A stretch of 64,000 nt of DNA, from positions 868,001 through 932,000 of the forward strand of contig OY781061.1 of NCBI GenBank assembly GCA_963676515.1. Reading direction: 5' to 3'. Positions 1 to 64,000 of this stretch are shown here, in pieces (the stretch's first letter is position 1; each line of letters starts with the position of its first letter). The notes beneath the pieces are model-generated. The model did no database searches. It was not told the origin of the DNA and saw only the letters and a program-made list of their open reading frames with translations. This DNA comes from G963667145 sp963676515 [NCBI: Candidatus Cloacimonadota bacterium] (GTDB lineage: Bacteria > Cloacimonadota > Cloacimonadia > G963667145). Both the position numbers and the translations under genes were made by a program.

Positions 1-3000
1 GTATCAGGTAGAGGCTGTGTGCGATAACGGTGCGACGGGCTACTCTGAGTATGTGGATGCTACCGATAGTGTGGCAGCGACAGGATATGTTCAGCTGGGA
101 GAGGTGGAAGCTGTCTACGCTAGCAAAGGGAAGTATTATCAATACATAGATGTTTCGTGGGATGCTGCGGCTTTAGCCGATAGCTATGCGGTTTATCGCT
201 TGGACATGTCATCTGGAGATGATAAGTCAGATTTCCTCTACTATGGTAATGATCCTATAGCTACAGTGGACTCACTGCGGTATCTTGATGTTCCGCCAGA
301 TGTGAATGCTTACTACTATCGGATATTGCCGTGCGTGTGGGTAGATGGCAATAAGATGGAAGCGGAAGCTTCTAAGGAGCTCTTTACAGATGAGCCGAAG
401 GGATGGAGGGCTCTGGAGCCTCCGGTGATGGACTCGATTACGACGCACTTGGTGGACACTATCGAGATTAGTTGGGACAAGCTAACTGATGCGGTGAGCT
501 ATCGCCTGTATAAGCAAGAGGTTGATTTGTTCGGCAAGGTCGACCCAACCTTCTTAGTGGCTGTGGGCGACACGATGATTTATCAAGATGTGATATCGCA
601 AGAGTATGCGGGGCTTGGTTATTATTACTTCGTGCAAGGGGTAACGGCGACTGGTCAGACGACAGCACTGAGTGATGCCTCGGATGTGGGAGCGGCTAAG
701 CTGTACCCAGTGCAAAGCATAGATATGACGGTGATATCTGCGGATGATAAGGTGCAAGTTACTTGGGTGGTTGCGGACAATACCGACTTCGTGCGGATTG
801 AATATGCTTCAGCATCAAATACAAATGCGGGCAAAGTTTTCTCTGCGGAGTATGATAGCTGGAGACCGAACTTGAGTGAGGGCGAGTGGGGCTATGTGAG
901 CATCGTGTCTATCGGCAAATACAATGAGTCCGAAGCGGTGAGGGACAGTGTGCTAGCACCGCTGAAAGCAGTGGAAATCATAAGCATATCCAGAGGCAAA
1001 GATGACACGATACAGGTGGTGGTGAAGACCAACAGAGAACCAACTCTGATAGCTGTATATCGCTGTGATGACTATGAGATTTGTCAAAACTCCGAAGATT
1101 CTCTCTACGCTTTCTCGCAAAGGGGAAGCGAGGGTGTTGAGAAGGTTCTCTTCTCTGCAGCAGGGCTAGCTCCTACGAAACCATGGGTGCAAGATGGAGA
1201 TGAGTATCAGCTCAACGATGTGGATGCTGCTTTAAATAAAGGTCAGAAATATTTTTATAGAGTAAATTATACGAGGGATGCGTCAAATGTCGTTTGGTCG
1301 GAGATGTCTAGCTACTCTAGCCAGACATATGGCTGGACGACACCAGAAGTGCCTGTGATAGATAGTGTGAGCAAAAATGAGCTAGGGGAAATCGAAGTTA
1401 AATGGAATCAGGTTGCTTATGGCGATGCTTATCGATTGTCCAAGAGCTGGGTGGAAGATGGAGTGCAGATGTATGATACGATAGCTGCTTCCAACCAAAA
1501 AAGCGACACTGTATATAGTGATGAGAAGGTGATACCAGGGAAATACTACACTTATGCTGTTCAGACTTATGTGCTCTTGAGTGATGCTTATTCTGCTCTG
1601 AGCCAAGCTGATAGTGGCTATGCGAAGCTAGTGGCACCTATTATTGATGCCTCCAAAGGTTTGTTTGAGGACTCTGTTCGGCTGCGGTGGGATGTGGGTG
1701 AGGGAGTAAAAGACCCGGGAGCAGGAGCAGAGCAGTTCATAATCTCCAGAGGGTCGGCTAGTGTGTCTGCATTGTTGCCGATAGATACGATAGATTATGG
1801 TGGAGAGCTAGAGGTCGTTTATTACGACACACTAGGGCTAAGTGCAGATGGCTTTGACTTCTACTATTATCGGGTGTCTGCAGTAGCTGGAGGCTTGACT
1901 TCTGAGGCGTCAGAGCTTGATTCTGGTTGGGTGAAGTTATCGCCTGTTTACGATTTGGCAGCTACAGATGGAAATTATACAGACAGTGTCTATATCACTT
2001 GGACGGTGCCGATAGCCTCCAAGAAAGATGAGATAGTGTACACTATCTATCGTGATGGGATAGACCCCGTTGGTGAAGTGACGGGATTGGATCATTACGC
2101 AGACAAGAATTTCCCTGATGGGGAGAAGGGCGTGCTACACTCTTATAAGGTTTCGTATCACCATCCAGACTTGGGGTACTCTTGCGAGAGTGAGGTTGAG
2201 ACTGGCTATACCAAGCTGGCGACACCGAGAAAGCCAAGTGTCTCTTATCTGGATGAAGATATTGAAGGGATAAGCGTTTCTGCTTATACGGTGCAGAATG
2301 CGGACAGCATTTATGTTTGTAGGTACAAAACTTTTACTAGTGACGATTATACGGACACTATCCTCGTCTTCGATGGTGCTAGTAGCGAACTTTTTGTGGA
2401 TGACGATCTTTTCACTATGCAGGATTACGAGTATTATTGTATAGCGTGGAATGAACTGAGTGGCTTTTCTGAGCCATCGGTAAGAGATACAGGTAAATCG
2501 TTCTTATTCCCACCGAGGATTACGGTGAGCGAAGATATGTACTTTGACTCAATTACGATCAGCTGGAGAGACTACACTCACAAATCTTTTACCATATATC
2601 GTGATACTGTAAATAGTGAGCCAGGTAATGATAATAAAATAGCAACTTTAGAAGAGGGTGCTAGCAATGGGGTATTTGTAGATACAGCTGAGAGTTTGGG
2701 TGTGAGTGATGGTGTGAGCATGGGCAAAGTTTATTACTATTGGGTGCGAGCTTTTGCGGATGAAGGTAGCACGCAGTATAGCAAGACAAGTGAGATGGAT
2801 TATGGCTATCTGAGCTTGGCGACACCAGAAGGGCTGGAGTGCAGTAAGGCGACAAAGCCTGACACTGTAGAGATAAGATGGCTATCATGCCAAGATATAG
2901 AAGATTATGTTTTTCGGAGATACTCAGGAGTGAATGAGGGCGAAGTGTTTACAGATTTTGCTGTGAATAGGGACGAGTGCCTCACCAGTGGAGATACGCT

Positions 3001-6000
3001 GATTTATTATGATAAAGATCTGTTTACGGGCGACATCTTTTATTATTACAAAGTGAGAGCTCAAATGTCCGAGCCGTCGCTGAACTTGATGGTTTACTCG
3101 GACTATAGTGATATCGATTCTGGCTGGAAGAAGCCGGCTGCTCCTCGCGAGTTTGCGGTGTCCAAGGGATTGAATGCAGACACTATCCGTCTGGAGTGGA
3201 GCACCAATAATGTGTATGCTGGCAACGAAATGCATATCTATCGTGCTACGACTGCTGATGGATTTGCCGATGTAGCGTATGACACTGCGGATGCTGCCGC
3301 TGGCGAGTTTATGGACACTGCCGCCCTAGTGAATGGGGTGTATTATTATTACAAGATATGCAGGAATGCGCTTGGCTTTGGGTCTTCTTTTTTCACGGAT
3401 GTCGATAGTGGATATCTGTTGCTGCCCGCACCTACTAATGTGCAGGCGAGCGATGGCGACTATCTGGACACGATAAGGGTTCGCTGGGATACAGTGCCAA
3501 TGACGAGCGGATACACGGTGTATCGTCGCTTTGTCTCAGGTGCTACTCAAGAAACGCAGATAGATTTCCCTTCTCAAGATTCGGTTTATCTCGACACTTT
3601 TGTGTCTGCTTTTTATGGCTTGAGGGCGTATTACAGAGTAGAGGCTTATAATGATGTAACGCAGGACAATCTGCTTTCGCTTATCGATTCTGGATATACT
3701 CAGTTGCCAGCTCCCCAAAATTTCTCGGCGACATATCGCACTACCTATGATGCGGTGAAGCTAGCGTGGAAGATGGTGAAGAGAGCTGATGAGTATCTGC
3801 TGTTTGTGGGAGATAGCCTGACCAATCTGGAGTTGTTGGATACTTTCTACACGGAAGAAGCCTTCGACTCGGTCGGCACGCGGATAGATTATGGGACGAT
3901 TTATTATTACAAGGTGTTTGCTCGCAATGAACTGACGGAAGGATTGCTTGAAGATAAGCGGAATTACTCTGAGATCGACTCTGGTATGGCTGCGATGCCT
4001 GCACCTGTGGGATTGCAAGCGGAGAAGGCTAAGCACGAAGACACGCTGTTTGTTAGTTGGTCGAAGCTGGATTACATAGAGGGTTACAGCTTGTATTACG
4101 ACACATTGCAAGATGCTGGTGGTTACAAAAGGTTGTTCTATCTGGATGGTGCTGATGATACACTTGCAGGCGTGGACAATAATAACTTCTCGTCCTTGAG
4201 ACAAGATAAGAAATACTACTTCAAGGTGCGGAGTGTGGGCAAGAATGATAGCTCGGAGTTAAGCGATTGCGACTTCGGGTATCTGGCTTTGACACCTCCA
4301 GCACAGCCACAAGTGAGCCAAGACAGCCTTGACTTCATCAAGATAAAGTGGGAAGACGAAGATTACGCAAATGGCTACACGCTGTATAGGATAAATTCCG
4401 CTAAGGACACGGTGTCTGTGGGACTGGAGATGACGAAGTTTAGTTCAGGCGATAGTCTCTATGTTAAAGATTTTTCGATAGTCCCGGGTGGTATTTATCG
4501 CTACTACTTAGTGGGCACGGGCGATGTGTCGCGTAGTTTGCCGAGCGAGGTGAGCGATAGCTGCTGGCGGCAGTATGATGCCCCGAATGTTTGGCTGGAA
4601 AACGACCCCGATAGCCTGATTACTGGCAGGTTGATAGTAAAATGGGACGAGTGGACGGAAGCTGCTAATAGGATGGTGCTAGAGTATTCCATTTCGCCTA
4701 TATTTTCTGATCGCACTAAGAAAAATATAATTTCGAAATTTACTAGAGATGAGCTCACGGACAATGTAGAGCAAGCTAATCTCTATTATTTGCGGGCGAG
4801 AGTTTATCGGGATGGGGGTTTTGGTGAGATGATAACCTCTCCGTATAGTCAGGTGGACTCTGGCTATTGCCGATTGGACACGCTTACTAACTTTACCGCA
4901 AGCAAGGCTAAGTGGAAAGACAAGATTGTCTTGCATTGGGATACTCTGCCTGTAACGAATGATATGGGCTGGAAGAAGTATCATATTATGCGTAGCGACC
5001 TGAGTGATGAGGGCGTGCTGGTGACGGATGTGGACTCCTTCGTGGACGCAAGCATAGAGATAGGTAAAATATACAGCTACAAGGTGAAGGTGGTTACCGA
5101 GAAGTTTGGTGAGTCGCACTATAGTCTGGAGGACACGGGGTATGCCGATTTGCCGACACCTGCACTATCTAGCGTGGAGGAGACCGATGGGCAAGACTCT
5201 TTGCGTCTGGTGTGGTCTTATCCTGCACAGGCTGGCGAGCTGGTCGATTCGTTTATGGTCGCTCGTTCACTGGGCTTGACATCATATTTTGTGGTAAATA
5301 CATTTCCTCTGGATAAGAGTAGTTTACAGATAGAAGATTTGGGGACGATGGTGCAGTACACTTGGGTGCAAGGCGGTTTGGAGAGAGCTAAGACTTACTA
5401 CTATCGTTTGCAGGCGTCTTCCACGACAATAGATGACAAGTCGGATTTTAGTGATACCTTGTCAGGGAGCTTGTCTATGCAATCTCCAGACTTGGTAAGC
5501 GTGAGCAGAGGCGACTACAACGACAGCATCGAGTTGCACTGGACACAAGTGGATGGAGCTAAGAATTATCTGGTGTATAGGTCGAAGAGTGTAGATGGCT
5601 TTGATGTGGGGATGAGCGAAATAGAGATGGTAGACGACACGAGCTATGCCGATACTGTCAAACCTAGTGCAGAGCCCAAGCAAGGTGAACCATATTTTTA
5701 TAGTGTTCGAGCTAGGAATACTGATGATGCATATGTTGTGCATTTGTCTGGTTTTAGTGATGTTGACTTTGGATTTGCCTCTATGGATACTGTGGCGAAT
5801 TTCACAGTCGCCAAAGGTGACGATAGGGAGAAAATAGCTGCCTCTTGGAAAAAGGTGGATGCTGGGGATTACTCGCCGCTTTACACTCTCAGGATGCTTT
5901 CTGCTGCAGTGTCTGGCACGGTGGTAGATTCTCTAGTGACTTCCGACACTTCGCTCGATTTGCGTTCTACGGGAGCTTTTGGCAAGAGCTTGATTCAAGG

Positions 6001-9000
6001 AAAGGTTTACTATTTCAATGTGCAGGCGAAGATAAATTTGGGGACTTTGAACGACACTGTTTATTCCGTTATCTCTCGGGTTGATTCTGGCTATACACAA
6101 GTGTTCCCTCCTACGATAAGTGCGACTTATGGCACGCTGCTGGATACTATCCGCATCAAATGGCAAAAAGAGACAGAAGTGGCGATGGACTCTGTGCGGA
6201 TTCGCTGGTCTGCGGACAAGAGCAGTTGGGATAGTGTGGCTGTGGATTATTCCTCCGCTAAGGTTGACGATACTGTTTATAACTTGGTGGTAGGCGTGGA
6301 TTTGGATAGTGCTTATATCGGATTGCCTTTGTATATCGGAGCGAGGTTTGAAGAGCCGAAGAGCAACTCAAAATATGTGCAAGTGATGGGAGCGACCAAG
6401 CTGCGAGGACCGCAAGATTTAACCGCTAGCAAGGGGATTTCAGCCGACACATTGACGGTGAGCTGGCAAAATTACCGTGGTAATGCTGAGAAAAATGATG
6501 ACAATACGGACTTGTACACATTGTATATAGCCGATTCCGCCAACGCTATTTTTGACGAGACGAAGATAATAAAAGAGGTTAGCAGGGAAGATGCATCTTT
6601 TTATAGCTTTGATCTTACGCTGACAAACGAGGTCGGCAAGTTGCCGGGAATCTTGTATTATTTCAAGGTGGGCGGTAGTAGCAAGATGCTAAGTCTGGCT
6701 GACTCGATGAGCAATATTGACTCGGGATTTGTATTACTGCCGAAGCTCACCATGAGTGAGTGTAGCCACGATTTGAATGGGAAGATCGAGGTTTCGTGGG
6801 CTTTGCCGAGCACTCTGGAGGACTACAGCGAAGCTTATGAGAGCTATGGATTGCAGATAGAGGTAGCTAGAAAGAGTGCAGCTGGAGCGTATGAGCTGGT
6901 GGACAGCTTCCAAGGGTTGGATACCTTGAGTTTTGTGGACAGCTCTACAGCTTTGGAGACAGGGGTAGATTTCTATTATCGGGTGCGGCTGCACAGTAGC
7001 CGACTGGCAGATATTGTGGCAGGCGACAAGGAAAGTTCCTCTTCGCTGTGGAGTGACTCTCTGCTCGGGACTTGCATCATCTCTCTTTCCGAGATTCGCT
7101 TGGAGAGCGAGGACTCTTTCTATATCGATAGTGTCCGTATGGAGGTGCTCAGGGCGAACAAGGTGGACAGCATCATCATCAAAAGAGAGGACGAAGATGG
7201 CTCTGCGGACACGATATTGGCGAGACTTGTGTCTGATGATTGTGGTGTAGATGATGGGAAATATTTTGCTTTCACAGATACAGCAGCCTCTCTGCAAGAT
7301 GGTAAGCTCTACAACTACTATGTGCAGACGAAAAAGAATGCGGAAGTCTCTGAATGGGTAGGACCGCTTGAGGCTTATACGAAGTTGGATACTTGCCAAA
7401 ATCTCAATGTATCCAAAGGGATTTATGAGGATAAGCTGAAGCTTTCTTGGAAAGCAAAAGCTGAAGCGGAGGGTTATGCTATATTTGTAAAAGACATCTC
7501 TAGCGGTGAAGACTCGATGATAGTTGCTAGCTTTACATCTGCGGATGAGTCTGTGGCAAGGTTCGTGGGCGATTTGGATTATCCATTTGCTTATGGTCCT
7601 AAATACTCTCTGGGTGTAGCCGCTTACTCTTATAAGTTTGCTTCTAAAAAGGTTTATTCGGACATCGTCTGGGATACGGGCTATCTAAGACCGCAAAAGG
7701 TGGACTCTGTATGGCTTTCTCACAATCTGAAAGACAGCGTAACCGTGAAGTTGCGTTACTATGGCGGACACACTTTTGTGATAAAACGGAAGCGAAAAGG
7801 TGACACATATGTGGATATAGAAAGTCCTGTGTGGACTTCTACGCCGATAGCGGGGACTACAGATAGCTACTATGTCTTTGTGGATAGCTTGGGCGGAGCA
7901 GACAGTCGCGTGAACGGAGCTTATTATTACTATAAGATTATGGCTGAAAGGACTGGCTATAAGGGCAGCTCGGACACCTTGTTTACAGAGAAGCTCTCTA
8001 TGCCTGCATACAGCCAGATAGACACCGTGGGAATTGTCGAAATCGATTATCCATCGGTGGACTCTTTGCCGATAAAGCTCAGTCAGTCAAATTTGGTAGA
8101 GCACTCGATCGCTGATATTCGCTATAGGTTGTATCGTTATGCCGATGAAGGATGTGCGAGTTTGTTGGACTCTACGCCTCTGGCAGATACTGCTGTTATC
8201 GTCTATGCTTTACAAGGTGATGGTAAACCAAAGAAAGGCGTTCCCTATTGGTTCAAGGTGAAAGCGGAGGCTTATGAAACGGCTTCCGACTTAAATCCTT
8301 ACTCTGTCTCAGACTTTACTGCTGGTGTGTACAAAGGTGGCATCACTTTGCCTAAGCCGACTATGAAGGAGATCAGGGTAACTGCTGATGCGAATGCAGT
8401 TTACTGGAAGAGCTACCCTAGTGATGTCGCACCACTAGATAGTGTCCGCTTGTATCGGAGCTTTAGTGGAGGAACTTTCGAGTTTGTTAAGCATTACTCA
8501 GGCACGCCACCTGCACAAGTTTGCTTGGACACCATCGCTAAGTATGGCGAGCATGTAGAGTACTATGTGCAAGCGGTAATCAACAATGGTGGAACAGGCG
8601 ATGAGCAAGTCTCAGTAAATAGCGACACTTTGGATTGCTACTGCTATTTGCCTGTGCCAGACAGCTTCTCGGCGAGCAGAGGAATGTATGCCGACACCAT
8701 AGAGCTTAGCTGGAAGTGGAGCTTCGCTAAGGCACAAGTGGACAGTGTCTTGCTCTCTCGCTACAAATCGGGTGTGTGGGACACGAGCTACACTTTCGCT
8801 AAAGCTGACACGCCTTACTACGATACAGCCAACATCTTGGAAGGCGTAGAGTACACCTATTATGCTAAGAGCAAGAAAAATAACTCTGCAACTTACTCTC
8901 CAGTAATTTCTAGCGATAGTGCTGTAGCCAAAGGTTATGCACGCTTCACACCTCCAGACACTCTCACTGTGTCGAGGAACGCTTATAGCATCTCTTTGAG

Positions 9001-12000
9001 TTGGGGCTATAAGGCTGGAAAGGCAGATACGACTGATGATGTCCGCTATGCAGTGGTGAGGAACGACTCTCAGACTGCCGAGTGGAAAGAGAGCGGTGTC
9101 TTGGATACAGTGGATGTGGGTGATGAGGAATTCTACATGGATGCGAGCGTGGTGCATGGGATGGTGCGTTGGTACAAGGTGGCAGCCTTCAACGACATCA
9201 GCAAGGAGAAAGTGCTCTCTGCACCAGTGCAAGGATTTTCTTTGCTAAACCCTGTGCAAATCACCCGAAACGACCAAGGTGTGAGTGCGAGCCAGATTGT
9301 AGTGACATGGGAAGAAGACCCAGCACACGAAGCTTTCTTTGTGCAATACTCTTTAGACGAAACTTTGGACGCTAGAGGAGCTTTTGCTCATCCTATTGCA
9401 GATAGTGCTGGCTCTTTTGAGTCGTCTGCTTACACTTATACTTCCGACACGATAGATCCTGCCGACTCACTCGTGGGTAGGAAGCTCTATTGCCGAGTTT
9501 GGGCTCAGAACGACTTTGGCAAGAGTGAGCCGACACAAGTGGAGGTCTGGACGAAATTGGGAGCACCAGAGATACTAGTTGTGTCCGATGGGACTCTGAA
9601 CAATAAGATGTCGCTAACGATAGAAAGAGCTTGTGACTCTGCAGCCGACCAGAGTATCAGATATGAGATATCTTATACAAAAGATGAAGCAGAACTCTTT
9701 ATGAATTATTATGATTTAGATTTGGCGACGGCTTCCGCTAGCGGCGATACGATCTTCGACACCATAGATGTGACCGAGCAAAACGCTGGTTATGTCTATT
9801 ATGTGGGCGTGAGAGCTGTTAATGATCTGTTCGGTACGACATCGGATGCGACAATAGACAGCGGATACTCCAAACTGCCGAGTGTTGACCTCTATACTAC
9901 TCCTGCACCGATGGAAGGATTTATTCGCCTGTCATGGGAGAAAAAAGATATCGGTGGAGACTCGCTTCGCTATATGGTCTATCAAAATTCAAGTCCAAAT
10001 CCTGAAATAAAAGCTGGTATCTACGACACCACAGATGACAATATACTTAGCTATGACGACACCACAATGACTGTGGCTACCGACTATGAATACTGGGTGG
10101 TTACGAAGGTTATTAACCGTGATTGGGGGAATAGCAATATTCAGGAGTCGGACACTTCTAACCATATCGTGCAAAGTGCTAAGATTGGCTATGTAAAGAA
10201 TTTGAAGCAGGTGGAAGATTACAGGATTGATTCTATCAACTTATTTTGGGATAATATAGAGAGTGTGGACTCTTATGTGATATACAGAAATGACGAAGAT
10301 GTGGTCTCGGAAGCTTATGCTTTTGATACTGTGGATTATGACACCGAAGTGAAAAATTTTCCATATTATTGGGATAGCAAAGATAGCATAAAGAACAACC
10401 CTGGGAAGGTTTATTATTACTGGGTGGCTGGCAAAAAGGCTGCGGATATTGGACCTCTGGCAGATGATGGCGTTTTCGGCTTTACCAAGCTGGAACTAGC
10501 TGACTCTGTGTGGGCTAGTAAGGGGACGGATGCTACCAAAATGGTGCTTACTTGGAATAATTCCGATTATGCTACTGCTTACAATATTTTTTACGATACA
10601 TTGGACTCTGGCGGTTACGACTGGCTGGCTAAGGTCGGCATCAAGGAAGAAGACACTACTTACAATTTGTATCGCAGTCAATTCAGCTCGCAGTTCGAAG
10701 ATGGAGTGAGGTACACATTTAGGGTTCAGCCTGTGAATAGCTATTGCACAGCCGATATTTCCGATACGAGCGTGGCAGAGGATACGGGTTATTTCCAATT
10801 GTCGTCGGTGGACTCTTTCTACTTCTATTTCGATAGTGTGCGGTTGGATACCATCAAGCTCCATTGGGCTAAGAAATTTACTGATGACCTCTATTATCAC
10901 CTCTATAGAGCGGAAACCAGAGATGGGAATAAAACTTTTGTAGATTCTGTAAATGTGGATACTGGCTACTATGAGGACACAGAGCTCACTTTAGAGGGCG
11001 GCAAAGTTTACTATTACTTTATCAAGACCACTGCCAAAGGGTTTGAGGGTGCGGACTCGGATACTGCAGAAGTAAGCACTTTCAACCTTGCACAAAACAT
11101 ATCTATCGAGGGTGGAGGAGCTTGGTCTAGTTTGCCTATGTCTGCGGAGCTCTTGGTGTCGGGGGAAATGTCTGGGACAGATAATGTGGAAGCAAATAGC
11201 TTTTCTGACTCCATTGTAATAAAATGGAGGAAGGTGACCAACGCCGAGAAATATTATCTGGTGGCAGATACAGCCAAAGATTACGAAATTTCTGCTGCTC
11301 GCTACAAGTTGCTGATTTCCTCTGATGACACCGCCTATACTCTGATGAACCCGACTTTGCAAGTTGCCGATTTGGGTAAGAAGCTCTATTTCAAGGTAGC
11401 ACCGCTGAACTATTTGGACGATTATTCCTCCGAGAGGGCTCTCTTTACGGATACGACCTCTGGTTTTGCTTTGTTGTCGTCGCCCATAAATTTACAATTG
11501 ACAACGGTCAATCCTAGCAGCTATGTGCTTAATTGCAAATCTGTGCTGAATGCGACTCAATATGAGCTATGGAGAGATGGACTTTGCGTGGACACTAGCT
11601 TTACTACCGCTCTTGTCGATACAACCATGCGACCGGGAGATACCGCTTGGTATAAAGCAAAAGTTTATAACACCGCTACGGGGCACTCTCCATTTGGTGA
11701 TTCTGTGTTTGTCCAGAGCAATCCACTGTCACCTGTCGGAGTTACAGCGAGCAAGGGCACATTTGATGACACCATCGCCATTAGTTGGACGATAGACACC
11801 ATGGTGCAAAAGGTGGAGAGATTTTATGTGTACGCGAGGAATATAAATTCTCTGGGTAACTTTGTAAAGGTTGGCGATACAGTTGCAAAGTTGGAGCAAG
11901 ATAGGGACACCTTGTTTGATATTAGCTTGGCGAGAGAAGTTGGGCAGAAGTATGTGTTTAATGTGAAATCTTATAGAAACGGGAGATATTCTGCTGCTTC

Positions 12001-15000
12001 TACCGATGTCGATACAGGCTGGAAATCTATCCCCGATCTGGAGGAGCTACAAGCCGACACTCTGGAAGCTAGTGCCTCTTTTGTGAGCGTAAGCTGGAAG
12101 GCAGTGGATGGACTTGCTGCAGATGGTAGGTATTTACTCAAGCGGGTAGGGACTTTTGACACCGTTTATTTTGATGATATCGCAGATTCGCTGTATGATG
12201 ACTATAGCACTGCAAAAGGGATGGCTTACAAATATTATGTGAAAGCTTACAATCCTGATTATGTGGATGTCACCCAAGATATAGAAATCTGGAGTAACGA
12301 TAAAAACGACGGCTTCGTGAGCGAGAACTGGTCGGACAGTGCTTATGGTGGTCGCCGATTTGCCACGCCAGAGCTGGAGATAGCACAAGAGAGCAACGAC
12401 TTGTTGCAAGATACTATCCAGCTAAGTTGGAGTGCGTATCCATTGGCTACGAAGTTCTTGCTGGCTTGCGACACTTCTAGCGATTTTGCTGGCGATGTCG
12501 ATACGGTGCATATCTATAACAACGCTGATGGCGATAGCAGCTCTTACAATTACTCTGCTGAAGGAACTCTGGCTGAAGGCGAGGTTTACTATTTCAAATT
12601 GCAAGTGATAGACTCTGGTGGAGTTGCCCCTGTGTGGGACTCTGTGAGTTCTCGTTGGTCATCGGTGGATAGCGGCTGGTCACAGCTGAGTCCTCCTACT
12701 GGTCTGGAAGCGACGGATAGCATTGCCGATAGCATCCTCGTGACTTGGAGCAAGTCGATAGTGCCAGATGTAGATTACGAGGTGCGGATGACAGGTGAAG
12801 GCGAGGCGGACGAAACCGAGAGGATTTCCGACACAGCTTATAAGTTTTATTCTCCGTTTGATGAAGATCAAAAGAGCTTTGTCGTCAGGCAAAAGCATTC
12901 GGTCTTCGGTGTGTCCGACTGGAGCGACACGGCTTGGGGCATCGGCAAACAGTCGCCACCCGAGTACTTGTCCAGACCATCCAAGGGTAAATATTACGAT
13001 AGTATCTATTTCATGATGGACGAGCCTTCTAGATTGTTGGGACAGATGAAGTACAAAATCTATGTCAGTGTGGATAAAGATGCGACACCTTTTAGCAGTT
13101 CTGCTGATTTGTCTGGTGTTTACGATAGCACAGATGGTGATTTTGCTTACTCTCTGCAGGATACTTCGCTTACGAAGAACGATTGGTTTGGCAAGAAGCT
13201 CTATTTCCGTGTGGCTTGGCAAGTGTCTGGTCAGGAATTGTATAGCGATAAGGGTGTCATAGATTCTGGCTGGAGCAAGCTCTTGTCCCCAGAGGGATTG
13301 GACACGCTGGGTGTGGGCACTCTGGATACAGCTGTTGTGGCTCTCAAGTGGAGCAGTGTCGCCAATGCCGAGAGCTATGGAGTGGAGAGGAAAAGATATA
13401 GTGACAGTGATGACGAGTATTCTTTCTTGAAAAAGGTCACGGACACAATTTGCCATGACACTATAGAGAAAAGTAGCAGACATCACGCTTTCCGATACAG
13501 AGTGCAGGCTCTCAACGACTTGTCTGACGACACAGATGAAAGCGTAGTAAATAGCGACTCTAAGTTCGCTGAGTTGTCTGACACCCTCTATCCGAATGTC
13601 TATCATGTGGAGAGCTTGTCGGCGAGCAAGGGTGAGTATGTGGACACCGTGAAGCTGAGCTGGACTGGTTGTCTGGACACGCCATACACTGTGGTGCGTA
13701 TGCAGAAAGCTGCCAGCGGAGGTTTCGACTATGCAGGTATAGTTGCGGTTATCAGCGGGCAAAATAAAACTGACGGCTTTGAAGATGAGGTGATAGCAGA
13801 TAAAGAGTTAGAGCCCGGCAAATGGTATTATTACTATGTTTACCTAGATGGCGATATGGCTGTCTATCGGGATTCTATAGATTCGGGATATGCCCAGATA
13901 CCAGCTCTGGAAGCTGAAGATTTGTGGGTGAACAACGACACAGCCGATATTGTGATTGATCTGAATGCGGAGTCTGTGCCAAGTTTTGACACAGTAATCA
14001 AAGTGGCGATTAGCACAGGCAAAAACTTCGTAGATAGCGTAAGATTTTACAATCTGGAAAGCGGAGTAGAAAAAGATAAAGGCTCTGTGCAAGTGGGCGG
14101 AGCAACGCCGACGGACACCTTTGAGTTTATACCAGATAGTTTCGGTGTGCTGGACACCTTTAGGTTGCGAGTGGTCAACGATGTGGTTGCTGACACCTAT
14201 TTCACGGTGGTCTCTTTCACGCCTTTGCGACCAACGGACAAGGTGGAAGTGCAAGACGATGGCAGTGAGAGCGATACCATAAAAGTGAGTGTAACGAAGA
14301 GGGACGACAACAGCGAGAAGATAGATTCGGTCGTATTGCAAAGAGTGGAGCTGAGCAACACGAGCAAGGTAGAGAGGCTGGTTTATCCATTCGATGCAAG
14401 CAACGACACGCTCGGTGATAGCACCGTGGTCAGGGGCAAGAAGTATGTGTATAAGGCTGCCTACTATAGCAAGCTCACGGGCTTGTCTGAGTTCAGTAGT
14501 AGCGATGACACAGGTTTTGCGATGCTGGCTACGCCAGTGTTCGATACTGTCACTAAAGGCACGAGTCTTGATACTATTTCGCTCGTGTGGCACAAAGTGG
14601 AAGATGCCATTGGTTATAATATCTATAGCCGTGATGTGGGTGAGAGCGATTACGAATTGCTGGTGGACGAGAATGTGCTGGAAGGAGCGAGCGATACCGC
14701 TTATGATGATACGCGTAGCCATATAGCTTGTACATTTGTCTCTTACAAGGTGCAAGCGGTGGGTGTAGACACCAACTCGGCATTATCGGTTGTCGATTCT
14801 GGTTCTCTCGCTTTTGATCGAGTGCGGAATTTGAGCTTTATGGGCAAAAAGAAAGATACGATCAAGCTCCAATTTAACATTAGTGCGGACTTGGCTTTGG
14901 ATGCAGCTTTCGGTGATAATGGCGTGAAGCTGTATCGCTGGGAAGATGTGGATAATGCTGATGATACGACAGATCATAAAGTGGACACTTCGCTTTATGT

Positions 15001-18000
15001 GGTCGATTCTATTACAGATGGTGAACTGAGGACTTTTACGATAGCGGACACTTCTGCTGTATTGGATGTGGGTCAACTGTATTTCTACAGAGTGCTGGTG
15101 CGAATAGGTAGTGTGGTCTCCGAGCTTTCTGATATCGAATACGGATATTTGGATTTACCCAAAGCGGGCAAAGTGACTGTCACTAAAGGAACGAAGGTTG
15201 ATAGCGTTGAGATTACTTGGGACAAGGTAGAGGGATTAGAAAATTATCGGCTGATTAGGAAAACTGTGACAGCATCGCCAAGCGAAGAGTCTTTTGAAGA
15301 GATAAACGATACGAGTGTGTTTGATGATTTCGGTGGAGACTTCTTTGAGGGTACTTTTGAGCCGGGTAGGTTCTACGCTTACAGCGTTAAGGCTATTTGT
15401 GACATAAAGCAAGATACGATTTTTGGCTCTATAGATAAAGATTTAGAGTTGCGTATTTTCTCGGAAGCAGGGGATGTGGATACTGGTTGGTCGGAGATGC
15501 AACCTCTGGATGAAGACCAGATATATGGTTACAACGACACGGGCTGGATAGAGAGAGTCTCGCCAGATGATATAGATGCTGAGGTGGACACACTTATTCA
15601 GATTACTGTGCTACCGACGAACAGTTTTGTGCGAGAGGTTTATGTTTACCGCAAAAATTTTGCTGATGATAACACGAGCTTTGCTCCGATAGATACTGTA
15701 GAGGGCTCTGAAAAAGTTATCGATGACGATTTTGTGAGAGGCAGAAAGTACTCTTACAGATTTAGGGTGAAGAACGACACCCTCTCTAACGACACTTTCG
15801 ATATTGCTTCTTACACGACTCTCCAGGAGATAGACACCCTTAAGTGCACCGCTTACGATACGAGTGGACTAACTTTTGCGTTCAAAGAGATGGCTGGTAA
15901 TGCAGCAATCGACTCTTATCGTCTGAAAAGAGCTAAAGCGGCAGATGAAAGAATCTTCGAGGAGTTCAATGTTTCGTATGCTTTTGAGTACAAAGATACG
16001 CTGGTGACTCAGGGTGTGAGCTATCTTTACTCGGTGGCTTCCTACAACGACACTACGGGCTACTCTCCTTATTCGCCACAAATCGCAGTGCGTAGAGATG
16101 TGAGCGTGCCGAAGATTTTGAGTGTCTCCAAGGGCGACTTCATAGATAGTATCCAGATTAAGTGGAGCAAGGTCGATGACGCTTCTAAGGGGTATATGAT
16201 CTTGCGGGACACTAGCGGAACGGGAGGAGACCCTCTTACGACTTACGATACTTTGTTTACTTCTGGCTATGGTGCTCAAAGCGAAGATACGGTTTACACG
16301 GATTTCAGCTCCTATCTCCCTTATGCTACTATTTACTATAGCGTGGTAGCCATCGGTGCAGATACGGTGTCAGCTCCTTCGCTGGTCGATAGTGGGTATC
16401 TGAAATACTCTGGTATCACCGATTTGGCGTTTGAGTCTATGGATGAGCTACGGTTTGACACGATAAAGTTGTCGTATAGCTTGTCCCAAGAGTTGGTCGA
16501 TTTTGGAGTAGACAGTGTGCAGTTTTACCGCTTCGACTCCGTGAGCAATGCTGACTCTAGCAATTTCACGAGTAAATACTATTTGGCATCTGTAAGCTCT
16601 GGTTTTGTCACGACAAACACTTACTACGACGATATCGGAGATTTACGCAGTGGCAACCTCTATTTCTACTTAGCTAAAGTGTATCCTAGTGGTGATGACC
16701 AAGGGATGAATGTTTCCAACTTGGCTTTTGGCTGCACCAAAATGTTGCCGCTGGACTCTGTGTGGGCTACTAAGGCTACCTATAATGAGAACTCAATCAA
16801 GATAGAGTGGTCGAAGGCAGAAGACACAAAGAACGACTCGGTCGACTACTATATGTTACACAGGACTCCTGTGGACGGTGGTGTGGCAGATTCTTTGGCA
16901 TTGCCTGGAGATGACACCTCTTTCGTGGACAGCTTGGGCGGTGTGGCTGCAGGATACACGCGGAGTTTTGATAATTCTTTGAAACTGGCTCGGGAGTATG
17001 AGTACAAAGTGCGTCCGATTATTTCCCTGAGTGAAGACACCGCAGTGGGTGAGCTTTTTGCCAAAGATTTTACAGCGACATATACGCAACCAGACACAGG
17101 ATATACTCAGCCAAAAGCTCCGACACTGTTTAGCGTGAGCAATGGTAGTGAGGATGGTGTAGATGGCGACAGCATTAGAGTGGAGTACTCGTCTCCTTAT
17201 TATGGCGATAGCTTGGTGTTGTTTAGGGATTCACTGGATGTTTCGGGCAAATCTTGGACTAAGGTGGAGAATTTAGCTTTCGGAAAGACACTAGAAGATT
17301 ATTACGATGTGGATGTGGCACAGGGCGTTCGCTATCAATATTATATCAAGATATACAAAGGCGTGGCTGTAGATAGCAGCAAGATTGATAGTGGCTTTGT
17401 CTCCCTGAAGAGACCAGATAGCGTAGTAGTGATAGACAATGGCAAAATGAGCGATAGGATAAAGTTGCGGATTTATGCACCGAGTGCTACCATAGCAGTA
17501 GTGGACACGATGTTCATCAAGAGGAGCAAAGCAAATTCTGCTCTGTTCGTCGCTTACGATACCTTAGATGTGAGAGACAGCAGTGGGACTTACATCTCTT
17601 ATGTGGATAGTCTCGACCTGAAGCAAGGAGTGAATTACATCTACACGGCGGTTTTCCAAAATGTTAGCTCTACTTCTGAACAATGCCGTGATTATGATAC
17701 TGGTTATTGCAAGCTAGATTCGGCAGAGATTATCTCGGTGACCAAGGGCTCTATGTTCGACACCATCCGCCTGACTTGGCATATGTCGCCCGACGCTCTG
17801 CAATACCAAATCTTGCGAGATAGCATTACGGGAAGCGATGGACAAACCCCTGCTAATTACGACACGATAGCCACGACTTCTCTTTCCAAAGCTGAGGAAG
17901 ATACTATCTGGGATGACCTGAGCGACTACGGAGCTTTTCGGCAGGTTTATTATATGGTGAAAGCCATAGGTGTGGATCGCGACTCTCCTCTATCGTCTGT

Positions 18001-20990
18001 GGATAGTGGCTATTACCGATACAGAGGTATCGAGGACTTGGCGTTCGTCTCTTTGAGTAACCCCAAGTATGACACGATAACTCTGGAGTGGAGCTACAAC
18101 GAAAAAATCTTGCCCGAGCTAGACACTACCTTGATTTTCCGCTACGACTCGCTTAAGTATGTGGACAGCGTGAGAGAGAACAGCTCTTACGATGTCACGA
18201 CTAATATGCTGGGTGTGCCGATGCAGGAGAGTGACACTAGCTACGACACCAGCTCTACTCTGCTCGTGGGCAATCTCTACTTCTACAGAGCGATGGCGAA
18301 GACGAACAATGGCAACTTCGCTTATCCGTCCAATGTGGTGTATGGCTATGTAAAAGTGCCGATGGTGACGAATGTGAGAGCGACCACAGCCGAGGAAGAC
18401 ACGATACGGGTGAGCTGGAACAAGACACCAAATGTCGATAGTGACGGTGGCGATGTTGAGAGCTATTATATTGCGAGATATATTGGCGATAAATACGACG
18501 GAGTGAGTTTGGTATCTGGTGCGGACAGTGTGTTTGTGGACACAGCAGGGAAGACGAAGTTCAACACGAAGACATACAAAGCTCGGAGCTACAACTATCG
18601 AGTGCAAGCTAAGGTGGCAGTAAAAGAGCTGACCGCCGATGGTTGGTATGACGATTACCTCTATTCGGACTGGTCGGAGCCAGATACAGGCTATGTGTAC
18701 CCCGACTCTGCGATAATAGATGATGTCACGAGAGGAACGCTGGAAGACACAGTGGTGGTCTCTTATTACACACCAGACTATCTGGACTCGGCGGTGCTGT
18801 ATCGCAGGGAAGAAGACCAAACTACTTGGAACAGGATGGACACCTTGCCAGTGGGAGCAGACAAGTGGACGGAATATCAAGACCACTCTAGCGACTTGAT
18901 CCCCGGTAACAACTACTGCTATATGATCAGGATTTACAAAGAGACAGTTAATGACTCTAGTGTGGTGGATACTGGATATGCCAGTATGGCAGTACCGACG
19001 GACTTCCGCGTGGTGTACGACTCCAACCGCTACGCTGCGGGATTTGCTGACACCTCGCATATTTCGTTGCGATGGGACACTGTGAGAGCTTCCAGCGGTT
19101 ATCAGATATTTGCTAGTCGGCACGACGATGTTTCCAAGAGTAATTATGACACGATAATAACCATAGTTTCTAGTTCGGATACTTCAAATGTGTTTGTGCC
19201 GAGCGAGTTTGCGGCGGACAAGGATTCAATCTTTGCTTACAATTTTGCTATTCGCTCTTATAGAGCAAGGACTACTGATAGCGTGTTCTCGGAGCTGTCG
19301 GCGAGCCAAGATGGTGCTGTGCGTAGCCTCTCTGCGAGCAACCTCAGAGCATCCAACAGCTTGTTTGATGATATTATTCGCTTGCGCTGGGATTTGCCGA
19401 GATACGGAAGTGACGACATTTCGGCTTATGAATTCTACAGGAAAAAAGGGGAAGAATCTTTTGAGTATTTGCTTACTAATAATGTAGAAGATTTGGATAA
19501 CGACACGACATTCGATGATGACAACTATCTGGAGCAAGGCTACCTTTACTATTACAAGGTGAAGACCATCTACAGCGATGGCAAAGCAACCTCTATCTTT
19601 AGCGACACTTCCAGCTTTGGCTCGTTGCCTCTGAGCGATGTCAATCTGCGAGTGAGCAAGAAGCTAGACTCGGTGGTGGTCGTGTTCGATTCTGTGAAAA
19701 ATGCAGACTTTTATTACTTGTGGCGAACTGAAGGCACAAGAAATTTCGCAACTGTGCCCTCGGACACTCTCTATGAAGCCGCCTACACTGGCGATTCGCT
19801 GGTGTATAAAGATGAAGATGTCGTGCCAGGTCACATCTATTTTTATCAGGTTAGAGCTTTGCGTGTCGTAGACAATGATACTGTGTTCTCCTTTGCGGAG
19901 TCTGACTATGGTTACCAAAATCTGGAGCTGGACAGTGTCTATGCTCAGGTGGACTCTGCTGGTGTGCGGATTACTTGGTCGAAGGCTGAGAATGTGGGCA
20001 CGCTCATCCCTGAGAAGTATGAGCTGTATCGTAAACCCACTGTAGGGAACTGGAGCACATACGACATCACAGATGAGCGAGATAGCGAGCTAAGTGGTAC
20101 TGATACGATATTTAGCTATTTGGACAAAGATGCGATCTGCGATAGCAATTACTACTACCGACTGAACGCTATCTTCTCTTGCGAAGACGATGAGATTAGA
20201 TTTATTTCCGACGACTTGGGACAACGCTACGGCTATGTGTGGGAGGTTGTTAATGACTCTTTCGCTGTGTCCGAGGGGACAAGCGAAGACACGATATCGG
20301 TGAGATGGCAGAGAATAAAAGCGACTCTCTGGGAGCAGGATGGCGGACCAGAGACAAACCCAGACACAGTGTCTGCCTATGTCATCACCCGAAAGAACAT
20401 TATGAATGGCGACATGGCATACGACACGGTGACACCGAGCCAATTGCACCAAGAGATAGTAGCTGGCGACACCATCTATACTTACTACGATTGCGGTGAT
20501 TTAGATTTAGACAAGCCTGTTGCGGGGATGAGCTACAACTACGCTATACGAGGGATGATTGTGGTGAACAACAGCCCCGACAAGTTCTTTAGCTCTACTA
20601 TCACCGATGTCACCGATGGAACTGGTAACCTGAAGACTGCGAGAGTCAAGTGGAAAGCCGCCTATCCACATCACGATGGGACTAGCGGCGAGTATGACGG
20701 ACTGGAGATAGTCTGGGAGGAAAGTACCTCATTCGTGGAAGGCTACATCGTGCAGAGGGACACTGCGACAGATTTCTCTGACCCTGTAGGCGACACCTTC
20801 AAGGTGACAGCCTCTACGAAAGGCGTGCTGTTCACCGACACCAGCTATGTCGACTATCAGTCTGCGGACAAGCCCGGAGATCTGGGAGTGCTGGAAGTGG
20901 GGATTAAGTACTATTATCGTTTCAGGCAAGTGAATAACTTTGCCTATGATGTGCTAAGTGGCTGGAGCGACACGCTGAGCTATCAGTACA
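1..20990 (+). repeat. Array of ~67 fibronectin type III-like repeats (protein level)
   Basis: I counted about 67 units by the B-strand signature (D-S/T-hydrophobic-x-hydrophobic-x-W). Each unit carries a linker such as VDSGYxxL, DTGW or DSGF, a B strand, a C strand of the type YxLYR, an Asp-rich loop (often DTxYxD) and an aromatic F strand such as YYYKV. Units differ strongly in sequence, so this is an old array and not a fresh DNA-level tandem duplication. A few units have lost the Trp (for example SVSAY near base 2280 and LKLRIYAP near 17460). Confidence 0.85.
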
Positions 20991-23900
20991 AATATGACAG
21001 CATCACCAATACGGCGTATGTCTATAACTCCTCCGATTACAACGGTTTGGCTACCAACTGGAACGCTGGGAAATTTACGAAAGAAAGCCTGAATGTGAAG
21101 CTGATGGACGATATTTATTTTGGAGATGAGAAGCTGATACCTTTTGGTTGCACTGCAAAACCTCTCAAAGGGCACTTTATGGGCGGTGGACACAGTGTCC
21201 GCTTCAATAGCTTGGCTATTGGCGATGAGGGATCTGCGATGTTCGGTGTGGCAGATGATTTGCTGGTGGACTCTCTGAGCATTCTCTTGGGAGCAGACAT
21301 CAGCACTAGCGGAGATTTGGCACTGCTGGTCGCCAAAAGTAACTCCTCTACTTACCGCGACATCCAGCTGAATTTGAATGGGAATACGATGACATCTACT
21401 GGCAATGTCGGTGGGATGATAGCCTCGTCCCAAGCGGACAGCCTACTGCGGGTAGCCATAACAGGCGATGATGGCAGTCTGATCGCCGCCGACACGCTCG
21501 GAGGTTTGGTAGCTGTGGCTCAGGGGAGCTTCTCTGCCACAGATGTCCAAGTGTCGGACTTCGCTACTCTGCAAGCCGACAAATGCCTCGGCGGAGTGCT
21601 GGGCTATATGACAAGTGGCAGTGAGCTGAGCTTGGACAGTGTCCGTGTCACCTCCATCGATAAGATATGGTCTATCATTCATGGAGGACTGGCTGGAGGC
21701 ATCACCGCAGACTCTTTTGACCTCAAGGATATCGAAGTGTCCTACATCGATCTCTTCGAGCAGAATGACAATAGCTCTTATTACGCAGGTTTTGTCGTCG
21801 GGAAATTAAATGGCAAAGGTTCGATAGCTGATGTGGAAGTTACCAACCTGAAATCTTTTTCTGCTCCTATTGTCCAATCCTATATAGGTGCTTTTGCCTC
21901 TACTACTCTCACAGGGGATATAGATATCCAGAACCTCACGGTTAACTTGCCTTATTCTATGGGGGATTTCCTTTCTGGTAAGAGTTATTATATCGGGGGA
22001 GTTTTTGGGTATCTTACAGGTAGTCATCAGGTTAATTTGGAGAATGTAGTGGTAGATGGCAATGAGCGGACGGTTTTTGGTGCTGGAGCACATGCGTTAT
22101 ATCTGGGAGGCTTGGTCGGTTACTGTAGTGGTTCGAACAATCTGAATGTCATTTCTGCTCAGGTGAAAGGTTTAAAGATTGATATGAATGTTGCCTCCTC
22201 AGGTTATGTAGGCTCTCTAGTGGGACTCTCTGGAGGGACTGTGCAGCTGGACAGTGTGCTCGTGGACGATGCCGTGAGCATCTCGGTGTCTGGTAAAGTG
22301 GGGAATGTTGGTGGTCTAATCGGAAAGACATACTACCTTGTCTGTGACGATGATCAAGATATTTCCCTGTTCCTCTCGCTCGATTTTGATGGAACTAATC
22401 CTGATTCTAGGGTTGGAGGTTTGGTTGGCTATGCACATAAAGATATAACGGGGTTACAAGCGGACAAGCTCACTCTCACTTTGGATAAGTTTAGCGTTAC
22501 CTCTGATTATACGAGTTATGTCGGGCTGGTGGCTGGTTATTGTGTCAGTTGGCAGGGAGGGGATTTCTCTAGCTCTTGGTATGAGCAAGAGATTACTGCC
22601 AGCAATTACTCCGTCTCTGTGGGCGATGGTTCGCAAGTAGGGCTGTTGTTTGGTTTTTTAAAATTATTAGAGTCAGACACTTTCCTTATCGCCAATCTCA
22701 GTGAGCTGGCAGTAGAGTTTACAGGGACTTCAAAGGTTTCCTACTTGGGTGTGTTTGCCGGAAAGATGTTTGGTTCTAGCAAAGATTGTATAGCGACGAT
22801 TACTACTGAGAATAGCGAGAATGTCCAGATGACAACCCAAGGTGCTGGTGATGTTGTAGCCGGTGGTGTCATCGGATGTATGTCAGGAGGTGCTCTCTCC
22901 AGAGCAGGAGTAGAGGGGATGACTATCGCTGCCGAGGGTGCTGGAAGCGTGGATGTGGGTATGATAGTGGGCTACATGTTTGGTACTTATAATGGTGGCA
23001 TCGATCAGTGCTACGCATCCCGAAACCTGATCAAAGATTGTAATAGCGTGGGCATGCTCGTCGGTAATCTGACAGCTGGCACGGTGAGTAGCTCCTACGC
23101 TCTATCCAACACTGTAGAGAATTGCAACTCTGTGGGCAAGTTCGCCTATGAGATGTCGTCCGCTGGAGCGATAAGCACCTGCTACAGTCTGGAAAACTAT
23201 GCAGATGATGCAGAGATAGCCGATGATATCGTGAGCAATACTGGTGGCACGCTCACCAATGCTTGTGGGACATTGGCTTCGGTTCTTATGGGCGGTGCTT
23301 TCTCGAGCTCAGCGGACTTCGAGCTGACAGATGCGACCTCTTATCCGTCGCTCAAGGACAACCCGCAGAGAGAGATGCCCGACGACAATGGACTGGAGAT
23401 GTTCGCAGTGGGTGGTCGCTATCAGGTGACGAACTGCTTGCAGCTGGACGCCATCGGGGACGAGCGTCTGGTGACTCTAGTAGGCAATCATGCCAATCTG
23501 CCCGCCTGGCTGCAGATGAGTGCGAGCTATACCCTCAGCGAAGATTTGGACTTCTCAGATTACGACCCCTCGGTGAACTACACTCCGATAGGAAGTAAAG
23601 ACAAGGACAGTTTGTCTTTCTCAGGAGATTTCGATGGCGACTATCACAAGATAAGCAATCTGGAGATAAAAGCCAAAGATGATGGAACGCTAGGTGGGGC
23701 TTCCCGCAGGGGCTTGTTCGGGTGTATAAAAGGTGGCAATGTCTTTAACCTGATGCTAGACAGTGTGAGCGTGAGCGGAACTCAACATTGTGGTGTTTTG
23801 GTTGGACATGCTATAGGAGCTGCTGGGAGCATCACAAACATCGTGATTTCCAACAGTAGGCTGGAGGGAACCGTTGTCTTGGGCTTGTTCGCCGGTTATG

Positions 23901-26164
23901 TTACTTATAGTTTTACCATCCAAGATGTCTTGACCCTGAACAATGTGGTGCATGGTACTGGTAGCGATATAGGAGCTGTGGCAGGAAACACTTATGAAGC
24001 TACGATAGCGAATGCGGTCTCTGTAGGAGACAGCATCTATGGAAATGAATATGTTGGTGGTATGGCTGGATATTTTATTGGCACTTTTACAAACCTCTAC
24101 TCTCTGGCAGAATCTGTAAGTAGTGGTGATGCTACAGTTACAGGGAAGATGTTAAGACCTTGGTCAACTCTAAATGTTAAGACTATAGTCAGTGATTGCT
24201 ACTCGCTGGCAGAGACAAAATTTATGGATGGCTACAAGCTCGGCGTTAATCCTAGCGGTTGCGATGGCGGAAACCTCTTCTACAACTATTTGCAAGAATC
24301 GGACTACCAAGCACTCTTTGATGATGACACTGATGGACATTGGGAATACATCGCAGGAGCGAAATATCCGACTCTGCGAGATTTCTCGGACTACTTGGAT
24401 GGAGCTCTGGTGATGACGACCGAGCCTTTCACTTCAGTAACTGGTGGCTATGGAGTAAGCTCTGTCACCGACTTCCTCATGATGGGCGGTTATGTCGATG
24501 AGGATTTTGTCTTGGCTGTGGATTCGCTCGATTTCGGCGATGGCACAGTCACCGTCGATGGCGACGACAATAGTTTCCCTATCGGCACTAGCGACCATCC
24601 GTTCACAGGCTCATTCGATGGACAAGGCGGATTCATCACGGGACTGCGACTCTTGTCTGCCGACGCAGGTGACAATCGCGGGCTCTTCGGCGTGGTGAAA
24701 GGTGCTAAGATAAAGAACTTGGGGTTGGTAGATGCTCAGGTGACTGGTAACGAAAATGTGGGAGCTTTGGTCGGAACTTTTGCTAGCTACCACGATAAAG
24801 CAGATTTGAGCGACATACTCGTGGAAGGCTCTCAGGTGAGTGGCACGAAGAATGTCGGTGGTGTGGTAGGCTTTATGAACGATGTCGAAGCTGAGCGACT
24901 GGTGGCAGCCGTCGTCACTGTGCGAGGCGATAGCTATGTAGGCGGCATCGTCGGTGGTGGTGGAAGCAGTGGGGAACTGAGCAGCAGCTTCGCCCTGTGT
25001 GACACTGTCGAGCTCTATAGTGGCGAAGAGCCAGCTAGAGTCGCGGGTGGTTCGGTCACCTTGAGCGGCAACTACGCTATCTCCTCTATTTCGGGAGACT
25101 GGAGCGACGAGAGAGTGGGAGCAGCTAAAGCTCACGGACAGGCAATAGATTTGGACTCATTGCGTAATGAGGCGGCTTATACAAGTGCATGGGGTTCTGC
25201 TTTGACTACTCTTGGCTGGGAGTGGGCAGGTGGTGATTGGAGTGCTTACCCTCGCCTTAGCAAGATGACCACAGATTGTGATGCGAGCAGTTTGGCGTTC
25301 CGAGGTGGAGACGGCACAGCATCCTCGCCGTATGGTGTGATATGTGCGAGCTCATTCAAGCGGATGGCAGAGACTGGTATGCTGAGCAAGCACTACAGCC
25401 AGTTAGTGGACATCGACATGACATCTAGGGAGTTCCAGCGAATAGGGACGGGAGGCCAGGGCTTCACAGGCAGCTACAATGGGCAAGGCTACCAGATAAA
25501 GAACTTAATATATGAAGATGCGAGCCTTACACAAGAAGTGGGATTCTTTGCTATTGTTACTGGTGGTGTTATCCAGAGGGTGACTCTGCTAGACCCGACT
25601 ATGAATGGGGGCAAAGTAGGTGGGCTGGTGGGATATATGGCTGGCTCTGCTGAGCTCAAGAACTGTCTAGTGAAAGGTGCGAACATCACCGGTGGTGACT
25701 ATGCTGGCGGGTTGGTCGGTTATCTATCGGGGTCAGCGAAAGTTTCGGGGTGTGTCTCCATCGTGGACAGTGTGACTGCGAGTACTTTTGCTGGAGGAGC
25801 TATCGGGAGTATGAATGGGGTTGGCACTAAGCTCAGTAACACCGCCGTGATCGGTGGCACTATCGCTGGATTTGATGATTCTTACACAGGTAGAGTTGTG
25901 GGGTATAATCGTTATGGAACTATATCTGCTGCTTACGGTTCGATTGCTACGACTGTGAATGGATTTACTGTAACTTTAACTGATGCTACTAGTATAAATG
26001 GTGCGGATTTAGATTTGGGTGAGGGCGACTTGGAGTATAAATGGATATGGAATGTGGGACTTAAATTTACTGATAGCGGAGCGGTAAGCGATGACAAGCC
26101 TTGGTTCTGGACGGACGAAACCCATCCTGTGCTTCGCTCGACTCAGAGTGGTTTGTTAAATTAG
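1..26164 (+). CDS. Giant Fn3-repeat/GLUG-repeat surface-type protein (5' end outside window)
   Basis: The reading frame is open from the left edge (frame starting at base 2) to a TAG at 26162-26164, so at least 8,720 residues are present and the true start lies upstream. A GTG at 17 is in frame, but the residues before it (YQVEA) continue a normal Fn3 strand, so it is not the start. About 67 fibronectin type III-like units (~104 residues each) run to about base 20,990. Their recurrent signature is Lxx(P)xxLxxSKGxxxDTIxLxW, then a YYYxVxA strand and a (V)DSGYxxL linker. The rest is a beta-helix-type GLUG region. The protein is very rich in Asp, Ser, Thr and Tyr and poor in Cys. Fn3 and GLUG repeats in bacteria are typical of secreted adhesins or matrix proteins; an extracellular structural or adhesive role is inferred. 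No C-terminal anchor, LPXTG or recognisable sorting domain is visible: the chain ends just after the last GLUG cassette. Confidence 0.9.
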   Translation, partial: YQVEAVCDNGATGYSEYVDATDSVAATGYVQLGEVEAVYASKGKYYQYIDVSWDAAALADSYAVYRLDMSSGDDKSDFLYYGNDPIATVDSLRYLDVPPDVNAYYYRILPCVWVDGNKMEAEASKELFTDEPKGWRALEPPVMDSITTHLVDTIEISWDKLTDAVSYRLYKQEVDLFGKVDPTFLVAVGDTMIYQDVISQEYAGLGYYYFVQGVTATGQTTALSDASDVGAAKLYPVQSIDMTVISADDKVQVTWVVADNTDFVRIEYASASNTNAGKVFSAEYDSWRPNLSEGEWGYVSIVSIGKYNESEAVRDSVLAPLKAVEIISISRGKDDTIQVVVKTNREPTLIAVYRCDDYEICQNSEDSLYAFSQRGSEGVEKVLFSAAGLAPTKPWVQDGDEYQLNDVDAALNKGQKYFYRVNYTRDASNVVWSEMSSYSSQTYGWTTPEVPVIDSVSKNELGEIEVKWNQVAYGDAYRLSKSWVEDGVQMYDTIAASNQKSDTVYSDEKVIPGKYYTYAVQTYVLLSDAYSALSQADSGYAKLVAPIIDASKGLFEDSVRLRWDVGEGVKDPGAGAEQFIISRGSASVSALLPIDTIDYGGELEVVYYDTLGLSADGFDFYYYRVSAVAGGLTSEASELDSGWVKLSPVYDLAATDGNYTDSVYITWTVPIASKKDEIVYTIYRDGIDPVGEVTGLDHYADKNFPDGEKGVLHSYKVSYHHPDLGYSCESEVETGYTKLATPRKPSVSYLDEDIEGISVSAYTVQNADSIYVCRYKTFTSDDYTDTILVFDGASSELFVDDDLFTMQDYEYYCIAWNELSGFSEPSVRDTGKSFLFPPRITVSEDMYFDSITISWRDYTHKSFTIYRDTVNSEPGNDNKIATLEEGASNGVFVDTAESLGVSDGVSMGKVYYYWVRAFADEGSTQYSKTSEMDYGYLSLATPEGLECSKATKPDTVEIRWLSCQDIEDYVFRRYSGVNEGEVFTDFAVNRDECLTSGDTLIYYDKDLFTGDIFYYYKVRAQMSEPSLNLMVYSDYSDIDSGWKKPAAPREFAVSKGLNADTIRLEWSTNNVYAGNEMHIYRATTADGFADVAYDTADAAAGEFMDTAALVNGVYYYYKICRNALGFGSSFFTDVDSGYLLLPAPTNVQASDGDYLDTIRVRWDTVPMTSGYTVYRRFVSGATQETQIDFPSQDSVYLDTFVSAFYGLRAYYRVEAYNDVTQDNLLSLIDSGYTQLPAPQNFSATYRTTYDAVKLAWKMVKRADEYLLFVGDSLTNLELLDTFYTEEAFDSVGTRIDYGTIYYYKVFARNELTEGLLEDKRNYSEIDSGMAAMPAPVGLQAEKAKHEDTLFVSWSKLDYIEGYSLYYDTLQDAGGYKRLFYLDGADDTLAGVDNNNFSSLRQDKKYYFKVRSVGKNDSSELSDCDFGYLALTPPAQPQVSQDSLDFIKIKWEDEDYANGYTLYRINSAKDTVSVGLEMTKFSSGDSLYVKDFSIVPGGIYRYYLVGTGDVSRSLPSEVSDSCWRQYDAPNVWLENDPDSLITGRLIVKWDEWTEAANRMVLEYSISPIFSDRTKKNIISKFTRDELTDNVEQANLYYLRARVYRDGGFGEMITSPYSQVDSGYCRLDTLTNFTASKAKWKDKIVLHWDTLPVTNDMGWKKYHIMRSDLSDEGVLVTDVDSFVDASIEIGKIYSYKVKVVTEKFGESHYSLEDTGYADLPTPALSSVEETDGQDSLRLVWSYPAQAGELVDSFMVARSLGLTSYFVVNTFPLDKSSLQIEDLGTMVQYTWVQGGLERAKTYYYRLQASSTTIDDKSDFSDTLSGSLSMQSPDLVSVSRGDYNDSIELHWTQVDGAKNYLVYRSKSVDGFDVGMSEIEMVDDTSYADTVKPSAEPKQGEPYFYSVRARNTDDAYVVHLSGFSDVDFGFASMDTVANFTVAKGDDREKIAASWKKVDAGDYSPLYTLRMLSAAVSGTVVDSLVTSDTSLDLRSTGAFGKSLIQGKVYYFNVQAKINLGTLNDTVYSVISRVDSGYTQVFPPTISATYGTLLDTIRIKWQKETEVAMDSVRIRWSADKSSWDSVAVDYSSAKVDDTVYNLVVGVDLDSAYIGLPLYIGARFEEPKSNSKYVQVMGATKLRGPQDLTASKGISADTLTVSWQNYRGNAEKNDDNTDLYTLYIADSANAIFDETKIIKEVSREDASFYSFDLTLTNEVGKLPGILYYFKVGGSSKMLSLADSMSNIDSGFVLLPKLTMSECSHDLNGKIEVSWALPSTLEDYSEAYESYGLQIEVARKSAAGAYELVDSFQGLDTLSFVDSSTALETGVDFYYRVRLHSSRLADIVAGDKESSSSLWSDSLLGTCIISLSEIRLESEDSFYIDSVRMEVLRANKVDSIIIKREDEDGSADTILARLVSDDCGVDDGKYFAFTDTAASLQDGKLYNYYVQTKKNAEVSEWVGPLEAYTKLDTCQNLNVSKGIYEDKLKLSWKAKAEAEGYAIFVKDISSGEDSMIVASFTSADESVARFVGDLDYPFAYGPKYSLGVAAYSYKFASKKVYSDIVWDTGYLRPQKVDSVWLSHNLKDSVTVKLRYYGGHTFVIKRKRKGDTYVDIESPVWTSTPIAGTTDSYYVFVDSLGGADSRVNGAYYYYKIMAERTGYKGSSDTLFTEKLSMPAYSQIDTVGIVEIDYPSVDSLPIKLSQSNLVEHSIADIRYRLYRYADEGCASLLDSTPLADTAVIVYALQGDGKPKKGVPYWFKVKAEAYETASDLNPYSVSDFTAGVYKGGITLPKPTMKEIRVTADANAVYWKSYPSDVAPLDSVRLYRSFSGGTFEFVKHYSGTPPAQVCLDTIAKYGEHVEYYVQAVINNGGTGDEQVSVNSDTLDCYCYLPVPDSFSASRGMYADTIELSWKWSFAKAQVDSVLLSRYKSGVWDTSYTFAKADTPYYDTANILEGVEYTYYAKSKKNNSATYSPVISSDSAVAKGYARFTPPDTLTVSRNAYSISLSWGYKAGKADTTDDVRYAVVRNDSQTAEWKESGVLDTVDVGDEEFYMDASVVHGMVRWYKVAAFNDISKEKVLSAPVQGFSLLNPVQITRNDQGVSASQIVVTWEEDPAHEAFFVQYSLDETLDARGAFAHPIADSAGSFESSAYTYTSDTIDPADSLVGRKLYCRVWAQNDFGKSEPTQVEVWTKLGAPEILVVSDGTLNNKMSLTIERACDSAADQSIRYEISYTKDEAELFMNYYDLDLATASASGDTIFDTIDVTEQNAGYVYYVGVRAVNDLFGTTSDATIDSGYSKLPSVDLYTTPAPMEGFIRLSWEKKDIGGDSLRYMVYQNSSPNPEIKAGIYDTTDDNILSYDDTTMTVATDYEYWVVTKVINRDWGNSNIQESDTSNHIVQSAKIGYVKNLKQVEDYRIDSINLFWDNIESVDSYVIYRNDEDVVSEAYAFDTVDYDTEVKNFPYYWDSKDSIKNNPGKVYYYWVAGKKAADIGPLADDGVFGFTKLELADSVWASKGTDATKMVLTWNNSDYATAYNIFYDTLDSGGYDWLAKVGIKEEDTTYNLYRSQFSSQFEDGVRYTFRVQPVNSYCTADISDTSVAEDTGYFQLSSVDSFYFYFDSVRLDTIKLHWAKKFTDDLYYHLYRAETRDGNKTFVDSVNVDTGYYEDTELTLEGGKVYYYFIKTTAKGFEGADSDTAEVSTFNLAQNISIEGGGAWSSLPMSAELLVSGEMSGTDNVEANSFSDSIVIKWRKVTNAEKYYLVADTAKDYEISAARYKLLISSDDTAYTLMNPTLQVADLGKKLYFKVAPLNYLDDYSSERALFTDTTSGFALLSSPINLQLTTVNPSSYVLNCKSVLNATQYELWRDGLCVDTSFTTALVDTTMRPGDTAWYKAKVYNTATGHSPFGDSVFVQSNPLSPVGVTASKGTFDDTIAISWTIDTMVQKVERFYVYARNINSLGNFVKVGDTVAKLEQDRDTLFDISLAREVGQKYVFNVKSYRNGRYSAASTDVDTGWKSIPDLEELQADTLEASASFVSVSWKAVDGLAADGRYLLKRVGTFDTVYFDDIADSLYDDYSTAKGMAYKYYVKAYNPDYVDVTQDIEIWSNDKNDGFVSENWSDSAYGGRRFATPELEIAQESNDLLQDTIQLSWSAYPLATKFLLACDTSSDFAGDVDTVHIYNNADGDSSSYNYSAEGTLAEGEVYYFKLQVIDSGGVAPVWDSVSSRWSSVDSGWSQLSPPTGLEATDSIADSILVTWSKSIVPDVDYEVRMTGEGEADETERISDTAYKFYSPFDEDQKSFVVRQKHSVFGVSDWSDTAWGIGKQSPPEYLSRPSKGKYYDSIYFMMDEPSRLLGQMKYKIYVSVDKDATPFSSSADLSGVYDSTDGDFAYSLQDTSLTKNDWFGKKLYFRVAWQVSGQELYSDKGVIDSGWSKLLSPEGLDTLGVGTLDTAVVALKWSSVANAESYGVERKRYSDSDDEYSFLKKVTDTICHDTIEKSSRHHAFRYRVQALNDLSDDTDESVVNSDSKFAELSDTLYPNVYHVESLSASKGEYVDTVKLSWTGCLDTPYTVVRMQKAASGGFDYAGIVAVISGQNKTDGFEDEVIADKELEPGKWYYYYVYLDGDMAVYRDSIDSGYAQIPALEAEDLWVNNDTADIVIDLNAESVPSFDTVIKVAISTGKNFVDSVRFYNLESGVEKDKGSVQVGGATPTDTFEFIPDSFGVLDTFRLRVVNDVVADTYFTVVSFTPLRPTDKVEVQDDGSESDTIKVSVTKRDDNSEKIDSVVLQRVELSNTSKVERLVYPFDASNDTLGDSTVVRGKKYVYKAAYYSKLTGLSEFSSSDDTGFAMLATPVFDTVTKGTSLDTISLVWHKVEDAIGYNIYSRDVGESDYELLVDENVLEGASDTAYDDTRSHIACTFVSYKVQAVGVDTNSALSVVDSGSLAFDRVRNLSFMGKKKDTIKLQFNISADLALDAAFGDNGVKLYRWEDVDNADDTTDHKVDTSLYVVDSITDGELRTFTIADTSAVLDVGQLYFYRVLVRIGSVVSELSDIEYGYLDLPKAGKVTVTKGTKVDSVEITWDKVEGLENYRLIRKTVTASPSEESFEEINDTSVFDDFGGDFFEGTFEPGRFYAYSVKAICDIKQDTIFGSIDKDLELRIFSEAGDVDTGWSEMQPLDEDQIYGYNDTGWIERVSPDDIDAEVDTLIQITVLPTNSFVREVYVYRKNFADDNTSFAPIDTVEGSEKVIDDDFVRGRKYSYRFRVKNDTLSNDTFDIASYTTLQEIDTLKCTAYDTSGLTFAFKEMAGNAAIDSYRLKRAKAADERIFEEFNVSYAFEYKDTLVTQGVSYLYSVASYNDTTGYSPYSPQIAVRRDVSVPKILSVSKGDFIDSIQIKWSKVDDASKGYMILRDTSGTGGDPLTTYDTLFTSGYGAQSEDTVYTDFSSYLPYATIYYSVVAIGADTVSAPSLVDSGYLKYSGITDLAFESMDELRFDTIKLSYSLSQELVDFGVDSVQFYRFDSVSNADSSNFTSKYYLASVSSGFVTTNTYYDDIGDLRSGNLYFYLAKVYPSGDDQGMNVSNLAFGCTKMLPLDSVWATKATYNENSIKIEWSKAEDTKNDSVDYYMLHRTPVDGGVADSLALPGDDTSFVDSLGGVAAGYTRSFDNSLKLAREYEYKVRPIISLSEDTAVGELFAKDFTATYTQPDTGYTQPKAPTLFSVSNGSEDGVDGDSIRVEYSSPYYGDSLVLFRDSLDVSGKSWTKVENLAFGKTLEDYYDVDVAQGVRYQYYIKIYKGVAVDSSKIDSGFVSLKRPDSVVVIDNGKMSDRIKLRIYAPSATIAVVDTMFIKRSKANSALFVAYDTLDVRDSSGTYISYVDSLDLKQGVNYIYTAVFQNVSSTSEQCRDYDTGYCKLDSAEIISVTKGSMFDTIRLTWHMSPDALQYQILRDSITGSDGQTPANYDTIATTSLSKAEEDTIWDDLSDYGAFRQVYYMVKAIGVDRDSPLSSVDSGYYRYRGIEDLAFVSLSNPKYDTITLEWSYNEKILPELDTTLIFRYDSLKYVDSVRENSSYDVTTNMLGVPMQESDTSYDTSSTLLVGNLYFYRAMAKTNNGNFAYPSNVVYGYVKVPMVTNVRATTAEEDTIRVSWNKTPNVDSDGGDVESYYIARYIGDKYDGVSLVSGADSVFVDTAGKTKFNTKTYKARSYNYRVQAKVAVKELTADGWYDDYLYSDWSEPDTGYVYPDSAIIDDVTRGTLEDTVVVSYYTPDYLDSAVLYRREEDQTTWNRMDTLPVGADKWTEYQDHSSDLIPGNNYCYMIRIYKETVNDSSVVDTGYASMAVPTDFRVVYDSNRYAAGFADTSHISLRWDTVRASSGYQIFASRHDDVSKSNYDTIITIVSSSDTSNVFVPSEFAADKDSIFAYNFAIRSYRARTTDSVFSELSASQDGAVRSLSASNLRASNSLFDDIIRLRWDLPRYGSDDISAYEFYRKKGEESFEYLLTNNVEDLDNDTTFDDDNYLEQGYLYYYKVKTIYSDGKATSIFSDTSSFGSLPLSDVNLRVSKKLDSVVVVFDSVKNADFYYLWRTEGTRNFATVPSDTLYEAAYTGDSLVYKDEDVVPGHIYFYQVRALRVVDNDTVFSFAESDYGYQNLELDSVYAQVDSAGVRITWSKAENVGTLIPEKYELYRKPTVGNWSTYDITDERDSELSGTDTIFSYLDKDAICDSNYYYRLNAIFSCEDDEIRFISDDLGQRYGYVWEVVNDSFAVSEGTSEDTISVRWQRIKATLWEQDGGPETNPDTVSAYVITRKNIMNGDMAYDTVTPSQLHQEIVAGDTIYTYYDCGDLDLDKPVAGMSYNYAIRGMIVVNNSPDKFFSSTITDVTDGTGNLKTARVKWKAAYPHHDGTSGEYDGLEIVWEESTSFVEGYIVQRDTATDFSDPVGDTFKVTASTKGVLFTDTSYVDYQSADKPGDLGVLEVGIKYYYRFRQVNNFAYDVLSGWSDTLSYQYKYDSITNTAYVYNSSDYNGLATNWNAGKFTKESLNVKLMDDIYFGDEKLIPFGCTAKPLKGHFMGGGHSVRFNSLAIGDEGSAMFGVADDLLVDSLSILLGADISTSGDLALLVAKSNSSTYRDIQLNLNGNTMTSTGNVGGMIASSQADSLLRVAITGDDGSLIAADTLGGLVAVAQGSFSATDVQVSDFATLQADKCLGGVLGYMTSGSELSLDSVRVTSIDKIWSIIHGGLAGGITADSFDLKDIEVSYIDLFEQNDNSSYYAGFVVGKLNGKGSIADVEVTNLKSFSAPIVQSYIGAFASTTLTGDIDIQNLTVNLPYSMGDFLSGKSYYIGGVFGYLTGSHQVNLENVVVDGNERTVFGAGAHALYLGGLVGYCSGSNNLNVISAQVKGLKIDMNVASSGYVGSLVGLSGGTVQLDSVLVDDAVSISVSGKVGNVGGLIGKTYYLVCDDDQDISLFLSLDFDGTNPDSRVGGLVGYAHKDITGLQADKLTLTLDKFSVTSDYTSYVGLVAGYCVSWQGGDFSSSWYEQEITASNYSVSVGDGSQVGLLFGFLKLLESDTFLIANLSELAVEFTGTSKVSYLGVFAGKMFGSSKDCIATITTENSENVQMTTQGAGDVVAGGVIGCMSGGALSRAGVEGMTIAAEGAGSVDVGMIVGYMFGTYNGGIDQCYASRNLIKDCNSVGMLVGNLTAGTVSSSYALSNTVENCNSVGKFAYEMSSAGAISTCYSLENYADDAEIADDIVSNTGGTLTNACGTLASVLMGGAFSSSADFELTDATSYPSLKDNPQREMPDDNGLEMFAVGGRYQVTNCLQLDAIGDERLVTLVGNHANLPAWLQMSASYTLSEDLDFSDYDPSVNYTPIGSKDKDSLSFSGDFDGDYHKISNLEIKAKDDGTLGGASRRGLFGCIKGGNVFNLMLDSVSVSGTQHCGVLVGHAIGAAGSITNIVISNSRLEGTVVLGLFAGYVTYSFTIQDVLTLNNVVHGTGSDIGAVAGNTYEATIANAVSVGDSIYGNEYVGGMAGYFIGTFTNLYSLAESVSSGDATVTGKMLRPWSTLNVKTIVSDCYSLAETKFMDGYKLGVNPSGCDGGNLFYNYLQESDYQALFDDDTDGHWEYIAGAKYPTLRDFSDYLDGALVMTTEPFTSVTGGYGVSSVTDFLMMGGYVDEDFVLAVDSLDFGDGTVTVDGDDNSFPIGTSDHPFTGSFDGQGGFITGLRLLSADAGDNRGLFGVVKGAKIKNLGLVDAQVTGNENVGALVGTFASYHDKADLSDILVEGSQVSGTKNVGGVVGFMNDVEAERLVAAVVTVRGDSYVGGIVGGGGSSGELSSSFALCDTVELYSGEEPARVAGGSVTLSGNYAISSISGDWSDERVGAAKAHGQAIDLDSLRNEAAYTSAWGSALTTLGWEWAGGDWSAYPRLSKMTTDCDASSLAFRGGDGTASSPYGVICASSFKRMAETGMLSKHYSQLVDIDMTSREFQRIGTGGQGFTGSYNGQGYQIKNLIYEDASLTQEVGFFAIVTGGVIQRVTLLDPTMNGGKVGGLVGYMAGSAELKNCLVKGANITGGDYAGGLVGYLSGSAKVSGCVSIVDSVTASTFAGGAIGSMNGVGTKLSNTAVIGGTIAGFDDSYTGRVVGYNRYGTISAAYGSIATTVNGFTVTLTDATSINGADLDLGEGDLEYKWIWNVGLKFTDSGAVSDDKPWFWTDETHPVLRSTQSGLLN
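14528..18975 (+). repeat. Higher-order repeat: a five-Fn3 block repeated about three times
   Basis: Within the Fn3 array, five consecutive domain types (A-B-C-D-E) recur in the same order. A-type domains begin at about 14,528, 16,100 and 17,720. The B-type is recognised by xGIxDLAFxS (or RVRNLSF) followed by an arginine-aromatic patch (YRWEDV, YRFDSV, FRYDSL) and G(N/Q)LYFY. The C-type has an enlarged F-G loop (SLSEDTAVGE and its counterparts). The D-type has DSLVLFR, DSAVLYR or REVYVYR. The third block stops after its D-type domain near 18,975. A D-E pair just before 14,528 suggests an older fourth block. The period is about 1.6 kb. Confidence 0.7.
21000..26161 (+). repeat. Four GLUG-type beta-helix cassettes at the C-terminus
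   Basis: Each cassette starts with a segment like DxDFxxxxxxPIG followed by FxGxFDGxGxxIxxL, runs through several GGLVGY/GALVGT GLUG motifs, and all four appear to end with an aromatic residue followed by an xxPxL motif. The opening motifs lie near 21,160, 23,615, 24,600 and 25,460. The closers read SYPSL, KYPTL, AYPRL and THPVL. The first cassette (21.0-23.4 kb) is by far the longest. GLUG repeats occur in bacterial surface and secreted proteins, including peptidase- and adhesin-type proteins; here no catalytic domain accompanies them. Confidence 0.8.
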
Positions 26165-26186
26165 ATAAGAAGTTTTTTTTATAAAC

Positions 26187-26216
26187 AAAGGGAGTGCTAC
26201 GGCGTTCCCTTTTTTT
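26187..26216 (+). terminator. Intrinsic terminator after the giant gene
   Basis: Stem AAAGGGA (26187-26193) pairs with TCCCTTT (26206-26212) and runs directly into a T tract ending at 26216. It lies 23 bases after the stop codon. Confidence 0.8.
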
Positions 26217-26240
26217 GTTGTCTCACTGTTTCTTTTCTTC

Positions 26241-26260
26241 ATTCCCGCGAAAGCAGGAAT
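26241..26260. repeat. dRS3-like 20-bp inverted repeat
   Basis: The sequence attcccgcgaaagcaggaat fits the ATTCCC-N8-GGGAAT pattern with one change. The same pattern recurs at 28895, 29008, 31821, 31958, 30087 and 32437. In Neisseria such 20-mers are the dRS3 elements; similar sequences are common in repeat-rich genomes of other phyla. It marks the left border of the repeat field. Confidence 0.7.
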
Positions 26261-26280
26261 ACATGGGTGGGAATTGGTGG

Positions 26281-26941
26281 GCTAGCAAATACTTAAAGCA
26301 GGAAGCGTGAAATTCGTTAACCGCCTGAGCTACGCTAACGACGAAGTGCTATATCACCTATAAAAGACAAAATGAGATTCATAGCACGAGGCTGACAGCG
26401 TGCGATGAAGGTTTAGAATTTAGCTTACAGCTTTGGTATTTTGATTTTACCTTTTGTTACTTTTCGCTTTGGTCAACCAAAGGGAAAAGTAAGACCCTCC
26501 GTCAGGAGACCAAAGCTGGGAGACAGTAACCACAGATGGGTACAGATGACTGCTGGTTGTGGCATTTCCAAGCTGAAGCTTGGGAACGAGGGGAAATCAC
26601 TCTGATAAGAGAGGATGCCCGCTTTTTAGCTTTCAGCTGGACTCCATCTTTTCTTTGAACGCTCAACGAAAAGATAGAGGAGAAAAGAAAACCGCTCCGC
26701 TTCAATCCGCCAGAGGGTTGCGTGAGGTGTTTACGGAGTTCCGTGGTGAAGAGCACCTCCGAGATTTGTTCTTAGCTATCCATTTTCAATTGCTGGCTTT
26801 GCAATGCCAAAAATGGTGGTCTGTGTCTCTGGCTCTGCCCGTGAAGCGGAGAAATTCCCCATCCTACCTAGCAGGTAAGACCGCCCTTCCCTGCCCCTTT
26901 TGTGCATCGTGTGGGAGAATCCAGAGGCGGGTTAGGGTTGG
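26281..26941. repeat. 661-bp tandem unit, copy 1
   Basis: First copy of a unit beginning gctaRcaaatacttaaag. In order it holds: a hairpin-prone segment around cgttaaccgcc; a 36-bp near-perfect inverted repeat at 26457-26492 (17-bp arms TTACTTTTCGCTTTGGT, one mismatch, CA loop); a palindrome of the type TTCCCAAGCT-GA-AGCTTGGGAA at 26565-26586; then a half beginning ctctgataagagagg and ending ccagaggcgggttagggttgg. The second half is of variant a (agagggttgcgtgagg). The short reading frames it contains (up to 125 codons) are not convincing genes. Confidence 0.85.
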
Positions 26942-27603
26942 GCTAACAAATACTTAAAGCAGGAAGCGTGAAATTCGTTAACCGCCTGAGCTACGCTAAC
27001 GACGAAGTGCTATATCACCTATAAAAGACAAAATGAGATTCATAGCACGAGGCTGAGCGCGTGCGATTAAGGTTTAGAATTTAGCTTACAGCTTTGGTAT
27101 TTTGATTTTACCTTTTGTTACTTTTCGCTTTGGTCAACCAAAGGGAAAAGTAAGACCCTCCGTCAGGAGACCAAAGCTGGGAGACAGTAACCACAGATGG
27201 GTACAGATGACTGCTGGTTGTGGCATTCCCAAGCTGAAGCTTGGGAACGAGGGGAAATCACTCTGATAAGAGAGGATGCCCGCTTTTTAGCTTTCAGCGG
27301 GACTCCATCTTTTCTTTGAACGCTCAACGAAAAGATAGAGGAGAAAAGAAAACCGCTCCGCTTCAATCCGCCAGAGACATGGCGTGAGGTGTTTACTGAA
27401 TTCCGTGGTGAAGAGCACCTCCGAGATTTGTTCTTAGCTATACATTTCCAATTGCTGGCATTTCAGTGCTATAGATAAAGGTCTGTGTCTCTGGCTCTGC
27501 CCGTGAAGCGGAGAAGTTCCCCATCCTAACTAGCAGGTAAGACCGCCCTTCCCTGCTCCTTTTGTGCATCGTGTGAGAGAATCCAGAGGCGGGTTAGGGT
27601 TGG
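26942..27603. repeat. 661-bp tandem unit, copy 2
   Basis: Same layout as copy 1. The long inverted repeat is at 27118-27153. The first half is the cacctataaaag variant and the second half is variant b (agagacatggcgtgagg). Confidence 0.85.
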
Positions 27604-28265
27604 GCTAACAAATACTTAAAGCAGGAAGCGTGAAATTCGTTAACCGCCTGAGCTACGCTAACGACGAAGTGCTATATCTCCTCTAAAATGACAAATGAGA
27701 TTCTTAGCACGAGGCTGAGCGCGTGCGATGAAGGTTTAGAATTTAGCTTACAGCTTTGGTATTTTGATTTTACCTTTTGTTACTTTTCGCTTTGGTCAAC
27801 CAAAGGGAAAAGTAAGACCCTCCGTCAGGAGACCAAAGCTGGGAGACAGTAACCACAGATGGGTACAGATGACTGCTGGTTGTGGCATTCCCAAGCTGGA
27901 GCTTGGGAACGAGGGGAAATCACTCTGATAAGAGAGGATGCCCGCTTTTTAGCTTTCAGCGGGACTCCATCTTTTCTTTGAACGCTCAACGAAAAGATAG
28001 AGGAGAAAAGAAAACCGCTCCGCTTCAATCCGCCAGAGACATGGCGTGAGGTGTTTACTGAATTCTGTGGTGAAGAGCACCTCCGAGATTTGTTCTTAGC
28101 TATACATTTCCAATTGCTGGCATTTCAGTGCTATAGATAAAGGTCTGTGTCTCTGGCTCTGCCCGTGAAGCGGAGAAATTCCCCATCCTAACTAGCAGGT
28201 AAGACCGCCCTTCCCTGCTCCTTTTGTGCATCGTGTGAGAGAATCCAGAGGCGGGTTAGGGTTGG
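27604..28265. repeat. 661-bp tandem unit, copy 3
   Basis: Long inverted repeat at 27780-27815. The first half carries the tcctctaaaatgac variant and the second half is variant b, very similar to copy 5. Confidence 0.85.
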
Positions 28266-29048
28266 GCTAACAAATACTTAAAGCAGGAAGCGTGAAATTC
28301 GTTAACCGCCTGAGCTACGCTAACGACGAAGTGCTATATCTCCTCTAAAATGACAAATGAGATTCTTAGCACGAGGCTGAGCGCGTGCGATGAAGGTTTA
28401 GAATTTAGCTTACAGCTTTGGTATTTTGATTTTACCTTTTGTTACTTTTCGCTTTGGTCAACCAAAGGGAAAAGTAAGACCCTCCGTCAGGAGACCAAAG
28501 CTGGGAGACAGTAACCACAGATGGGTACAGATGACTGCTGGTTGTGGCATTCCCAAGCTGGAGCTTGGGAACGAGGGTAAAAGAGGATGCTCGCTTTTTA
28601 GCCTTCAGCTGGACTCCATCTTTTCTTTGAACGCTCAACGAAAAGATAGAGGAGAAAAGAAAACCGCTCCGCTTCAATCCGCCAGAGGGTTGCGTGAGGT
28701 GTTTACGGAGTTCCGTGGTGGAGAACACCTCCGAGATTTATTCTTAGCTATCCATTTTTAATTGTTGGCATTGCAGTGCCATAGATAAAGGTCTGTGTCT
28801 CTGGCTCTGCCCGTGAAGCGGAGAGAGTCCCCATCCTACCTAGCAGGCAAGACCGCCCTTCCCTGCCCCTTTTGTGCATCGTGTGAGAGAATGGATTCCC
28901 GCTTCCGCGGGAATGAGGGCTGGTGGCGATGCGAAGCTGGTGGTGAATAAACATACTGGCTGATAAGGCACAAGGCGTGCGGTGTGCTTCCTTGCCTTGC
29001 TTACCTCATTCCCGCGGAAGCGGGAATCCAGAGGCGGGTTAGGGTTGG
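28266..29048. repeat. 661-bp tandem unit, copy 4, with nested insertion
   Basis: Long inverted repeat at 28442-28477. The first half has the tcctctaaaatgac variant and the second half is variant a. About 13 bases are missing after the CCCAAGCTGG palindrome (gagggtaaaagagg instead of the longer form in siblings). A 135-bp element is inserted near the end (28893-29027), which accounts for the longer spacing of 783 bases. Confidence 0.85.
28893..29027. mobile_element. 135-bp nested element bounded by dRS3-like 20-mers
   Basis: The element lies between agagaat and ccagagg. Copies 2, 3 and 5 have the uninterrupted sequence agagaatccagagg at this point, so they preserve the empty site. Its ends are attcccgcttccgcgggaat (28895-28914) and attcccgcggaagcgggaat (29008-29027), each an inverted repeat in itself. 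It encodes no transposase, so a MITE-like or recombinase-mobilised element is inferred. A related, longer version occurs at 31819-31977. Confidence 0.7.
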
Positions 29049-29710
29049 GCTAACAAATACTTAAAGCGGGAAGCGTGAAATTCGTTAACCGCCTGAGCTA
29101 CGCTGACGACGAAGTGCTATATCACCTCTAAAATGACAAATGAGATTCATAGCACGAGGCTGAGCGCGTGCGAGGAAGGTTTAGAATTTAGCTTACAGCT
29201 TTGGTATTTTGACTTTACCTTTTGTTACTTTTCGCTTTGGTCAACCAAAGGGAAAAGTAAGACCCTCCGTCAGGAGACCAAAGCTGTGAGACAGTAACCA
29301 CAGATGGGTACAGATGACTGCTGGTTGTGGCATTCCTAAGCTGAAGCTTGGGAACGAGGGGAAATCACTCTGATAAGAGAGGATGCCCGCTTTTTAGCTT
29401 TCAGCGGGACTCCATCTTTTCTTTGAACGCTCAACGAAAAGATAGAGGAGAAAAGAAAACCGCTCCGCTTCAATCCGCCAGAGACATGGCGTGAGGTGTT
29501 TACTGAATTCTGTGGTGAAGAGCACCTCCGAGATTTGTTCTTAGCTATACATTTCCAATTGCTGGCATTTCAGTGCTATAGATAAAGGTCTGTGTCTCTG
29601 GCTCTGCCCGTGAAGCGGAGAAATTCCCCATCCTAACTAGCAGGTAAGACCGCCCTTCCCTGCTCCTTTTGTGCATCGTGTGAGAGAATCCAGAGGCGGG
29701 TTAGGGTTGG
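29049..29710. repeat. 661-bp tandem unit, copy 5
   Basis: Long inverted repeat at 29225-29260. The first half is the cacctctaaaatgac variant and the second half is variant b, almost the same as copy 3. Confidence 0.85.
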
Positions 29711-30021
29711 GCTAACAAATACTTAAAGCAGGAAGCGTGAAATTCGTTAACCGCCTGAGCTACGCTAACGACGAAGTGCTATATCTCCTCTAAAATGACA
29801 AATGAGATTCTTAGCACGAGGCTGAGCGCGTGCGATGAAGGTTTAGAATTTAGCTTACAGCTTTGGTATTTTGATTTTACCTTTTGTTACTTTTCGCTTT
29901 GGTCAACCAAAGGGAAAAGTAAGACCCTCCGTCAGGAGACCAAAGCTGTGAGACAGTAACCACAGATGGGTACAGATGACTGCTGGTTGTGGCATTCCCA
30001 AGCTGGAGCTTGGGAACGAGG
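29711..30021. repeat. 661-bp unit, copy 6, first half only (split by the Fic locus)
   Basis: Homology to the other copies runs through the long inverted repeat (29887-29922) and the palindrome TTCCCAAGCT-GG-AGCTTGGGAA (29995-30016), then stops at gaacgagg. The matching second half resumes at 31523, after the Fic gene. Confidence 0.8.
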
Positions 30022-30117
30022 ACACAGACGCCATAAATGGCGTCTCTACCTTCACACCACTTGCTTTGTGTTACCATCCAGCCCTCATCCTCGCGAAAGC
30101 GGGGATCCAGAGGCGGG
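29992..30117. repeat. 126-bp direct repeat, left copy flanking the Fic segment
   Basis: Contains the CCCAAGCT palindrome, a second perfect palindrome (agacgccataaatggcgtct, 30026-30045) and a dRS3-like 20-mer (30087-30106). It matches 32342-32467 with two differences by my reading. Confidence 0.8.
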
Positions 30118-30153
30118 TTCGGTTGGGCTTCCGCTTTGCCCTTGTCCTTTTTA

Positions 30154-30307
30154 TGTTAAACTTCACTTTCTTCTTGTGATAAACTTTTATTATTGCTATG
30201 TTAAACTTTTGTTTTTTCTTTTTGTTTTGATATCGTTTGCTAAATAAGAAGATAGAGCGATTACTTTTTTTTAAAGATAAAGTTGGACAATAGAGATTGT
30301 TAAACTT
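30154..30307 (+). promoter_or_regulatory. Repeated TGTTAAACTT boxes upstream of the Fic gene
   Basis: The decamer tgttaaactt occurs at 30154-30163, 30199-30208 and 30298-30307, with a near-match tgataaactt at 30178-30187. All lie in a very A+T-rich leader of about 240 bases that shares nothing with the 661-bp units. Repeats of this kind often bind a regulator; no regulator is identified and the role is inferred. The ribosome-binding site is aggagg, 9 bases before the ATG at 30351. Confidence 0.4.
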
Positions 30308-30350
30308 TTTTAGTTCTAAAGTTAAAGAATAATTTTAGGAGGGCTGAATA

Positions 30351-31502
30351 ATGAGGGAATGTTCTTATAAAAATTTGCGGCTAATTTCTCCACCATTTGA
30401 GAGCAAGATTGTGACTCTCATCACTCAATTAAGCAGATTGAAAAATGCGAAATTGGTAGGAACGACTATCCCCGAAATATTCTCGGAACTTACGAAAGTT
30501 TTCCATTTCCTAGAGAGTGTCGCTTCTGCTCGCATAGAGGGCAATAACACTACGGTTTCGGAATTTTTTGAAAAAATCAGCAACCGAAATGAGACACAAG
30601 ATGAGAAGTTAGAGGAGATTGAAAACATTTATAAAGGCTTAGATTTTATTTTATCTTTGGAGGAGATGGCGATAAACAAAACCTTCGTTAGCCAGTTGCA
30701 TACTCTTGTCGTGAGAGGCTTGTCTCGTCCGCCATCAGGAGAGGGCGACAACACCCCCGGAGCGTATAGGACTCATGAGGTTCGTGTTGGCAAGCACAAT
30801 CCGCCTCTGACGCTGTCGTGTATCGAAGAAGAGATGTCAGATCTTTTTGGATTTTTGGCAAAAAAAGACAAGCCTCAGTTTGAATTGCTGAAGATTGCTA
30901 TCGCTGTGCATAGATTTTTGTGGATACATCCATTTGGTAATGGAAATGGGCGTGTGGCAAGGCTGTTTACTTTCGCTCTGCTAAAGATGCACGGCTATGC
31001 AGCGAAGAGCTTTTTGCATCCAGCGGCTAGTTTTTGTGTGAATAGGGATAGTTACTATGAAAAGCTGTCCATAGCAGACAGTGGTAAGGAAGAGAATATT
31101 TTGGCTTGGTGTGAGTTTTTCTTGCAAAGTGTGTATGACGAGCTGGTGAAGGTTGCCAGATTGTTCGATGTTGATTATGTGAAAAATCGGATTTTGCTTC
31201 CAGCATTGAGAAGTTTTTTGTCTGAGCAGAAAATAAGCGACATTGAGTTTTCTATTTTGGCTTTGGCAATAGAGAAACAAAGAATTAAGAATTCGGATGT
31301 AAGAGCTAAGTTCCCTAAACTTCAGATTGTTACAGTCTCGAGATATTTCAAGAAGTTGCGGGAAAGAAGGTTGTTAAAAGAGTGTAAGAACTATGAGCAG
31401 AAGTATTTTTTGTCTTTTTCGGACAATGAGCTAGCTAAGTATGTGATGATTCAGCTGAAAAAAGAAAAGTTTGTGGCGAAGGAGCTTGATGAAATTTGCT
31501 AG
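30351..31502 (+). CDS. Fic domain protein (putative AMPylase) with N-terminal inhibitory motif
   Basis: The protein has 383 residues. The Fic core motif HPFGNGNGR begins at His193, with all catalytic and nucleotide-binding positions kept. An inhibitory motif of the S/T-xxx-E-G/N type is present as S59-ARI-E63-G64, which places it with the class II Fic proteins that restrain themselves with their own N-terminal helix. The C-terminal ~100 residues look like a winged-helix domain (TVSRYFKKLRERRLL). Fic enzymes usually transfer AMP to Ser, Thr or Tyr of a target protein; the target cannot be told from sequence. A strong ribosome-binding site (aggagg) supports the ATG. The gene stands alone inside the 661-bp repeat array, which it splits, and no separate antitoxin gene is adjacent. 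Confidence 0.9.
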   Translation: MRECSYKNLRLISPPFESKIVTLITQLSRLKNAKLVGTTIPEIFSELTKVFHFLESVASARIEGNNTTVSEFFEKISNRNETQDEKLEEIENIYKGLDFILSLEEMAINKTFVSQLHTLVVRGLSRPPSGEGDNTPGAYRTHEVRVGKHNPPLTLSCIEEEMSDLFGFLAKKDKPQFELLKIAIAVHRFLWIHPFGNGNGRVARLFTFALLKMHGYAAKSFLHPAASFCVNRDSYYEKLSIADSGKEENILAWCEFFLQSVYDELVKVARLFDVDYVKNRILLPALRSFLSEQKISDIEFSILALAIEKQRIKNSDVRAKFPKLQIVTVSRYFKKLRERRLLKECKNYEQKYFLSFSDNELAKYVMIQLKKEKFVAKELDEIC

Positions 31503-31522
31503 GTAGTGAGAAAAAGGAAGGT

Positions 31523-31993
31523 AAATCCCTCTGATAAGAGAGGATGCCCGCTTTTTAGCTTTCAGCTGGACTCCATCTTTTCTTTGAACGCTCAACGAAA
31601 AGATAGAGGAGAAAAGAAAACCGCTCCGCTTCAATCCGCCAGAGGGTTGCGTGAGGTGTTTACGGAGTTCCGTGGTGGAGAGCACCTCCGAGATTTGTTC
31701 TTAGCTGTGCATTTCCGATTGCTGGCATTGCAGTGCCAAAGATGGTGGTCTGTGTCTCTGGCTCTGCCCGTGAAGCGGAGGTGAGCCCCTGCCCATTGAT
31801 AGCATCGTGTGGGAGAATGGATTCCCGCTTTCGCGGGAATGAGGGAGGGTGGCGATGCGGAGCTGGTGGTGAATAAACATACTGGCTGATGAAGGCACAA
31901 GGCGTGCGGTGTGCAGGAATGGGGACTGGTGGTGTGCTTTCTTGCCTTGCTTCCATCATCCTCGCGAAAGCGGGGATCCAAGGGCGGGGTTGG
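31523..31993. repeat. 661-bp unit, second half (continuation of the split copy)
   Basis: Begins at aaatccctctgataagagagg only about 20 bases after the Fic stop and continues as variant a. It carries its own nested dRS3-bounded element (31819-31977). The frames that cross it are repeat-derived and not genes. Confidence 0.8.
31819..31977. mobile_element. 159-bp nested element bounded by dRS3-like 20-mers
   Basis: Same position within the unit and same internal sequence as the element at 28893-29027, with an extra stretch (around ggaatggggactgg). Left end attcccgctttcgcgggaat (31821-31840), right end atcctcgcgaaagcggggat (31958-31977). Non-coding. Confidence 0.65.
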
Positions 31994-32296
31994 GCTAATA
32001 AATACTTAAAGCAGGAAGCGTTAAATTCGTTGACCGCCTGAGCTACGCTAACGACGAAGTGCTATATCACCTATAAAAGACAAAATGAGATTCATAGCAC
32101 GAGGTTGAGCGCGTGCGATGAAGGTTTAGAATTTAGCTTACAGCTTTGGTATTTTGATTTTACCTTTTGTTACTTTTCGCTTTGGTCAACCAAAGGGAAA
32201 AGTAAGACCCTCCGTCAGGAGACCAAAGCTGGGAGACAGTAACCACAGATGGGTACAGATGACTGCTGGTTGTGGCATTCCTAAGCTGAAGCTTGA
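31994..32296. repeat. 661-bp unit, copy 7, first half only
   Basis: Starts gctaataaatacttaaag, contains the long inverted repeat at 32170-32205 and breaks off inside the CCTAAGCTGAAGCTTG palindrome. A short A+T-rich stretch (32297-32341) then leads to the right 126-bp repeat. Confidence 0.8.
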
Positions 32297-32341
32297 GGGT
32301 GTATATGTTTTAATTAATTGACTGTATGTTTTATTTCGTAT

Positions 32342-32467
32342 GCATTCCCAAGCTGGAGCTTGGGAACGAGGACACAGACGCCATAAATGGCGTCTCTACC
32401 TTCACACCACTTGCTTTGTGTTACCATCCAGCCCTCATCCTCGCGAAAGCGGGAATCCACAGGCGGG
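32342..32467. repeat. 126-bp direct repeat, right copy flanking the Fic segment
   Basis: Matches 29992-30117 with two differences. Carries the CCCAAGCT palindrome (32345-32366), the agacgccat palindrome (32376-32395) and a dRS3-like 20-mer (32437-32456). The two copies are 2.35 kb apart and bracket the Fic gene plus two half units. Confidence 0.8.
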
Positions 32468-32575
32468 CTGGGTCTGGTATTCCCATTATGAACCACAACC
32501 TATACATTGCTCTGGCTCTCGCGAGCCCTAGCAGATAGCCACTTATAGCCACTTTTTGTTTTTTATAAAGTAAAA

Positions 32576-32604
32576 TTGACAAAAAGTAGCTTTTTTCTTT
32601 CTTA
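32576..32604 (+). promoter_or_regulatory. Possible promoter of dnaE
   Basis: A consensus TTGACA (32576-32581) is followed 17 bases later by a weak -10 candidate (TTCTTA, 32599-32604), 36 bases before the dnaE ATG. The region is A+T rich and stands between the repeat field and the gene. The poor -10 keeps confidence low. Confidence 0.3.
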
Positions 32605-32639
32605 GAAAGTAACCAGAAAGTAGGAGTAAGTAGAAGAAA

Positions 32640-35600
32640 ATGAGTTTTGTCCATTTGCATAACCACACCCAATACAGTATGCTCGACGGCGCATGCAAGA
32701 TAGATAAGATGATCGATCTGGCAGTAAAGATGGGGATGAAGTCTGTGGCTATCACCGATCACGGTAATATTTTCGGTTTGGTGGAGTTCTACAAAAAAGC
32801 CAAAGCCAAAGGCATTAAGCCTATTCTGGGGATGGAAGCTTATGTGGTGGATCACGATTTTAGTGACCCCAAGACGAAGCTGGACAAGCGAAACCACTTG
32901 GTGCTACTGGTGAAAGATGACAAAGGTTACGCCAACTTGATGCGGATAGCTTCTCGCAGTTATGTGGACGGTTTTTACTACAAGCCCAGAGTGGACAAGG
33001 CTTTCTTGGCAAAGCACTCAGAAGGGCTGATAGCTCTCTCGGGCTGTATCGCTGGTGAGGTCGCTAGATATCTGTTGGCAGATGATATGACTTCCGCACA
33101 AAAGGCGGTCGATTTTTACAAGCAAACTTTTGGTAACGATTATTATATCGAGCTACAAGATCACAATATTCCCGAAGAGAAAAGAACGATGCCTAAGCTC
33201 ATAGCGTTGGCGAAGGCGAACGACTTGCCTCTGGTGCTCACGAACGATTGCCACTATCTGCAAGAGGAAGACGCTCACTCGCACGAGGTGCTGTTGTGCA
33301 TCCAGACCAGCACTACGCTGGACAATCCCGACAGGTTTCAGTTCCAGTCCGATCAGCTTTTTTTCAAATCTCCACAGCAGATGGCTGAGCTTTTCCCCGA
33401 TGTGCCCGAGGCGATGAGTAATACGCTGGAGATAGCGAGCAAGGTCGATTTCGAGATGGACGATTTTTACCAGCAATATCTTTTGCCGACTTTTGATGTG
33501 CCTCCAGAATTTGCAGGGGTAAAAGATTATTTGCGACATCTGGTGGAAGAGGCTCTGCCCAATAGGTATCCCGAGCTGACACCCGAGGTCAGGCAGAGAG
33601 TGGAGTTCGAGCTGGAGACGATAGGCAAGATGGGGTATGAGGCTTATTTTTTGATAGTGAAAGATATGATAGATGCTGCTAGGGAAATGGACATTCCCGT
33701 GGGACCTGGCAGAGGGTCTGCTGCTGGCAGTATTGTGGGTTACTTGCTGGGGATTACACAGCTAGATCCTATTCAGTATGGGCTACTTTTCGAGCGGTTT
33801 CTGAATCCCGATAGGATAGGGATGCCCGATATCGATATAGATTTCTGCACGAAAGGCAGAGGTAGAGTCATAGAGTATCTTGTGGGCAAATATGGCAGGG
33901 AGTGTGTGAGCCAGATTGTGACTTTTTCCAGTTTGGCAGCCAAGGTGGCACTGAAAGATGTAGCTAGAGTGCTGGGTGTGAGCTCCACAGAGGCAAACGA
34001 GATTACCAAAACTATAGACAAGCCGGTAGGGGCGAAACTCACGGAAGAGTATCGAAAAAACAAAGTTTTCCGGAAGCTGATGGATTCCAATAGTGTGTAT
34101 GGGGAAGTTTACAAGCACAGTCTTTTTGTGGAAGGTCTAGTGCGGCAGACAGGAGTGCACGCCTGCGGGACATTGATAGCTCCCTACGATATGCAGAAGG
34201 TAGTGCCTATCGCTACTGCCAAGGCGAAAAAGAACGAGCCTGCCGTGGTGCTTAGTCAGTACGAGGGAAAATGGCTAGATGACCTCAAGCTCCTGAAGAT
34301 GGACATCTTGGGGCTCAAGAACTTGACCCTAATCAAAGACACTGTGGATTTGGTGAATTACCACTTGCAGACTCCACTGGACATCAAAGAATTGCCGATG
34401 GATGACAAATTGACTTTTGAGCTTTTTAGTGCTGGAGCGACGGACGGTGTGTTTCAGTTCGAGTCTGATGGGATGAAGAAGAATCTGAAAAATCTTCGAC
34501 CTAACAGCTTCGATGACCTCATAGCGATGGTTTCGCTCTATCGACCGGGTCCGATGCAATATATAGATTCCTTCATCAAGCGGAAGCACGGCAAAGAGAA
34601 GATAAGCTATGCACATCCCCTGATGAAAGAGGTGCTGGAGGAGACTTACGGCATCACGGTGTATCAAGAGCAAGTGATGAGTATGTCCAAGATTTTGGGC
34701 GGATTTACTGGTGGTCAAGCGGACACTTTGCGGAAAGCGATGGGCAAGAAGAAGAAAGCTCTGATGGATAAGCTCTACTCGGAGTTTGAAAAAGGTGCGA
34801 CTGCAAAAGAGATTTCCAAAAGCCAGATCAGGAGTATCTGGAAAGAGTGGGAGCAGTTTGCCAGTTATGCATTCAATAAATCCCATGCAGCTTGCTACGC
34901 TTTGGTGGCATACCAGACAGCGTATCTCAAAGCACACCATCCAGCAGAATTTATGGCTTCGTTACTGTCGCTAGAGGGTGACCCCCTGAAAGTGCCGATG
35001 TTCTTGGGCAAATGTCGCCAGATGGGCATAGAGGTGATCCAGCCGAATGTGAACCTTTGCCAGCGAGACTTTTTGGTGGAAGAGGGCAAGATATTGTTCG
35101 GTTTGAGCGGTGTCAAAAATGTGGGAGTCGCTGCTATCAATAGCATCGTCTCTGTCAGAGATGCGAATGGTAAGTTTGACGATTTGTTCGATTTTGCCTC
35201 AAGGGTAGATCTTTCTGCGGTAAACAAAGCTACTTTCGAGTCCCTGATATGTGCTGGAGCGATGGACTGCTTGCCCGGCTCTCGCAAAGCGAAATACGAG
35301 GCGATAGAGTCGGCTCTGGAGTACGGGAACGCTTGTCGTCAGCAGGCAGATTCAGACCAGATTTCTATTTTCGACAGCTTGGGCGGCGAGCAAGATTTTG
35401 TGGCTTACAAGCCGAAATTGAGCAAAACTCTTCGCTGGGAGATGATGCAGAGATTGGCGAACGAAAAAAAATATCTGGGCTTTTACCTCTCGGGACATCC
35501 GTTGCAAGAGTTCCAGACTTTGATAGAAAAAATGGCGAACATCGATACCAAAAGTTTTGCGAAAAAAGGTGTAGTGATGAGTGAGCTCAAGATAGTGGGC

Positions 35601-36092
35601 ATCGTGAATAAGATGGTGCGACGAAGCTCTGCACAAAATAAGCCTTTTGCTATCGTGGGGTTAGAAGATTTTTACGGCGAGTTTGAGATGGCTCTCTTTG
35701 GGCAAGATTTTGTGAAATTTGCGGACAAGATAGAGGTCGGAGACAGGTTATTTGTCTGCGGTAGGCAGTCAACTTTCGGCGTGCAAGACCAAGTTAGAGA
35801 CCTGAAGGTGATTCCTGCCAAGATTACCAAACTGGAAGACCTTCGCACCAAAACTAAAGGCTCTCTCTTGATTAAATTTTCCAAACAAGATTTGGAAGAC
35901 GGCAAGGATAAAGAGCTTTTGCCTCTTCTGCGGAGGAGCAAAGGGAATTTCAAAGTCTATTTCGATATCGATACAGGCAGTGATAACAATCCTCTGAGGG
36001 TTTGTAGCAAGAGCTTGGGGGTTTTCCCTTCGGGGGCAATCTTGGAATATCTGGAAGGGCGATATCCTTACAAGGTGAATGTCAGTGGCTAG
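32640..36092 (+). CDS. dnaE: DNA polymerase III alpha subunit
   Basis: The replicative polymerase subunit, 1,150 residues, close to the usual ~1,160. The N-terminal PHP domain starts FVHLHNHTQYS and keeps later PHP signatures (ITDHGN, TNDCHYL). The palm carries PDIDID with Asp397, Asp399 and Asp401, preceded by the family signature GRGSAAGSIVGYLLG. After the finger and helix-hairpin-helix region comes an OB-fold segment (ELKIVGIVNKM). AGGAG precedes the ATG by about 13 bases. It heads the long plus-strand gene run; its 3' end overlaps the next gene by 14 bases. Confidence 0.97.
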   Translation: MSFVHLHNHTQYSMLDGACKIDKMIDLAVKMGMKSVAITDHGNIFGLVEFYKKAKAKGIKPILGMEAYVVDHDFSDPKTKLDKRNHLVLLVKDDKGYANLMRIASRSYVDGFYYKPRVDKAFLAKHSEGLIALSGCIAGEVARYLLADDMTSAQKAVDFYKQTFGNDYYIELQDHNIPEEKRTMPKLIALAKANDLPLVLTNDCHYLQEEDAHSHEVLLCIQTSTTLDNPDRFQFQSDQLFFKSPQQMAELFPDVPEAMSNTLEIASKVDFEMDDFYQQYLLPTFDVPPEFAGVKDYLRHLVEEALPNRYPELTPEVRQRVEFELETIGKMGYEAYFLIVKDMIDAAREMDIPVGPGRGSAAGSIVGYLLGITQLDPIQYGLLFERFLNPDRIGMPDIDIDFCTKGRGRVIEYLVGKYGRECVSQIVTFSSLAAKVALKDVARVLGVSSTEANEITKTIDKPVGAKLTEEYRKNKVFRKLMDSNSVYGEVYKHSLFVEGLVRQTGVHACGTLIAPYDMQKVVPIATAKAKKNEPAVVLSQYEGKWLDDLKLLKMDILGLKNLTLIKDTVDLVNYHLQTPLDIKELPMDDKLTFELFSAGATDGVFQFESDGMKKNLKNLRPNSFDDLIAMVSLYRPGPMQYIDSFIKRKHGKEKISYAHPLMKEVLEETYGITVYQEQVMSMSKILGGFTGGQADTLRKAMGKKKKALMDKLYSEFEKGATAKEISKSQIRSIWKEWEQFASYAFNKSHAACYALVAYQTAYLKAHHPAEFMASLLSLEGDPLKVPMFLGKCRQMGIEVIQPNVNLCQRDFLVEEGKILFGLSGVKNVGVAAINSIVSVRDANGKFDDLFDFASRVDLSAVNKATFESLICAGAMDCLPGSRKAKYEAIESALEYGNACRQQADSDQISIFDSLGGEQDFVAYKPKLSKTLRWEMMQRLANEKKYLGFYLSGHPLQEFQTLIEKMANIDTKSFAKKGVVMSELKIVGIVNKMVRRSSAQNKPFAIVGLEDFYGEFEMALFGQDFVKFADKIEVGDRLFVCGRQSTFGVQDQVRDLKVIPAKITKLEDLRTKTKGSLLIKFSKQDLEDGKDKELLPLLRRSKGNFKVYFDIDTGSDNNPLRVCSKSLGVFPSGAILEYLEGRYPYKVNVSG

Positions 36093-36588
36093 CGAGAGTG
36101 GATGCTCGCACGGTCTCCCAAAATTTTTATTGGAGCACTCGCTATTGGGTTTGGCGAGGTTGCTTCGCTTTGCAGGTGTGGACGCTAGAGTTTACCGAGC
36201 TTGCCCTAGCGGAAGAGTGCTGGCTATCTGCACAGCGGAAGGCAGAGTATTACTCCAGCGTGGCGGTAAGCGGCTACAGCATGGGTTGCAGGCACATCGT
36301 CTGCAGGCAGTGGGCAAGTGGAACTGGTTTGCACAGATAGTGCGGGATTTTGAGTTGGAGCGGTTCGATTTTGATAAAAGATGCCCAGAGTGCAACACAG
36401 AGCTGATAACGACCAGCAAGGACAAAATAATAGGCAGAGTGCCAGCAGAAGTGAGTGAGCATTACGAAAAGTTCAAGACCTGCCTAGGATGCGGGAGAGT
36501 ATACTGGGCAGGCGGTCAGTACCGCAGTTTGCGAGAGAGGATGCTCGAATTACAGGGAGCGTGGCAAATAGGGAAACAAGGATTATGA
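36079..36588 (+). CDS. Mut7-C RNase-domain-like protein with degenerate acidic positions
   Basis: The 169 residues match the Mut7-C (PF01927) layout. An N-terminal PIN-like half (LLGLARLLRFAGVDARVY, then GRVLLQR) is followed by a C-terminal zinc-ribbon half with CPEC and CLGC pairs and the family ending VYWAGGQYRSLRERM. In most relatives the first half begins FLxD and the later motif is LLTRD. Here these read FLLE and LLQRGG, so two acidic positions expected for a PIN-type metal site are changed. The protein may have lost nuclease activity. It overlaps the end of dnaE (14 bases) and the start of proB (ATGA), so it should be co-translated with both. Confidence 0.75.
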   Translation: MSVASESGCSHGLPKFLLEHSLLGLARLLRFAGVDARVYRACPSGRVLAICTAEGRVLLQRGGKRLQHGLQAHRLQAVGKWNWFAQIVRDFELERFDFDKRCPECNTELITTSKDKIIGRVPAEVSEHYEKFKTCLGCGRVYWAGGQYRSLRERMLELQGAWQIGKQGL

Positions 36589-37370
36589 TAAGAGAGATAA
36601 TAGACAACGCGAAGCGACTAGTGGTGAAGATTGGCAGTAACACGCTGACGGCTGCTACGGGCGAGATAGATGTGCAGAGGGTTGCCGATATATGTGAGCA
36701 GATATGCTGGCTGATGGGCAAACACAAGCAGGTGATAGTGGTCTCCTCGGGAGCTCGGGTGTGTGGTGCAGGGCAGATAGGCAAGTGGGCACGCTACGAC
36801 GATATGTGCTACAAGCAGGCTTTGTGTGCCATCGGGCAGATAGAGCTCTTGCAAATTTACAAAGGCGAGTTCGCCACTACCGACAAGCAAATAGCTCAGC
36901 TGCTTTTGACCAGAGAAGATTTTGCCGACAATCGCCGTGTGCTGAATATCCGCAACACGCTTTTCACCTTACTCGATGAGGGCGTAGTGCCGATAGTCAA
37001 CGAAAACGACACAGTGTGCATACAGGAGCTGGAGATCGGCGACAACGACACATTGGCGGCACGAGTGGCAAGCCTTGCCAGTGCCGATGCGATGATTATC
37101 CTCAGCGATATCGATGGTATTTTTAATAAGAATCCGCACAAGTTTGCCGATGCGAAGCTGGTGCAAACTGTCGAGGACATCCAGAAGTTGAGAGGCGAGA
37201 TTATTATCGATGCTCCGGGTGCTCTGGGCAGAGGCGGTATCGAGACGAAATTGCAGGCAGCAGCAATGTTGCAGAAGCTCGGCGTGCCGACGATTATCAC
37301 CAATGGCAAGGAAAATGGCGTAATCAAGAAAATTTACAATAGGGAAAAAGAGGGCACTGTTTTTGTGTAA
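36585..37370 (+). CDS. proB: Glutamate 5-kinase
   Basis: First enzyme of proline synthesis: phosphorylates the gamma-carboxylate of glutamate with ATP. The 261 residues form an amino-acid-kinase fold without the C-terminal PUA domain found in the E. coli enzyme. Motifs seen are LVVKIGSNTL, VVSSGA, NENDTV, ILSDIDGIF and GRGGIETKLQAA. The start at 36585 is chosen because MIREI fits the family N-terminus and the ATG overlaps the upstream stop as ATGA; an earlier in-frame start at 36489 would add 32 unrelated residues. proC follows 42 bases later, while proA is not in the window. Confidence 0.92.
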   Translation: MIREIIDNAKRLVVKIGSNTLTAATGEIDVQRVADICEQICWLMGKHKQVIVVSSGARVCGAGQIGKWARYDDMCYKQALCAIGQIELLQIYKGEFATTDKQIAQLLLTREDFADNRRVLNIRNTLFTLLDEGVVPIVNENDTVCIQELEIGDNDTLAARVASLASADAMIILSDIDGIFNKNPHKFADAKLVQTVEDIQKLRGEIIIDAPGALGRGGIETKLQAAAMLQKLGVPTIITNGKENGVIKKIYNREKEGTVFV

Positions 37371-37412
37371 AGCACAAGAATAAAGCAGAAGTAGAATGTG
37401 GGAGGTGTGCAG

Positions 37413-38213
37413 ATGAAGATAGGTTTTGTGGGGCTCGGCAATATGGGCTCAGCTTTGGCAAAAGGGTTTGCCGCTGGCGATAAAGATGTAGATATCAAAT
37501 ATTTTGACCCGAATGTGAAGAATGAAGATTTTAGTAAATTGGAAGAGTTGTCAGAGTTGTGTAATTGGGCTGAGGTGCTTTTTTTGGCGGTGAAGCCTGC
37601 TGTTTGTAAGCAGGTTTGTGCAGATTTAGCTCCGCTTTTACAGTCCAAGAGACACTTGCTGGTGAGCATCGTGGCTGGTGTGGATGGTGAGAAGCTGGAG
37701 AGTTTCCTCAGTGAGGGTCGTCCTGTGGGCGATGCATTTCGTTGCTATGTGGTGGCGATGCCCAATACGCCTGTGATGGTCGCAGAGGGTGTGTGTTGCT
37801 ACTATTGTGCTGATGGACTTGGAGAGAGCGATGTCCAGCTGGTGGAAGAGCTTTTGGGTACTGTGGGCTTGGTGAAGAGGGTGTCTTGCGAGCAGATGGA
37901 TGCTGTGCCTGCTATTAGTGGCAGTGCTCCCGCGTATGTGTACCAGCTCATAGAGGCGATGGGACAGGCAGGAGTAGAGCAGGGGTTCACCGCGAAAGAT
38001 GCGTATGTACTGGCCTCACAGACGGTGCTGGGAGCAGCGAAGATGGTCTTGGAGAGCAAAGAGCATCCTGCTGTGTTGCGAGACAAGGTTTGCAGTCCCG
38101 GAGGCAGTACTATTCAGGCGGTTTTGCGGTTGCAGGCAGAGGGGTTTGCTACAGCGGTGCAGAAAGCGATGCGAGATTGCACAAGTAAGATTAAGAAAAT
38201 GAAAAAAGATTAG
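37413..38213 (+). CDS. proC: Pyrroline-5-carboxylate reductase
   Basis: Last enzyme of proline synthesis, reducing pyrroline-5-carboxylate to proline with NAD(P)H. The 266 residues begin with the Rossmann motif GFVGLGNMGSAL and include PNTPVMVAEG, ISGSAPAYVYQLIEAMG and the C-terminal signature SPGGSTIQAVL. The start MKIGF at 37413 has ggaggt at the right distance; an upstream in-frame GTG (37398) would place the start on top of that ribosome-binding site. Neighbouring proB supports the assignment. Confidence 0.95.
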   Translation: MKIGFVGLGNMGSALAKGFAAGDKDVDIKYFDPNVKNEDFSKLEELSELCNWAEVLFLAVKPAVCKQVCADLAPLLQSKRHLLVSIVAGVDGEKLESFLSEGRPVGDAFRCYVVAMPNTPVMVAEGVCCYYCADGLGESDVQLVEELLGTVGLVKRVSCEQMDAVPAISGSAPAYVYQLIEAMGQAGVEQGFTAKDAYVLASQTVLGAAKMVLESKEHPAVLRDKVCSPGGSTIQAVLRLQAEGFATAVQKAMRDCTSKIKKMKKD

Positions 38214-38226
38214 ATAGGAGGAGATT

Positions 38227-38520
38227 ATGATGAGGAAAGAAAGCTTTGAAAATTTCAAAGAGTATGCCAACCATTCTTTTTCGGTTTTGAGTAAAAAGAT
38301 GGAGAAAGTGATGAGGGTTTCAAATCTGAGGTTCAAAAAAAACTCTTTGACTTCAGCGATTTACAAACAAGAGGCGAAGATTGGGAGCTTGATTTTGGAG
38401 AACCAAAAAGATTTGGAAAACTTTGTGAAAAGCGATGAAATGAAGAAGATGCTAGAAAAGGTGACGCTTTTGAACAAAGAGATAAAAGAGCTGGAAAAAG
38501 AGATAGAACAAGCTAAGTGA
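38227..38520 (+). CDS. Small coiled-coil protein, function unknown
   Basis: Not recognised. The 97-residue protein is rich in Lys and Glu, with a strongly heptad-like C-terminal half ending KEIKELEKEIEQ and no membrane segment or signal peptide. A strong ribosome-binding site (aggagg) precedes tandem ATG codons at 38227 and 38230. Its stop overlaps the ruvX start as GTGA, so it is translated in step with ruvX. The N-terminal half (SNLRFKKNSLTSAIYKQEAKIGSL) resembles short bacterial coiled-coil proteins of unknown role. It is probably a structural or adaptor protein, but that is only inference. Confidence 0.7.
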   Translation: MMRKESFENFKEYANHSFSVLSKKMEKVMRVSNLRFKKNSLTSAIYKQEAKIGSLILENQKDLENFVKSDEMKKMLEKVTLLNKEIKELEKEIEQAK

Positions 38521-38924
38521 GCAGGTTAATTTGTTTGGATTACGGAGAAAAACGCATAGGCGTGGCAGTGTCCGACCCCTTGCAGATGTTCGCTAGACCT
38601 TTGAAGGTCTTGCCCGGAGGACAGGATTTTTTTGCTGAGTTTGCCCAAATTTTGGCAGAGTACACTCCCCAGAAGATTATCTTGGGGATGCCGTACGATT
38701 TGGAGGGCAGGAAGACGGATAAGTGCCTAGAGGTAGAATCTTTTGCCAAGGAGCTAGTGGCTCGTTTTTCTTTGCCAATGGAGTGTTACGACGAAGCTTT
38801 TTCGTCTGTGGATGCACGCAAAAAGTTGGCAAGAAAAGGGGTGAGCGACTTGCAACTAAAGGGTAAATTGGATATGTATGCAGCGGCAGAAATTTTGGGA
38901 AATTACCTAGAAAGGGGCAAATGA
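38517..38924 (+). CDS. ruvX: RuvX/YqgF RNase H-fold nuclease
   Basis: YqgF/RuvX is known from 16S rRNA 5'-end maturation and as a putative Holliday-junction resolvase. The 135-residue protein (usual length ~140) begins SRLICLDYGEKRIGVAVSDP, which holds the first RNase H-fold Asp and the family glycine. DEAFSSVDARKKL and a C-terminal DMYAAAEIL segment supply the other conserved acidic positions. The start is GTG at 38517, overlapping the previous stop. The stop overlaps mltG as ATGA. Confidence 0.92.
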   Translation: MSRLICLDYGEKRIGVAVSDPLQMFARPLKVLPGGQDFFAEFAQILAEYTPQKIILGMPYDLEGRKTDKCLEVESFAKELVARFSLPMECYDEAFSSVDARKKLARKGVSDLQLKGKLDMYAAAEILGNYLERGK

Positions 38925-39913
38925 AACGGAGTAAACTTTTATTTTTGAGTTCGATTTTCTTTTTAATTTTTCTGTCTATTTCTGGCGGATCATGGTGGAT
39001 TTTTGGACCTTTGGAAACTCAGAAGAAGATTGTCAGAATTCCTCAACATAGTTCGGCACGAAAAATTTCTAGTATATTGTACGAGAACGGGCTGATAAAA
39101 AGCAGGTTCTTTTTTTACCTTTATGTGCGACTCAGCGGTTTCGACAAGAAGCTTTCTTACGGCAAATACCTTTTCGATGGCGAGAACAGCGTGGTAGATG
39201 TGGTAGACATTTTGCTTTCGGGGCGTGTTTTTTTGTCCAAGGTGACGATAAAAGAGGGAAGCTCGCTCAAAGAGAGTTTAGACCAAATCGCTGAAAGTGG
39301 TTTGGTGGAGAGGTCTTTGCTGGATTCTTTGGCACACGACAAAATTTTTATAGATAGCCTTACGGGAATGAATCGGGAATCTTTGGAAGGGTTTGTCTAT
39401 CCCGAGACTTATTTTTTTGATGACAATATTTCGGGGCAAGAGCTGCTTACTCACATCGTGAAACATTTTTATCAGCTGACTACGGGGTTGGATTTTCTCG
39501 GGCAAAAAGAGCTGGACTTTTATCAGGTGTTGACCTTGGCATCGATAGTGGATAAAGAGTCTGTACTTGCAGAAGAGAAGCCACTGATAGCTAGTGTGTA
39601 TCTGAATCGCTTGGCTGTCGGACAAAGGCTACAGGCTGACCCGACGGTGGTTTATTTCTTGGAAAAATCAGGGAAAATCAGGAAGCGGGTTTTTTACAAC
39701 GACCTCAAGATAGACTCGCCGTACAACACTTATCTGCACAAGGGTTTACCTCCTACGCCGATTTGCAGTCCTACGGTTTCTGCTATTCAGGCTGTTTTGC
39801 AACCAGAGGTTACGGACTATTTCTATTTCGTAGCTTCTAGGGGTGGACAGCATGTTTTTTCCAAAACTTACAAAGAGCATTTGGGCAGAATTAAAAATAT
39901 TCGCGGGAAATAG
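38921..39913 (+). CDS. mltG: Endolytic murein transglycosylase MltG (YceG)
   Basis: MltG cuts nascent glycan strands in the periplasm and sets their length. The 330 residues begin with one membrane segment (about residues 5-25), then a LysM-like stretch and the MltG domain with EGFVYPETYFF, ADPTVVYFL, SPYNTYLHKGLPPTPICSP and the ending FSKTYKEHLGRIK. The motif usually written ASIVEKE reads ASIVDKE here; a Glu is kept at the second acidic position. The ruvX-mltG order is common in bacteria, and the two overlap by 4 bases. Confidence 0.93.
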   Translation: MKRSKLLFLSSIFFLIFLSISGGSWWIFGPLETQKKIVRIPQHSSARKISSILYENGLIKSRFFFYLYVRLSGFDKKLSYGKYLFDGENSVVDVVDILLSGRVFLSKVTIKEGSSLKESLDQIAESGLVERSLLDSLAHDKIFIDSLTGMNRESLEGFVYPETYFFDDNISGQELLTHIVKHFYQLTTGLDFLGQKELDFYQVLTLASIVDKESVLAEEKPLIASVYLNRLAVGQRLQADPTVVYFLEKSGKIRKRVFYNDLKIDSPYNTYLHKGLPPTPICSPTVSAIQAVLQPEVTDYFYFVASRGGQHVFSKTYKEHLGRIKNIRGK

Positions 39914-39919
39914 CACCGG

Positions 39920-40588
39920 ATGAGTAAACTTTTTTGGCGGTTTGGGGATAAAGGTGATTCTCTGGATTTGGTGAAAGCCAGAGGCAATCTGTGGGGTGTG
40001 GAAGCCAAGCGACTGGTGTTGATGGATCAGACGCACTCTACTTTGGTGAAGGCGGTGGAGCTTTCTGATCTGGGTTGCGGCTTTACCAAGCCAGCTCTGA
40101 GCGTGGTGGATGCTGTCTGCACAGATATGTCAGACATCTTGCTGGTGGTGAAGGGTGCTGATTGCGTGCCGATACTTTTTTATGATCCTGTCCACAATGC
40201 GGTGGCTGCTGCACACAGCGGGCGGAAAGGCACGCAAGATTCGATCTGCCTGAGGGTGCTGGAGAGGTTGCAAGCTCTGTATGGCAGTGAGCCACGAGAT
40301 TTGCAGGTGAGGATAGGACCGGGCGTGAGTGGTGAGCATTATCAGGTGTCGCAAGCTATTTATGATGAGTTCGTGGCACAGACTGGCGTAGCTCAGCCTG
40401 TGAGTGGGCATCTAGATTTGCGGAAGGTGATAGTAGCGGATTTGCTGCGAGCTGGAGTGAGCCAAGAGCACTTGCATTGCAACGAAGAGTGCACCTATTC
40501 GAGTGATAAATATTTTTCGTATCGGCGAGATAAGAGCTGTGGGCGACAGTTATCAGCTATTGGAGTTTTAGATGGAACAGATATTTGA
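39920..40588 (+). CDS. pgeF: PgeF/YfiH laccase-domain protein (purine nucleoside phosphorylase type)
   Basis: The 222 residues match the Cu-oxidase_4/YfiH family, whose members act as purine nucleoside phosphorylase/deaminase and clear misincorporated residues from peptidoglycan precursors (PgeF). Metal-site motifs are DQTHST, GADCVPIL and AAHSGRKGT. The last is normally AHAGWRG, so two usually invariant residues differ, though the His is kept. Placement right after mltG fits a cell-wall link. It starts 7 bases after the mltG stop and overlaps the next gene by 17 bases. Confidence 0.88.
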   Translation: MSKLFWRFGDKGDSLDLVKARGNLWGVEAKRLVLMDQTHSTLVKAVELSDLGCGFTKPALSVVDAVCTDMSDILLVVKGADCVPILFYDPVHNAVAAAHSGRKGTQDSICLRVLERLQALYGSEPRDLQVRIGPGVSGEHYQVSQAIYDEFVAQTGVAQPVSGHLDLRKVIVADLLRAGVSQEHLHCNEECTYSSDKYFSYRRDKSCGRQLSAIGVLDGTDI

Positions 40589-41753
40589 ATCAAAAAATTT
40601 TTTGTTAAAGGTAAATGAGAGTTGCCGAGAGGCTTTCTTGAAGATTAACAATAGGGAAGATTTCAAAGATGAGGGCGAATTGTGCGAGCTTTTGCAAAAG
40701 GCAAATATCCGCTCAGAGGATTTGCTTCGCTGCAAGGTGACAGATTTTGAACGAGAGTTCCAGCTAGCCAAAAAGCCGATAGTGCCAGAGCAGGCGGTGA
40801 ATTATCAGATGGAGAAGAGCGGCGATTATATCAAGAAAGACGCTCTTTTGGCGAGCGTGGTAGCGGATAAGCACAAGCTGAACTGTTTCGGAGACCAAGA
40901 ATATTATGTGGAAAAGTATGTGAACGAGAACTTTTTGGGCGACAACACCTATTTCCAAAACGGCTGTATCTACTCTGACAAAGATGGTAGCCCGTATCAG
41001 GACGAAAAGCATCGTCTGAATGTGCGGGATAAGTTTACGATTAACGACGATTTGCAGCAAGAGGTGGAAGAGCCTTTTTATGGAGATCTGGAAGTTTTTG
41101 GGAATATTTTGAATACCAAAATCGAGGTAATCGGCAGATTGGTGGTGCATGGTAGCATCTCCGCTAGTCAGGTCAAGGTTCACGATATTTTGGTGGTGCA
41201 CAAGAATGTGATGGAATACTCGAGGGTGGAGGTGCTGAAAGATGCCAGTATGGCTGCGGCGACCAACTCGACGATTATTTGTGGTGGCAATATTTTCTTT
41301 AATACTGGGATTACTGCGTGCAAACTGATTTGTGAAAAAAGCGTGGTGAGCGATTCTAGCTTTAGCGTGATAAAGTCTGGCGAAGTGGAGCTGGGCGAAT
41401 CTTTGATTTGTGCGAATGTGGGCAATAATGTGCAGCTGCCTCTGGCGTTGTCTATCGGCGTGTTGCCTTATTCCAAATACTGCTTGGAAGAGCTCAACAA
41501 ACAGTATTATGCGGATGCTGACAACGGTAGCGATATTATGGAGAAGATAACAGTGCTGAACCAGAGGTTGCAGGACGGTATCTACAATTCTTACGATGTG
41601 GGGCAAGTGGAGAAGAAATATTTGCGAATCACGGGCAGTTTGCATCTCGGTGTGGATATCTCTATTTACAATCTGCGTGAAACTGTGCAGAAGGAAGAGA
41701 AAGGCGTCGAGTTGTCTATGGGCAATGGTTGTATTATCAAAAGGTTCTTTTAG
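40572..41753 (+). CDS. FapA/DUF342-like protein
   Basis: The 393-residue protein carries, from about residue 165, a repetitive beta-strand region of short hydrophobic-Gly turns (GDLEVFGNIL, GRLVVHGSI, GGNIFFNTGI, SGEVELGESLICANVGNN). That is the right-handed beta-helix pattern of FapA/DUF342 proteins, which are linked to flagellar assembly and polar determinant functions in some bacteria. The N-terminal ~160 residues are less typical and no enzymatic motif is seen. It starts inside the 3' end of pgeF (17-base overlap). No flagellar gene is nearby, so the role is open. Confidence 0.7.
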   Translation: MEQIFESKNFLLKVNESCREAFLKINNREDFKDEGELCELLQKANIRSEDLLRCKVTDFEREFQLAKKPIVPEQAVNYQMEKSGDYIKKDALLASVVADKHKLNCFGDQEYYVEKYVNENFLGDNTYFQNGCIYSDKDGSPYQDEKHRLNVRDKFTINDDLQQEVEEPFYGDLEVFGNILNTKIEVIGRLVVHGSISASQVKVHDILVVHKNVMEYSRVEVLKDASMAAATNSTIICGGNIFFNTGITACKLICEKSVVSDSSFSVIKSGEVELGESLICANVGNNVQLPLALSIGVLPYSKYCLEELNKQYYADADNGSDIMEKITVLNQRLQDGIYNSYDVGQVEKKYLRITGSLHLGVDISIYNLRETVQKEEKGVELSMGNGCIIKRFF

Positions 41754-41767
41754 TAGAGGTGGAGACG

Positions 41768-43117
41768 ATGCAAGGTAACTGTTTCGATACTATGGTCGCT
41801 CTGGCTACCGCCAAGGGTATGGGAGCAATAGCGATGGTGAGGGTGTCGGGAGCTGAGGCTGTGCCGATTGTGGATGGCTTCTTTGCGGGGAGGTCGTCAT
41901 TGCTGTCTGTGCCTGCTCATCGTGCTTGTGTGGGCGAGTTTAGAGATGGTTCGATGTTTGTGGACGAAGTGGTGGTTACTGTCTATCGTGCTCCTGCCAG
42001 CTACACTGGCGAAGATATGGTAGAGATATGCATGCACGGCAGTAGCTATATATATAGCAAGGTGATGGAGTGCCTCTTGCGGCAAGCGAGAATGGCTACG
42101 CCTGGTGAGTTCACCAAAAGGTCATTTCTGCACGGGAAGATGGACCTGACCAAAGCGGAGTCGGTGGATGACCTCATCAGAGCGAAGACTGCCAAATCTC
42201 ACCAGCTAGCCACGGGGCAATATCAGGGCAAGCTTTTTGAGAAGATAACCGCTAGTTTGTCTTTACTGGGAGCTAGGCGAGCGGAGCTGGAGCTGGAGAT
42301 AGACTTCTTGGAGCAAGGACTGCAACAAGTGGATATGGCTGATTTCCGAGTGAAGATTTTGCAGATTAAGCAAGATTTGGAAGCACTGTTGCAGAGTGCA
42401 GACGATGGGCTGATGATAAAAGATGGCTACAAGGTAGTGCTGGTAGGCGGTGTCAACGCAGGTAAGTCGAGCATATTCAACGCACTACTGGCAAGTAATA
42501 GAGCGATAGTGACTCCTGTGGCAGGAACGACCCGAGATTACCTGGAGGAGGTCATCTCGCTGGACGGTTATCTTGTGAGGGTGTACGACACGGCAGGATT
42601 ACGCCAGACAGACTGCCAGATAGAGCGAGAGGGCATTAGCAGGTCTCTGCAACTTCTGCAAGAAGCTCATCTGATTTTGAGTGTAGGCAGTCCCGATGTG
42701 GAGTTTCAAGATTTGCCCAGCGATGTCGACCAAAGTAAGGTGAAGAAGATTTTTAATAAGACAGATTTATCGACGGATGAGCAGCTGAAAAAGATAGAAA
42801 AAGCTGGTTGTCTTTTGTGCTCTGCTGTCAGGGAAGATGGTTTGGCTAATGTGAGGCAAGAACTTTCCAGCAGGTTGCAACAAGCGGGCGAAGAGCTGGA
42901 CAATGGAATGCTAAGTTCCGCCAGACAAAAGGGATGTGTGAGCAGTTGCATCGTTTATTTGCAAAAGGCTTTGCAATCTATTGACGATGATTTGGGGTTT
43001 GAGTTTATTGCTTTTGAGCTGGGGCTTGCCAGTGGCTCTCTGGAGCAGATGGTGGGCAAAGTGAGTAGCGAAGATATTTTGCACAATATTTTTGCTAATT
43101 TTTGTATAGGTAAATAA
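41768..43117 (+). CDS. mnmE: tRNA modification GTPase MnmE
   Basis: With MnmG, MnmE builds the carboxymethylaminomethyl group on U34 of certain tRNAs, using GTP, tetrahydrofolate and glycine. The 449 residues keep the N-terminal folate domain (DTMVALATAKGMGAIAMVRVSG), the G1 motif GGVNAGKSS, G3 DTAGLR, G4 NKTD and the C-terminal CIGK ending with the catalytic Cys. ggtggag lies just upstream of the ATG at 41768; an earlier in-frame ATG at 41729 would add residues that overlap the previous gene and do not fit the family. mnmG is not in the window. Confidence 0.96.
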   Translation: MQGNCFDTMVALATAKGMGAIAMVRVSGAEAVPIVDGFFAGRSSLLSVPAHRACVGEFRDGSMFVDEVVVTVYRAPASYTGEDMVEICMHGSSYIYSKVMECLLRQARMATPGEFTKRSFLHGKMDLTKAESVDDLIRAKTAKSHQLATGQYQGKLFEKITASLSLLGARRAELELEIDFLEQGLQQVDMADFRVKILQIKQDLEALLQSADDGLMIKDGYKVVLVGGVNAGKSSIFNALLASNRAIVTPVAGTTRDYLEEVISLDGYLVRVYDTAGLRQTDCQIEREGISRSLQLLQEAHLILSVGSPDVEFQDLPSDVDQSKVKKIFNKTDLSTDEQLKKIEKAGCLLCSAVREDGLANVRQELSSRLQQAGEELDNGMLSSARQKGCVSSCIVYLQKALQSIDDDLGFEFIAFELGLASGSLEQMVGKVSSEDILHNIFANFCIGK

Positions 43118-43120
43118 GCG

Positions 43121-43140
43121 AAAGTTTTTTAAAAAACTTT
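43121..43140. promoter_or_regulatory. Perfect 20-bp A+T palindrome between mnmE and rng
   Basis: aaagttttttaaaaaacttt is a perfect inverted repeat 3 bases after the mnmE stop and 57 bases before rng. As RNA the hairpin would lack a following U run, so a simple terminator is doubtful. It could be an operator, a weak attenuator or part of the rng leader. Confidence 0.4.
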
Positions 43141-43196
43141 GGATAAAAATAAATTTTGTTCTGATTAATTTTGGTTGGAATGGGGAAGGTTTTACT

Positions 43197-44729
43197 ATGA
43201 AGAGAGAAGTTTTGGTGAATGTGTGCCCTGATCGTAACAGGGTGGCGATGCTGGAAGACAATAAGATAGTCGAGTTTGTCGTGGACAAGCACAATGAAAA
43301 ATCTGTGCTGGGCAATGTTTACAAAGGCATCGTGAAAGATGTTTTGCCTGGAATCGGCTCCGCTTTTGTGGACATCGGTCTGAAGCGGACAGCATTTTTG
43401 CATTACGAAGATATTGTCTTGGGTTGCCTAGATGATGAAAACTCTAACAAAACGCCCGGTAAGAGGCTAAAGTATTACGACTCAGACTCTTCTCATATCG
43501 ATAAGTACCTTTTCCCTGGCTCGGAGATAGTCGTGCAGATCAAAAGGTCGCCAGTGGGAAATAAAGGTGCAAAAGTGGTGGGTAAACTTTCTATTCCCGG
43601 CAGATTTTTGATTCTTTTGCCCAATTCTAGTAAGATTCGCTTTTCCAAAAAGATTGTCAGTAAGCAGGTTAAATCTAAGATTCGCAAGATATTGGACGAA
43701 ATTGAAAACGAGGGTTTCGGATTTATCGTCAGGACAGAGGCTCTGGGCAAAGACAAAGAAGATTACCAAAACGAGTACAATCTGCTCAAGAGTACCTACG
43801 AGCAGATCAAAAAGTCGCAAGAGATGCAAGCCCCTTGTTGCTTGTACGACCAAAATGAGCTGGAAAATATCTTGATTAGGGATATTTTGCGGAGCGATAC
43901 GGACAAGATAATCGTCGATGATCGGGATTTGCGGGACAGATTGCGGGAGAAGTTGACCGTTTTCGAGCCTGAGCTTGTCAGTCGCTTGGAGTTTTTTGAA
44001 GAGCAGAGTGCTTTATTTGATGTGTACAATCTGCAAAAAGAGATAGACAAAGCCCTGAGACCAACTGTGCCGTTGCCTGCTGGTGGCAACATTATGATAG
44101 AGCAGACGGAAGCTCTGGTGGTGATAGATGTGAATACGGGCAGTTTCGTTAGTGGGGCGAACTACGATTCCACGATTAAGATTATCAACAAAGAGGCTGC
44201 CAAAGAGGCTGTGCGGCAGATTCGGTTGCGGAATCTCGGCGGAATTATTATCATCGATTTTATCGATATGACCAAGAGTGCCGACAGAGAGCAGGTTTTT
44301 TCGCTTTTGAGTAATGAGCTGAAAAAAGATAGCAACAAAACGGTTTGTTATCCTTTTTCCAAGCTGGGCTTGGTGGAAATATCTCGCAAGAGGGCGAATC
44401 GCAACTTGCTGAATCGCTCATCTTATCGCTGTCCGACTTGCCAAGGCGTGGGTAGCATTTTGCAAGAGGAGCATTTGGCTATCAATCTCAGGCGTTCGCT
44501 GCGAAAGGTTTCTTATTTCACCAAAGGGCGTGAGCTAGATGTGGTCGTGCATCCCGTGATGAAAGATTTCATCGAGTCTGAGCGAGATTTTCTGGAAACT
44601 ATCGAGAACAAAATCAACTTAGTCCAAGATGTTTATATGGCTCGAGACCATTTTCGAGTTTTTTACACAGAGACGAAAAAGGAGATAATCTTCAATGACT
44701 TACCAAGAGTTTTTGGAGTATATTTATAA
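43197..44729 (+). CDS. rng: Ribonuclease G/E family endoribonuclease
   Basis: Cleaves single-stranded A/U-rich RNA in rRNA processing and mRNA decay. The 510 residues are RNase G-like in length and lack the long C-terminal scaffold of RNase E. An S1 domain (LGNVYKGIVKDVLPGIGSAFVDIGL) is followed by the catalytic DNase I-like part with VVIDVNTGSF and IIIIDFIDM, whose aspartates bind the metal, and CPTCQGVG, the zinc-link motif. gggaagg lies about 8 bases before the ATG. The 3' end overlaps folC by 35 bases. Confidence 0.95.
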   Translation: MKREVLVNVCPDRNRVAMLEDNKIVEFVVDKHNEKSVLGNVYKGIVKDVLPGIGSAFVDIGLKRTAFLHYEDIVLGCLDDENSNKTPGKRLKYYDSDSSHIDKYLFPGSEIVVQIKRSPVGNKGAKVVGKLSIPGRFLILLPNSSKIRFSKKIVSKQVKSKIRKILDEIENEGFGFIVRTEALGKDKEDYQNEYNLLKSTYEQIKKSQEMQAPCCLYDQNELENILIRDILRSDTDKIIVDDRDLRDRLREKLTVFEPELVSRLEFFEEQSALFDVYNLQKEIDKALRPTVPLPAGGNIMIEQTEALVVIDVNTGSFVSGANYDSTIKIINKEAAKEAVRQIRLRNLGGIIIIDFIDMTKSADREQVFSLLSNELKKDSNKTVCYPFSKLGLVEISRKRANRNLLNRSSYRCPTCQGVGSILQEEHLAINLRRSLRKVSYFTKGRELDVVVHPVMKDFIESERDFLETIENKINLVQDVYMARDHFRVFYTETKKEIIFNDLPRVFGVYL

Positions 44730-45963
44730 GCGACATTCTGGCAATATTAAGCTGGGGCTGGAGAGAATAGAGAGCATTTTGCAATCTCTAGGCAATCCGC
44801 ATCGTTTGCTTGCGGGCGTGCATGTGGCTGGCTCCAACGGCAAAGGCTCGACTTGTGCCATGCTAGAGGCACTGGCTTTGCAAAGCTCCTACTCCACGGG
44901 CTTTAACTCGTCACCGCATCTGGTGGACTATCTGGAGCGGTTTCGCCTCAATGGCAAAAACTCCGACTATCAGCAAATCATGGAGCTCTATCTGGAGCAT
45001 CGCCAGATTTTTGAGGACAACGAAGCCTCTTTCTTTGAGACCACCACCGCTTTAGCTTTCGAGCTTTTTGCTCGGCGAAAGGTCGATTTCAACATCTTTG
45101 AAGTGGGCTTAGGAGGTCGGCTAGACGGCACTAACCCTTTCGTACCAGATGTCAGCGTGATAACCTCTATCAGCTTAGATCACACCAAATCTTTGGGAGA
45201 CAGCCTAGAAAAGATAGCTTACGAGAAGGCAGGCATCATCAAGCAAGGCGTGCCAGTGGTAATCGGCAAAATGCCAGCAGCAGCCTTGGCAGTGATCGAG
45301 AAGGTGGCAAAGGCAAAGAGGGCAAGAGTTTACAGGTGTGGACACGAGTTTACGGTGGCAGACATCAGCTTGAACTCTGAGGGCACCACTTTTGTGTACA
45401 AGAGCCCCGCTGGAGTGAGCACCAGCTATACCACGAACCTACTGGGTGTTCATCAGGCGTATAACGCCGCTTGTGCGTTGACGGCGTTTAGTTTGTTCGA
45501 GCAGCAGCGGAGCAAGAGCATTGACACTGAGAACCTAAGACGCGGCTTGCAGTCGGTGCACTGGCAAGGGCGGATGCAGATAGTCTGCCAAAGTCCGACA
45601 ATCGTCTTGGATGGTGCACACAACGAGGAAGGCGTGAACAGCTTGGTGGACAGCTTGCAAGAGATTTTTCCGCAAAGGGAGAAGGTGTTTGTGGTCTCCA
45701 TTCTCAGAGATAAAAATCTCCAGAAAATGTATGCTAAAATTGCTGGAGTCGCCAAGAGCATCGTCTTTTGTCAAAACTCCAACTCTAGAGCCGCTGACGA
45801 AAAGCTACAGACACAGATACTGGCAGGATTGACCGATGCTTATTGCTATGAGAGGTCGGTAGAGTCTGCTCTGCAAAAAGCTCGCAAAATAGCCAAGAAT
45901 GACGATTTGATCGTGGTCTGCGGTTCGCTGTACTGGGTCGGGGAAGTGCTGAGGGTTTTTTAG
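44695..45963 (+). CDS. folC: Folylpolyglutamate/dihydrofolate synthase
   Basis: Adds glutamate to folates (and possibly to dihydropteroate). The 422 residues carry the Mur-ligase-type P-loop AGSNGKGST at residues 45-53, the Omega-loop region with SSPHLVDYLERFRLNG, the motif GLGGRLDGTN and ILDGAHN-type VLDGAHNEEG near the C-terminal domain. It starts within the last 35 bases of rng in another frame, and is the last gene of the packed plus-strand run. Confidence 0.94.
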   Translation: MTYQEFLEYIYKRHSGNIKLGLERIESILQSLGNPHRLLAGVHVAGSNGKGSTCAMLEALALQSSYSTGFNSSPHLVDYLERFRLNGKNSDYQQIMELYLEHRQIFEDNEASFFETTTALAFELFARRKVDFNIFEVGLGGRLDGTNPFVPDVSVITSISLDHTKSLGDSLEKIAYEKAGIIKQGVPVVIGKMPAAALAVIEKVAKAKRARVYRCGHEFTVADISLNSEGTTFVYKSPAGVSTSYTTNLLGVHQAYNAACALTAFSLFEQQRSKSIDTENLRRGLQSVHWQGRMQIVCQSPTIVLDGAHNEEGVNSLVDSLQEIFPQREKVFVVSILRDKNLQKMYAKIAGVAKSIVFCQNSNSRAADEKLQTQILAGLTDAYCYERSVESALQKARKIAKNDDLIVVCGSLYWVGEVLRVF

Positions 45964-46069
45964 CTAGAGATTGCGACGATTGATAAAGGTCTTGACTTTA
46001 AAAAAAGAAAACTAAAAATGTTGTTTTAAAGTTGGTTGAATTCAAAGTATTAATTTATAAGGAGAAAAG

Positions 46070-46453
46070 ATGCCTTTTTTTTACTCTCTTGATGTTAAAC
46101 AAAAAAGTATTAAGAAAAATCCATACGGTAGAAAGCTTAATGGATACAAGGAAGATGGACGATTTATTGGAGAATTTTGTAGGTATGAGAAACAATCTGC
46201 TACTCGTAAGAATCAACGCATTTTTGATTACAGAATTTTCATCCAAGAAGTGGGACTATATCAATTTGGCAACAGCAAAAATAATGATGGGTTTAAATAT
46301 TTCTATTTAGGCTACAATGGTACTTTCGATACTTATGTCACTCTTCATAATGCAATATTTGCTCGTGATGTGCTAGATATGCAGATAGCGGGAGCAGAGG
46401 TAGAAACGATTCTTAAACACATATCAGACAATGATTATACAATAAATTTGTAG
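46070..46453 (+). CDS. Orphan protein of 127 residues, function unknown
   Basis: Not recognised. A good ribosome-binding site (aaggag, 8 bases before the ATG) and a complete frame support it. The protein is basic at the N-terminus, aromatic-rich (FFYSL, FKYFYLGYNG) and lacks a signal peptide or membrane segment. An overlapping frame starting at 46032 is less likely because it lacks such a site. Base composition is clearly more A+T rich than the preceding genes, and the 106-base gap before it has no hallmark beyond A tracts. Probably an acquired accessory gene; the next gene follows after 17 bases. Confidence 0.6.
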   Translation: MPFFYSLDVKQKSIKKNPYGRKLNGYKEDGRFIGEFCRYEKQSATRKNQRIFDYRIFIQEVGLYQFGNSKNNDGFKYFYLGYNGTFDTYVTLHNAIFARDVLDMQIAGAEVETILKHISDNDYTINL

Positions 46454-46470
46454 AATGTAAGCAGGAAGTC

Positions 46471-46830
46471 ATGAAAAAACTAGGATTATTATTTTTAGTG
46501 ATTGTTTGGATTACTATAGCCTTAGCTCAAGAATTTGTTAGTCCTATAGATTTTCTCAATACGGATGAAAATAAACAAAAAGTAGTAATATATATAAAGG
46601 AAAATGTAAAAGAAAGTTGTGCCAGTATTGGTATAACTGATCCTGCTACTCTGCGGATGATGGAAAATAAAAATTTAACATCATTTAAAAAGCTCATAAA
46701 AGCTACCGACCCAGAATTGCTGCAAGCATTAATTTGCCAATACAGTAGTATAGGATTGGATGATTATGCGACTATCTTGATGATGTATGACATGCAAATG
46801 AAAGCTAAAAAACAAGAATTGAAGTGGTAG
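46471..46830 (+). CDS. Small exported protein, function unknown
   Basis: The 119 residues begin with a classic signal peptide (MKKLGLLFLVIVWITIALA, likely cleaved after ALA before QEF). The mature part is helical, with two Cys (SCASIG and LICQYSS) that could form a disulfide in the periplasm. No family is recognised. gcaggaag precedes the ATG. It follows the other orphan by 17 bases and shares its A+T-rich composition, so the two probably form one unit, ended by the terminator at 46903-46928. Confidence 0.65.
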   Translation: MKKLGLLFLVIVWITIALAQEFVSPIDFLNTDENKQKVVIYIKENVKESCASIGITDPATLRMMENKNLTSFKKLIKATDPELLQALICQYSSIGLDDYATILMMYDMQMKAKKQELKW

Positions 46831-46902
46831 ATTGACTAATTTGTGAAAATATCAGAAGTTATTGAATTGAAAAGAAGAAAATAGAGCTGATTTTACTTTT
46901 AG

Positions 46903-46928
46903 AAAGCCAAGCAATTTTGCTTGGCTTT
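46903..46928. terminator. Bidirectional terminator between convergent genes
   Basis: aaagccaagcaa (46903-46914) pairs perfectly with ttgcttggcttt (46917-46928) around a 2-base loop, with T-rich sequence on both strands outside it. It serves the orphan pair on the plus strand and nadE on the minus strand. Confidence 0.85.
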
Positions 46929-46972
46929 TCTATTGTTGATTTTTTTTGCTAGAGCAAAGCTTTTTTCTCTTT

Positions 46973-47716
46973 TCAACGCTCCAGTATGGGTGGCATAACC
47001 CGTTTGAATTTGCTATTTTGCACAAGGCGAACAACTTTTTCCACCAGCTTTGCATCGTATTTTTGCGAAAGTTTTTCGGGCGATAATTTGTTATCTTGGT
47101 AGTCGATGAGCATCTTGTCCAACATCGCATAGCTAAGCCCGAGCTCCTGCTCGTCGGTTTGTCCGTCCCAGAGGTCGGCTGTCGGAGGTTTGGTGATAAT
47201 CTGCTCTGGCACGCCCAACTCTTTTGCCATCTGCCAAACTTCGGTTTTGTAGAGATGACCGATGGGCTCGAAACTGCAAGCTCCGTCGCCATAGACGGTG
47301 CAGTAGCCTATCAGTAGTTCGCTACGGTTGCCAGTGCCAGCCACGAGGGCGTTTTCCCTTTGAGCGTAGTCGAACAAGACGGACATCCGCATCCTTGCAC
47401 AGAAGTTGCCCTTTTGCAGTTTATCGGGGGTTTGCTGGGCGAAATAGCCGTCCACCATCGGGGTGATGGGAACGGTCTGGTGCTCTATCTGGAGAGCTTC
47501 CGCCACAGCCAGTGCGTCGTCCAAGCTGGCTTGCTGGGAAGATCTGTAAGGGAGCATCAGCCCGAGCACATTCTCTTTGCCTAGAGCGTGCACGCACAAG
47601 AAGGCGACCAGAGCGGAATCTATCCCGCCAGAGAGCCCGACCACCACTTTTTGGAATCCGTTACCACGGACTTGCTCGGTGATGAACGAGGAGATTTTGG
47701 CTTGTTTAGGTGTCAT
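46973..47716 (-). CDS. nadE: NAD synthetase, ammonia-dependent type
   Basis: Last step of NAD synthesis: amidates nicotinate adenine dinucleotide using ATP. The 247 residues have the PP-loop SGGIDS at residues 29-34 and later conserved stretches (NALVAGTGNRSELLIGY, DLWDGQTDEQELGLSY). There is no N-terminal nitrilase domain, so free ammonia is the expected nitrogen source. The gene lies 19 bases downstream of a SEFIR-domain gene on the same strand, so the two are probably co-transcribed. Confidence 0.95.
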   Translation of the reverse strand: MTPKQAKISSFITEQVRGNGFQKVVVGLSGGIDSALVAFLCVHALGKENVLGLMLPYRSSQQASLDDALAVAEALQIEHQTVPITPMVDGYFAQQTPDKLQKGNFCARMRMSVLFDYAQRENALVAGTGNRSELLIGYCTVYGDGACSFEPIGHLYKTEVWQMAKELGVPEQIITKPPTADLWDGQTDEQELGLSYAMLDKMLIDYQDNKLSPEKLSQKYDAKLVEKVVRLVQNSKFKRVMPPILER

Positions 47717-47735
47717 ATTTTTTCCTAAGTGAGTC

Positions 47736-48482
47736 TTATTTTGTTAAGTTATTTTGTATAGCGTATAATTTACCTTTTGCTGTAAGATACAACTCTTTTG
47801 TAAAAGGCTCTTGTTCAATTAATTTTTTTGCTGAAGCCTCCATGATTATGAAATCAATATAAATTCGAGAAACATCCATTTCTTTTATTATGTGGTTATA
47901 ACTGATATAATCACTCGTTCCTTTTTCGAACTCTTTTACTATTGCAGACATTAATTCAAGCACAGGGTCTTTTATTTTTTTTTCATATAACTTTGGCTTT
48001 CCACTTGAAAATGGGTTATTTCCTATCGGGGGCTTTTTTAATAGAGGACTTTGATGAATAGTGCGAATTAGTTCGTCAAAATTGTATTCGTAGTCTGCAT
48101 TTTTTGAAAAGTTAATATGAAGTTTTGTTTTGAGAAATGTTGGAATATCATTTGTTCCGCTTTGTCGAATTATAGGGATTATTTTTTTAGTATTTATGTT
48201 TTTAAGAAGATTTGAAGTAATAATCATTTTTTCGTAGCCAACTCCTCCTATGCCTTTATTTGCTTTTGATACATATGTTTTAGTGCAAACCATTAAAATT
48301 CTGTCAGCATTTGCTAAATGGGTTTCCATGAAATGTGACAAATCGTCTCCAGGCTGGATTTCCCATTGGTCTAAAATAGCATCAATTCCATTATTTCGTA
48401 ATCTACTGCCTAATTCATACACCCATTTCTTATGTTCTAAAGAATCGTGGGAATATGAAATAAAAACTTTTGGTATGCTCAT
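47736..48482 (-). CDS. SEFIR (TIR-like) domain protein
   Basis: The 248-residue protein starts KVFISYSHDSLEHKKWVYEL and continues with LRNNGIDAILDQWEIQPGDD, METHLANADRILMVCTKTYV and GGVGYEKMI, the order of box motifs of the SEFIR family (relatives of TIR domains). The C-terminal ~70 residues look like a winged-helix-type module. Bacterial TIR/SEFIR proteins act in several anti-phage systems, often by consuming NAD+ or making NAD-derived signals; activity here is inferred from family only. The gene has its own ggagag ribosome-binding site, 97 bases of A+T-rich leader, and is more A+T rich than radC and nadE on either side. Confidence 0.85.
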   Translation of the reverse strand: MSIPKVFISYSHDSLEHKKWVYELGSRLRNNGIDAILDQWEIQPGDDLSHFMETHLANADRILMVCTKTYVSKANKGIGGVGYEKMIITSNLLKNINTKKIIPIIRQSGTNDIPTFLKTKLHINFSKNADYEYNFDELIRTIHQSPLLKKPPIGNNPFSSGKPKLYEKKIKDPVLELMSAIVKEFEKGTSDYISYNHIIKEMDVSRIYIDFIIMEASAKKLIEQEPFTKELYLTAKGKLYAIQNNLTK

Positions 48483-48580
48483 AGTCTTTTTTATCTCTCC
48501 AATTTTGTATAATTTATTTTTATTCCCTTCTATTTTCCCTCAATCCTTACTAAAAGCTCTCCTGCGTCAAGCAAGAATGC

Positions 48581-49240
48581 TCACAACTGCTTATGCTCTA
48601 GCAGTGAGTAGTAATCTTGCTGGGAGAAGATGATGTGGTCGAGGATTTTTATGCCGAGGATTTCTCCGGCTTGCTGGAGGGTTTTGGTTATCTGCAAATC
48701 TTGTGCCGATGGCTCGAGGTTACCACTGGGATGGTTGTGTGCCAAGATTACGGACGAAGCTCTGTCGGTGATAGCATCGGCGAAAACCTCTCGAGGGTGG
48801 ATTTGTGTTTGGTTGATGAGCCCGATGGTGATGACTCTGGTGGCGATTACCTCTCCTGCAGCGTTCAGGCAGACGACGATGAAATGCTCTTGCTGGCGGT
48901 CGCCGTAGTGCCAGAGTAGGGGCATGATTTGGTTGGGGAATTTGATGGTAAATCCCTTGGGCTTTATCCGTCGGCGGAAAAACTCGCAAGCAGCCAGAAC
49001 AATCCCAGCTTTGGCGGATGCCATTCCCGTGATTTTCAAGATTTCTTCTATCTTGATTTCAAATCCATCTCGGTCGATGAGCGTGAGGAGCTTTTGGCAA
49101 ATCTTGTTCACGCTGTGCCCTTTTACGCCTCTACCGATAAGGATCATCAGCAGTTCCAAGTCGGAAAGGGACTGTGCCCCTTGTTTGATAAGCCTTTCGC
49201 GAGGTCTTTGGTCGGGTGGTATATCTTTGATGTTTTTCAT
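48581..49240 (-). CDS. radC: RadC family JAMM-domain protein
   Basis: The 219 residues have a helix-hairpin-helix-type N-terminal half (ITGMASAKAG) and a C-terminal JAMM metal motif HNHPSG with His168, His170 and Asp181. RadC was once linked to DNA repair, but its cellular role is unsettled. The start MKNIKDIPPDQRPRERL at 49240 matches the family and overlaps the upstream stop as ATGA; longer forms would run into the previous gene. Confidence 0.93.
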   Translation of the reverse strand: MKNIKDIPPDQRPRERLIKQGAQSLSDLELLMILIGRGVKGHSVNKICQKLLTLIDRDGFEIKIEEILKITGMASAKAGIVLAACEFFRRRIKPKGFTIKFPNQIMPLLWHYGDRQQEHFIVVCLNAAGEVIATRVITIGLINQTQIHPREVFADAITDRASSVILAHNHPSGNLEPSAQDLQITKTLQQAGEILGIKILDHIIFSQQDYYSLLEHKQL

Positions 49241-49938
49241 AATCGGTGAATGTGGCTCAGGCAGATGCCAGCGGCAATCGCCAAGTTTAGTGACTCCATT
49301 TTGCTGGTAATAGGGATGGTAATAGCCAGGTCGCTGAGTTCTCGTAGCTGTGGGCTCACTCCAGCGGCCTCTGAGCCGAGGATGAGGATCTTGGGCGAGT
49401 CTAGTGGTGGTAAGTCGTAAATAGAGACTCCATCGAGGTCGGCGAGTATCTTTTGAGCGGGTTGCTCTTGCAGCCACTGGTAGGTCTTGACCTCTAGCGG
49501 TAATGTGAAGACTGCCCCCAGCGAGGAGCGAATCACCTTGGAATTGAACGGGTCGCAGCTACCGGGGGAGAGTGCTATCCCGCTGATGCCCAATGCCAGA
49601 GCTGTGCGGATGATAGTGCCCAGATTACCCGGGTCGGAGATTTGGTCTAAGTAGAGCAGTGTTTGGTAGTCACCTATTTCGTTTGTGGTGCGATCTGCTA
49701 CAGCGAGGTATTGCTGAGGTGTTTTGGTGGATGCTAGAGCGAAAAACTTCTTCTTGCTAATCAGCTTGGGCTTTAGCTCGCCCAGCCACGCGGGTGCAGG
49801 GTTTTCTTGCCAAGTGTAAATATCCAAGATTTTGACATCGTTCTCGATGATTTGTCGTATGAGACGGTCGCCCTCGATGATGGCATATCCTGCAGAGATT
49901 TGCTCTCTTTTTTTCTGAAGCTTGTTTAAGTTTATCAT
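49237..49938 (-). CDS. TrmH-family (SPOUT) RNA methyltransferase
   Basis: Methylates rRNA or tRNA ribose or base using S-adenosylmethionine. The 233 residues show the three SPOUT motifs: DPGNLGTIIRTA, ILGSEAAGVS and ITSKMESLNLAIAAGI. The N-terminal substrate-binding part is of the 23S rRNA methyltransferase type. Start MINLNK at 49938 is preferred over an earlier ATG at 50007 that adds a Phe/Lys-rich stretch. It overlaps radC by 4 bases. Exact target (rlmB-like or tsnR-like) cannot be decided. Confidence 0.85.
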   Translation of the reverse strand: MINLNKLQKKREQISAGYAIIEGDRLIRQIIENDVKILDIYTWQENPAPAWLGELKPKLISKKKFFALASTKTPQQYLAVADRTTNEIGDYQTLLYLDQISDPGNLGTIIRTALALGISGIALSPGSCDPFNSKVIRSSLGAVFTLPLEVKTYQWLQEQPAQKILADLDGVSIYDLPPLDSPKILILGSEAAGVSPQLRELSDLAITIPITSKMESLNLAIAAGICLSHIHRL

Positions 49939-50126
49939 TGTGTTTTGTCTGTAAAAAGTGACGATTATTTTGTCAAACTTTTCTTTGATTTTAAAAAAGA
50001 AGAGCATTTTGAGGATGATTTTTGTTTTTATAGGTTGAGCAATGGTGATTTGGATAGTTTGGCTTGACTTTTGGGAAGAAGTGCTGGATTTTGTTAAGAA
50101 GATGAGATAAAAATTTGGAGTGTAAA
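49939..50126. promoter_or_regulatory. Divergent intergenic region
   Basis: This 188-base gap between the minus-strand methyltransferase and the plus-strand nucleotidyltransferase is A+T rich and must hold promoters for both directions. I see a plausible -35 (ttgact, near 50067) but no convincing -10 partner, and no clear sigma-54 type TGGC-N-TGC element. Confidence 0.4.
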
Positions 50127-50738
50127 ATGAAGATAGATTCTATTTTGTTGTGTGCAGGGCAATCGTCTCGTATGGGAGCGGATAAGGCTTTGTTGGAAGT
50201 CGCTGGTAAAAAAAGCATCGATTTGGTTTTGGAGAAGCTAAGGGCTTTTTCTAGCAGAGTGATTGTGGTTTTGGGTGATAATTATGAGATGGTAACTGAC
50301 TATCTGCAAGACAGATACAGCGGTTTTGCTTTCCCTGTAGCTAATCCTGATCACTTGGAGGGCGGGATGCTCTCGTCGGTGAAAAAGGGGTTTGCTTCCG
50401 TGCAATCTGGGCATATGGCGATGCTCAACCTCATTGACCAGCCTTTCGTGTTGCCGCAGAGCTATGATAAGATATTGCAATCGTATGTGCCGCCTGCACC
50501 TTTTTTGATCCCTGTGGGTCGTAAAGAGTCTCGCCCCAAGAAAGGTCATCCGATTTTATTTGCGGCAGATTTTGTGCCAAAAGTGCTTGGCGATGAGAGT
50601 GCAAAGACCTTTCGTGATGTGCTGTTGCCCTATTACAAAGATGCAATTTATGTGGATGTCTTAGATGTGGGAATTACAGAGAACTTGAACACGAAAGAGC
50701 TCTTTGCTGCGGCAAAAAAGCGAGTGGAGCAAGATTAA
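50127..50738 (+). CDS. MobA-like nucleotidyltransferase
   Basis: The 203 residues begin with the MobA/MocA sugar- or cofactor-nucleotide transferase signature SILLCAGQSSRMGADKALLEVAG and later keep LIDQPFVLP and GRKESRPKKGHPILF. Such enzymes attach CMP or GMP to molybdopterin, or act on other phosphorylated substrates. The start at 50127 follows ggag at a suitable distance, while a GTG-type start 12 bases earlier would cover that site. No other molybdenum cofactor gene is visible, so the substrate is open. The sigma-54-like gene begins 12 bases later. Confidence 0.75.
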   Translation: MKIDSILLCAGQSSRMGADKALLEVAGKKSIDLVLEKLRAFSSRVIVVLGDNYEMVTDYLQDRYSGFAFPVANPDHLEGGMLSSVKKGFASVQSGHMAMLNLIDQPFVLPQSYDKILQSYVPPAPFLIPVGRKESRPKKGHPILFAADFVPKVLGDESAKTFRDVLLPYYKDAIYVDVLDVGITENLNTKELFAAAKKRVEQD

Positions 50739-50750
50739 GTTGAGCCAAAG

Positions 50751-51449
50751 ATGAGCAAATCTCTGATAAATTTTGCAGATGTCTTTTTGGACAAAAAAGT
50801 GGGGCAATCTCCTCTATTTGTGAAGTTATACAAAATGGATTTGCGAGAGCTGAGCCTTTATCTCAAGCACGAAATAGCCTCGAATCCTCTGCTGAATCTG
50901 GAGAAAATCGAAAATTACGACTATCATCAGGAGCAGGCAGATTTGCTCTGGGACGGAAGAAATTGTGAAGTGAACAAGGTTTTTTTCCCGACTCTAACGA
51001 TGAAGCCAGAATATTTGCAATGTGAGGGAGATTTTTTTGCAAAGCAGAGAAAGAGGCTTCGTTTTTTGGAGAATATTTTGAGTTCTCGGGAGAATCTTTT
51101 GCAAAAAGTTGGGCAGTATCTGTGCCAGTATCAGTGGAAGTTTTGGCAAGAGAGTTTTTCGTTTAGTCCTTTGTCCGTGGAGAAGATGAGCTTTGATTTG
51201 CAGATTTCTAAAAATATTTGTTATGCTCTGCTTAAAAATAAGCAGATAAAGTTTGCAGATCAGAGTAAGTTTTTATCAGAATTTTTGGTTAAAGGGCAAG
51301 GTGAGCTGAGTTTAGTTGCTATCAAGCGGAAAGTGAAAGCGATGGTGGACTCGGGCGAGAATGACAGACAAATAGCTGAAAAATTACAAGCTTCGGGAGT
51401 GAAGATTAGCAGACGCACGGTGTGCAAGTATCGCCGTCAGCTCTCCTAG
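50751..51449 (+). CDS. Strongly shortened sigma-54 (RpoN) homologue
   Basis: The protein has 232 residues; standard sigma-54 has 450-500. The N-terminal activator-interacting region is recognisable at residues 19-50 (QSPLFVKLYKMDLRELSLYL then ASNPLL, like the usual ELxxxIxxxxxxNPLLE). After a short linker (51-95), a helical stretch with a helix-turn-helix-like segment follows (about 138-175), then the RpoN domain (190-232) ending in the RpoN box SRRTVCKYRR at 220-229 (consensus ARRTVAKYRE). Most of the core-binding region appears to be missing. The frame is intact and both ends are conserved. It may be a minimal sigma-54, an anti-sigma-like competitor, or a decaying gene. Confidence 0.75.
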   Translation: MSKSLINFADVFLDKKVGQSPLFVKLYKMDLRELSLYLKHEIASNPLLNLEKIENYDYHQEQADLLWDGRNCEVNKVFFPTLTMKPEYLQCEGDFFAKQRKRLRFLENILSSRENLLQKVGQYLCQYQWKFWQESFSFSPLSVEKMSFDLQISKNICYALLKNKQIKFADQSKFLSEFLVKGQGELSLVAIKRKVKAMVDSGENDRQIAEKLQASGVKISRRTVCKYRRQLS

Positions 51450-51456
51450 AGACGAT

Positions 51457-51483
51457 TTAGACGATAATGGTGTGTTGTATAAT
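51457..51483 (+). promoter_or_regulatory. Possible promoter of the UDG-like gene
   Basis: A perfect TATAAT at 51478-51483 has a weak -35 candidate (TTAGAC, 51457-51462, or TTTAGA one base earlier) at 15-16 bases spacing, 69 bases before the ATG at 51552. Confidence 0.4.
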
Positions 51484-51551
51484 TTACTTATTTGAAACCT
51501 GCATAAGGTGAATAAATCAGGAAAAGATTTTTTAAAAAATAAGGAGTAAAG

Positions 51552-52238
51552 ATGGAAACTAATGAAGGGAAAAGTAAAGTGTATTTAACCCCCTGGGTTG
51601 GGGAAAACTATGGAAAAGAATCATCAATTTTTCAGGAAAAGTTAATGGTTTTGACTGGTTCTCACTATGAAGCATTTGCAGATAAATGCAATGAAAATTA
51701 CGAAGAATATCTTAAAGGTAATCGAACTGAAGCAAGTGATTTTACTAATTCAATAGTAGAAATATATTTGGGACTTAGAAAAAGTGATTTAAAAAATGAC
51801 TGGGAGAAAACATATTCAAGTTTTATAAATGCAATTTTCAATAGAAACTCTTCAGAGAAAGAAAAGGGATTATTTTTTGATTCTATTGTTTTTTATACAT
51901 ATCTGCAAAGAATGGCGGGAAAGAATGCTAAGGAGGCTGAACTTTATAATTATAAATGCCAAGAGTATATTGATGCTTTTTTAGAAGTGATTAAGAAATA
52001 TAAGCCAGAAGTAATAATCTGCTGGGGTGCTAAAGTTAGAGAGGCCTTGCTTGGTAAGAAACAAGGATTGGTTGGAAATATAAGTATTGAAGAAGTAACG
52101 GTGAGGAAAAATCAAACAATTTGTACTTTAGAAATTGATGCAAGGAAAATAAAGTTGATTATGGTCAGACATCCTTCGCGTTGTTTTGGGAGAAAATCTA
52201 ATCATGAAATTTTTAAAAGATTTCTAACTTTCAAATAG
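51552..52238 (+). CDS. Uracil-DNA-glycosylase-superfamily-like protein
   Basis: The 228-residue protein resembles the UDG-like family whose members carry an N-terminal TPWVGENYG...LxxLxGSHY segment, a central VIICWGAKVREAL strand-helix and a C-terminal MVRHPSR motif. These correspond to the substrate-pocket, beta-strand and His-Pro-Ser motifs of uracil-DNA glycosylases. Proteins of this kind are mostly uncharacterised and often sit in accessory regions. An aaggag site 5 bases before the ATG is strong. The gene is A+T rich compared with mutS beside it. Enzyme activity is unproven. Confidence 0.6.
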   Translation: METNEGKSKVYLTPWVGENYGKESSIFQEKLMVLTGSHYEAFADKCNENYEEYLKGNRTEASDFTNSIVEIYLGLRKSDLKNDWEKTYSSFINAIFNRNSSEKEKGLFFDSIVFYTYLQRMAGKNAKEAELYNYKCQEYIDAFLEVIKKYKPEVIICWGAKVREALLGKKQGLVGNISIEEVTVRKNQTICTLEIDARKIKLIMVRHPSRCFGRKSNHEIFKRFLTFK

Positions 52239-52311
52239 CAAAGCAAAAACTTTTCAATATAAAAGTTAAAGAGTAATGACTTTAGCAGCAACGGGTGTGC
52301 AAATACAGAAA

Positions 52312-54918
52312 TCAGCTGTCCTGAGAGACGATTTTTTTTAGCTCGCTCAGCACTTGCAGAGCTTGGATGGGTGTCATCTGGTCGGGTGAGATTTCTTGTA
52401 GTTCTTTTTCCACTTGGTAGAGGTATGGCGGAATTTTCTTGGCTGGTGGTGCACTGAACGCGTCTAATTGGGCGAGAGCAGTTACTTTTTTATTTTCTGC
52501 TTGCGAATCTTCTAGGGTTTGCAGGATTTCTTTGGCTCTGCTGATGACCGCCATGGGGATGCCTGCCAGCTGTGCGACATCTATCCCGTAGCTTTGCAGT
52601 GCCTTGCCGGGCAGCACCTTGTGCATAAAGATAATCTTGTCGCCTTCTTTTTCCACGATTACATTGTAATTTCGCACTCCTTCGAGCGTGTCGGCTAGGT
52701 GAGTCAGCTCGTGGTAGTGAGTGGCAAATAGCGTCTTGACGCCTTTCATGTGGCTGTGGTGGAGGTGCTCGATGATAGCCCAAGCTAGTGAGAGTCCGTC
52801 GTAGGTGCTGGTGCCTCGCCCTATCTCGTCTAAGATTACCAGCGAGTCTTGGCTGGCAAAGTTGAGGATGGAGGCTGTTTCTAGCATCTCCACCAAGAAT
52901 GTGCTTTGTCCCTTGGCGAGATTGTCGGATGCTCCTACGCGGGTGAATATCTTATCGAAAATGGGCATAGATGCAGTTCTGGCGGGCACATAGCAACCGA
53001 TTTGTGCCATGAGGGCGGAGAGTGCCACTTGTCGCAGGTAGGTCGATTTTCCTGCCATATTTGGACCAGTGATGAGGATGATGTTGCTCTTGGCGTTGTC
53101 TAGGTAGATGTCGTTGGGGATGAACTCCTGTGCTTTCAAGAGCTCTTTTATCACGGGATGAAAGGAGTCTTTGAGTTCTAAAATCTTTTCCTGATTGAAT
53201 TTTGGCTTGCAATAGTTGCGGTGAAAGCTCACTTGGGCAAAGTTTGCGTAAACATCGAGCAATGCCAAAGTGTCGGCGAATTCCAGCAGCTGTTCCATTT
53301 TTTCTTGCAGATAGGTTCTTAGTTGGCAAAATATTTCGTACTCAAGCTCTTTGATTCTCTCTTCCGCTCCCAGGACTTTGCTCTCGAACTCTTTTAATTC
53401 TGGAGAGATGAATCTTTCGCAATTTACCAAGGTTTGCTTGCGGATGTAGTGCTCGGGCACTTTGCTGGCTTGCCTTTTGCTGATTTCGATGTAGTAGCCG
53501 AATATCTTATTGTAATCTATTTTGAGGTTGTGGATGCCCAGTTTTTCTTTTTCTTGTTTTTCTAGGTCTAGTATCCACGATTTTCCCAGTGAGCTGATGC
53601 GGTGGAGTTTGTGCAATTCTGGGTTTATCTCGCTGTTGACTATCCCGCCTTGGGTGATGAGCTTTTGCGGTGATGTGCAGATGGTTTTTTCTATCTTGGC
53701 GGTGATGTGCTGGTAATCTTGGATGCTGTCTTGGATGTGCAGTAGCGGCAGAGAGTCGAAGTTGTCCAAGATCGTTTTGATCTCCTCAGAGAGGTTCAGA
53801 TATTGGGCGATGGCGAGTATCTCTTTGGGATTTATAGAGCCAGAGGAAAGTTTGCCTGTGAGGCGAGCGATGTCACCGATTTGGTTTAGCAGGTCTCGCA
53901 GGGCAAAGGTTTGCTCTATCTTCTCGATCATCTCTTCCACGATGTTGTGGCGGTTCTCGATAGCTTCTTGATCCATCAGAGGTCGTAGTAGCCATTGCTT
54001 CAGCTTTCGTCCGCCCATCGGGGTGCAAGTTTGGTCGAGTACTTGTAGCAGAGTGCCTTGCGTAGTGCCTTCCAGCAGTGATTTGGTTAGCTCTAGGTTG
54101 GCTACGGTGGACTTGTCCAATTGCACGCAAGAGCCCAGTGAGTAGTACTCTATCTTGCTGATGTGCTTTAGGTCGTTTTTTTTCAGCTCTTTGAGGTGAG
54201 AGATAGCCATCGCTGCAGCCTTGGTAGCCAGAGGATGTTCGCCCAGGCCGATGCCAGCCAAGGAAAGGAGCGAAAAATGCTCTTTCAAGATGGTTTCCGC
54301 TTGTCCGATGTTGATTTGATCGTCTTCGTATTGGCTGTAGGAGATTTGATTGCCAAGGCATTCTGCCAGCTCTTCTTTTTGGGAATGTTCCAGTACGAGG
54401 ATCTCTTTGGGCGACAATCGCTCTATCTCGGCGGTGAGGTTCTCTTTTTGCAGTTGGGTGAAGCTGAACTTTCCTGTGGAGATGTCCACACTGGCTAGTC
54501 CGTATTCTGAGCCCTCTTGCACCAGAGAGGTCAGATAGTTGTCGGCAGGTGAATGGATGTACTCCGCATCGACGATGCTCCCGGGAGTGATGATATCGAC
54601 AATCTCTCTTTTCACGAGTCCTTTGGCTTTTTTGGGGTCTTCCATTTGCTCACAGATGACCACTTTTTGGTTTGCTGTGATCAACCGTGGGAGGTAGCTG
54701 GAAAGGGAATGGTAGGGGAATCCTGCCAAGGGCACGGAGTTTTCTTTATTTTTGTTGCGAGTCGTAAGGGTGATGTTCAGTATTTTGGCACAAATTTCGG
54801 CATCGCCAAAGAAAGTTTCGTAAAAATCGCCCATTCTGAAAAGGACGATTTTGTCTGGGTGCTGGTGCTTGAAATGCAGAAACTGTTCCAGCATTGGGGT
54901 TAGTTTTGGTTTTGCCAT
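52312..54918 (-). CDS. mutS: DNA mismatch repair protein MutS
   Basis: The mismatch-recognition ATPase, 868 residues (usual 850-880). The mismatch-probing Phe-x-Glu is F32-Y33-E34 within FRMGDFYETFF. The Walker A motif TGPNMAGKST lies near residues 617-626, with DEIGRGTSTYDG further on. It is the last gene of a minus-strand run and starts 16 bases after the SPOR protein gene. mutL is not in the window. Confidence 0.97.
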   Translation of the reverse strand: MAKPKLTPMLEQFLHFKHQHPDKIVLFRMGDFYETFFGDAEICAKILNITLTTRNKNKENSVPLAGFPYHSLSSYLPRLITANQKVVICEQMEDPKKAKGLVKREIVDIITPGSIVDAEYIHSPADNYLTSLVQEGSEYGLASVDISTGKFSFTQLQKENLTAEIERLSPKEILVLEHSQKEELAECLGNQISYSQYEDDQINIGQAETILKEHFSLLSLAGIGLGEHPLATKAAAMAISHLKELKKNDLKHISKIEYYSLGSCVQLDKSTVANLELTKSLLEGTTQGTLLQVLDQTCTPMGGRKLKQWLLRPLMDQEAIENRHNIVEEMIEKIEQTFALRDLLNQIGDIARLTGKLSSGSINPKEILAIAQYLNLSEEIKTILDNFDSLPLLHIQDSIQDYQHITAKIEKTICTSPQKLITQGGIVNSEINPELHKLHRISSLGKSWILDLEKQEKEKLGIHNLKIDYNKIFGYYIEISKRQASKVPEHYIRKQTLVNCERFISPELKEFESKVLGAEERIKELEYEIFCQLRTYLQEKMEQLLEFADTLALLDVYANFAQVSFHRNYCKPKFNQEKILELKDSFHPVIKELLKAQEFIPNDIYLDNAKSNIILITGPNMAGKSTYLRQVALSALMAQIGCYVPARTASMPIFDKIFTRVGASDNLAKGQSTFLVEMLETASILNFASQDSLVILDEIGRGTSTYDGLSLAWAIIEHLHHSHMKGVKTLFATHYHELTHLADTLEGVRNYNVIVEKEGDKIIFMHKVLPGKALQSYGIDVAQLAGIPMAVISRAKEILQTLEDSQAENKKVTALAQLDAFSAPPAKKIPPYLYQVEKELQEISPDQMTPIQALQVLSELKKIVSQDS

Positions 54919-54934
54919 TTTGCAGATTATGAGC

Positions 54935-56179
54935 TTATTTGATGAAAAGGTTGCTGGCTAAATTGTGCTTCTTGAGTTCTTCTTGTTGGATTAAAGCTTT
55001 CTCTTTGTCGGGGAATGGACCAATCACACCGTACATAAAGGAGTTCTTCCCGATTTGTCGTCTGTAAGCGGTGGCTTCTATGCCGAGATTTTTTAGTACT
55101 TGCAATCTTTCGCGGAGTTTGTCAGAGTCGGTAAATACACCACATTCTAGGAAGTAGTTTTTTTGGCTTAGAGTCGTGGTCTCTTTTTGGGGAGTGGGTT
55201 GCACGACGAAGCTCGGGAAGTTGTGAACGAGCAGATTCTTTTTGGCTGTGCTGGCTTCTATTGCGGTGTTCAGTGGTCCGACCCACACCTTGTAGAGCAA
55301 GGTTTGCCCCGAAAGCTCTTTGTGTATTTTTACTCTGTACCCTTTATCTTTTAATGTTTGCTCCGCCTCGAGGGCGTTTTCGTTATCTTGGAAAGCTCCC
55401 ACTTGCAGGTAGCTGCCAGCACTGAAATCTTCTTCGTAGCCAAAGTTGCCCGTAAGCTGATTGTTGTTTGTCAGTCTGCCTAAATCTTTTGAGTATTTGC
55501 TGTAAGGGAAATCTTTTTTCAAGAGGAAAGTGGTCTCTTTTTGTTTTGCTTCGTTTTTGAGCTCTTGGTAGCAGAGAGCGATGTTGTAAAGGGCAGCAGC
55601 TCTTTGCGAAGAAAAAAGTTTAAGTTGCTCGATAGAAAGCAGCAGCTCTAGAGCTAACTTGTGATTTCCCAGTTTGATGTAGCAATCGCTAATCAAGATG
55701 TAGGAGCTTTCTATCTTGTCGTTATCCAAAGACAGCTGGAGGAAGTTTTGTGCTTGGTAGATAGCGGTTTGGTAATCTGTCAAGGCATATTGGCAGTAAG
55801 CTAGCCAGTAAGATTTTTCTGTTAGCAAAGGCGGATTTGTTATTTTCTCTAAATATGTTTTGGCTTGGGAATATTTTTTGTTCAGATAAGAGATTTTGCC
55901 TAATTCCAAGTACGAAGCTTGGGAATAGGGGTTGTCTTCTTGTGTGGAGATGTTTTGCAGACCTTGGACGAAATTTGGCGAAGATTGAGTAAGAGCTTTG
56001 TAGTACTCGATTCGTTTTTCATCTTCTTGGGTGTCGCTTTTTACTTTGGGTAATATTTCCCGAAGGTAATCGATATTGCCCTTGCTGTAAGCGGAGTCCA
56101 AGTAATTCAAATCGCTGGCGTGTCCGATGCCGAAAAAGCAAAGGATAAAAGTGATGGTTATTTTTTTTAAAATAGACAT
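54935..56179 (-). CDS. Exported TPR and double-SPOR domain protein
   Basis: The 414 residues start with a signal peptide (MSILKKITITFILCFFGIGHA). A TPR-like helical region spans about residues 25-235 (YLELGKISYLNKKYSQAKTYLEK, LYNIALCYQEL). Two SPOR domains follow, one near 255-320 (SYLQVGAFQDNENALEAE ... YKVWVGP) and one near 335-410 (YFLECGVFTDSDKL ... MYGVIGPFPDKEKA). SPOR domains bind denuded septal peptidoglycan, so a role at division sites or in the envelope is inferred. It overlaps the upstream membrane-protein gene by 13 bases. Confidence 0.8.
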   Translation of the reverse strand: MSILKKITITFILCFFGIGHASDLNYLDSAYSKGNIDYLREILPKVKSDTQEDEKRIEYYKALTQSSPNFVQGLQNISTQEDNPYSQASYLELGKISYLNKKYSQAKTYLEKITNPPLLTEKSYWLAYCQYALTDYQTAIYQAQNFLQLSLDNDKIESSYILISDCYIKLGNHKLALELLLSIEQLKLFSSQRAAALYNIALCYQELKNEAKQKETTFLLKKDFPYSKYSKDLGRLTNNNQLTGNFGYEEDFSAGSYLQVGAFQDNENALEAEQTLKDKGYRVKIHKELSGQTLLYKVWVGPLNTAIEASTAKKNLLVHNFPSFVVQPTPQKETTTLSQKNYFLECGVFTDSDKLRERLQVLKNLGIEATAYRRQIGKNSFMYGVIGPFPDKEKALIQQEELKKHNLASNLFIK

Positions 56180-56733
56180 ATTATTAAAATGTTTGTTATT
56201 CCCATTAAAAATCCTAGAGCAACAAAAAAGTACAGGAGGTATTTGAAAAAGTACTTTTGGCTCAGATCTTCTATCAATTCAGGTTCTATTTTGGCTCTAA
56301 TCTCTTGGAGGCGAGCTTCGAGTTCGTATTTATTGGACAAGGAAGGCAAAATCTCTTTTCCAGCTTGAAGAGTTATCTGGTACACGATGCCACTCAAAGT
56401 TTTTCGTAAGATAAGGCAAACAAAAGGTGGCAAAAAATGGATATTTTGTAGAAATTCTGTCTTTTGAAAGATGATTTTATTGAGTTTTTCTTCGACTTTG
56501 GTAAGGGTGAGGCTGTTTTTATCAAGGCAAAATTTGTGATATTCGATGATCGCTTGGTCGACTTTTTGCAGGAGTTGTTTTTCTTTGCGGATCACGATCC
56601 CCGGAGTGAAAAACAGTTTCATTCCCAAAAAAGAGCGACTATGACAAAAGAGGAGAATCTTTACAAAAATCGGTAAAGCAGTAAGAAGCAAAAGATTGCA
56701 GAGAAAGATGGTGAGTAGTAGGTAGTAGCTCAT
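56167..56733 (-). CDS. DUF445-like membrane protein
   Basis: The 188-residue protein has a hydrophobic N-terminal segment (residues 4-28), a soluble middle and a hydrophobic C-terminal segment (about 165-188). FFTPGIVIRKEKQLLQKVDQ followed by a helical LTLTKVEEKLNK matches the opening of the DUF445 family (TPGxIPxxxxxLA), and the C-terminal membrane helix is typical too. It is short for the family. The ATG overlaps the comF stop as ATGA. Function unknown. Confidence 0.6.
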   Translation of the reverse strand: MSYYLLLTIFLCNLLLLTALPIFVKILLFCHSRSFLGMKLFFTPGIVIRKEKQLLQKVDQAIIEYHKFCLDKNSLTLTKVEEKLNKIIFQKTEFLQNIHFLPPFVCLILRKTLSGIVYQITLQAGKEILPSLSNKYELEARLQEIRAKIEPELIEDLSQKYFFKYLLYFFVALGFLMGITNILIICLF

Positions 56734-57398
56734 TTTTCGCTGGCTGTGGCGAGGGTAAATCCGTAGATTTTACCGTTGGTGATGCTTTGCAAAGACAACG
56801 CCAGATTTTTTAGGGTAGAGCCAGTGGTCAGGACATCGTCCACCGCTAGCAGGTTTTTTTCTCCGAAATGTTGCTTCGGATTGCTACGAAAAACTCCGAT
56901 TAGGTTTTTTTCTCTTTCTGCTTTGTTCAGTTTCGCTTGGCTCTGGGTGTAATGGATTCGCTTGCAAGCGTGGGGATAGAGCGGTATATGCAAGATAGAG
57001 CTCAGAGCTTCTCCTATTTGCTCCGACTGGTTGTAACTCCTCTGGCTGAAGCGGGTGCGGTACAGTGGTACGGGGATTATTCCTTGGATGTCCCACGGGG
57101 AGAGCTTTTCTATAATCTGCTTTTTGTTTAAATAACACAATTTTTTGCCAAGATTTTTTTTCTGTTTGTATTTCAGCAGGTGGATCAGTTTTTGGACAGT
57201 AGGATTGAATTTGTAGAGGGAGTAGATAGTTTGCTCTTGCTGGGTAGCTAACTCCATCTGAGCTAGGCACTCGGGGCAGATGCTGACACTGCTGTTTTGG
57301 TCTGCGAGCAATTTTTGGCAAGAGTAGCAAAGTTTGGGGAAGAGTAGCTGGGTGATGATGCCAAAAAGGGAACTATTTTTTTTGATATTTCTGACCAA
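56730..57398 (-). CDS. ComF family phosphoribosyltransferase-like protein
   Basis: The 222 residues begin with a zinc-finger-like CYSC ... CPEC region, then a type I phosphoribosyltransferase domain with the PRPP loop LLAVDDVLTTGSTLKN. ComF proteins support DNA uptake in competent bacteria, but many carriers are not known to be competent. The likely start is TTG at 57398, overlapping the pssA end by 26 bases; no internal ATG would keep the N-terminal zinc site. Confidence 0.85.
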   Translation of the reverse strand: MVRNIKKNSSLFGIITQLLFPKLCYSCQKLLADQNSSVSICPECLAQMELATQQEQTIYSLYKFNPTVQKLIHLLKYKQKKNLGKKLCYLNKKQIIEKLSPWDIQGIIPVPLYRTRFSQRSYNQSEQIGEALSSILHIPLYPHACKRIHYTQSQAKLNKAEREKNLIGVFRSNPKQHFGEKNLLAVDDVLTTGSTLKNLALSLQSITNGKIYGFTLATASEK

Positions 57399-58059
57399 GG
57401 TTTAAGATGATATTTTTGCTAAATAACAAAAAACAAAGAGGGAAATAGATATATGAGGCGTACCACACCGAAGCCACTAGGAGTGAGAAGATCACGATTT
57501 TATCGAACATATTGCTGTTTTTGGGCTTGATAGGTCTGATGTGCATATTGCTGATCATGAGTAGAGATGTGAGCAAGATGATGGCGATCAGATTGGAAAC
57601 AAACATGTTATGGGGGATTTGCTCGGCAAAGATTATGTAAGAGACGACTAATCCTGCTGCTGCTGGTACTGGTAATCCTTTGAAATCGTGCTTGACTTCC
57701 ATGTCTGTGAGGTTAGTATTGAATCTGGCGAGTCGAGATACGGCACAGATTACGAAGAAAATGCAGAGTATGCCTCCGATAAGCGGCTTTTGGATGAGGA
57801 GCATATTGTAAGCTAAAAAAGCTGGAGCGATGCCGAAGCACAAGAAGTCAACAAGGGAGTCCAGTTCTGCACCGAAGTCGCTAAAAGCTTCGAATTTGCG
57901 GGCTAGAGAGCCGTCGAAAAGGTCGAAAACCATACAGAGGGTAATCAGCCAACAGGCTTGGATGTAGTTGCCGTTTACCACTTGTTGCATGGCGATCAAG
58001 CCGACAGTGAGGCTAGATAAGGTGCAACCGTTGGGGGCTAAATATTTTTTTTCAATCAT
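57373..58059 (-). CDS. pssA: CDP-diacylglycerol--serine O-phosphatidyltransferase
   Basis: Makes phosphatidylserine from CDP-diacylglycerol and serine, the route to phosphatidylethanolamine. The 228 residues form a multi-pass membrane protein with the CDP-alcohol phosphatidyltransferase motif D-G-xx-A-R-x8-G-xxx-D-xxx-D, seen as DGSLARKFEAFSDFGAELDS. The start MIEKKYLAPNG at 58059 is preferred because ggag lies at the right distance and the N-terminus fits; an upstream ATG at 58101 lacks a ribosome-binding site. Confidence 0.9.
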   Translation of the reverse strand: MIEKKYLAPNGCTLSSLTVGLIAMQQVVNGNYIQACWLITLCMVFDLFDGSLARKFEAFSDFGAELDSLVDFLCFGIAPAFLAYNMLLIQKPLIGGILCIFFVICAVSRLARFNTNLTDMEVKHDFKGLPVPAAAGLVVSYIIFAEQIPHNMFVSNLIAIILLTSLLMISNMHIRPIKPKNSNMFDKIVIFSLLVASVWYASYIYFPLCFLLFSKNIILNLGQKYQKK

Positions 58060-58167
58060 TTTGATTTTATCTCCGATTTTGCTGTTTGCAGATTTGTACA
58101 TATGGGCTAAGTGGGAAGTGTATTTGTCAAGAGATAAATTTTAGAAAATGAGGAAAGTGAGAAGTTT

Positions 58168-58905
58168 GTGAAAATTTGTAAGTTTAAGTTCTGCTCAGCT
58201 GTTTTTTTGGGACTGTTTTGGGGTTTTTCGCTGTTCGCTGAGGGTGATGTTTTGCAGGAGAAACTGCTGAAGCGGAATTTTGATTTTTCTGGCTATTGGG
58301 GTAAAAAAGTGAGCCGAGAGTTACAGATACCTGGGCGAGTGGAGTATGTTTTGGAAGGCGAGATTCCCTTAGGTTTTTTGCCCTTAAATTTTTTGTTCGA
58401 TAATCTACCGCTGACAGCTGAAATGGTAAACTCTTATCAGAAAACGAATTACAAAATAGCGTACCTTGATGCAGACAGGAAAAGATTTTTGGCGAAGATA
58501 AAGGGGCTGCGAGGTAGGATGAATCTGCTGACTCCAGCCGAGCAAACTCGAAAGCGGGTTTATTACGGAGACGGTGAAGGCAATTTTTTGTGGTGGCATC
58601 TGTATGGCACTGTGTTGGTGCTGGCGGACATCGACTCGCTGGATGAGAGCAGCAGCGGTTATCGGCTGAGCATTTACCTTTTTAATGAGAGTGCGTTTGT
58701 CAACGGTTTGCTGTCTATGAGTGTTGTGCGTTGGGTGATAAAGGGCAGAATAAGAGAGATTCTGGAGCATATTGTCAGCTCTGCTTTGGAGTTTCGCCAA
58801 GACAAGGGCGATGTTTTGCTGAAAAGTGGAAAGTTTGAGACAGAGCAGCAGCGAAACTTTTTGGGCGAGTTCTTGCGGTTGGACTCTTTGGCAGAGAGGA
58901 ATTAA
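58168..58905 (+). CDS. Exported protein, function unknown
   Basis: Not recognised. The 245-residue protein starts (GTG, with aggaaag upstream) with a signal peptide ending near SLFA-EGD. The mature part is mixed alpha/beta with an aromatic cluster (EGNFLWWHLYGTV) in its middle and a helical C-terminus. It is the only plus-strand gene between two minus-strand operons. Its TAA stop overlaps the stop of the converging transglutaminase-like gene in a shared TTAA. Confidence 0.65.
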   Translation: MKICKFKFCSAVFLGLFWGFSLFAEGDVLQEKLLKRNFDFSGYWGKKVSRELQIPGRVEYVLEGEIPLGFLPLNFLFDNLPLTAEMVNSYQKTNYKIAYLDADRKRFLAKIKGLRGRMNLLTPAEQTRKRVYYGDGEGNFLWWHLYGTVLVLADIDSLDESSSGYRLSIYLFNESAFVNGLLSMSVVRWVIKGRIREILEHIVSSALEFRQDKGDVLLKSGKFETEQQRNFLGEFLRLDSLAERN

Positions 58906-60581
58906 GCTAGAAATTTCAGTTGATCTAGCTCTATCTTCTTGCTCAATTTCTTGTTAGATTGGAAATGATAAACTTTCCCGCTGATGACGATTTCCACTTT
59001 TTCATTTTCTATTTGGAGCGTGCTGGCTTCGCCTGGGAAGCAGGTCGCCATAATGATCGCTTTTTCTATTCCATCTGCTGCATCAAAATTGCAAGCCTCA
59101 TCGGGCGTAGCTAAGCGGTTTTCGCTGTAGATGGAGTCCTCTTTTAGTTGGGCGAGATTTTGGTAAAGCTCGTCGGCTGCTAGAGCACTGAACCTTTGTT
59201 TGCAGATGGGACTTCTGCTGAAGCTGGCGTAGAGGAAAGGCGTCCAATCGAGGTCGTCCATCTGGCGGTAAGTGTAGAGAGTGTAATGGGCGATTTTGCT
59301 TTTGGGTGCGACAGAGTGCAGGTACTCTAAAATCTCGGTGCGACTCATGGCTGTAGAAATTTTTAGCGGTTCAGCCTCTTGGTAATCTTTGATTTGGCAC
59401 GGAAAGCGAGGCGAAGTGTGGATAAATTCGTTGTATTGCTCCACAAGGTCGAGAGCTTTTTGGCAAGCAAATTTCTGCTTCTTGTGGATTAGTTGATTTT
59501 CAAACTCTTTCAAGTCGGTGCGACCAAGATTAGTAAGGCTTAGCTCGTCTGAATCTATCTCTTGGAGCAAAGCTCTTTTGGAGTTGTCGGAAAAGCTATT
59601 CTTGGAGTTGTGCTCGTAGGCGAAGATAGTTTCCACGCCGAGGTAATAGAGAGTTCCGTTTTGTTTTAGGGAGAATTGGAAACATTCTTGGAACTCGGGT
59701 TTTGTGCGAAGAAAGCTCCTGAAGCTACTGGAATCGGGTTTGTGCGAGAGATAGGAGGTCAATTTTTTGCGAAAGGAGCGAAACTCGTTGGCATCGATTG
59801 TGGCTTCTTGGTAAGTGGAATGCACATATCCGCTGAGGTGGCTGACCATTGTGATTTGCTCGTTTTCCAGAGCTCTGCGGGCTTTATTGGAGAGAGCCGT
59901 GCCGTTGTACCACATATTTTTGGTGATGATTCGTCTGTTGTTGGTGAGGACGCCATCGTCGATGTCGATGAAATTTTGTGAGTGCAAAGGCGTTGCCATC
60001 AGGTAGATTTTCTCTAGTGGGATATTGCCGACGATGAATAAAGCTGCGGCGTAGAGGCAAGCGAAAGAGACGCACTCGCCTGCTCCTTGTTGGTACTCTG
60101 GCTTGCTGGCAAAAGCAGTCATCGCTTCCACCGTTTCTGTCTTCCAGTAGGGGATGATGTCGCCTTCGTAAGCGTCCAGCCCGAAATGTCGCCTGATGTC
60201 GATGTCGAAATAGTATTTGTCGCCGTGATAGCCAAAGAGGGCGTTGGAGTTTGCCAGCGTGTCCATATCGACGAACTCTTTGAAACGGTTTACTTCGGTG
60301 AGCTTGTCCGTCAGTCCCCAAGTTTGCAAATCGAGATTAAACTCGAAGTGATCCATGATATACTGCTTTACTCTTTTGATTTTTTGGATGTCGTTCTTTT
60401 TGTCAATGTCCACGAACCAAGGGTCTTTTTTCCATTCCCAGATGAGAGGCGAGCAAATGTTTGCCAAGACTAGGGAATAAAAAAGCTCGGGGAAAATGAA
60501 GATTTCCATATCGGAGAGGGTGAAGCAGGAGGAGAGTTTTTCGAGTTCTTGGGAGGTCAATGGAGTTTCTTTTTTCAGCAT
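58902..60581 (-). CDS. Transglutaminase-like protein
   Basis: The 559-residue protein has a transglutaminase-core-like segment: Cys170 in GAGECVSFACLYAAAL, His200 in TPLHSQNFIDIDDG and Asp206/Asp208 right after, the Cys-His-Asp order of the papain-like superfamily. There is no signal peptide, so it is probably cytoplasmic. The N-terminal ~160 and C-terminal ~250 residues match nothing I recognise. Start MLKKE at 60581 overlaps the DUF116 stop (ATGCTGA), indicating coupled translation. Activity could be peptidase, deamidase or amide-forming; this is inferred from motifs alone. Confidence 0.65.
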   Translation of the reverse strand: MLKKETPLTSQELEKLSSCFTLSDMEIFIFPELFYSLVLANICSPLIWEWKKDPWFVDIDKKNDIQKIKRVKQYIMDHFEFNLDLQTWGLTDKLTEVNRFKEFVDMDTLANSNALFGYHGDKYYFDIDIRRHFGLDAYEGDIIPYWKTETVEAMTAFASKPEYQQGAGECVSFACLYAAALFIVGNIPLEKIYLMATPLHSQNFIDIDDGVLTNNRRIITKNMWYNGTALSNKARRALENEQITMVSHLSGYVHSTYQEATIDANEFRSFRKKLTSYLSHKPDSSSFRSFLRTKPEFQECFQFSLKQNGTLYYLGVETIFAYEHNSKNSFSDNSKRALLQEIDSDELSLTNLGRTDLKEFENQLIHKKQKFACQKALDLVEQYNEFIHTSPRFPCQIKDYQEAEPLKISTAMSRTEILEYLHSVAPKSKIAHYTLYTYRQMDDLDWTPFLYASFSRSPICKQRFSALAADELYQNLAQLKEDSIYSENRLATPDEACNFDAADGIEKAIIMATCFPGEASTLQIENEKVEIVISGKVYHFQSNKKLSKKIELDQLKFLA

Positions 60582-61090
60582 TTTATGTACCTTTGGATGG
60601 TTTTTTCTATCTCGGGCAAGTTGAGAAGCGTGTCTTGGCAAGGTCCGTTTGGTCGGGTGATGAGCGAGCCGATCACGGGCATCGGGAAGATGTCGTGGAT
60701 GCCTTCCGAGAGGTCGCGGTAGCAGGCGGCAGCTATCACCAGCTGTGGTCTGGTCTCGATTATTTTCTTGCGTGCCAGAGAGCCACCCGTGGCGATGCAG
60801 ACATTTATGCCGTATTTATCTCTTAGCTTTAGTATCTCGCCGACTTGGCATCTGCCGCATCTTTTGCAGTTATCTATGTCGGTGGTAATCCTGATAGGGC
60901 AGTCGCTTATCTGGAAGCAGTGTGGCAGCAGGAGCAGTATTTTCTCAGGTGGGAACTGCTTTTGCTTGGCTAGTTTGTTGGACAGGCTGATATAGACAGA
61001 CCTGAGCTTGGTTTTGCTTTTCAGTATTTTGGCAGGCACCATCAACAAAGAAAAGGTGGTGTTTAGCAGAAATCTCAAAAAATTTATCAT
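60575..61090 (-). CDS. DUF116 family protein
   Basis: The 171 residues match DUF116: a hydrophobic N-terminus, LLLPHCFQISDCP, a Cys cluster CKRCGRCQVG, ATGGSLARKKI, VIAAACYRDL and the ending RPNGPCQDT. The Cys positions suggest a metal centre, possibly iron-sulfur; no biochemical role is established that I know of. It overlaps the fmt stop by 4 bases. DUF116 next to fmt also fits a link to start-tRNA or cofactor metabolism, but that is speculation. Confidence 0.85.
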   Translation of the reverse strand: MINFLRFLLNTTFSLLMVPAKILKSKTKLRSVYISLSNKLAKQKQFPPEKILLLLPHCFQISDCPIRITTDIDNCKRCGRCQVGEILKLRDKYGINVCIATGGSLARKKIIETRPQLVIAAACYRDLSEGIHDIFPMPVIGSLITRPNGPCQDTLLNLPEIEKTIQRYIKC

Positions 61091-62034
61091 AGCGGGTCAG
61101 TCAGTTTCGCTCCGAGTAAATTTGCTTTGCCGAGGGTGAAAGCGTAGGCGTCCATCTGCTTTTTCCCTGCTGGTTGCACGGTGGTGACCAAGATGTCGCA
61201 GGTTTGCGTGCTTACGGTAAATCCTTCATTCTTATGGATTTGCTCCACAGTGCCAGGAGTGGAGGTAGATTTCTGGGAAGTGACTTGGCAAGCGATGATT
61301 TTGATTTGTTGCCCGTCCAAGAGCGTGATAGCTCCCGGAGAGGGACTATAGGCACGCACGAAGTTGCTGATATGCTGGGCGGTGCTGTGCCAGCTGAGGT
61401 AGGTGTCTTCCTTCTTAGTCTTGTGGGTGTAGGTCGCCAGAGCGTGGTCTTGCTCTTTTGTGCAGGTGTTGTCCGAAAGTATCTGGTGCACGGTGTGCAC
61501 GACCCCTTTGGCTCCGTCGATAGCTAGCTTCTCTTGTAATGAGGCAAAGTCGTCGGTGTCCTCGATTTTGGTCTCCTGCTGGTAGTAAATAGCCCCTGCA
61601 TCCATTTTGGCGATAATCTTGAAGATGGTGTAACCTGTGAGCTTGTCGCCGTTTAGCAGAGGGTATTTGATAGGATTCGCTCCTCTGTAAGCTGGCAGTA
61701 GAGAGGGATGCAGGTTGATACAGCCGTATTTGGGTAATTTCCTGATCTTGGCTTGCAGATAGCCTCCGTAAGCTACGGTGATGATGATGTCGGGCTTTAG
61801 CTCTTGTAGCATGGGAAGCAGGTTGTTGATGTTGTCGGTGGTGATTACCTCGATTTTCAGCTGTTGTGCCAGGAGTTTTACAGGTGTCGGCGAAAGCTTT
61901 TTCCCGCGACCTTTCTTGCTGTCGGGCATCGTGATGACAAGGCTAGGGCGGAGCTCGCTTTCGCACAAGAGCCTTAGAGTCGGGAGTGCAAAAGTGGGCG
62001 AACCAGCGAAGATTATTTTAGGGGTGCAGTTCAT
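61087..62034 (-). CDS. fmt: Methionyl-tRNA formyltransferase
   Basis: Formylates initiator Met-tRNA using 10-formyltetrahydrofolate. The 315 residues have the N-terminal Rossmann-like part (KIIFAGSPTFALPTL), the catalytic signature NLHPSLLPAYRGANP and a C-terminal OB-like domain (GQQIKIIACQV). It overlaps DUF116 by 4 bases and abuts the upstream small gene. def is not in the window. Confidence 0.96.
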   Translation of the reverse strand: MNCTPKIIFAGSPTFALPTLRLLCESELRPSLVITMPDSKKGRGKKLSPTPVKLLAQQLKIEVITTDNINNLLPMLQELKPDIIITVAYGGYLQAKIRKLPKYGCINLHPSLLPAYRGANPIKYPLLNGDKLTGYTIFKIIAKMDAGAIYYQQETKIEDTDDFASLQEKLAIDGAKGVVHTVHQILSDNTCTKEQDHALATYTHKTKKEDTYLSWHSTAQHISNFVRAYSPSPGAITLLDGQQIKIIACQVTSQKSTSTPGTVEQIHKNEGFTVSTQTCDILVTTVQPAGKKQMDAYAFTLGKANLLGAKLTDPL

Positions 62035-62493
62035 TTAGTTGATGACATTGTACCAAGGTTTGTTGCCGGGTCCGTTGAAAGGTCTTTTTTGCAGTCTGAA
62101 GTTGGTTTTCTCTTTGGGATAGCTCTCAGAGAGCAGTGAAAAATCTACGATGTTTCGGCGAACGGAGGCAAATCCGTTGACGACATTACCCTCGGCAAAT
62201 AGTAAGATGCAGATGTCGGGAGTTATTGCGTTGGTGGACAAGATTTCTTTTAGTCCGCGGAGATTTTTTATCTCTTTGCGGTAAGGAGTGAGGATGTAGA
62301 GTTTGTCCCATTCAAAATTGCCTATGGTTCTCAGGTCGATAGTCGCTCTTTTGCCGTTTTCGGCTAGATTTTGGGCCAAAGCGTCTTCGAGTGCCAGTGG
62401 TGTCACCAGTGGTATGGGTCTAAAGGCGTAGTAAAGTATGCCAGCAAGGGCGATGCTGACGATAGCGGCGATAATAATAAGTTTCTTGTTCAT
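62035..62493 (-). CDS. Small membrane-anchored protein, function unknown
   Basis: The 152 residues start with one hydrophobic segment (MNKKLIIIAAIVSIALAGILYYAF) followed by a soluble domain with mixed strands, ending RPFNGPGNKPWYNVIN. No family recognised. The start at 62493 overlaps the serS stop as ATGA, with aaaggagg just upstream inside serS; a longer upstream reading would re-read serS in another frame. It adjoins fmt without a gap, so it belongs to the operon. Confidence 0.7.
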   Translation of the reverse strand: MNKKLIIIAAIVSIALAGILYYAFRPIPLVTPLALEDALAQNLAENGKRATIDLRTIGNFEWDKLYILTPYRKEIKNLRGLKEILSTNAITPDICILLFAEGNVVNGFASVRRNIVDFSLLSESYPKEKTNFRLQKRPFNGPGNKPWYNVIN

Positions 62494-63752
62494 TCGATTC
62501 CTCCTTTTAGATAAGGTTTCAGGATATTGGGAAAGTTGATTGAGCCGTCTTGTTGTTGGCAACTCTCGATAAGAGCTATGAAAAGCCTTGGCAATGCGAC
62601 TCCAGAGCCGTTGAGAGTGTGTGCAAAGCAAGATTTGCCGTTTTCGTCTTTGTATTTTATATTGGCTCGGCGAGCTTGGAAATCGCGGAAGTTGCTCACG
62701 GAAGAGACCTCCAGATATTTCTGCTGACCGGGAGCCCAGATTTCGATGTCGTAGGTTTTGGCAGAGGCGAAGCTGGTATCGCCGCTACAGAGCGTGATGA
62801 CGCGGTAGTGGAGGTTGAGAGCTTCCAGTATCTCGCATGCGTCTCGCAGTATCTCTTCCATTGCCAATGGCGACTGGCTAGGCTTCACGATTTGGACGAG
62901 CTCCACTTTGTTGAATTGGTGCAACCGTTGCAGACCTTTCGTCTCTTTGCCGTAAGAGCCAGCCTCTTTGCGGAAGCAGGCGGAGTGTGCCATAAATTTT
63001 TGCGGCAAGTTTTTGTACGAGGTCGTGGTGTCGGCAAAGTAGTTGGTAATCGGCACTTCTGCTGTGGGGATCAGATAAAGGTCTTCGTTCTCGATTTTAT
63101 ACATATCGTCTTTCATCTTGGGCAATTGCCCTGTGCCAGTCATAGTTTTGGTGTTTGCCAAAAAGGGAACGGCTAGCTCCGTGTAGCCGTGCTTGGCGGT
63201 GTGGAAGTCGAGCATAAAGTTGATGAGCCCTCGCTCTATTTTGGCTCCCAAGCCTGTGTGCAGAGCAAATCCGCTTCCGCTCAGTTTGGCAGCTTTGTTG
63301 AAATCGAGCAGGTTGTTTATTCTGGCTAATTCCAAGTGATCCAGTGGCTTAAACTTGAACTCTTTCTTTTTTCCCCACTCTTTTAGGTAGCGATTGTCAT
63401 CCTCACTATTGCCGATGGGCACATCTTTGTCGAGCGTGTTGGGCAGTTGCAGAGCCAGATTCCTCAGCTCGTTTTGAATTTCACCAAGGCGAATATTTTC
63501 TTCTTTTAGCTCTTCGGAAAGGTTTTGCACTTGGGCGAAAATTTCTTCAGTCGGTTTGCCCTCTTTTTTGTACTGTCCGATGAGCTTGGATATTTTGTTT
63601 TGCTCTGCCTTCTTAGTTTCGTAGGCAAAAAGAGCTTTCTTGCGAAGTTGCTCCAAATCAATAATCTTATCCAAATCTAAGTTTACTTTTTTCGCTTTCA
63701 GATTGGCTTTTATCTCGTCTGGATGGTCGCAGACAAATTTTAAATCTAGCAT
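62490..63752 (-). CDS. serS: Seryl-tRNA synthetase
   Basis: Charges tRNA-Ser. The 420 residues have the long N-terminal coiled-coil arm (about residues 30-105, KAEQNKISKLIGQYKKEGKP and on), class II motif 2 around FRKEAGSYGKETKGLQRLHQF and motif 3 at NGSGVALPRLFIALIE with its invariant Arg. The start codon lies 3 bases after the tpiA stop. Confidence 0.97.
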   Translation of the reverse strand: MLDLKFVCDHPDEIKANLKAKKVNLDLDKIIDLEQLRKKALFAYETKKAEQNKISKLIGQYKKEGKPTEEIFAQVQNLSEELKEENIRLGEIQNELRNLALQLPNTLDKDVPIGNSEDDNRYLKEWGKKKEFKFKPLDHLELARINNLLDFNKAAKLSGSGFALHTGLGAKIERGLINFMLDFHTAKHGYTELAVPFLANTKTMTGTGQLPKMKDDMYKIENEDLYLIPTAEVPITNYFADTTTSYKNLPQKFMAHSACFRKEAGSYGKETKGLQRLHQFNKVELVQIVKPSQSPLAMEEILRDACEILEALNLHYRVITLCSGDTSFASAKTYDIEIWAPGQQKYLEVSSVSNFRDFQARRANIKYKDENGKSCFAHTLNGSGVALPRLFIALIESCQQQDGSINFPNILKPYLKGGIE

Positions 63753-63755
63753 TTT

Positions 63756-64000
63756 TTACTTTTCCTCGGCAATTTTCACCATTTCCCAGTAGCTCTCCAC
63801 TTCCAGAGCAGCACCCCCGATGAGTCCGCCGTCTATGTCCGGCTGGGCGATGAGCTCTGCGATGTTTGCGGGCTTCATGCTGCCACCATAGAGGATGTGC
63901 GTTTGCTCGGCGATGGCTGGGCTGTAGTTCTCGCTGATCCAGCGGCGGATGAGCTGGTGCACATCCTGTGCCATCTGTGCGGTGGCTGCTTTGCCAGTGC
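63756..64000 (-). CDS. tpiA: Triosephosphate isomerase, C-terminal part (continues past the right edge)
   Basis: The frame is open to the right edge. It reads GTGKAATAQMAQDVHQLIR, which is the loop-6 end and helix of the enzyme, then YGGSMKPANIAELI and DGGLIGGAAL, the phosphate-binding end. Only about 80 C-terminal residues are in the window; catalytic Lys, His and Glu lie outside. It is the first visible gene of the serS-fmt operon. Confidence 0.95.
   Translation of the reverse strand, partial: TGKAATAQMAQDVHQLIRRWISENYSPAIAEQTHILYGGSMKPANIAELIAQPDIDGGLIGGAALEVESYWEMVKIAEEK

What the first reader, a model, noticed from the sequence alone, without database searches (positions are those of the whole stretch)
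50751..51449. Mini sigma-54: both ends of RpoN kept, most of the core-binding region missing
A 232-residue protein retains the N-terminal NPLL region and a C-terminal RpoN box (SRRTVCKYRR). An intact frame with good ends argues for an in-frame reduction and not simple decay. It could be a minimal sigma factor, a competitor of full-length sigma-54 at -24 elements, or the only sigma-54 of a reduced system.
Basis: partly seen in the sequence, partly recalled or inferred. Interest (0 to 1): 0.65.

Follow-up and report, generated by a model that had tools for sequence, protein, structure and literature searches.

The report
Sigma-54 relative missing its polymerase-binding part
In an uncultured bacterium, a shrunken relative of the gene switch sigma-54 keeps its DNA-recognition tip and part of its control region but has lost the part that grips RNA polymerase, so it probably binds DNA as a regulator instead of starting transcription.

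Summary
Window 50751-51449 (+) is an intact 232-codon gene. It has a sigma-54 DNA-binding domain (PF04552, E 8.5e-16) ending in an RpoN box (SRRTVCKYRR) and the second half of the activator-interacting region (18.4 bits; best of 2000 shuffles 4.5). Roughly 200-230 residues, nearly the whole core-binding domain, are absent and not encoded elsewhere in the window. New: the helix-turn-helix motif is lost too (1 of 10 conserved positions kept), so it should not work as a normal sigma factor. The nearest sampled lineage is Cloacimonadota, whose rpoN lies in an lptB-rpoN-lpd cluster in the four loci read; this gene lies elsewhere. No relative of the same build was found in the collections searched, and no genome is held for the window, so whether a full-length rpoN coexists is unknown. 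Best reading (0.42): a diverged rpoN paralogue acting as a polymerase-free -24-type DNA-binding competitor, a natural counterpart of the engineered RpoN* roadblock. Re-purposing and decay remain rivals. In passing: core-binding-less sigma-54 DNA-binding domains fused to GIY-YIG domains, often beside signalling genes.

The parts
50751..51449 (+). CDS, 232 aa, core-binding-domain-less sigma-54 (RpoN) homologue
   Evidence: intact ORF; PF04552 E 8.5e-16; codon log-odds 0.14 in frame against -0.18 to 0.02 in the five other frames
50820..50936 (+). second half of the activator-interacting domain (residues 24-62, ...YLKHEIASNPLLNLEK...)
   Evidence: profile match to model 26-64 of full-length RpoN; residues 1-70 score 18.4 bits against at most 4.5 in 2000 shuffles
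50907..50966 (+). short linker (residues 53-72) standing where region II and nearly all of the core-binding domain lie in RpoN
   Evidence: the NPLL match ends and the TIGR02395 match starts at residue 73 = model position 247
50967..51020 (+). last strand segment of the core-binding domain (residues 73-90, VNKVFFPTLTMKPEY...)
   Evidence: TIGR02395 match starts at residue 73; aligned by MAFFT with the IINDFYFPRIRM segment of a Cloacimonadota RpoN
51051..51155 (+). region aligned with the extra-long helix (about residues 101-135); R113 aligns with position 336 of the solved sigma-54 chain
   Evidence: phmmer alignment to 7qv9_M, residue read off by counting; 3 of 6 conserved positions kept
51207..51230 (+). 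degenerate HTH recognition motif (residues 153-160 SKNICYAL in place of NESTISRV and the like)
   Evidence: 1 of 10 conserved HTH positions kept
51408..51437 (+). RpoN box (residues 220-229, SRRTVCKYRR)
   Evidence: alignment to Cloacimonadota and solved sigma-54 sequences
50127..50738 (+). upstream gene, MobA/MocA-like nucleotidyltransferase; stop codon 12 bases before the start of the sigma-54 relative, so probably one transcript
   Evidence: PF12804 E 3.6e-23; sequence

Best explanation
A strongly diverged paralogue (or relocated descendant) of rpoN that has lost RNA-polymerase binding and works as a free-standing DNA-binding regulator. Through its RpoN box it would dock on -24-type elements and, unable to recruit polymerase or engage the -12 element, would compete with full-length sigma-54 holoenzyme or block other transcription there: a natural counterpart of the engineered RpoN* roadblock. 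The kept part of the activator-interacting region may pack on the helix-turn-helix region or bind enhancer-binding proteins as a decoy. Shown: domain content, the deletion, the lost HTH motif, the kept RpoN box, the open frame. Inferred: DNA target, repression, presence of a full-length sigma-54.
For: Core-binding domain absent from the protein and from the window. RpoN box kept (SRRTVCKYRR) with 6 of 10 conserved positions of the RpoN domain, 3 of the other 4 being gaps, against 1 of 10 in the HTH. The aligned activator-interacting half keeps all five positions that are conserved there (read by me from the alignment and the consensus line; the tally printed itself counts this region as gap, because that alignment placed only the C-terminal segment) and beats 2000 of 2000 shuffles. 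Codon use over the whole frame is host-like, unlike the A+T-rich genes nearby. No stop codon in spite of ~22-32% identity to canonical genes: 0 of 1000 neutral simulations to 30% identity stayed open, mean 11.5 stops. Located outside the lptB-rpoN-lpd cluster of the four Cloacimonadota loci read. Precedent for the mechanism: the C-terminal 60 residues of Aquifex RpoN alone bind the -24 element (Kd ~109 nM) and, as RpoN*, lower transcription in P. aeruginosa (PMC5626770, passages read).
Against: No relative with this architecture was found, so conservation across species, the best sign of function, is missing. The DNA-binding-domain branch is extremely long (3.45 changes per column), which also fits relaxed selection. 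The domain deviates at several conserved positions besides the HTH. The codon signal is uneven: codons 1-60 score 0.32, codons 61-95 0.00, 96-180 -0.08 and 181-232 0.09. The window shows no activator motif and no site upstream of this operon that matches -24/-12 with up to two mismatches. Coexisting full-length rpoN not shown.
Confidence: 0.42

Rival explanations
1. A re-purposed DNA-binding protein: the sigma-54 C-terminal fold has been recruited for a target that has nothing to do with -24/-12 promoters (for example its own operon or a mobile element), with the N-terminal half kept only as a structural part.
For: HTH motif lost and very long branch. A separate family of core-binding-less sigma-54 DNA-binding domains exists, fused to GIY-YIG domains: 6 of 124 Cloacimonadota genomes and plasmids of Diaphorobacter and, more weakly, Arcobacter, which suggests that this domain is used outside polymerase.
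Against: RpoN box close to consensus; the NPLL half of the activator region, useless for plain DNA binding, is kept.
Confidence: 0.25
2. A relic: rpoN or a duplicate lost its core-binding domain by an in-frame deletion and is drifting, like the truncated rpoN of Neisseria.
For: Extreme divergence, lost HTH motif, codon signal near zero over residues 61-180, no relatives of the same build found. Truncated RpoN remnants are in print for Neisseria (PMC2784325 and PMC12316311, passages read).
Against: Frame open; whole-frame codon use host-like; neutral drift to this divergence gives 11.5 stops on average and 0 of 1000 open frames. The Neisseria remnant lacks the DNA-binding domain, whereas here the box is kept.
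Confidence: 0.2
3. A minimal but working sigma factor: it contacts polymerase through the remaining elements and initiates from -24 promoters, perhaps as the only sigma-54 of the organism.
For: Activator-interacting half, the region around R113 (aligned with position 336) and the RpoN box are kept.
Against: Core-binding domain gone; HTH motif gone; TIGR02395 score 74.8 against a cut-off of 277.35; position outside the lptB-rpoN-lpd cluster of the four kin loci read.
Confidence: 0.08
4. Assembly artefact: a collapsed or misjoined rpoN that is full-length in the real genome.
For: A metagenome-like source; canonical rpoN genes broken by a frame error (L181) or split into two frames with part of the core-binding region not accounted for (L182) were seen in other genomes.
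Against: In the frame-broken case the core-binding codons are still there (L181); here they are absent from the window, the DNA-binding domain is itself far more diverged (3.45) than any of the 41 canonical rows of the tree (at most 1.0), and the neighbourhood is not that of the four rpoN loci read.
Confidence: 0.05

Closest known systems
RpoN / sigma-54 (TIGR02395; Pfam PF00309, PF04963, PF04552)
   Same: Homologous activator-interacting half, last strand of the core-binding domain, extra-long-helix region and RpoN box, in the same order.
   Different: Core-binding domain absent, HTH recognition motif absent, 232 instead of ~470-520 aa, not in the lptB-rpoN-lpd cluster of the four loci read.
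RpoN* molecular roadblock (engineered C-terminal 60 aa of Aquifex RpoN; PMC5626770, passages read)
   Same: RpoN-box DNA-binding end without the core-binding domain.
   Different: Engineered and only the last 60 residues; the window protein is natural, and keeps an HTH-region remnant and part of the activator-interacting domain. DNA binding is shown for RpoN*, not for this protein.
Truncated rpoN of Neisseria (PMC2784325, PMC12316311; passages read)
   Same: Naturally shortened rpoN.
   Different: The Neisseria remnant lacks the DNA-binding domain; here the core-binding domain is lost and the DNA-binding end kept.
Sigma-54-DBD/GIY-YIG proteins (L109-L114, L178, weakly L179), annotated in the plasmid records as 'GIY-YIG nuclease family protein'
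   Same: Sigma-54 DNA-binding domain without a core-binding domain.
   Different: They carry a C-terminal GIY-YIG domain; 6 of the 7 compared keep SR in the HTH motif (the seventh, L179, is not aligned there); no activator-interacting match in the six from Cloacimonadota; in the tree 6 of 7 branch apart from the window protein, though one clade with it is not rejected (p-AU 0.15).

Membership tests
RpoN / sigma-54 factor | DNA-binding domain with RpoN box | tested here: met
   PF04552 58.5 bits, cut-off 22.8; SRRTVCKYRR. The strict published box pattern is recalled and would differ at the C position.
RpoN / sigma-54 factor | Activator-interacting domain (region I) | tested here: inconclusive
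   Second half present; Pfam score 12.8 under the cut-off 23.8; first ~23 residues not aligned.
RpoN / sigma-54 factor | Core-binding domain | tested here: not met
   No Pfam hit at E<=1; no convincing core-binding coding sequence in the window.
RpoN / sigma-54 factor | HTH signature (xSTxSR and the like) | tested here: not met
   SKNICYAL in its place; 1 of 10 conserved positions kept.
RpoN / sigma-54 factor | Score over the equivalog cut-off of TIGR02395 | tested here: not met
   74.8 against 277.35 bits.
RpoN / sigma-54 factor | Binds core polymerase, needs AAA+ activator | not testable with these tools
   Biochemical; no GAFTGA-like motif in six frames of the window, which covers 64 kb only.
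RpoN* type roadblock (works like) | Binds -24 DNA without polymerase and lowers transcription | not testable with these tools
   Only the RpoN box is shown.
Sigma-54-DBD + GIY-YIG proteins | C-terminal GIY-YIG domain | tested here: not met
   Protein ends three residues after the box; no PF01541 hit at E<=1.

The most novel reading that the evidence does not exclude
Bacteria use core-free sigma-54 derivatives as regulators: the window protein is a natural -24 roadblock and activator decoy, and the GIY-YIG-fused proteins, often beside signalling genes, are a second branch of the same strategy, a sigma-54 DNA reader uncoupled from RNA polymerase.
Probability: 0.25. Interest if true: 0.75.

Novelty: new variant of a known kind. 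Interest (0 to 1): 0.5.

Why it matters
Sigma-54 is usually treated as an all-or-nothing polymerase subunit. A natural descendant that keeps the -24 reader and part of the activator handle but not the polymerase grip would show that sigma-54 promoters can be regulated by dedicated competitors, and would give a natural test of what the activator-interacting region does without polymerase. The GIY-YIG fusions found on the way suggest that the sigma-54 DNA reader has been uncoupled from polymerase more than once.

Tried and rejected
Frame error: rejected, the missing region is not found nearby in any frame. Foreign gene: disfavoured, whole-frame codon use is host-like in contrast to three A+T-rich genes nearby, although the signal comes mostly from the first 60 codons. 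Full-length relatives mistaken for minis: of five short canonical-looking frames fetched, two were read. L181 is a canonical rpoN broken by a frame error and L182 a canonical rpoN split into two overlapping frames with part of the core-binding region not accounted for; L180, L183 and L184 were not read. The best outside hit (G213, E 1.6e-16) is by my reading a full-length gene with its core-binding region.

Led nowhere: genome contigs and viral-contig scans with the protein (33 and 3 stretches matched a pattern, none a relative); viral scan with the GIY-YIG alignment (234 stretches, none a relative); phages by tblastn (no match); plasmids with the protein (34 records, none with a place covering 80% of the query; of the ten listed, at about 25% identity, seven carry a sigma-54 annotation and three none); Rfam and tRNA scans of the window (nothing); structure prediction from the single sequence (pLDDT 45.5; too poor to use, no fold search made). 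A global MAFFT alignment put the N-terminus against the core-binding region; the local profile alignment was used instead. -24/-12-like sites with up to two mismatches: 64 in the window, 34 expected by shuffling and at most 50 in 100 shuffles, 25.5 mean and 59 maximum in 200 permuted patterns. That is an excess, but 58 of the 64 touch genes; the 6 intergenic ones against a mean of 2.4 (39 of 200 permutations as high) are not significant, and the looser GG-N10-GC pattern is not enriched (393 against 399). With one mismatch there are 7 sites against a mean of 1.7 (4 of 200 as high), 2 of them intergenic against 0.11 (4 of 200 as high): one lies between two gene ends, the other 206 bases upstream of the serS start.

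Full report
What is there. Window 50751-51449 (+) encodes an intact 232-aa protein. It starts 12 bases after the stop codon of a MobA/MocA-like nucleotidyltransferase gene (50127-50738), so the two are probably co-transcribed. Downstream lie a weakly UDG-like gene (51552-52238) and, on the other strand, mutS.

Domain anatomy. Pfam finds the sigma-54 DNA-binding domain at 95-231 (E 8.5e-16), a sub-threshold activator-interacting domain at 25-49 (E 0.11) and no core-binding domain. TIGR02395 matches residues 73-231 to model 247-425 of 434. A profile made from 39 full-length RpoN proteins (35 from the Cloacimonadota searches, 4 from other phyla) matches residues 24-62 to model 26-64 and 105-231 to 334-472. 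The N-terminal match is real: residues 1-70 score 18.4 bits, the best of 2000 shuffles 4.5. A Cloacimonadota RpoN (481 aa, L145) has TYLKHELVNNPMLEL where the window protein has LYLKHEIASNPLLNL. Between the NPLL part and residue 73 only about 20 residues remain where full-length proteins have some 200-230 (estimated from the model positions). Canonical core-binding segments find nothing convincing in the window (best E 0.042 at an unrelated place), so this is a deletion and not a frame error.

What is kept and what is lost. In the C-terminal part 3 of 6 conserved positions of the extra-long-helix region are kept, 1 of 10 in the HTH, 2 of 4 in the linker and 6 of 10 in the RpoN domain, where 3 of the other 4 are gaps (segment limits set by me). 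The motif written NESTISRV, DVSTICRV and the like in the 39 full-length proteins is SKNICYAL here, while the RpoN box is SRRTVCKYRR. In the aligned half of the activator-interacting region all five conserved positions are kept; three conserved positions further upstream are not aligned (my reading of the alignment and the consensus line; the tally printed counts this region as gap because its alignment placed only the C-terminal segment). R113 aligns with position 336 of the solved sigma-54 chain 7qv9_M (by counting); that changes at R336 bypass the need for an activator is recalled, not looked up.

Is it a living gene? Its codon use over the whole frame fits the window's genes (log-odds 0.14; the 15 housekeeping genes from which the table was made 0.11-0.30; its other five frames -0.18 to 0.02; three A+T-rich genes -0.16 to -0.31). 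The signal is uneven, 0.32 over the first 60 codons, 0.00 over codons 61-95, -0.08 over 96-180 and 0.09 over the rest, which speaks less clearly for the DNA-binding part. Neutral drift of a canonical gene to 30% identity left an open frame in 0 of 1000 simulations, with 11.5 stops on average (substitutions only, a simple model). Yet the branch in a tree of 49 DNA-binding domains is 3.45 changes per column against 1.13 for the same organism's MutS in its own tree, so the constraint on this gene has probably changed.

Whose gene? No whole genome is held. In a tree of 91 rows the window's MutS stands beside the 12 Cloacimonadota rows (SH-aLRT 100, long branch). The SPOR-like gene next to mutS (name by my reading) has counterparts at mutS in 11 of the 12 Cloacimonadota mutS loci examined. 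In a wider set of 289 genomes, the 89 matches at E <= 1e-250 all carry handles of that phylum. Fibrobacterota and other phyla could not be addressed by name and may be missing.

Relatives. Of 124 Cloacimonadota genomes 117 have PF04552 matches at E <= 0.01, mostly in frames of 470-545 aa; in two of the 117 (G076, G104) the only match is of the GIY-YIG type told below. In the four loci read, rpoN stands between lptB-like and lpd-like genes (names by my reading of the sequences). In ten rpoN loci fetched (L145-L154) no other protein of this window, of 29 tried, has a match at E <= 1e-5. The window protein finds canonical genes at about 22-32% identity: 106 of 124 genomes at E <= 0.01, best 1.5e-8. 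Of 386 genomes searched more widely 31 match at E <= 1e-7, the eight best in frames of 424-506 aa; the best of these was opened and is full-length by my reading. No second protein of the window's type was found in genome contigs by peptide patterns, viral contigs, phages or plasmids. Metagenome contigs could not be scanned.

An unexpected parallel. Six of the 124 Cloacimonadota genomes hold proteins of 334 (cut by the contig end) to 390 aa with a sigma-54 DNA-binding domain, no core-binding domain and a C-terminal GIY-YIG domain (five scanned: over Pfam's GIY-YIG cut-off in one, below it in four), next to, in several cases overlapping by four bases, what look like response-regulator or PAS-like kinase genes (my reading). 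Of 290 further genomes 6 match the alignment of these proteins at E <= 1e-20, some by partial matches or with a stop inside; these were not opened. On plasmids 6 records match one of them: Diaphorobacter and Sulfuricystis over 99% of its length, Arcobacter over 72%, these three annotated only as GIY-YIG nuclease family proteins, and three Bacteroidota records over its sigma-54 part. The Diaphorobacter and Arcobacter stretches were opened and lie beside or near EAL, histidine kinase or response-regulator genes. In Pfam the Diaphorobacter protein passes the cut-off for the sigma-54 domain but not for GIY-YIG, the Arcobacter protein the reverse. In the tree 6 of 7 branch apart from the window protein and the seventh (L179, 31% of columns filled) falls among canonical rows; a common clade with the window protein is not rejected (p-AU 0.15). 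Text searches for GIY-YIG with RpoN, sigma-54 or Cloacimon- listed two papers, neither of which seems to deal with it by title and start of abstract, all that I saw.

How it most likely works. Without the core-binding domain it should not make a normal holoenzyme, and without the HTH motif it should not handle the -12 element. The RpoN box end alone can bind -24 DNA: the C-terminal 60 residues of Aquifex RpoN bind with Kd ~109 nM and, expressed as the engineered RpoN*, lower transcription, also in cells without native RpoN (PMC5626770, passages read). I therefore favour a polymerase-free -24-type competitor. Its kept activator-interacting half is the feature that a plain DNA-binding protein would not need. 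Rivals are a re-purposed DNA-binding protein, a relic as in Neisseria (PMC2784325 and PMC12316311, passages read; there the DNA-binding domain is lost), a minimal sigma factor, and an assembly fault.

Limits. One sequence only; no genome; single-sequence structure prediction failed (pLDDT 45.5); the promoter scan is inconclusive. That no such natural core-free sigma-54 turned up in print rests on text searches of one open-access library, seen as listings, and is therefore a weak statement.

Noticed in passing
L109 2962-4134, L110 3540-4541, L111 4532-5581, L112 4206-5255, L113 1004-2089, L114 4367-5416; L178 4980-6188; L179 4719-5786: Proteins made of a sigma-54 DNA-binding domain plus a GIY-YIG domain, without a core-binding domain, beside or near what look like response-regulator, PAS/EAL or kinase genes in Cloacimonadota and on Diaphorobacter and Arcobacter plasmids; annotated in the plasmid records only as GIY-YIG nucleases. 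In some of them one of the two domains is below Pfam's cut-off.
   Followed up: partly
window 46471-46830, 47736-48482, 51552-52238: Three A+T-rich genes (GC3 0.24-0.28 against 0.47-0.64 in 15 housekeeping genes): a small protein that looks secreted, one that looks like a TIR-domain protein (both by eye) and a weakly UDG-like protein. They look recently acquired.
   Followed up: no
window about 26900-30150 and 31700-32450: Repeated intergenic DNA with units about 660 bases apart (for example GGTTAGGGTTGGGC at 26930, 27592, 28254, 29037, 29699) and a repeated palindrome TGGCACTGCAATGCCA at 28766 and 31723 (seen).
   Followed up: no
window 2-26164: An open frame of 8720 aa, cut by the window start, that looks like many repeated fibronectin-like modules followed by GLUG-like repeats (by eye).
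   Followed up: no
window 50736-50760: The sigma-54 relative starts 12 bases downstream of, and in the same frame as, the stop codon of the nucleotidyltransferase gene, so read-through of one TAA would fuse the two.
   Followed up: no
L182 1258-2405: A Cloacimonadota rpoN split into two overlapping frames (185 and 197 aa) with part of the core-binding region not accounted for; assembly fault or real split not decided.
   Followed up: no
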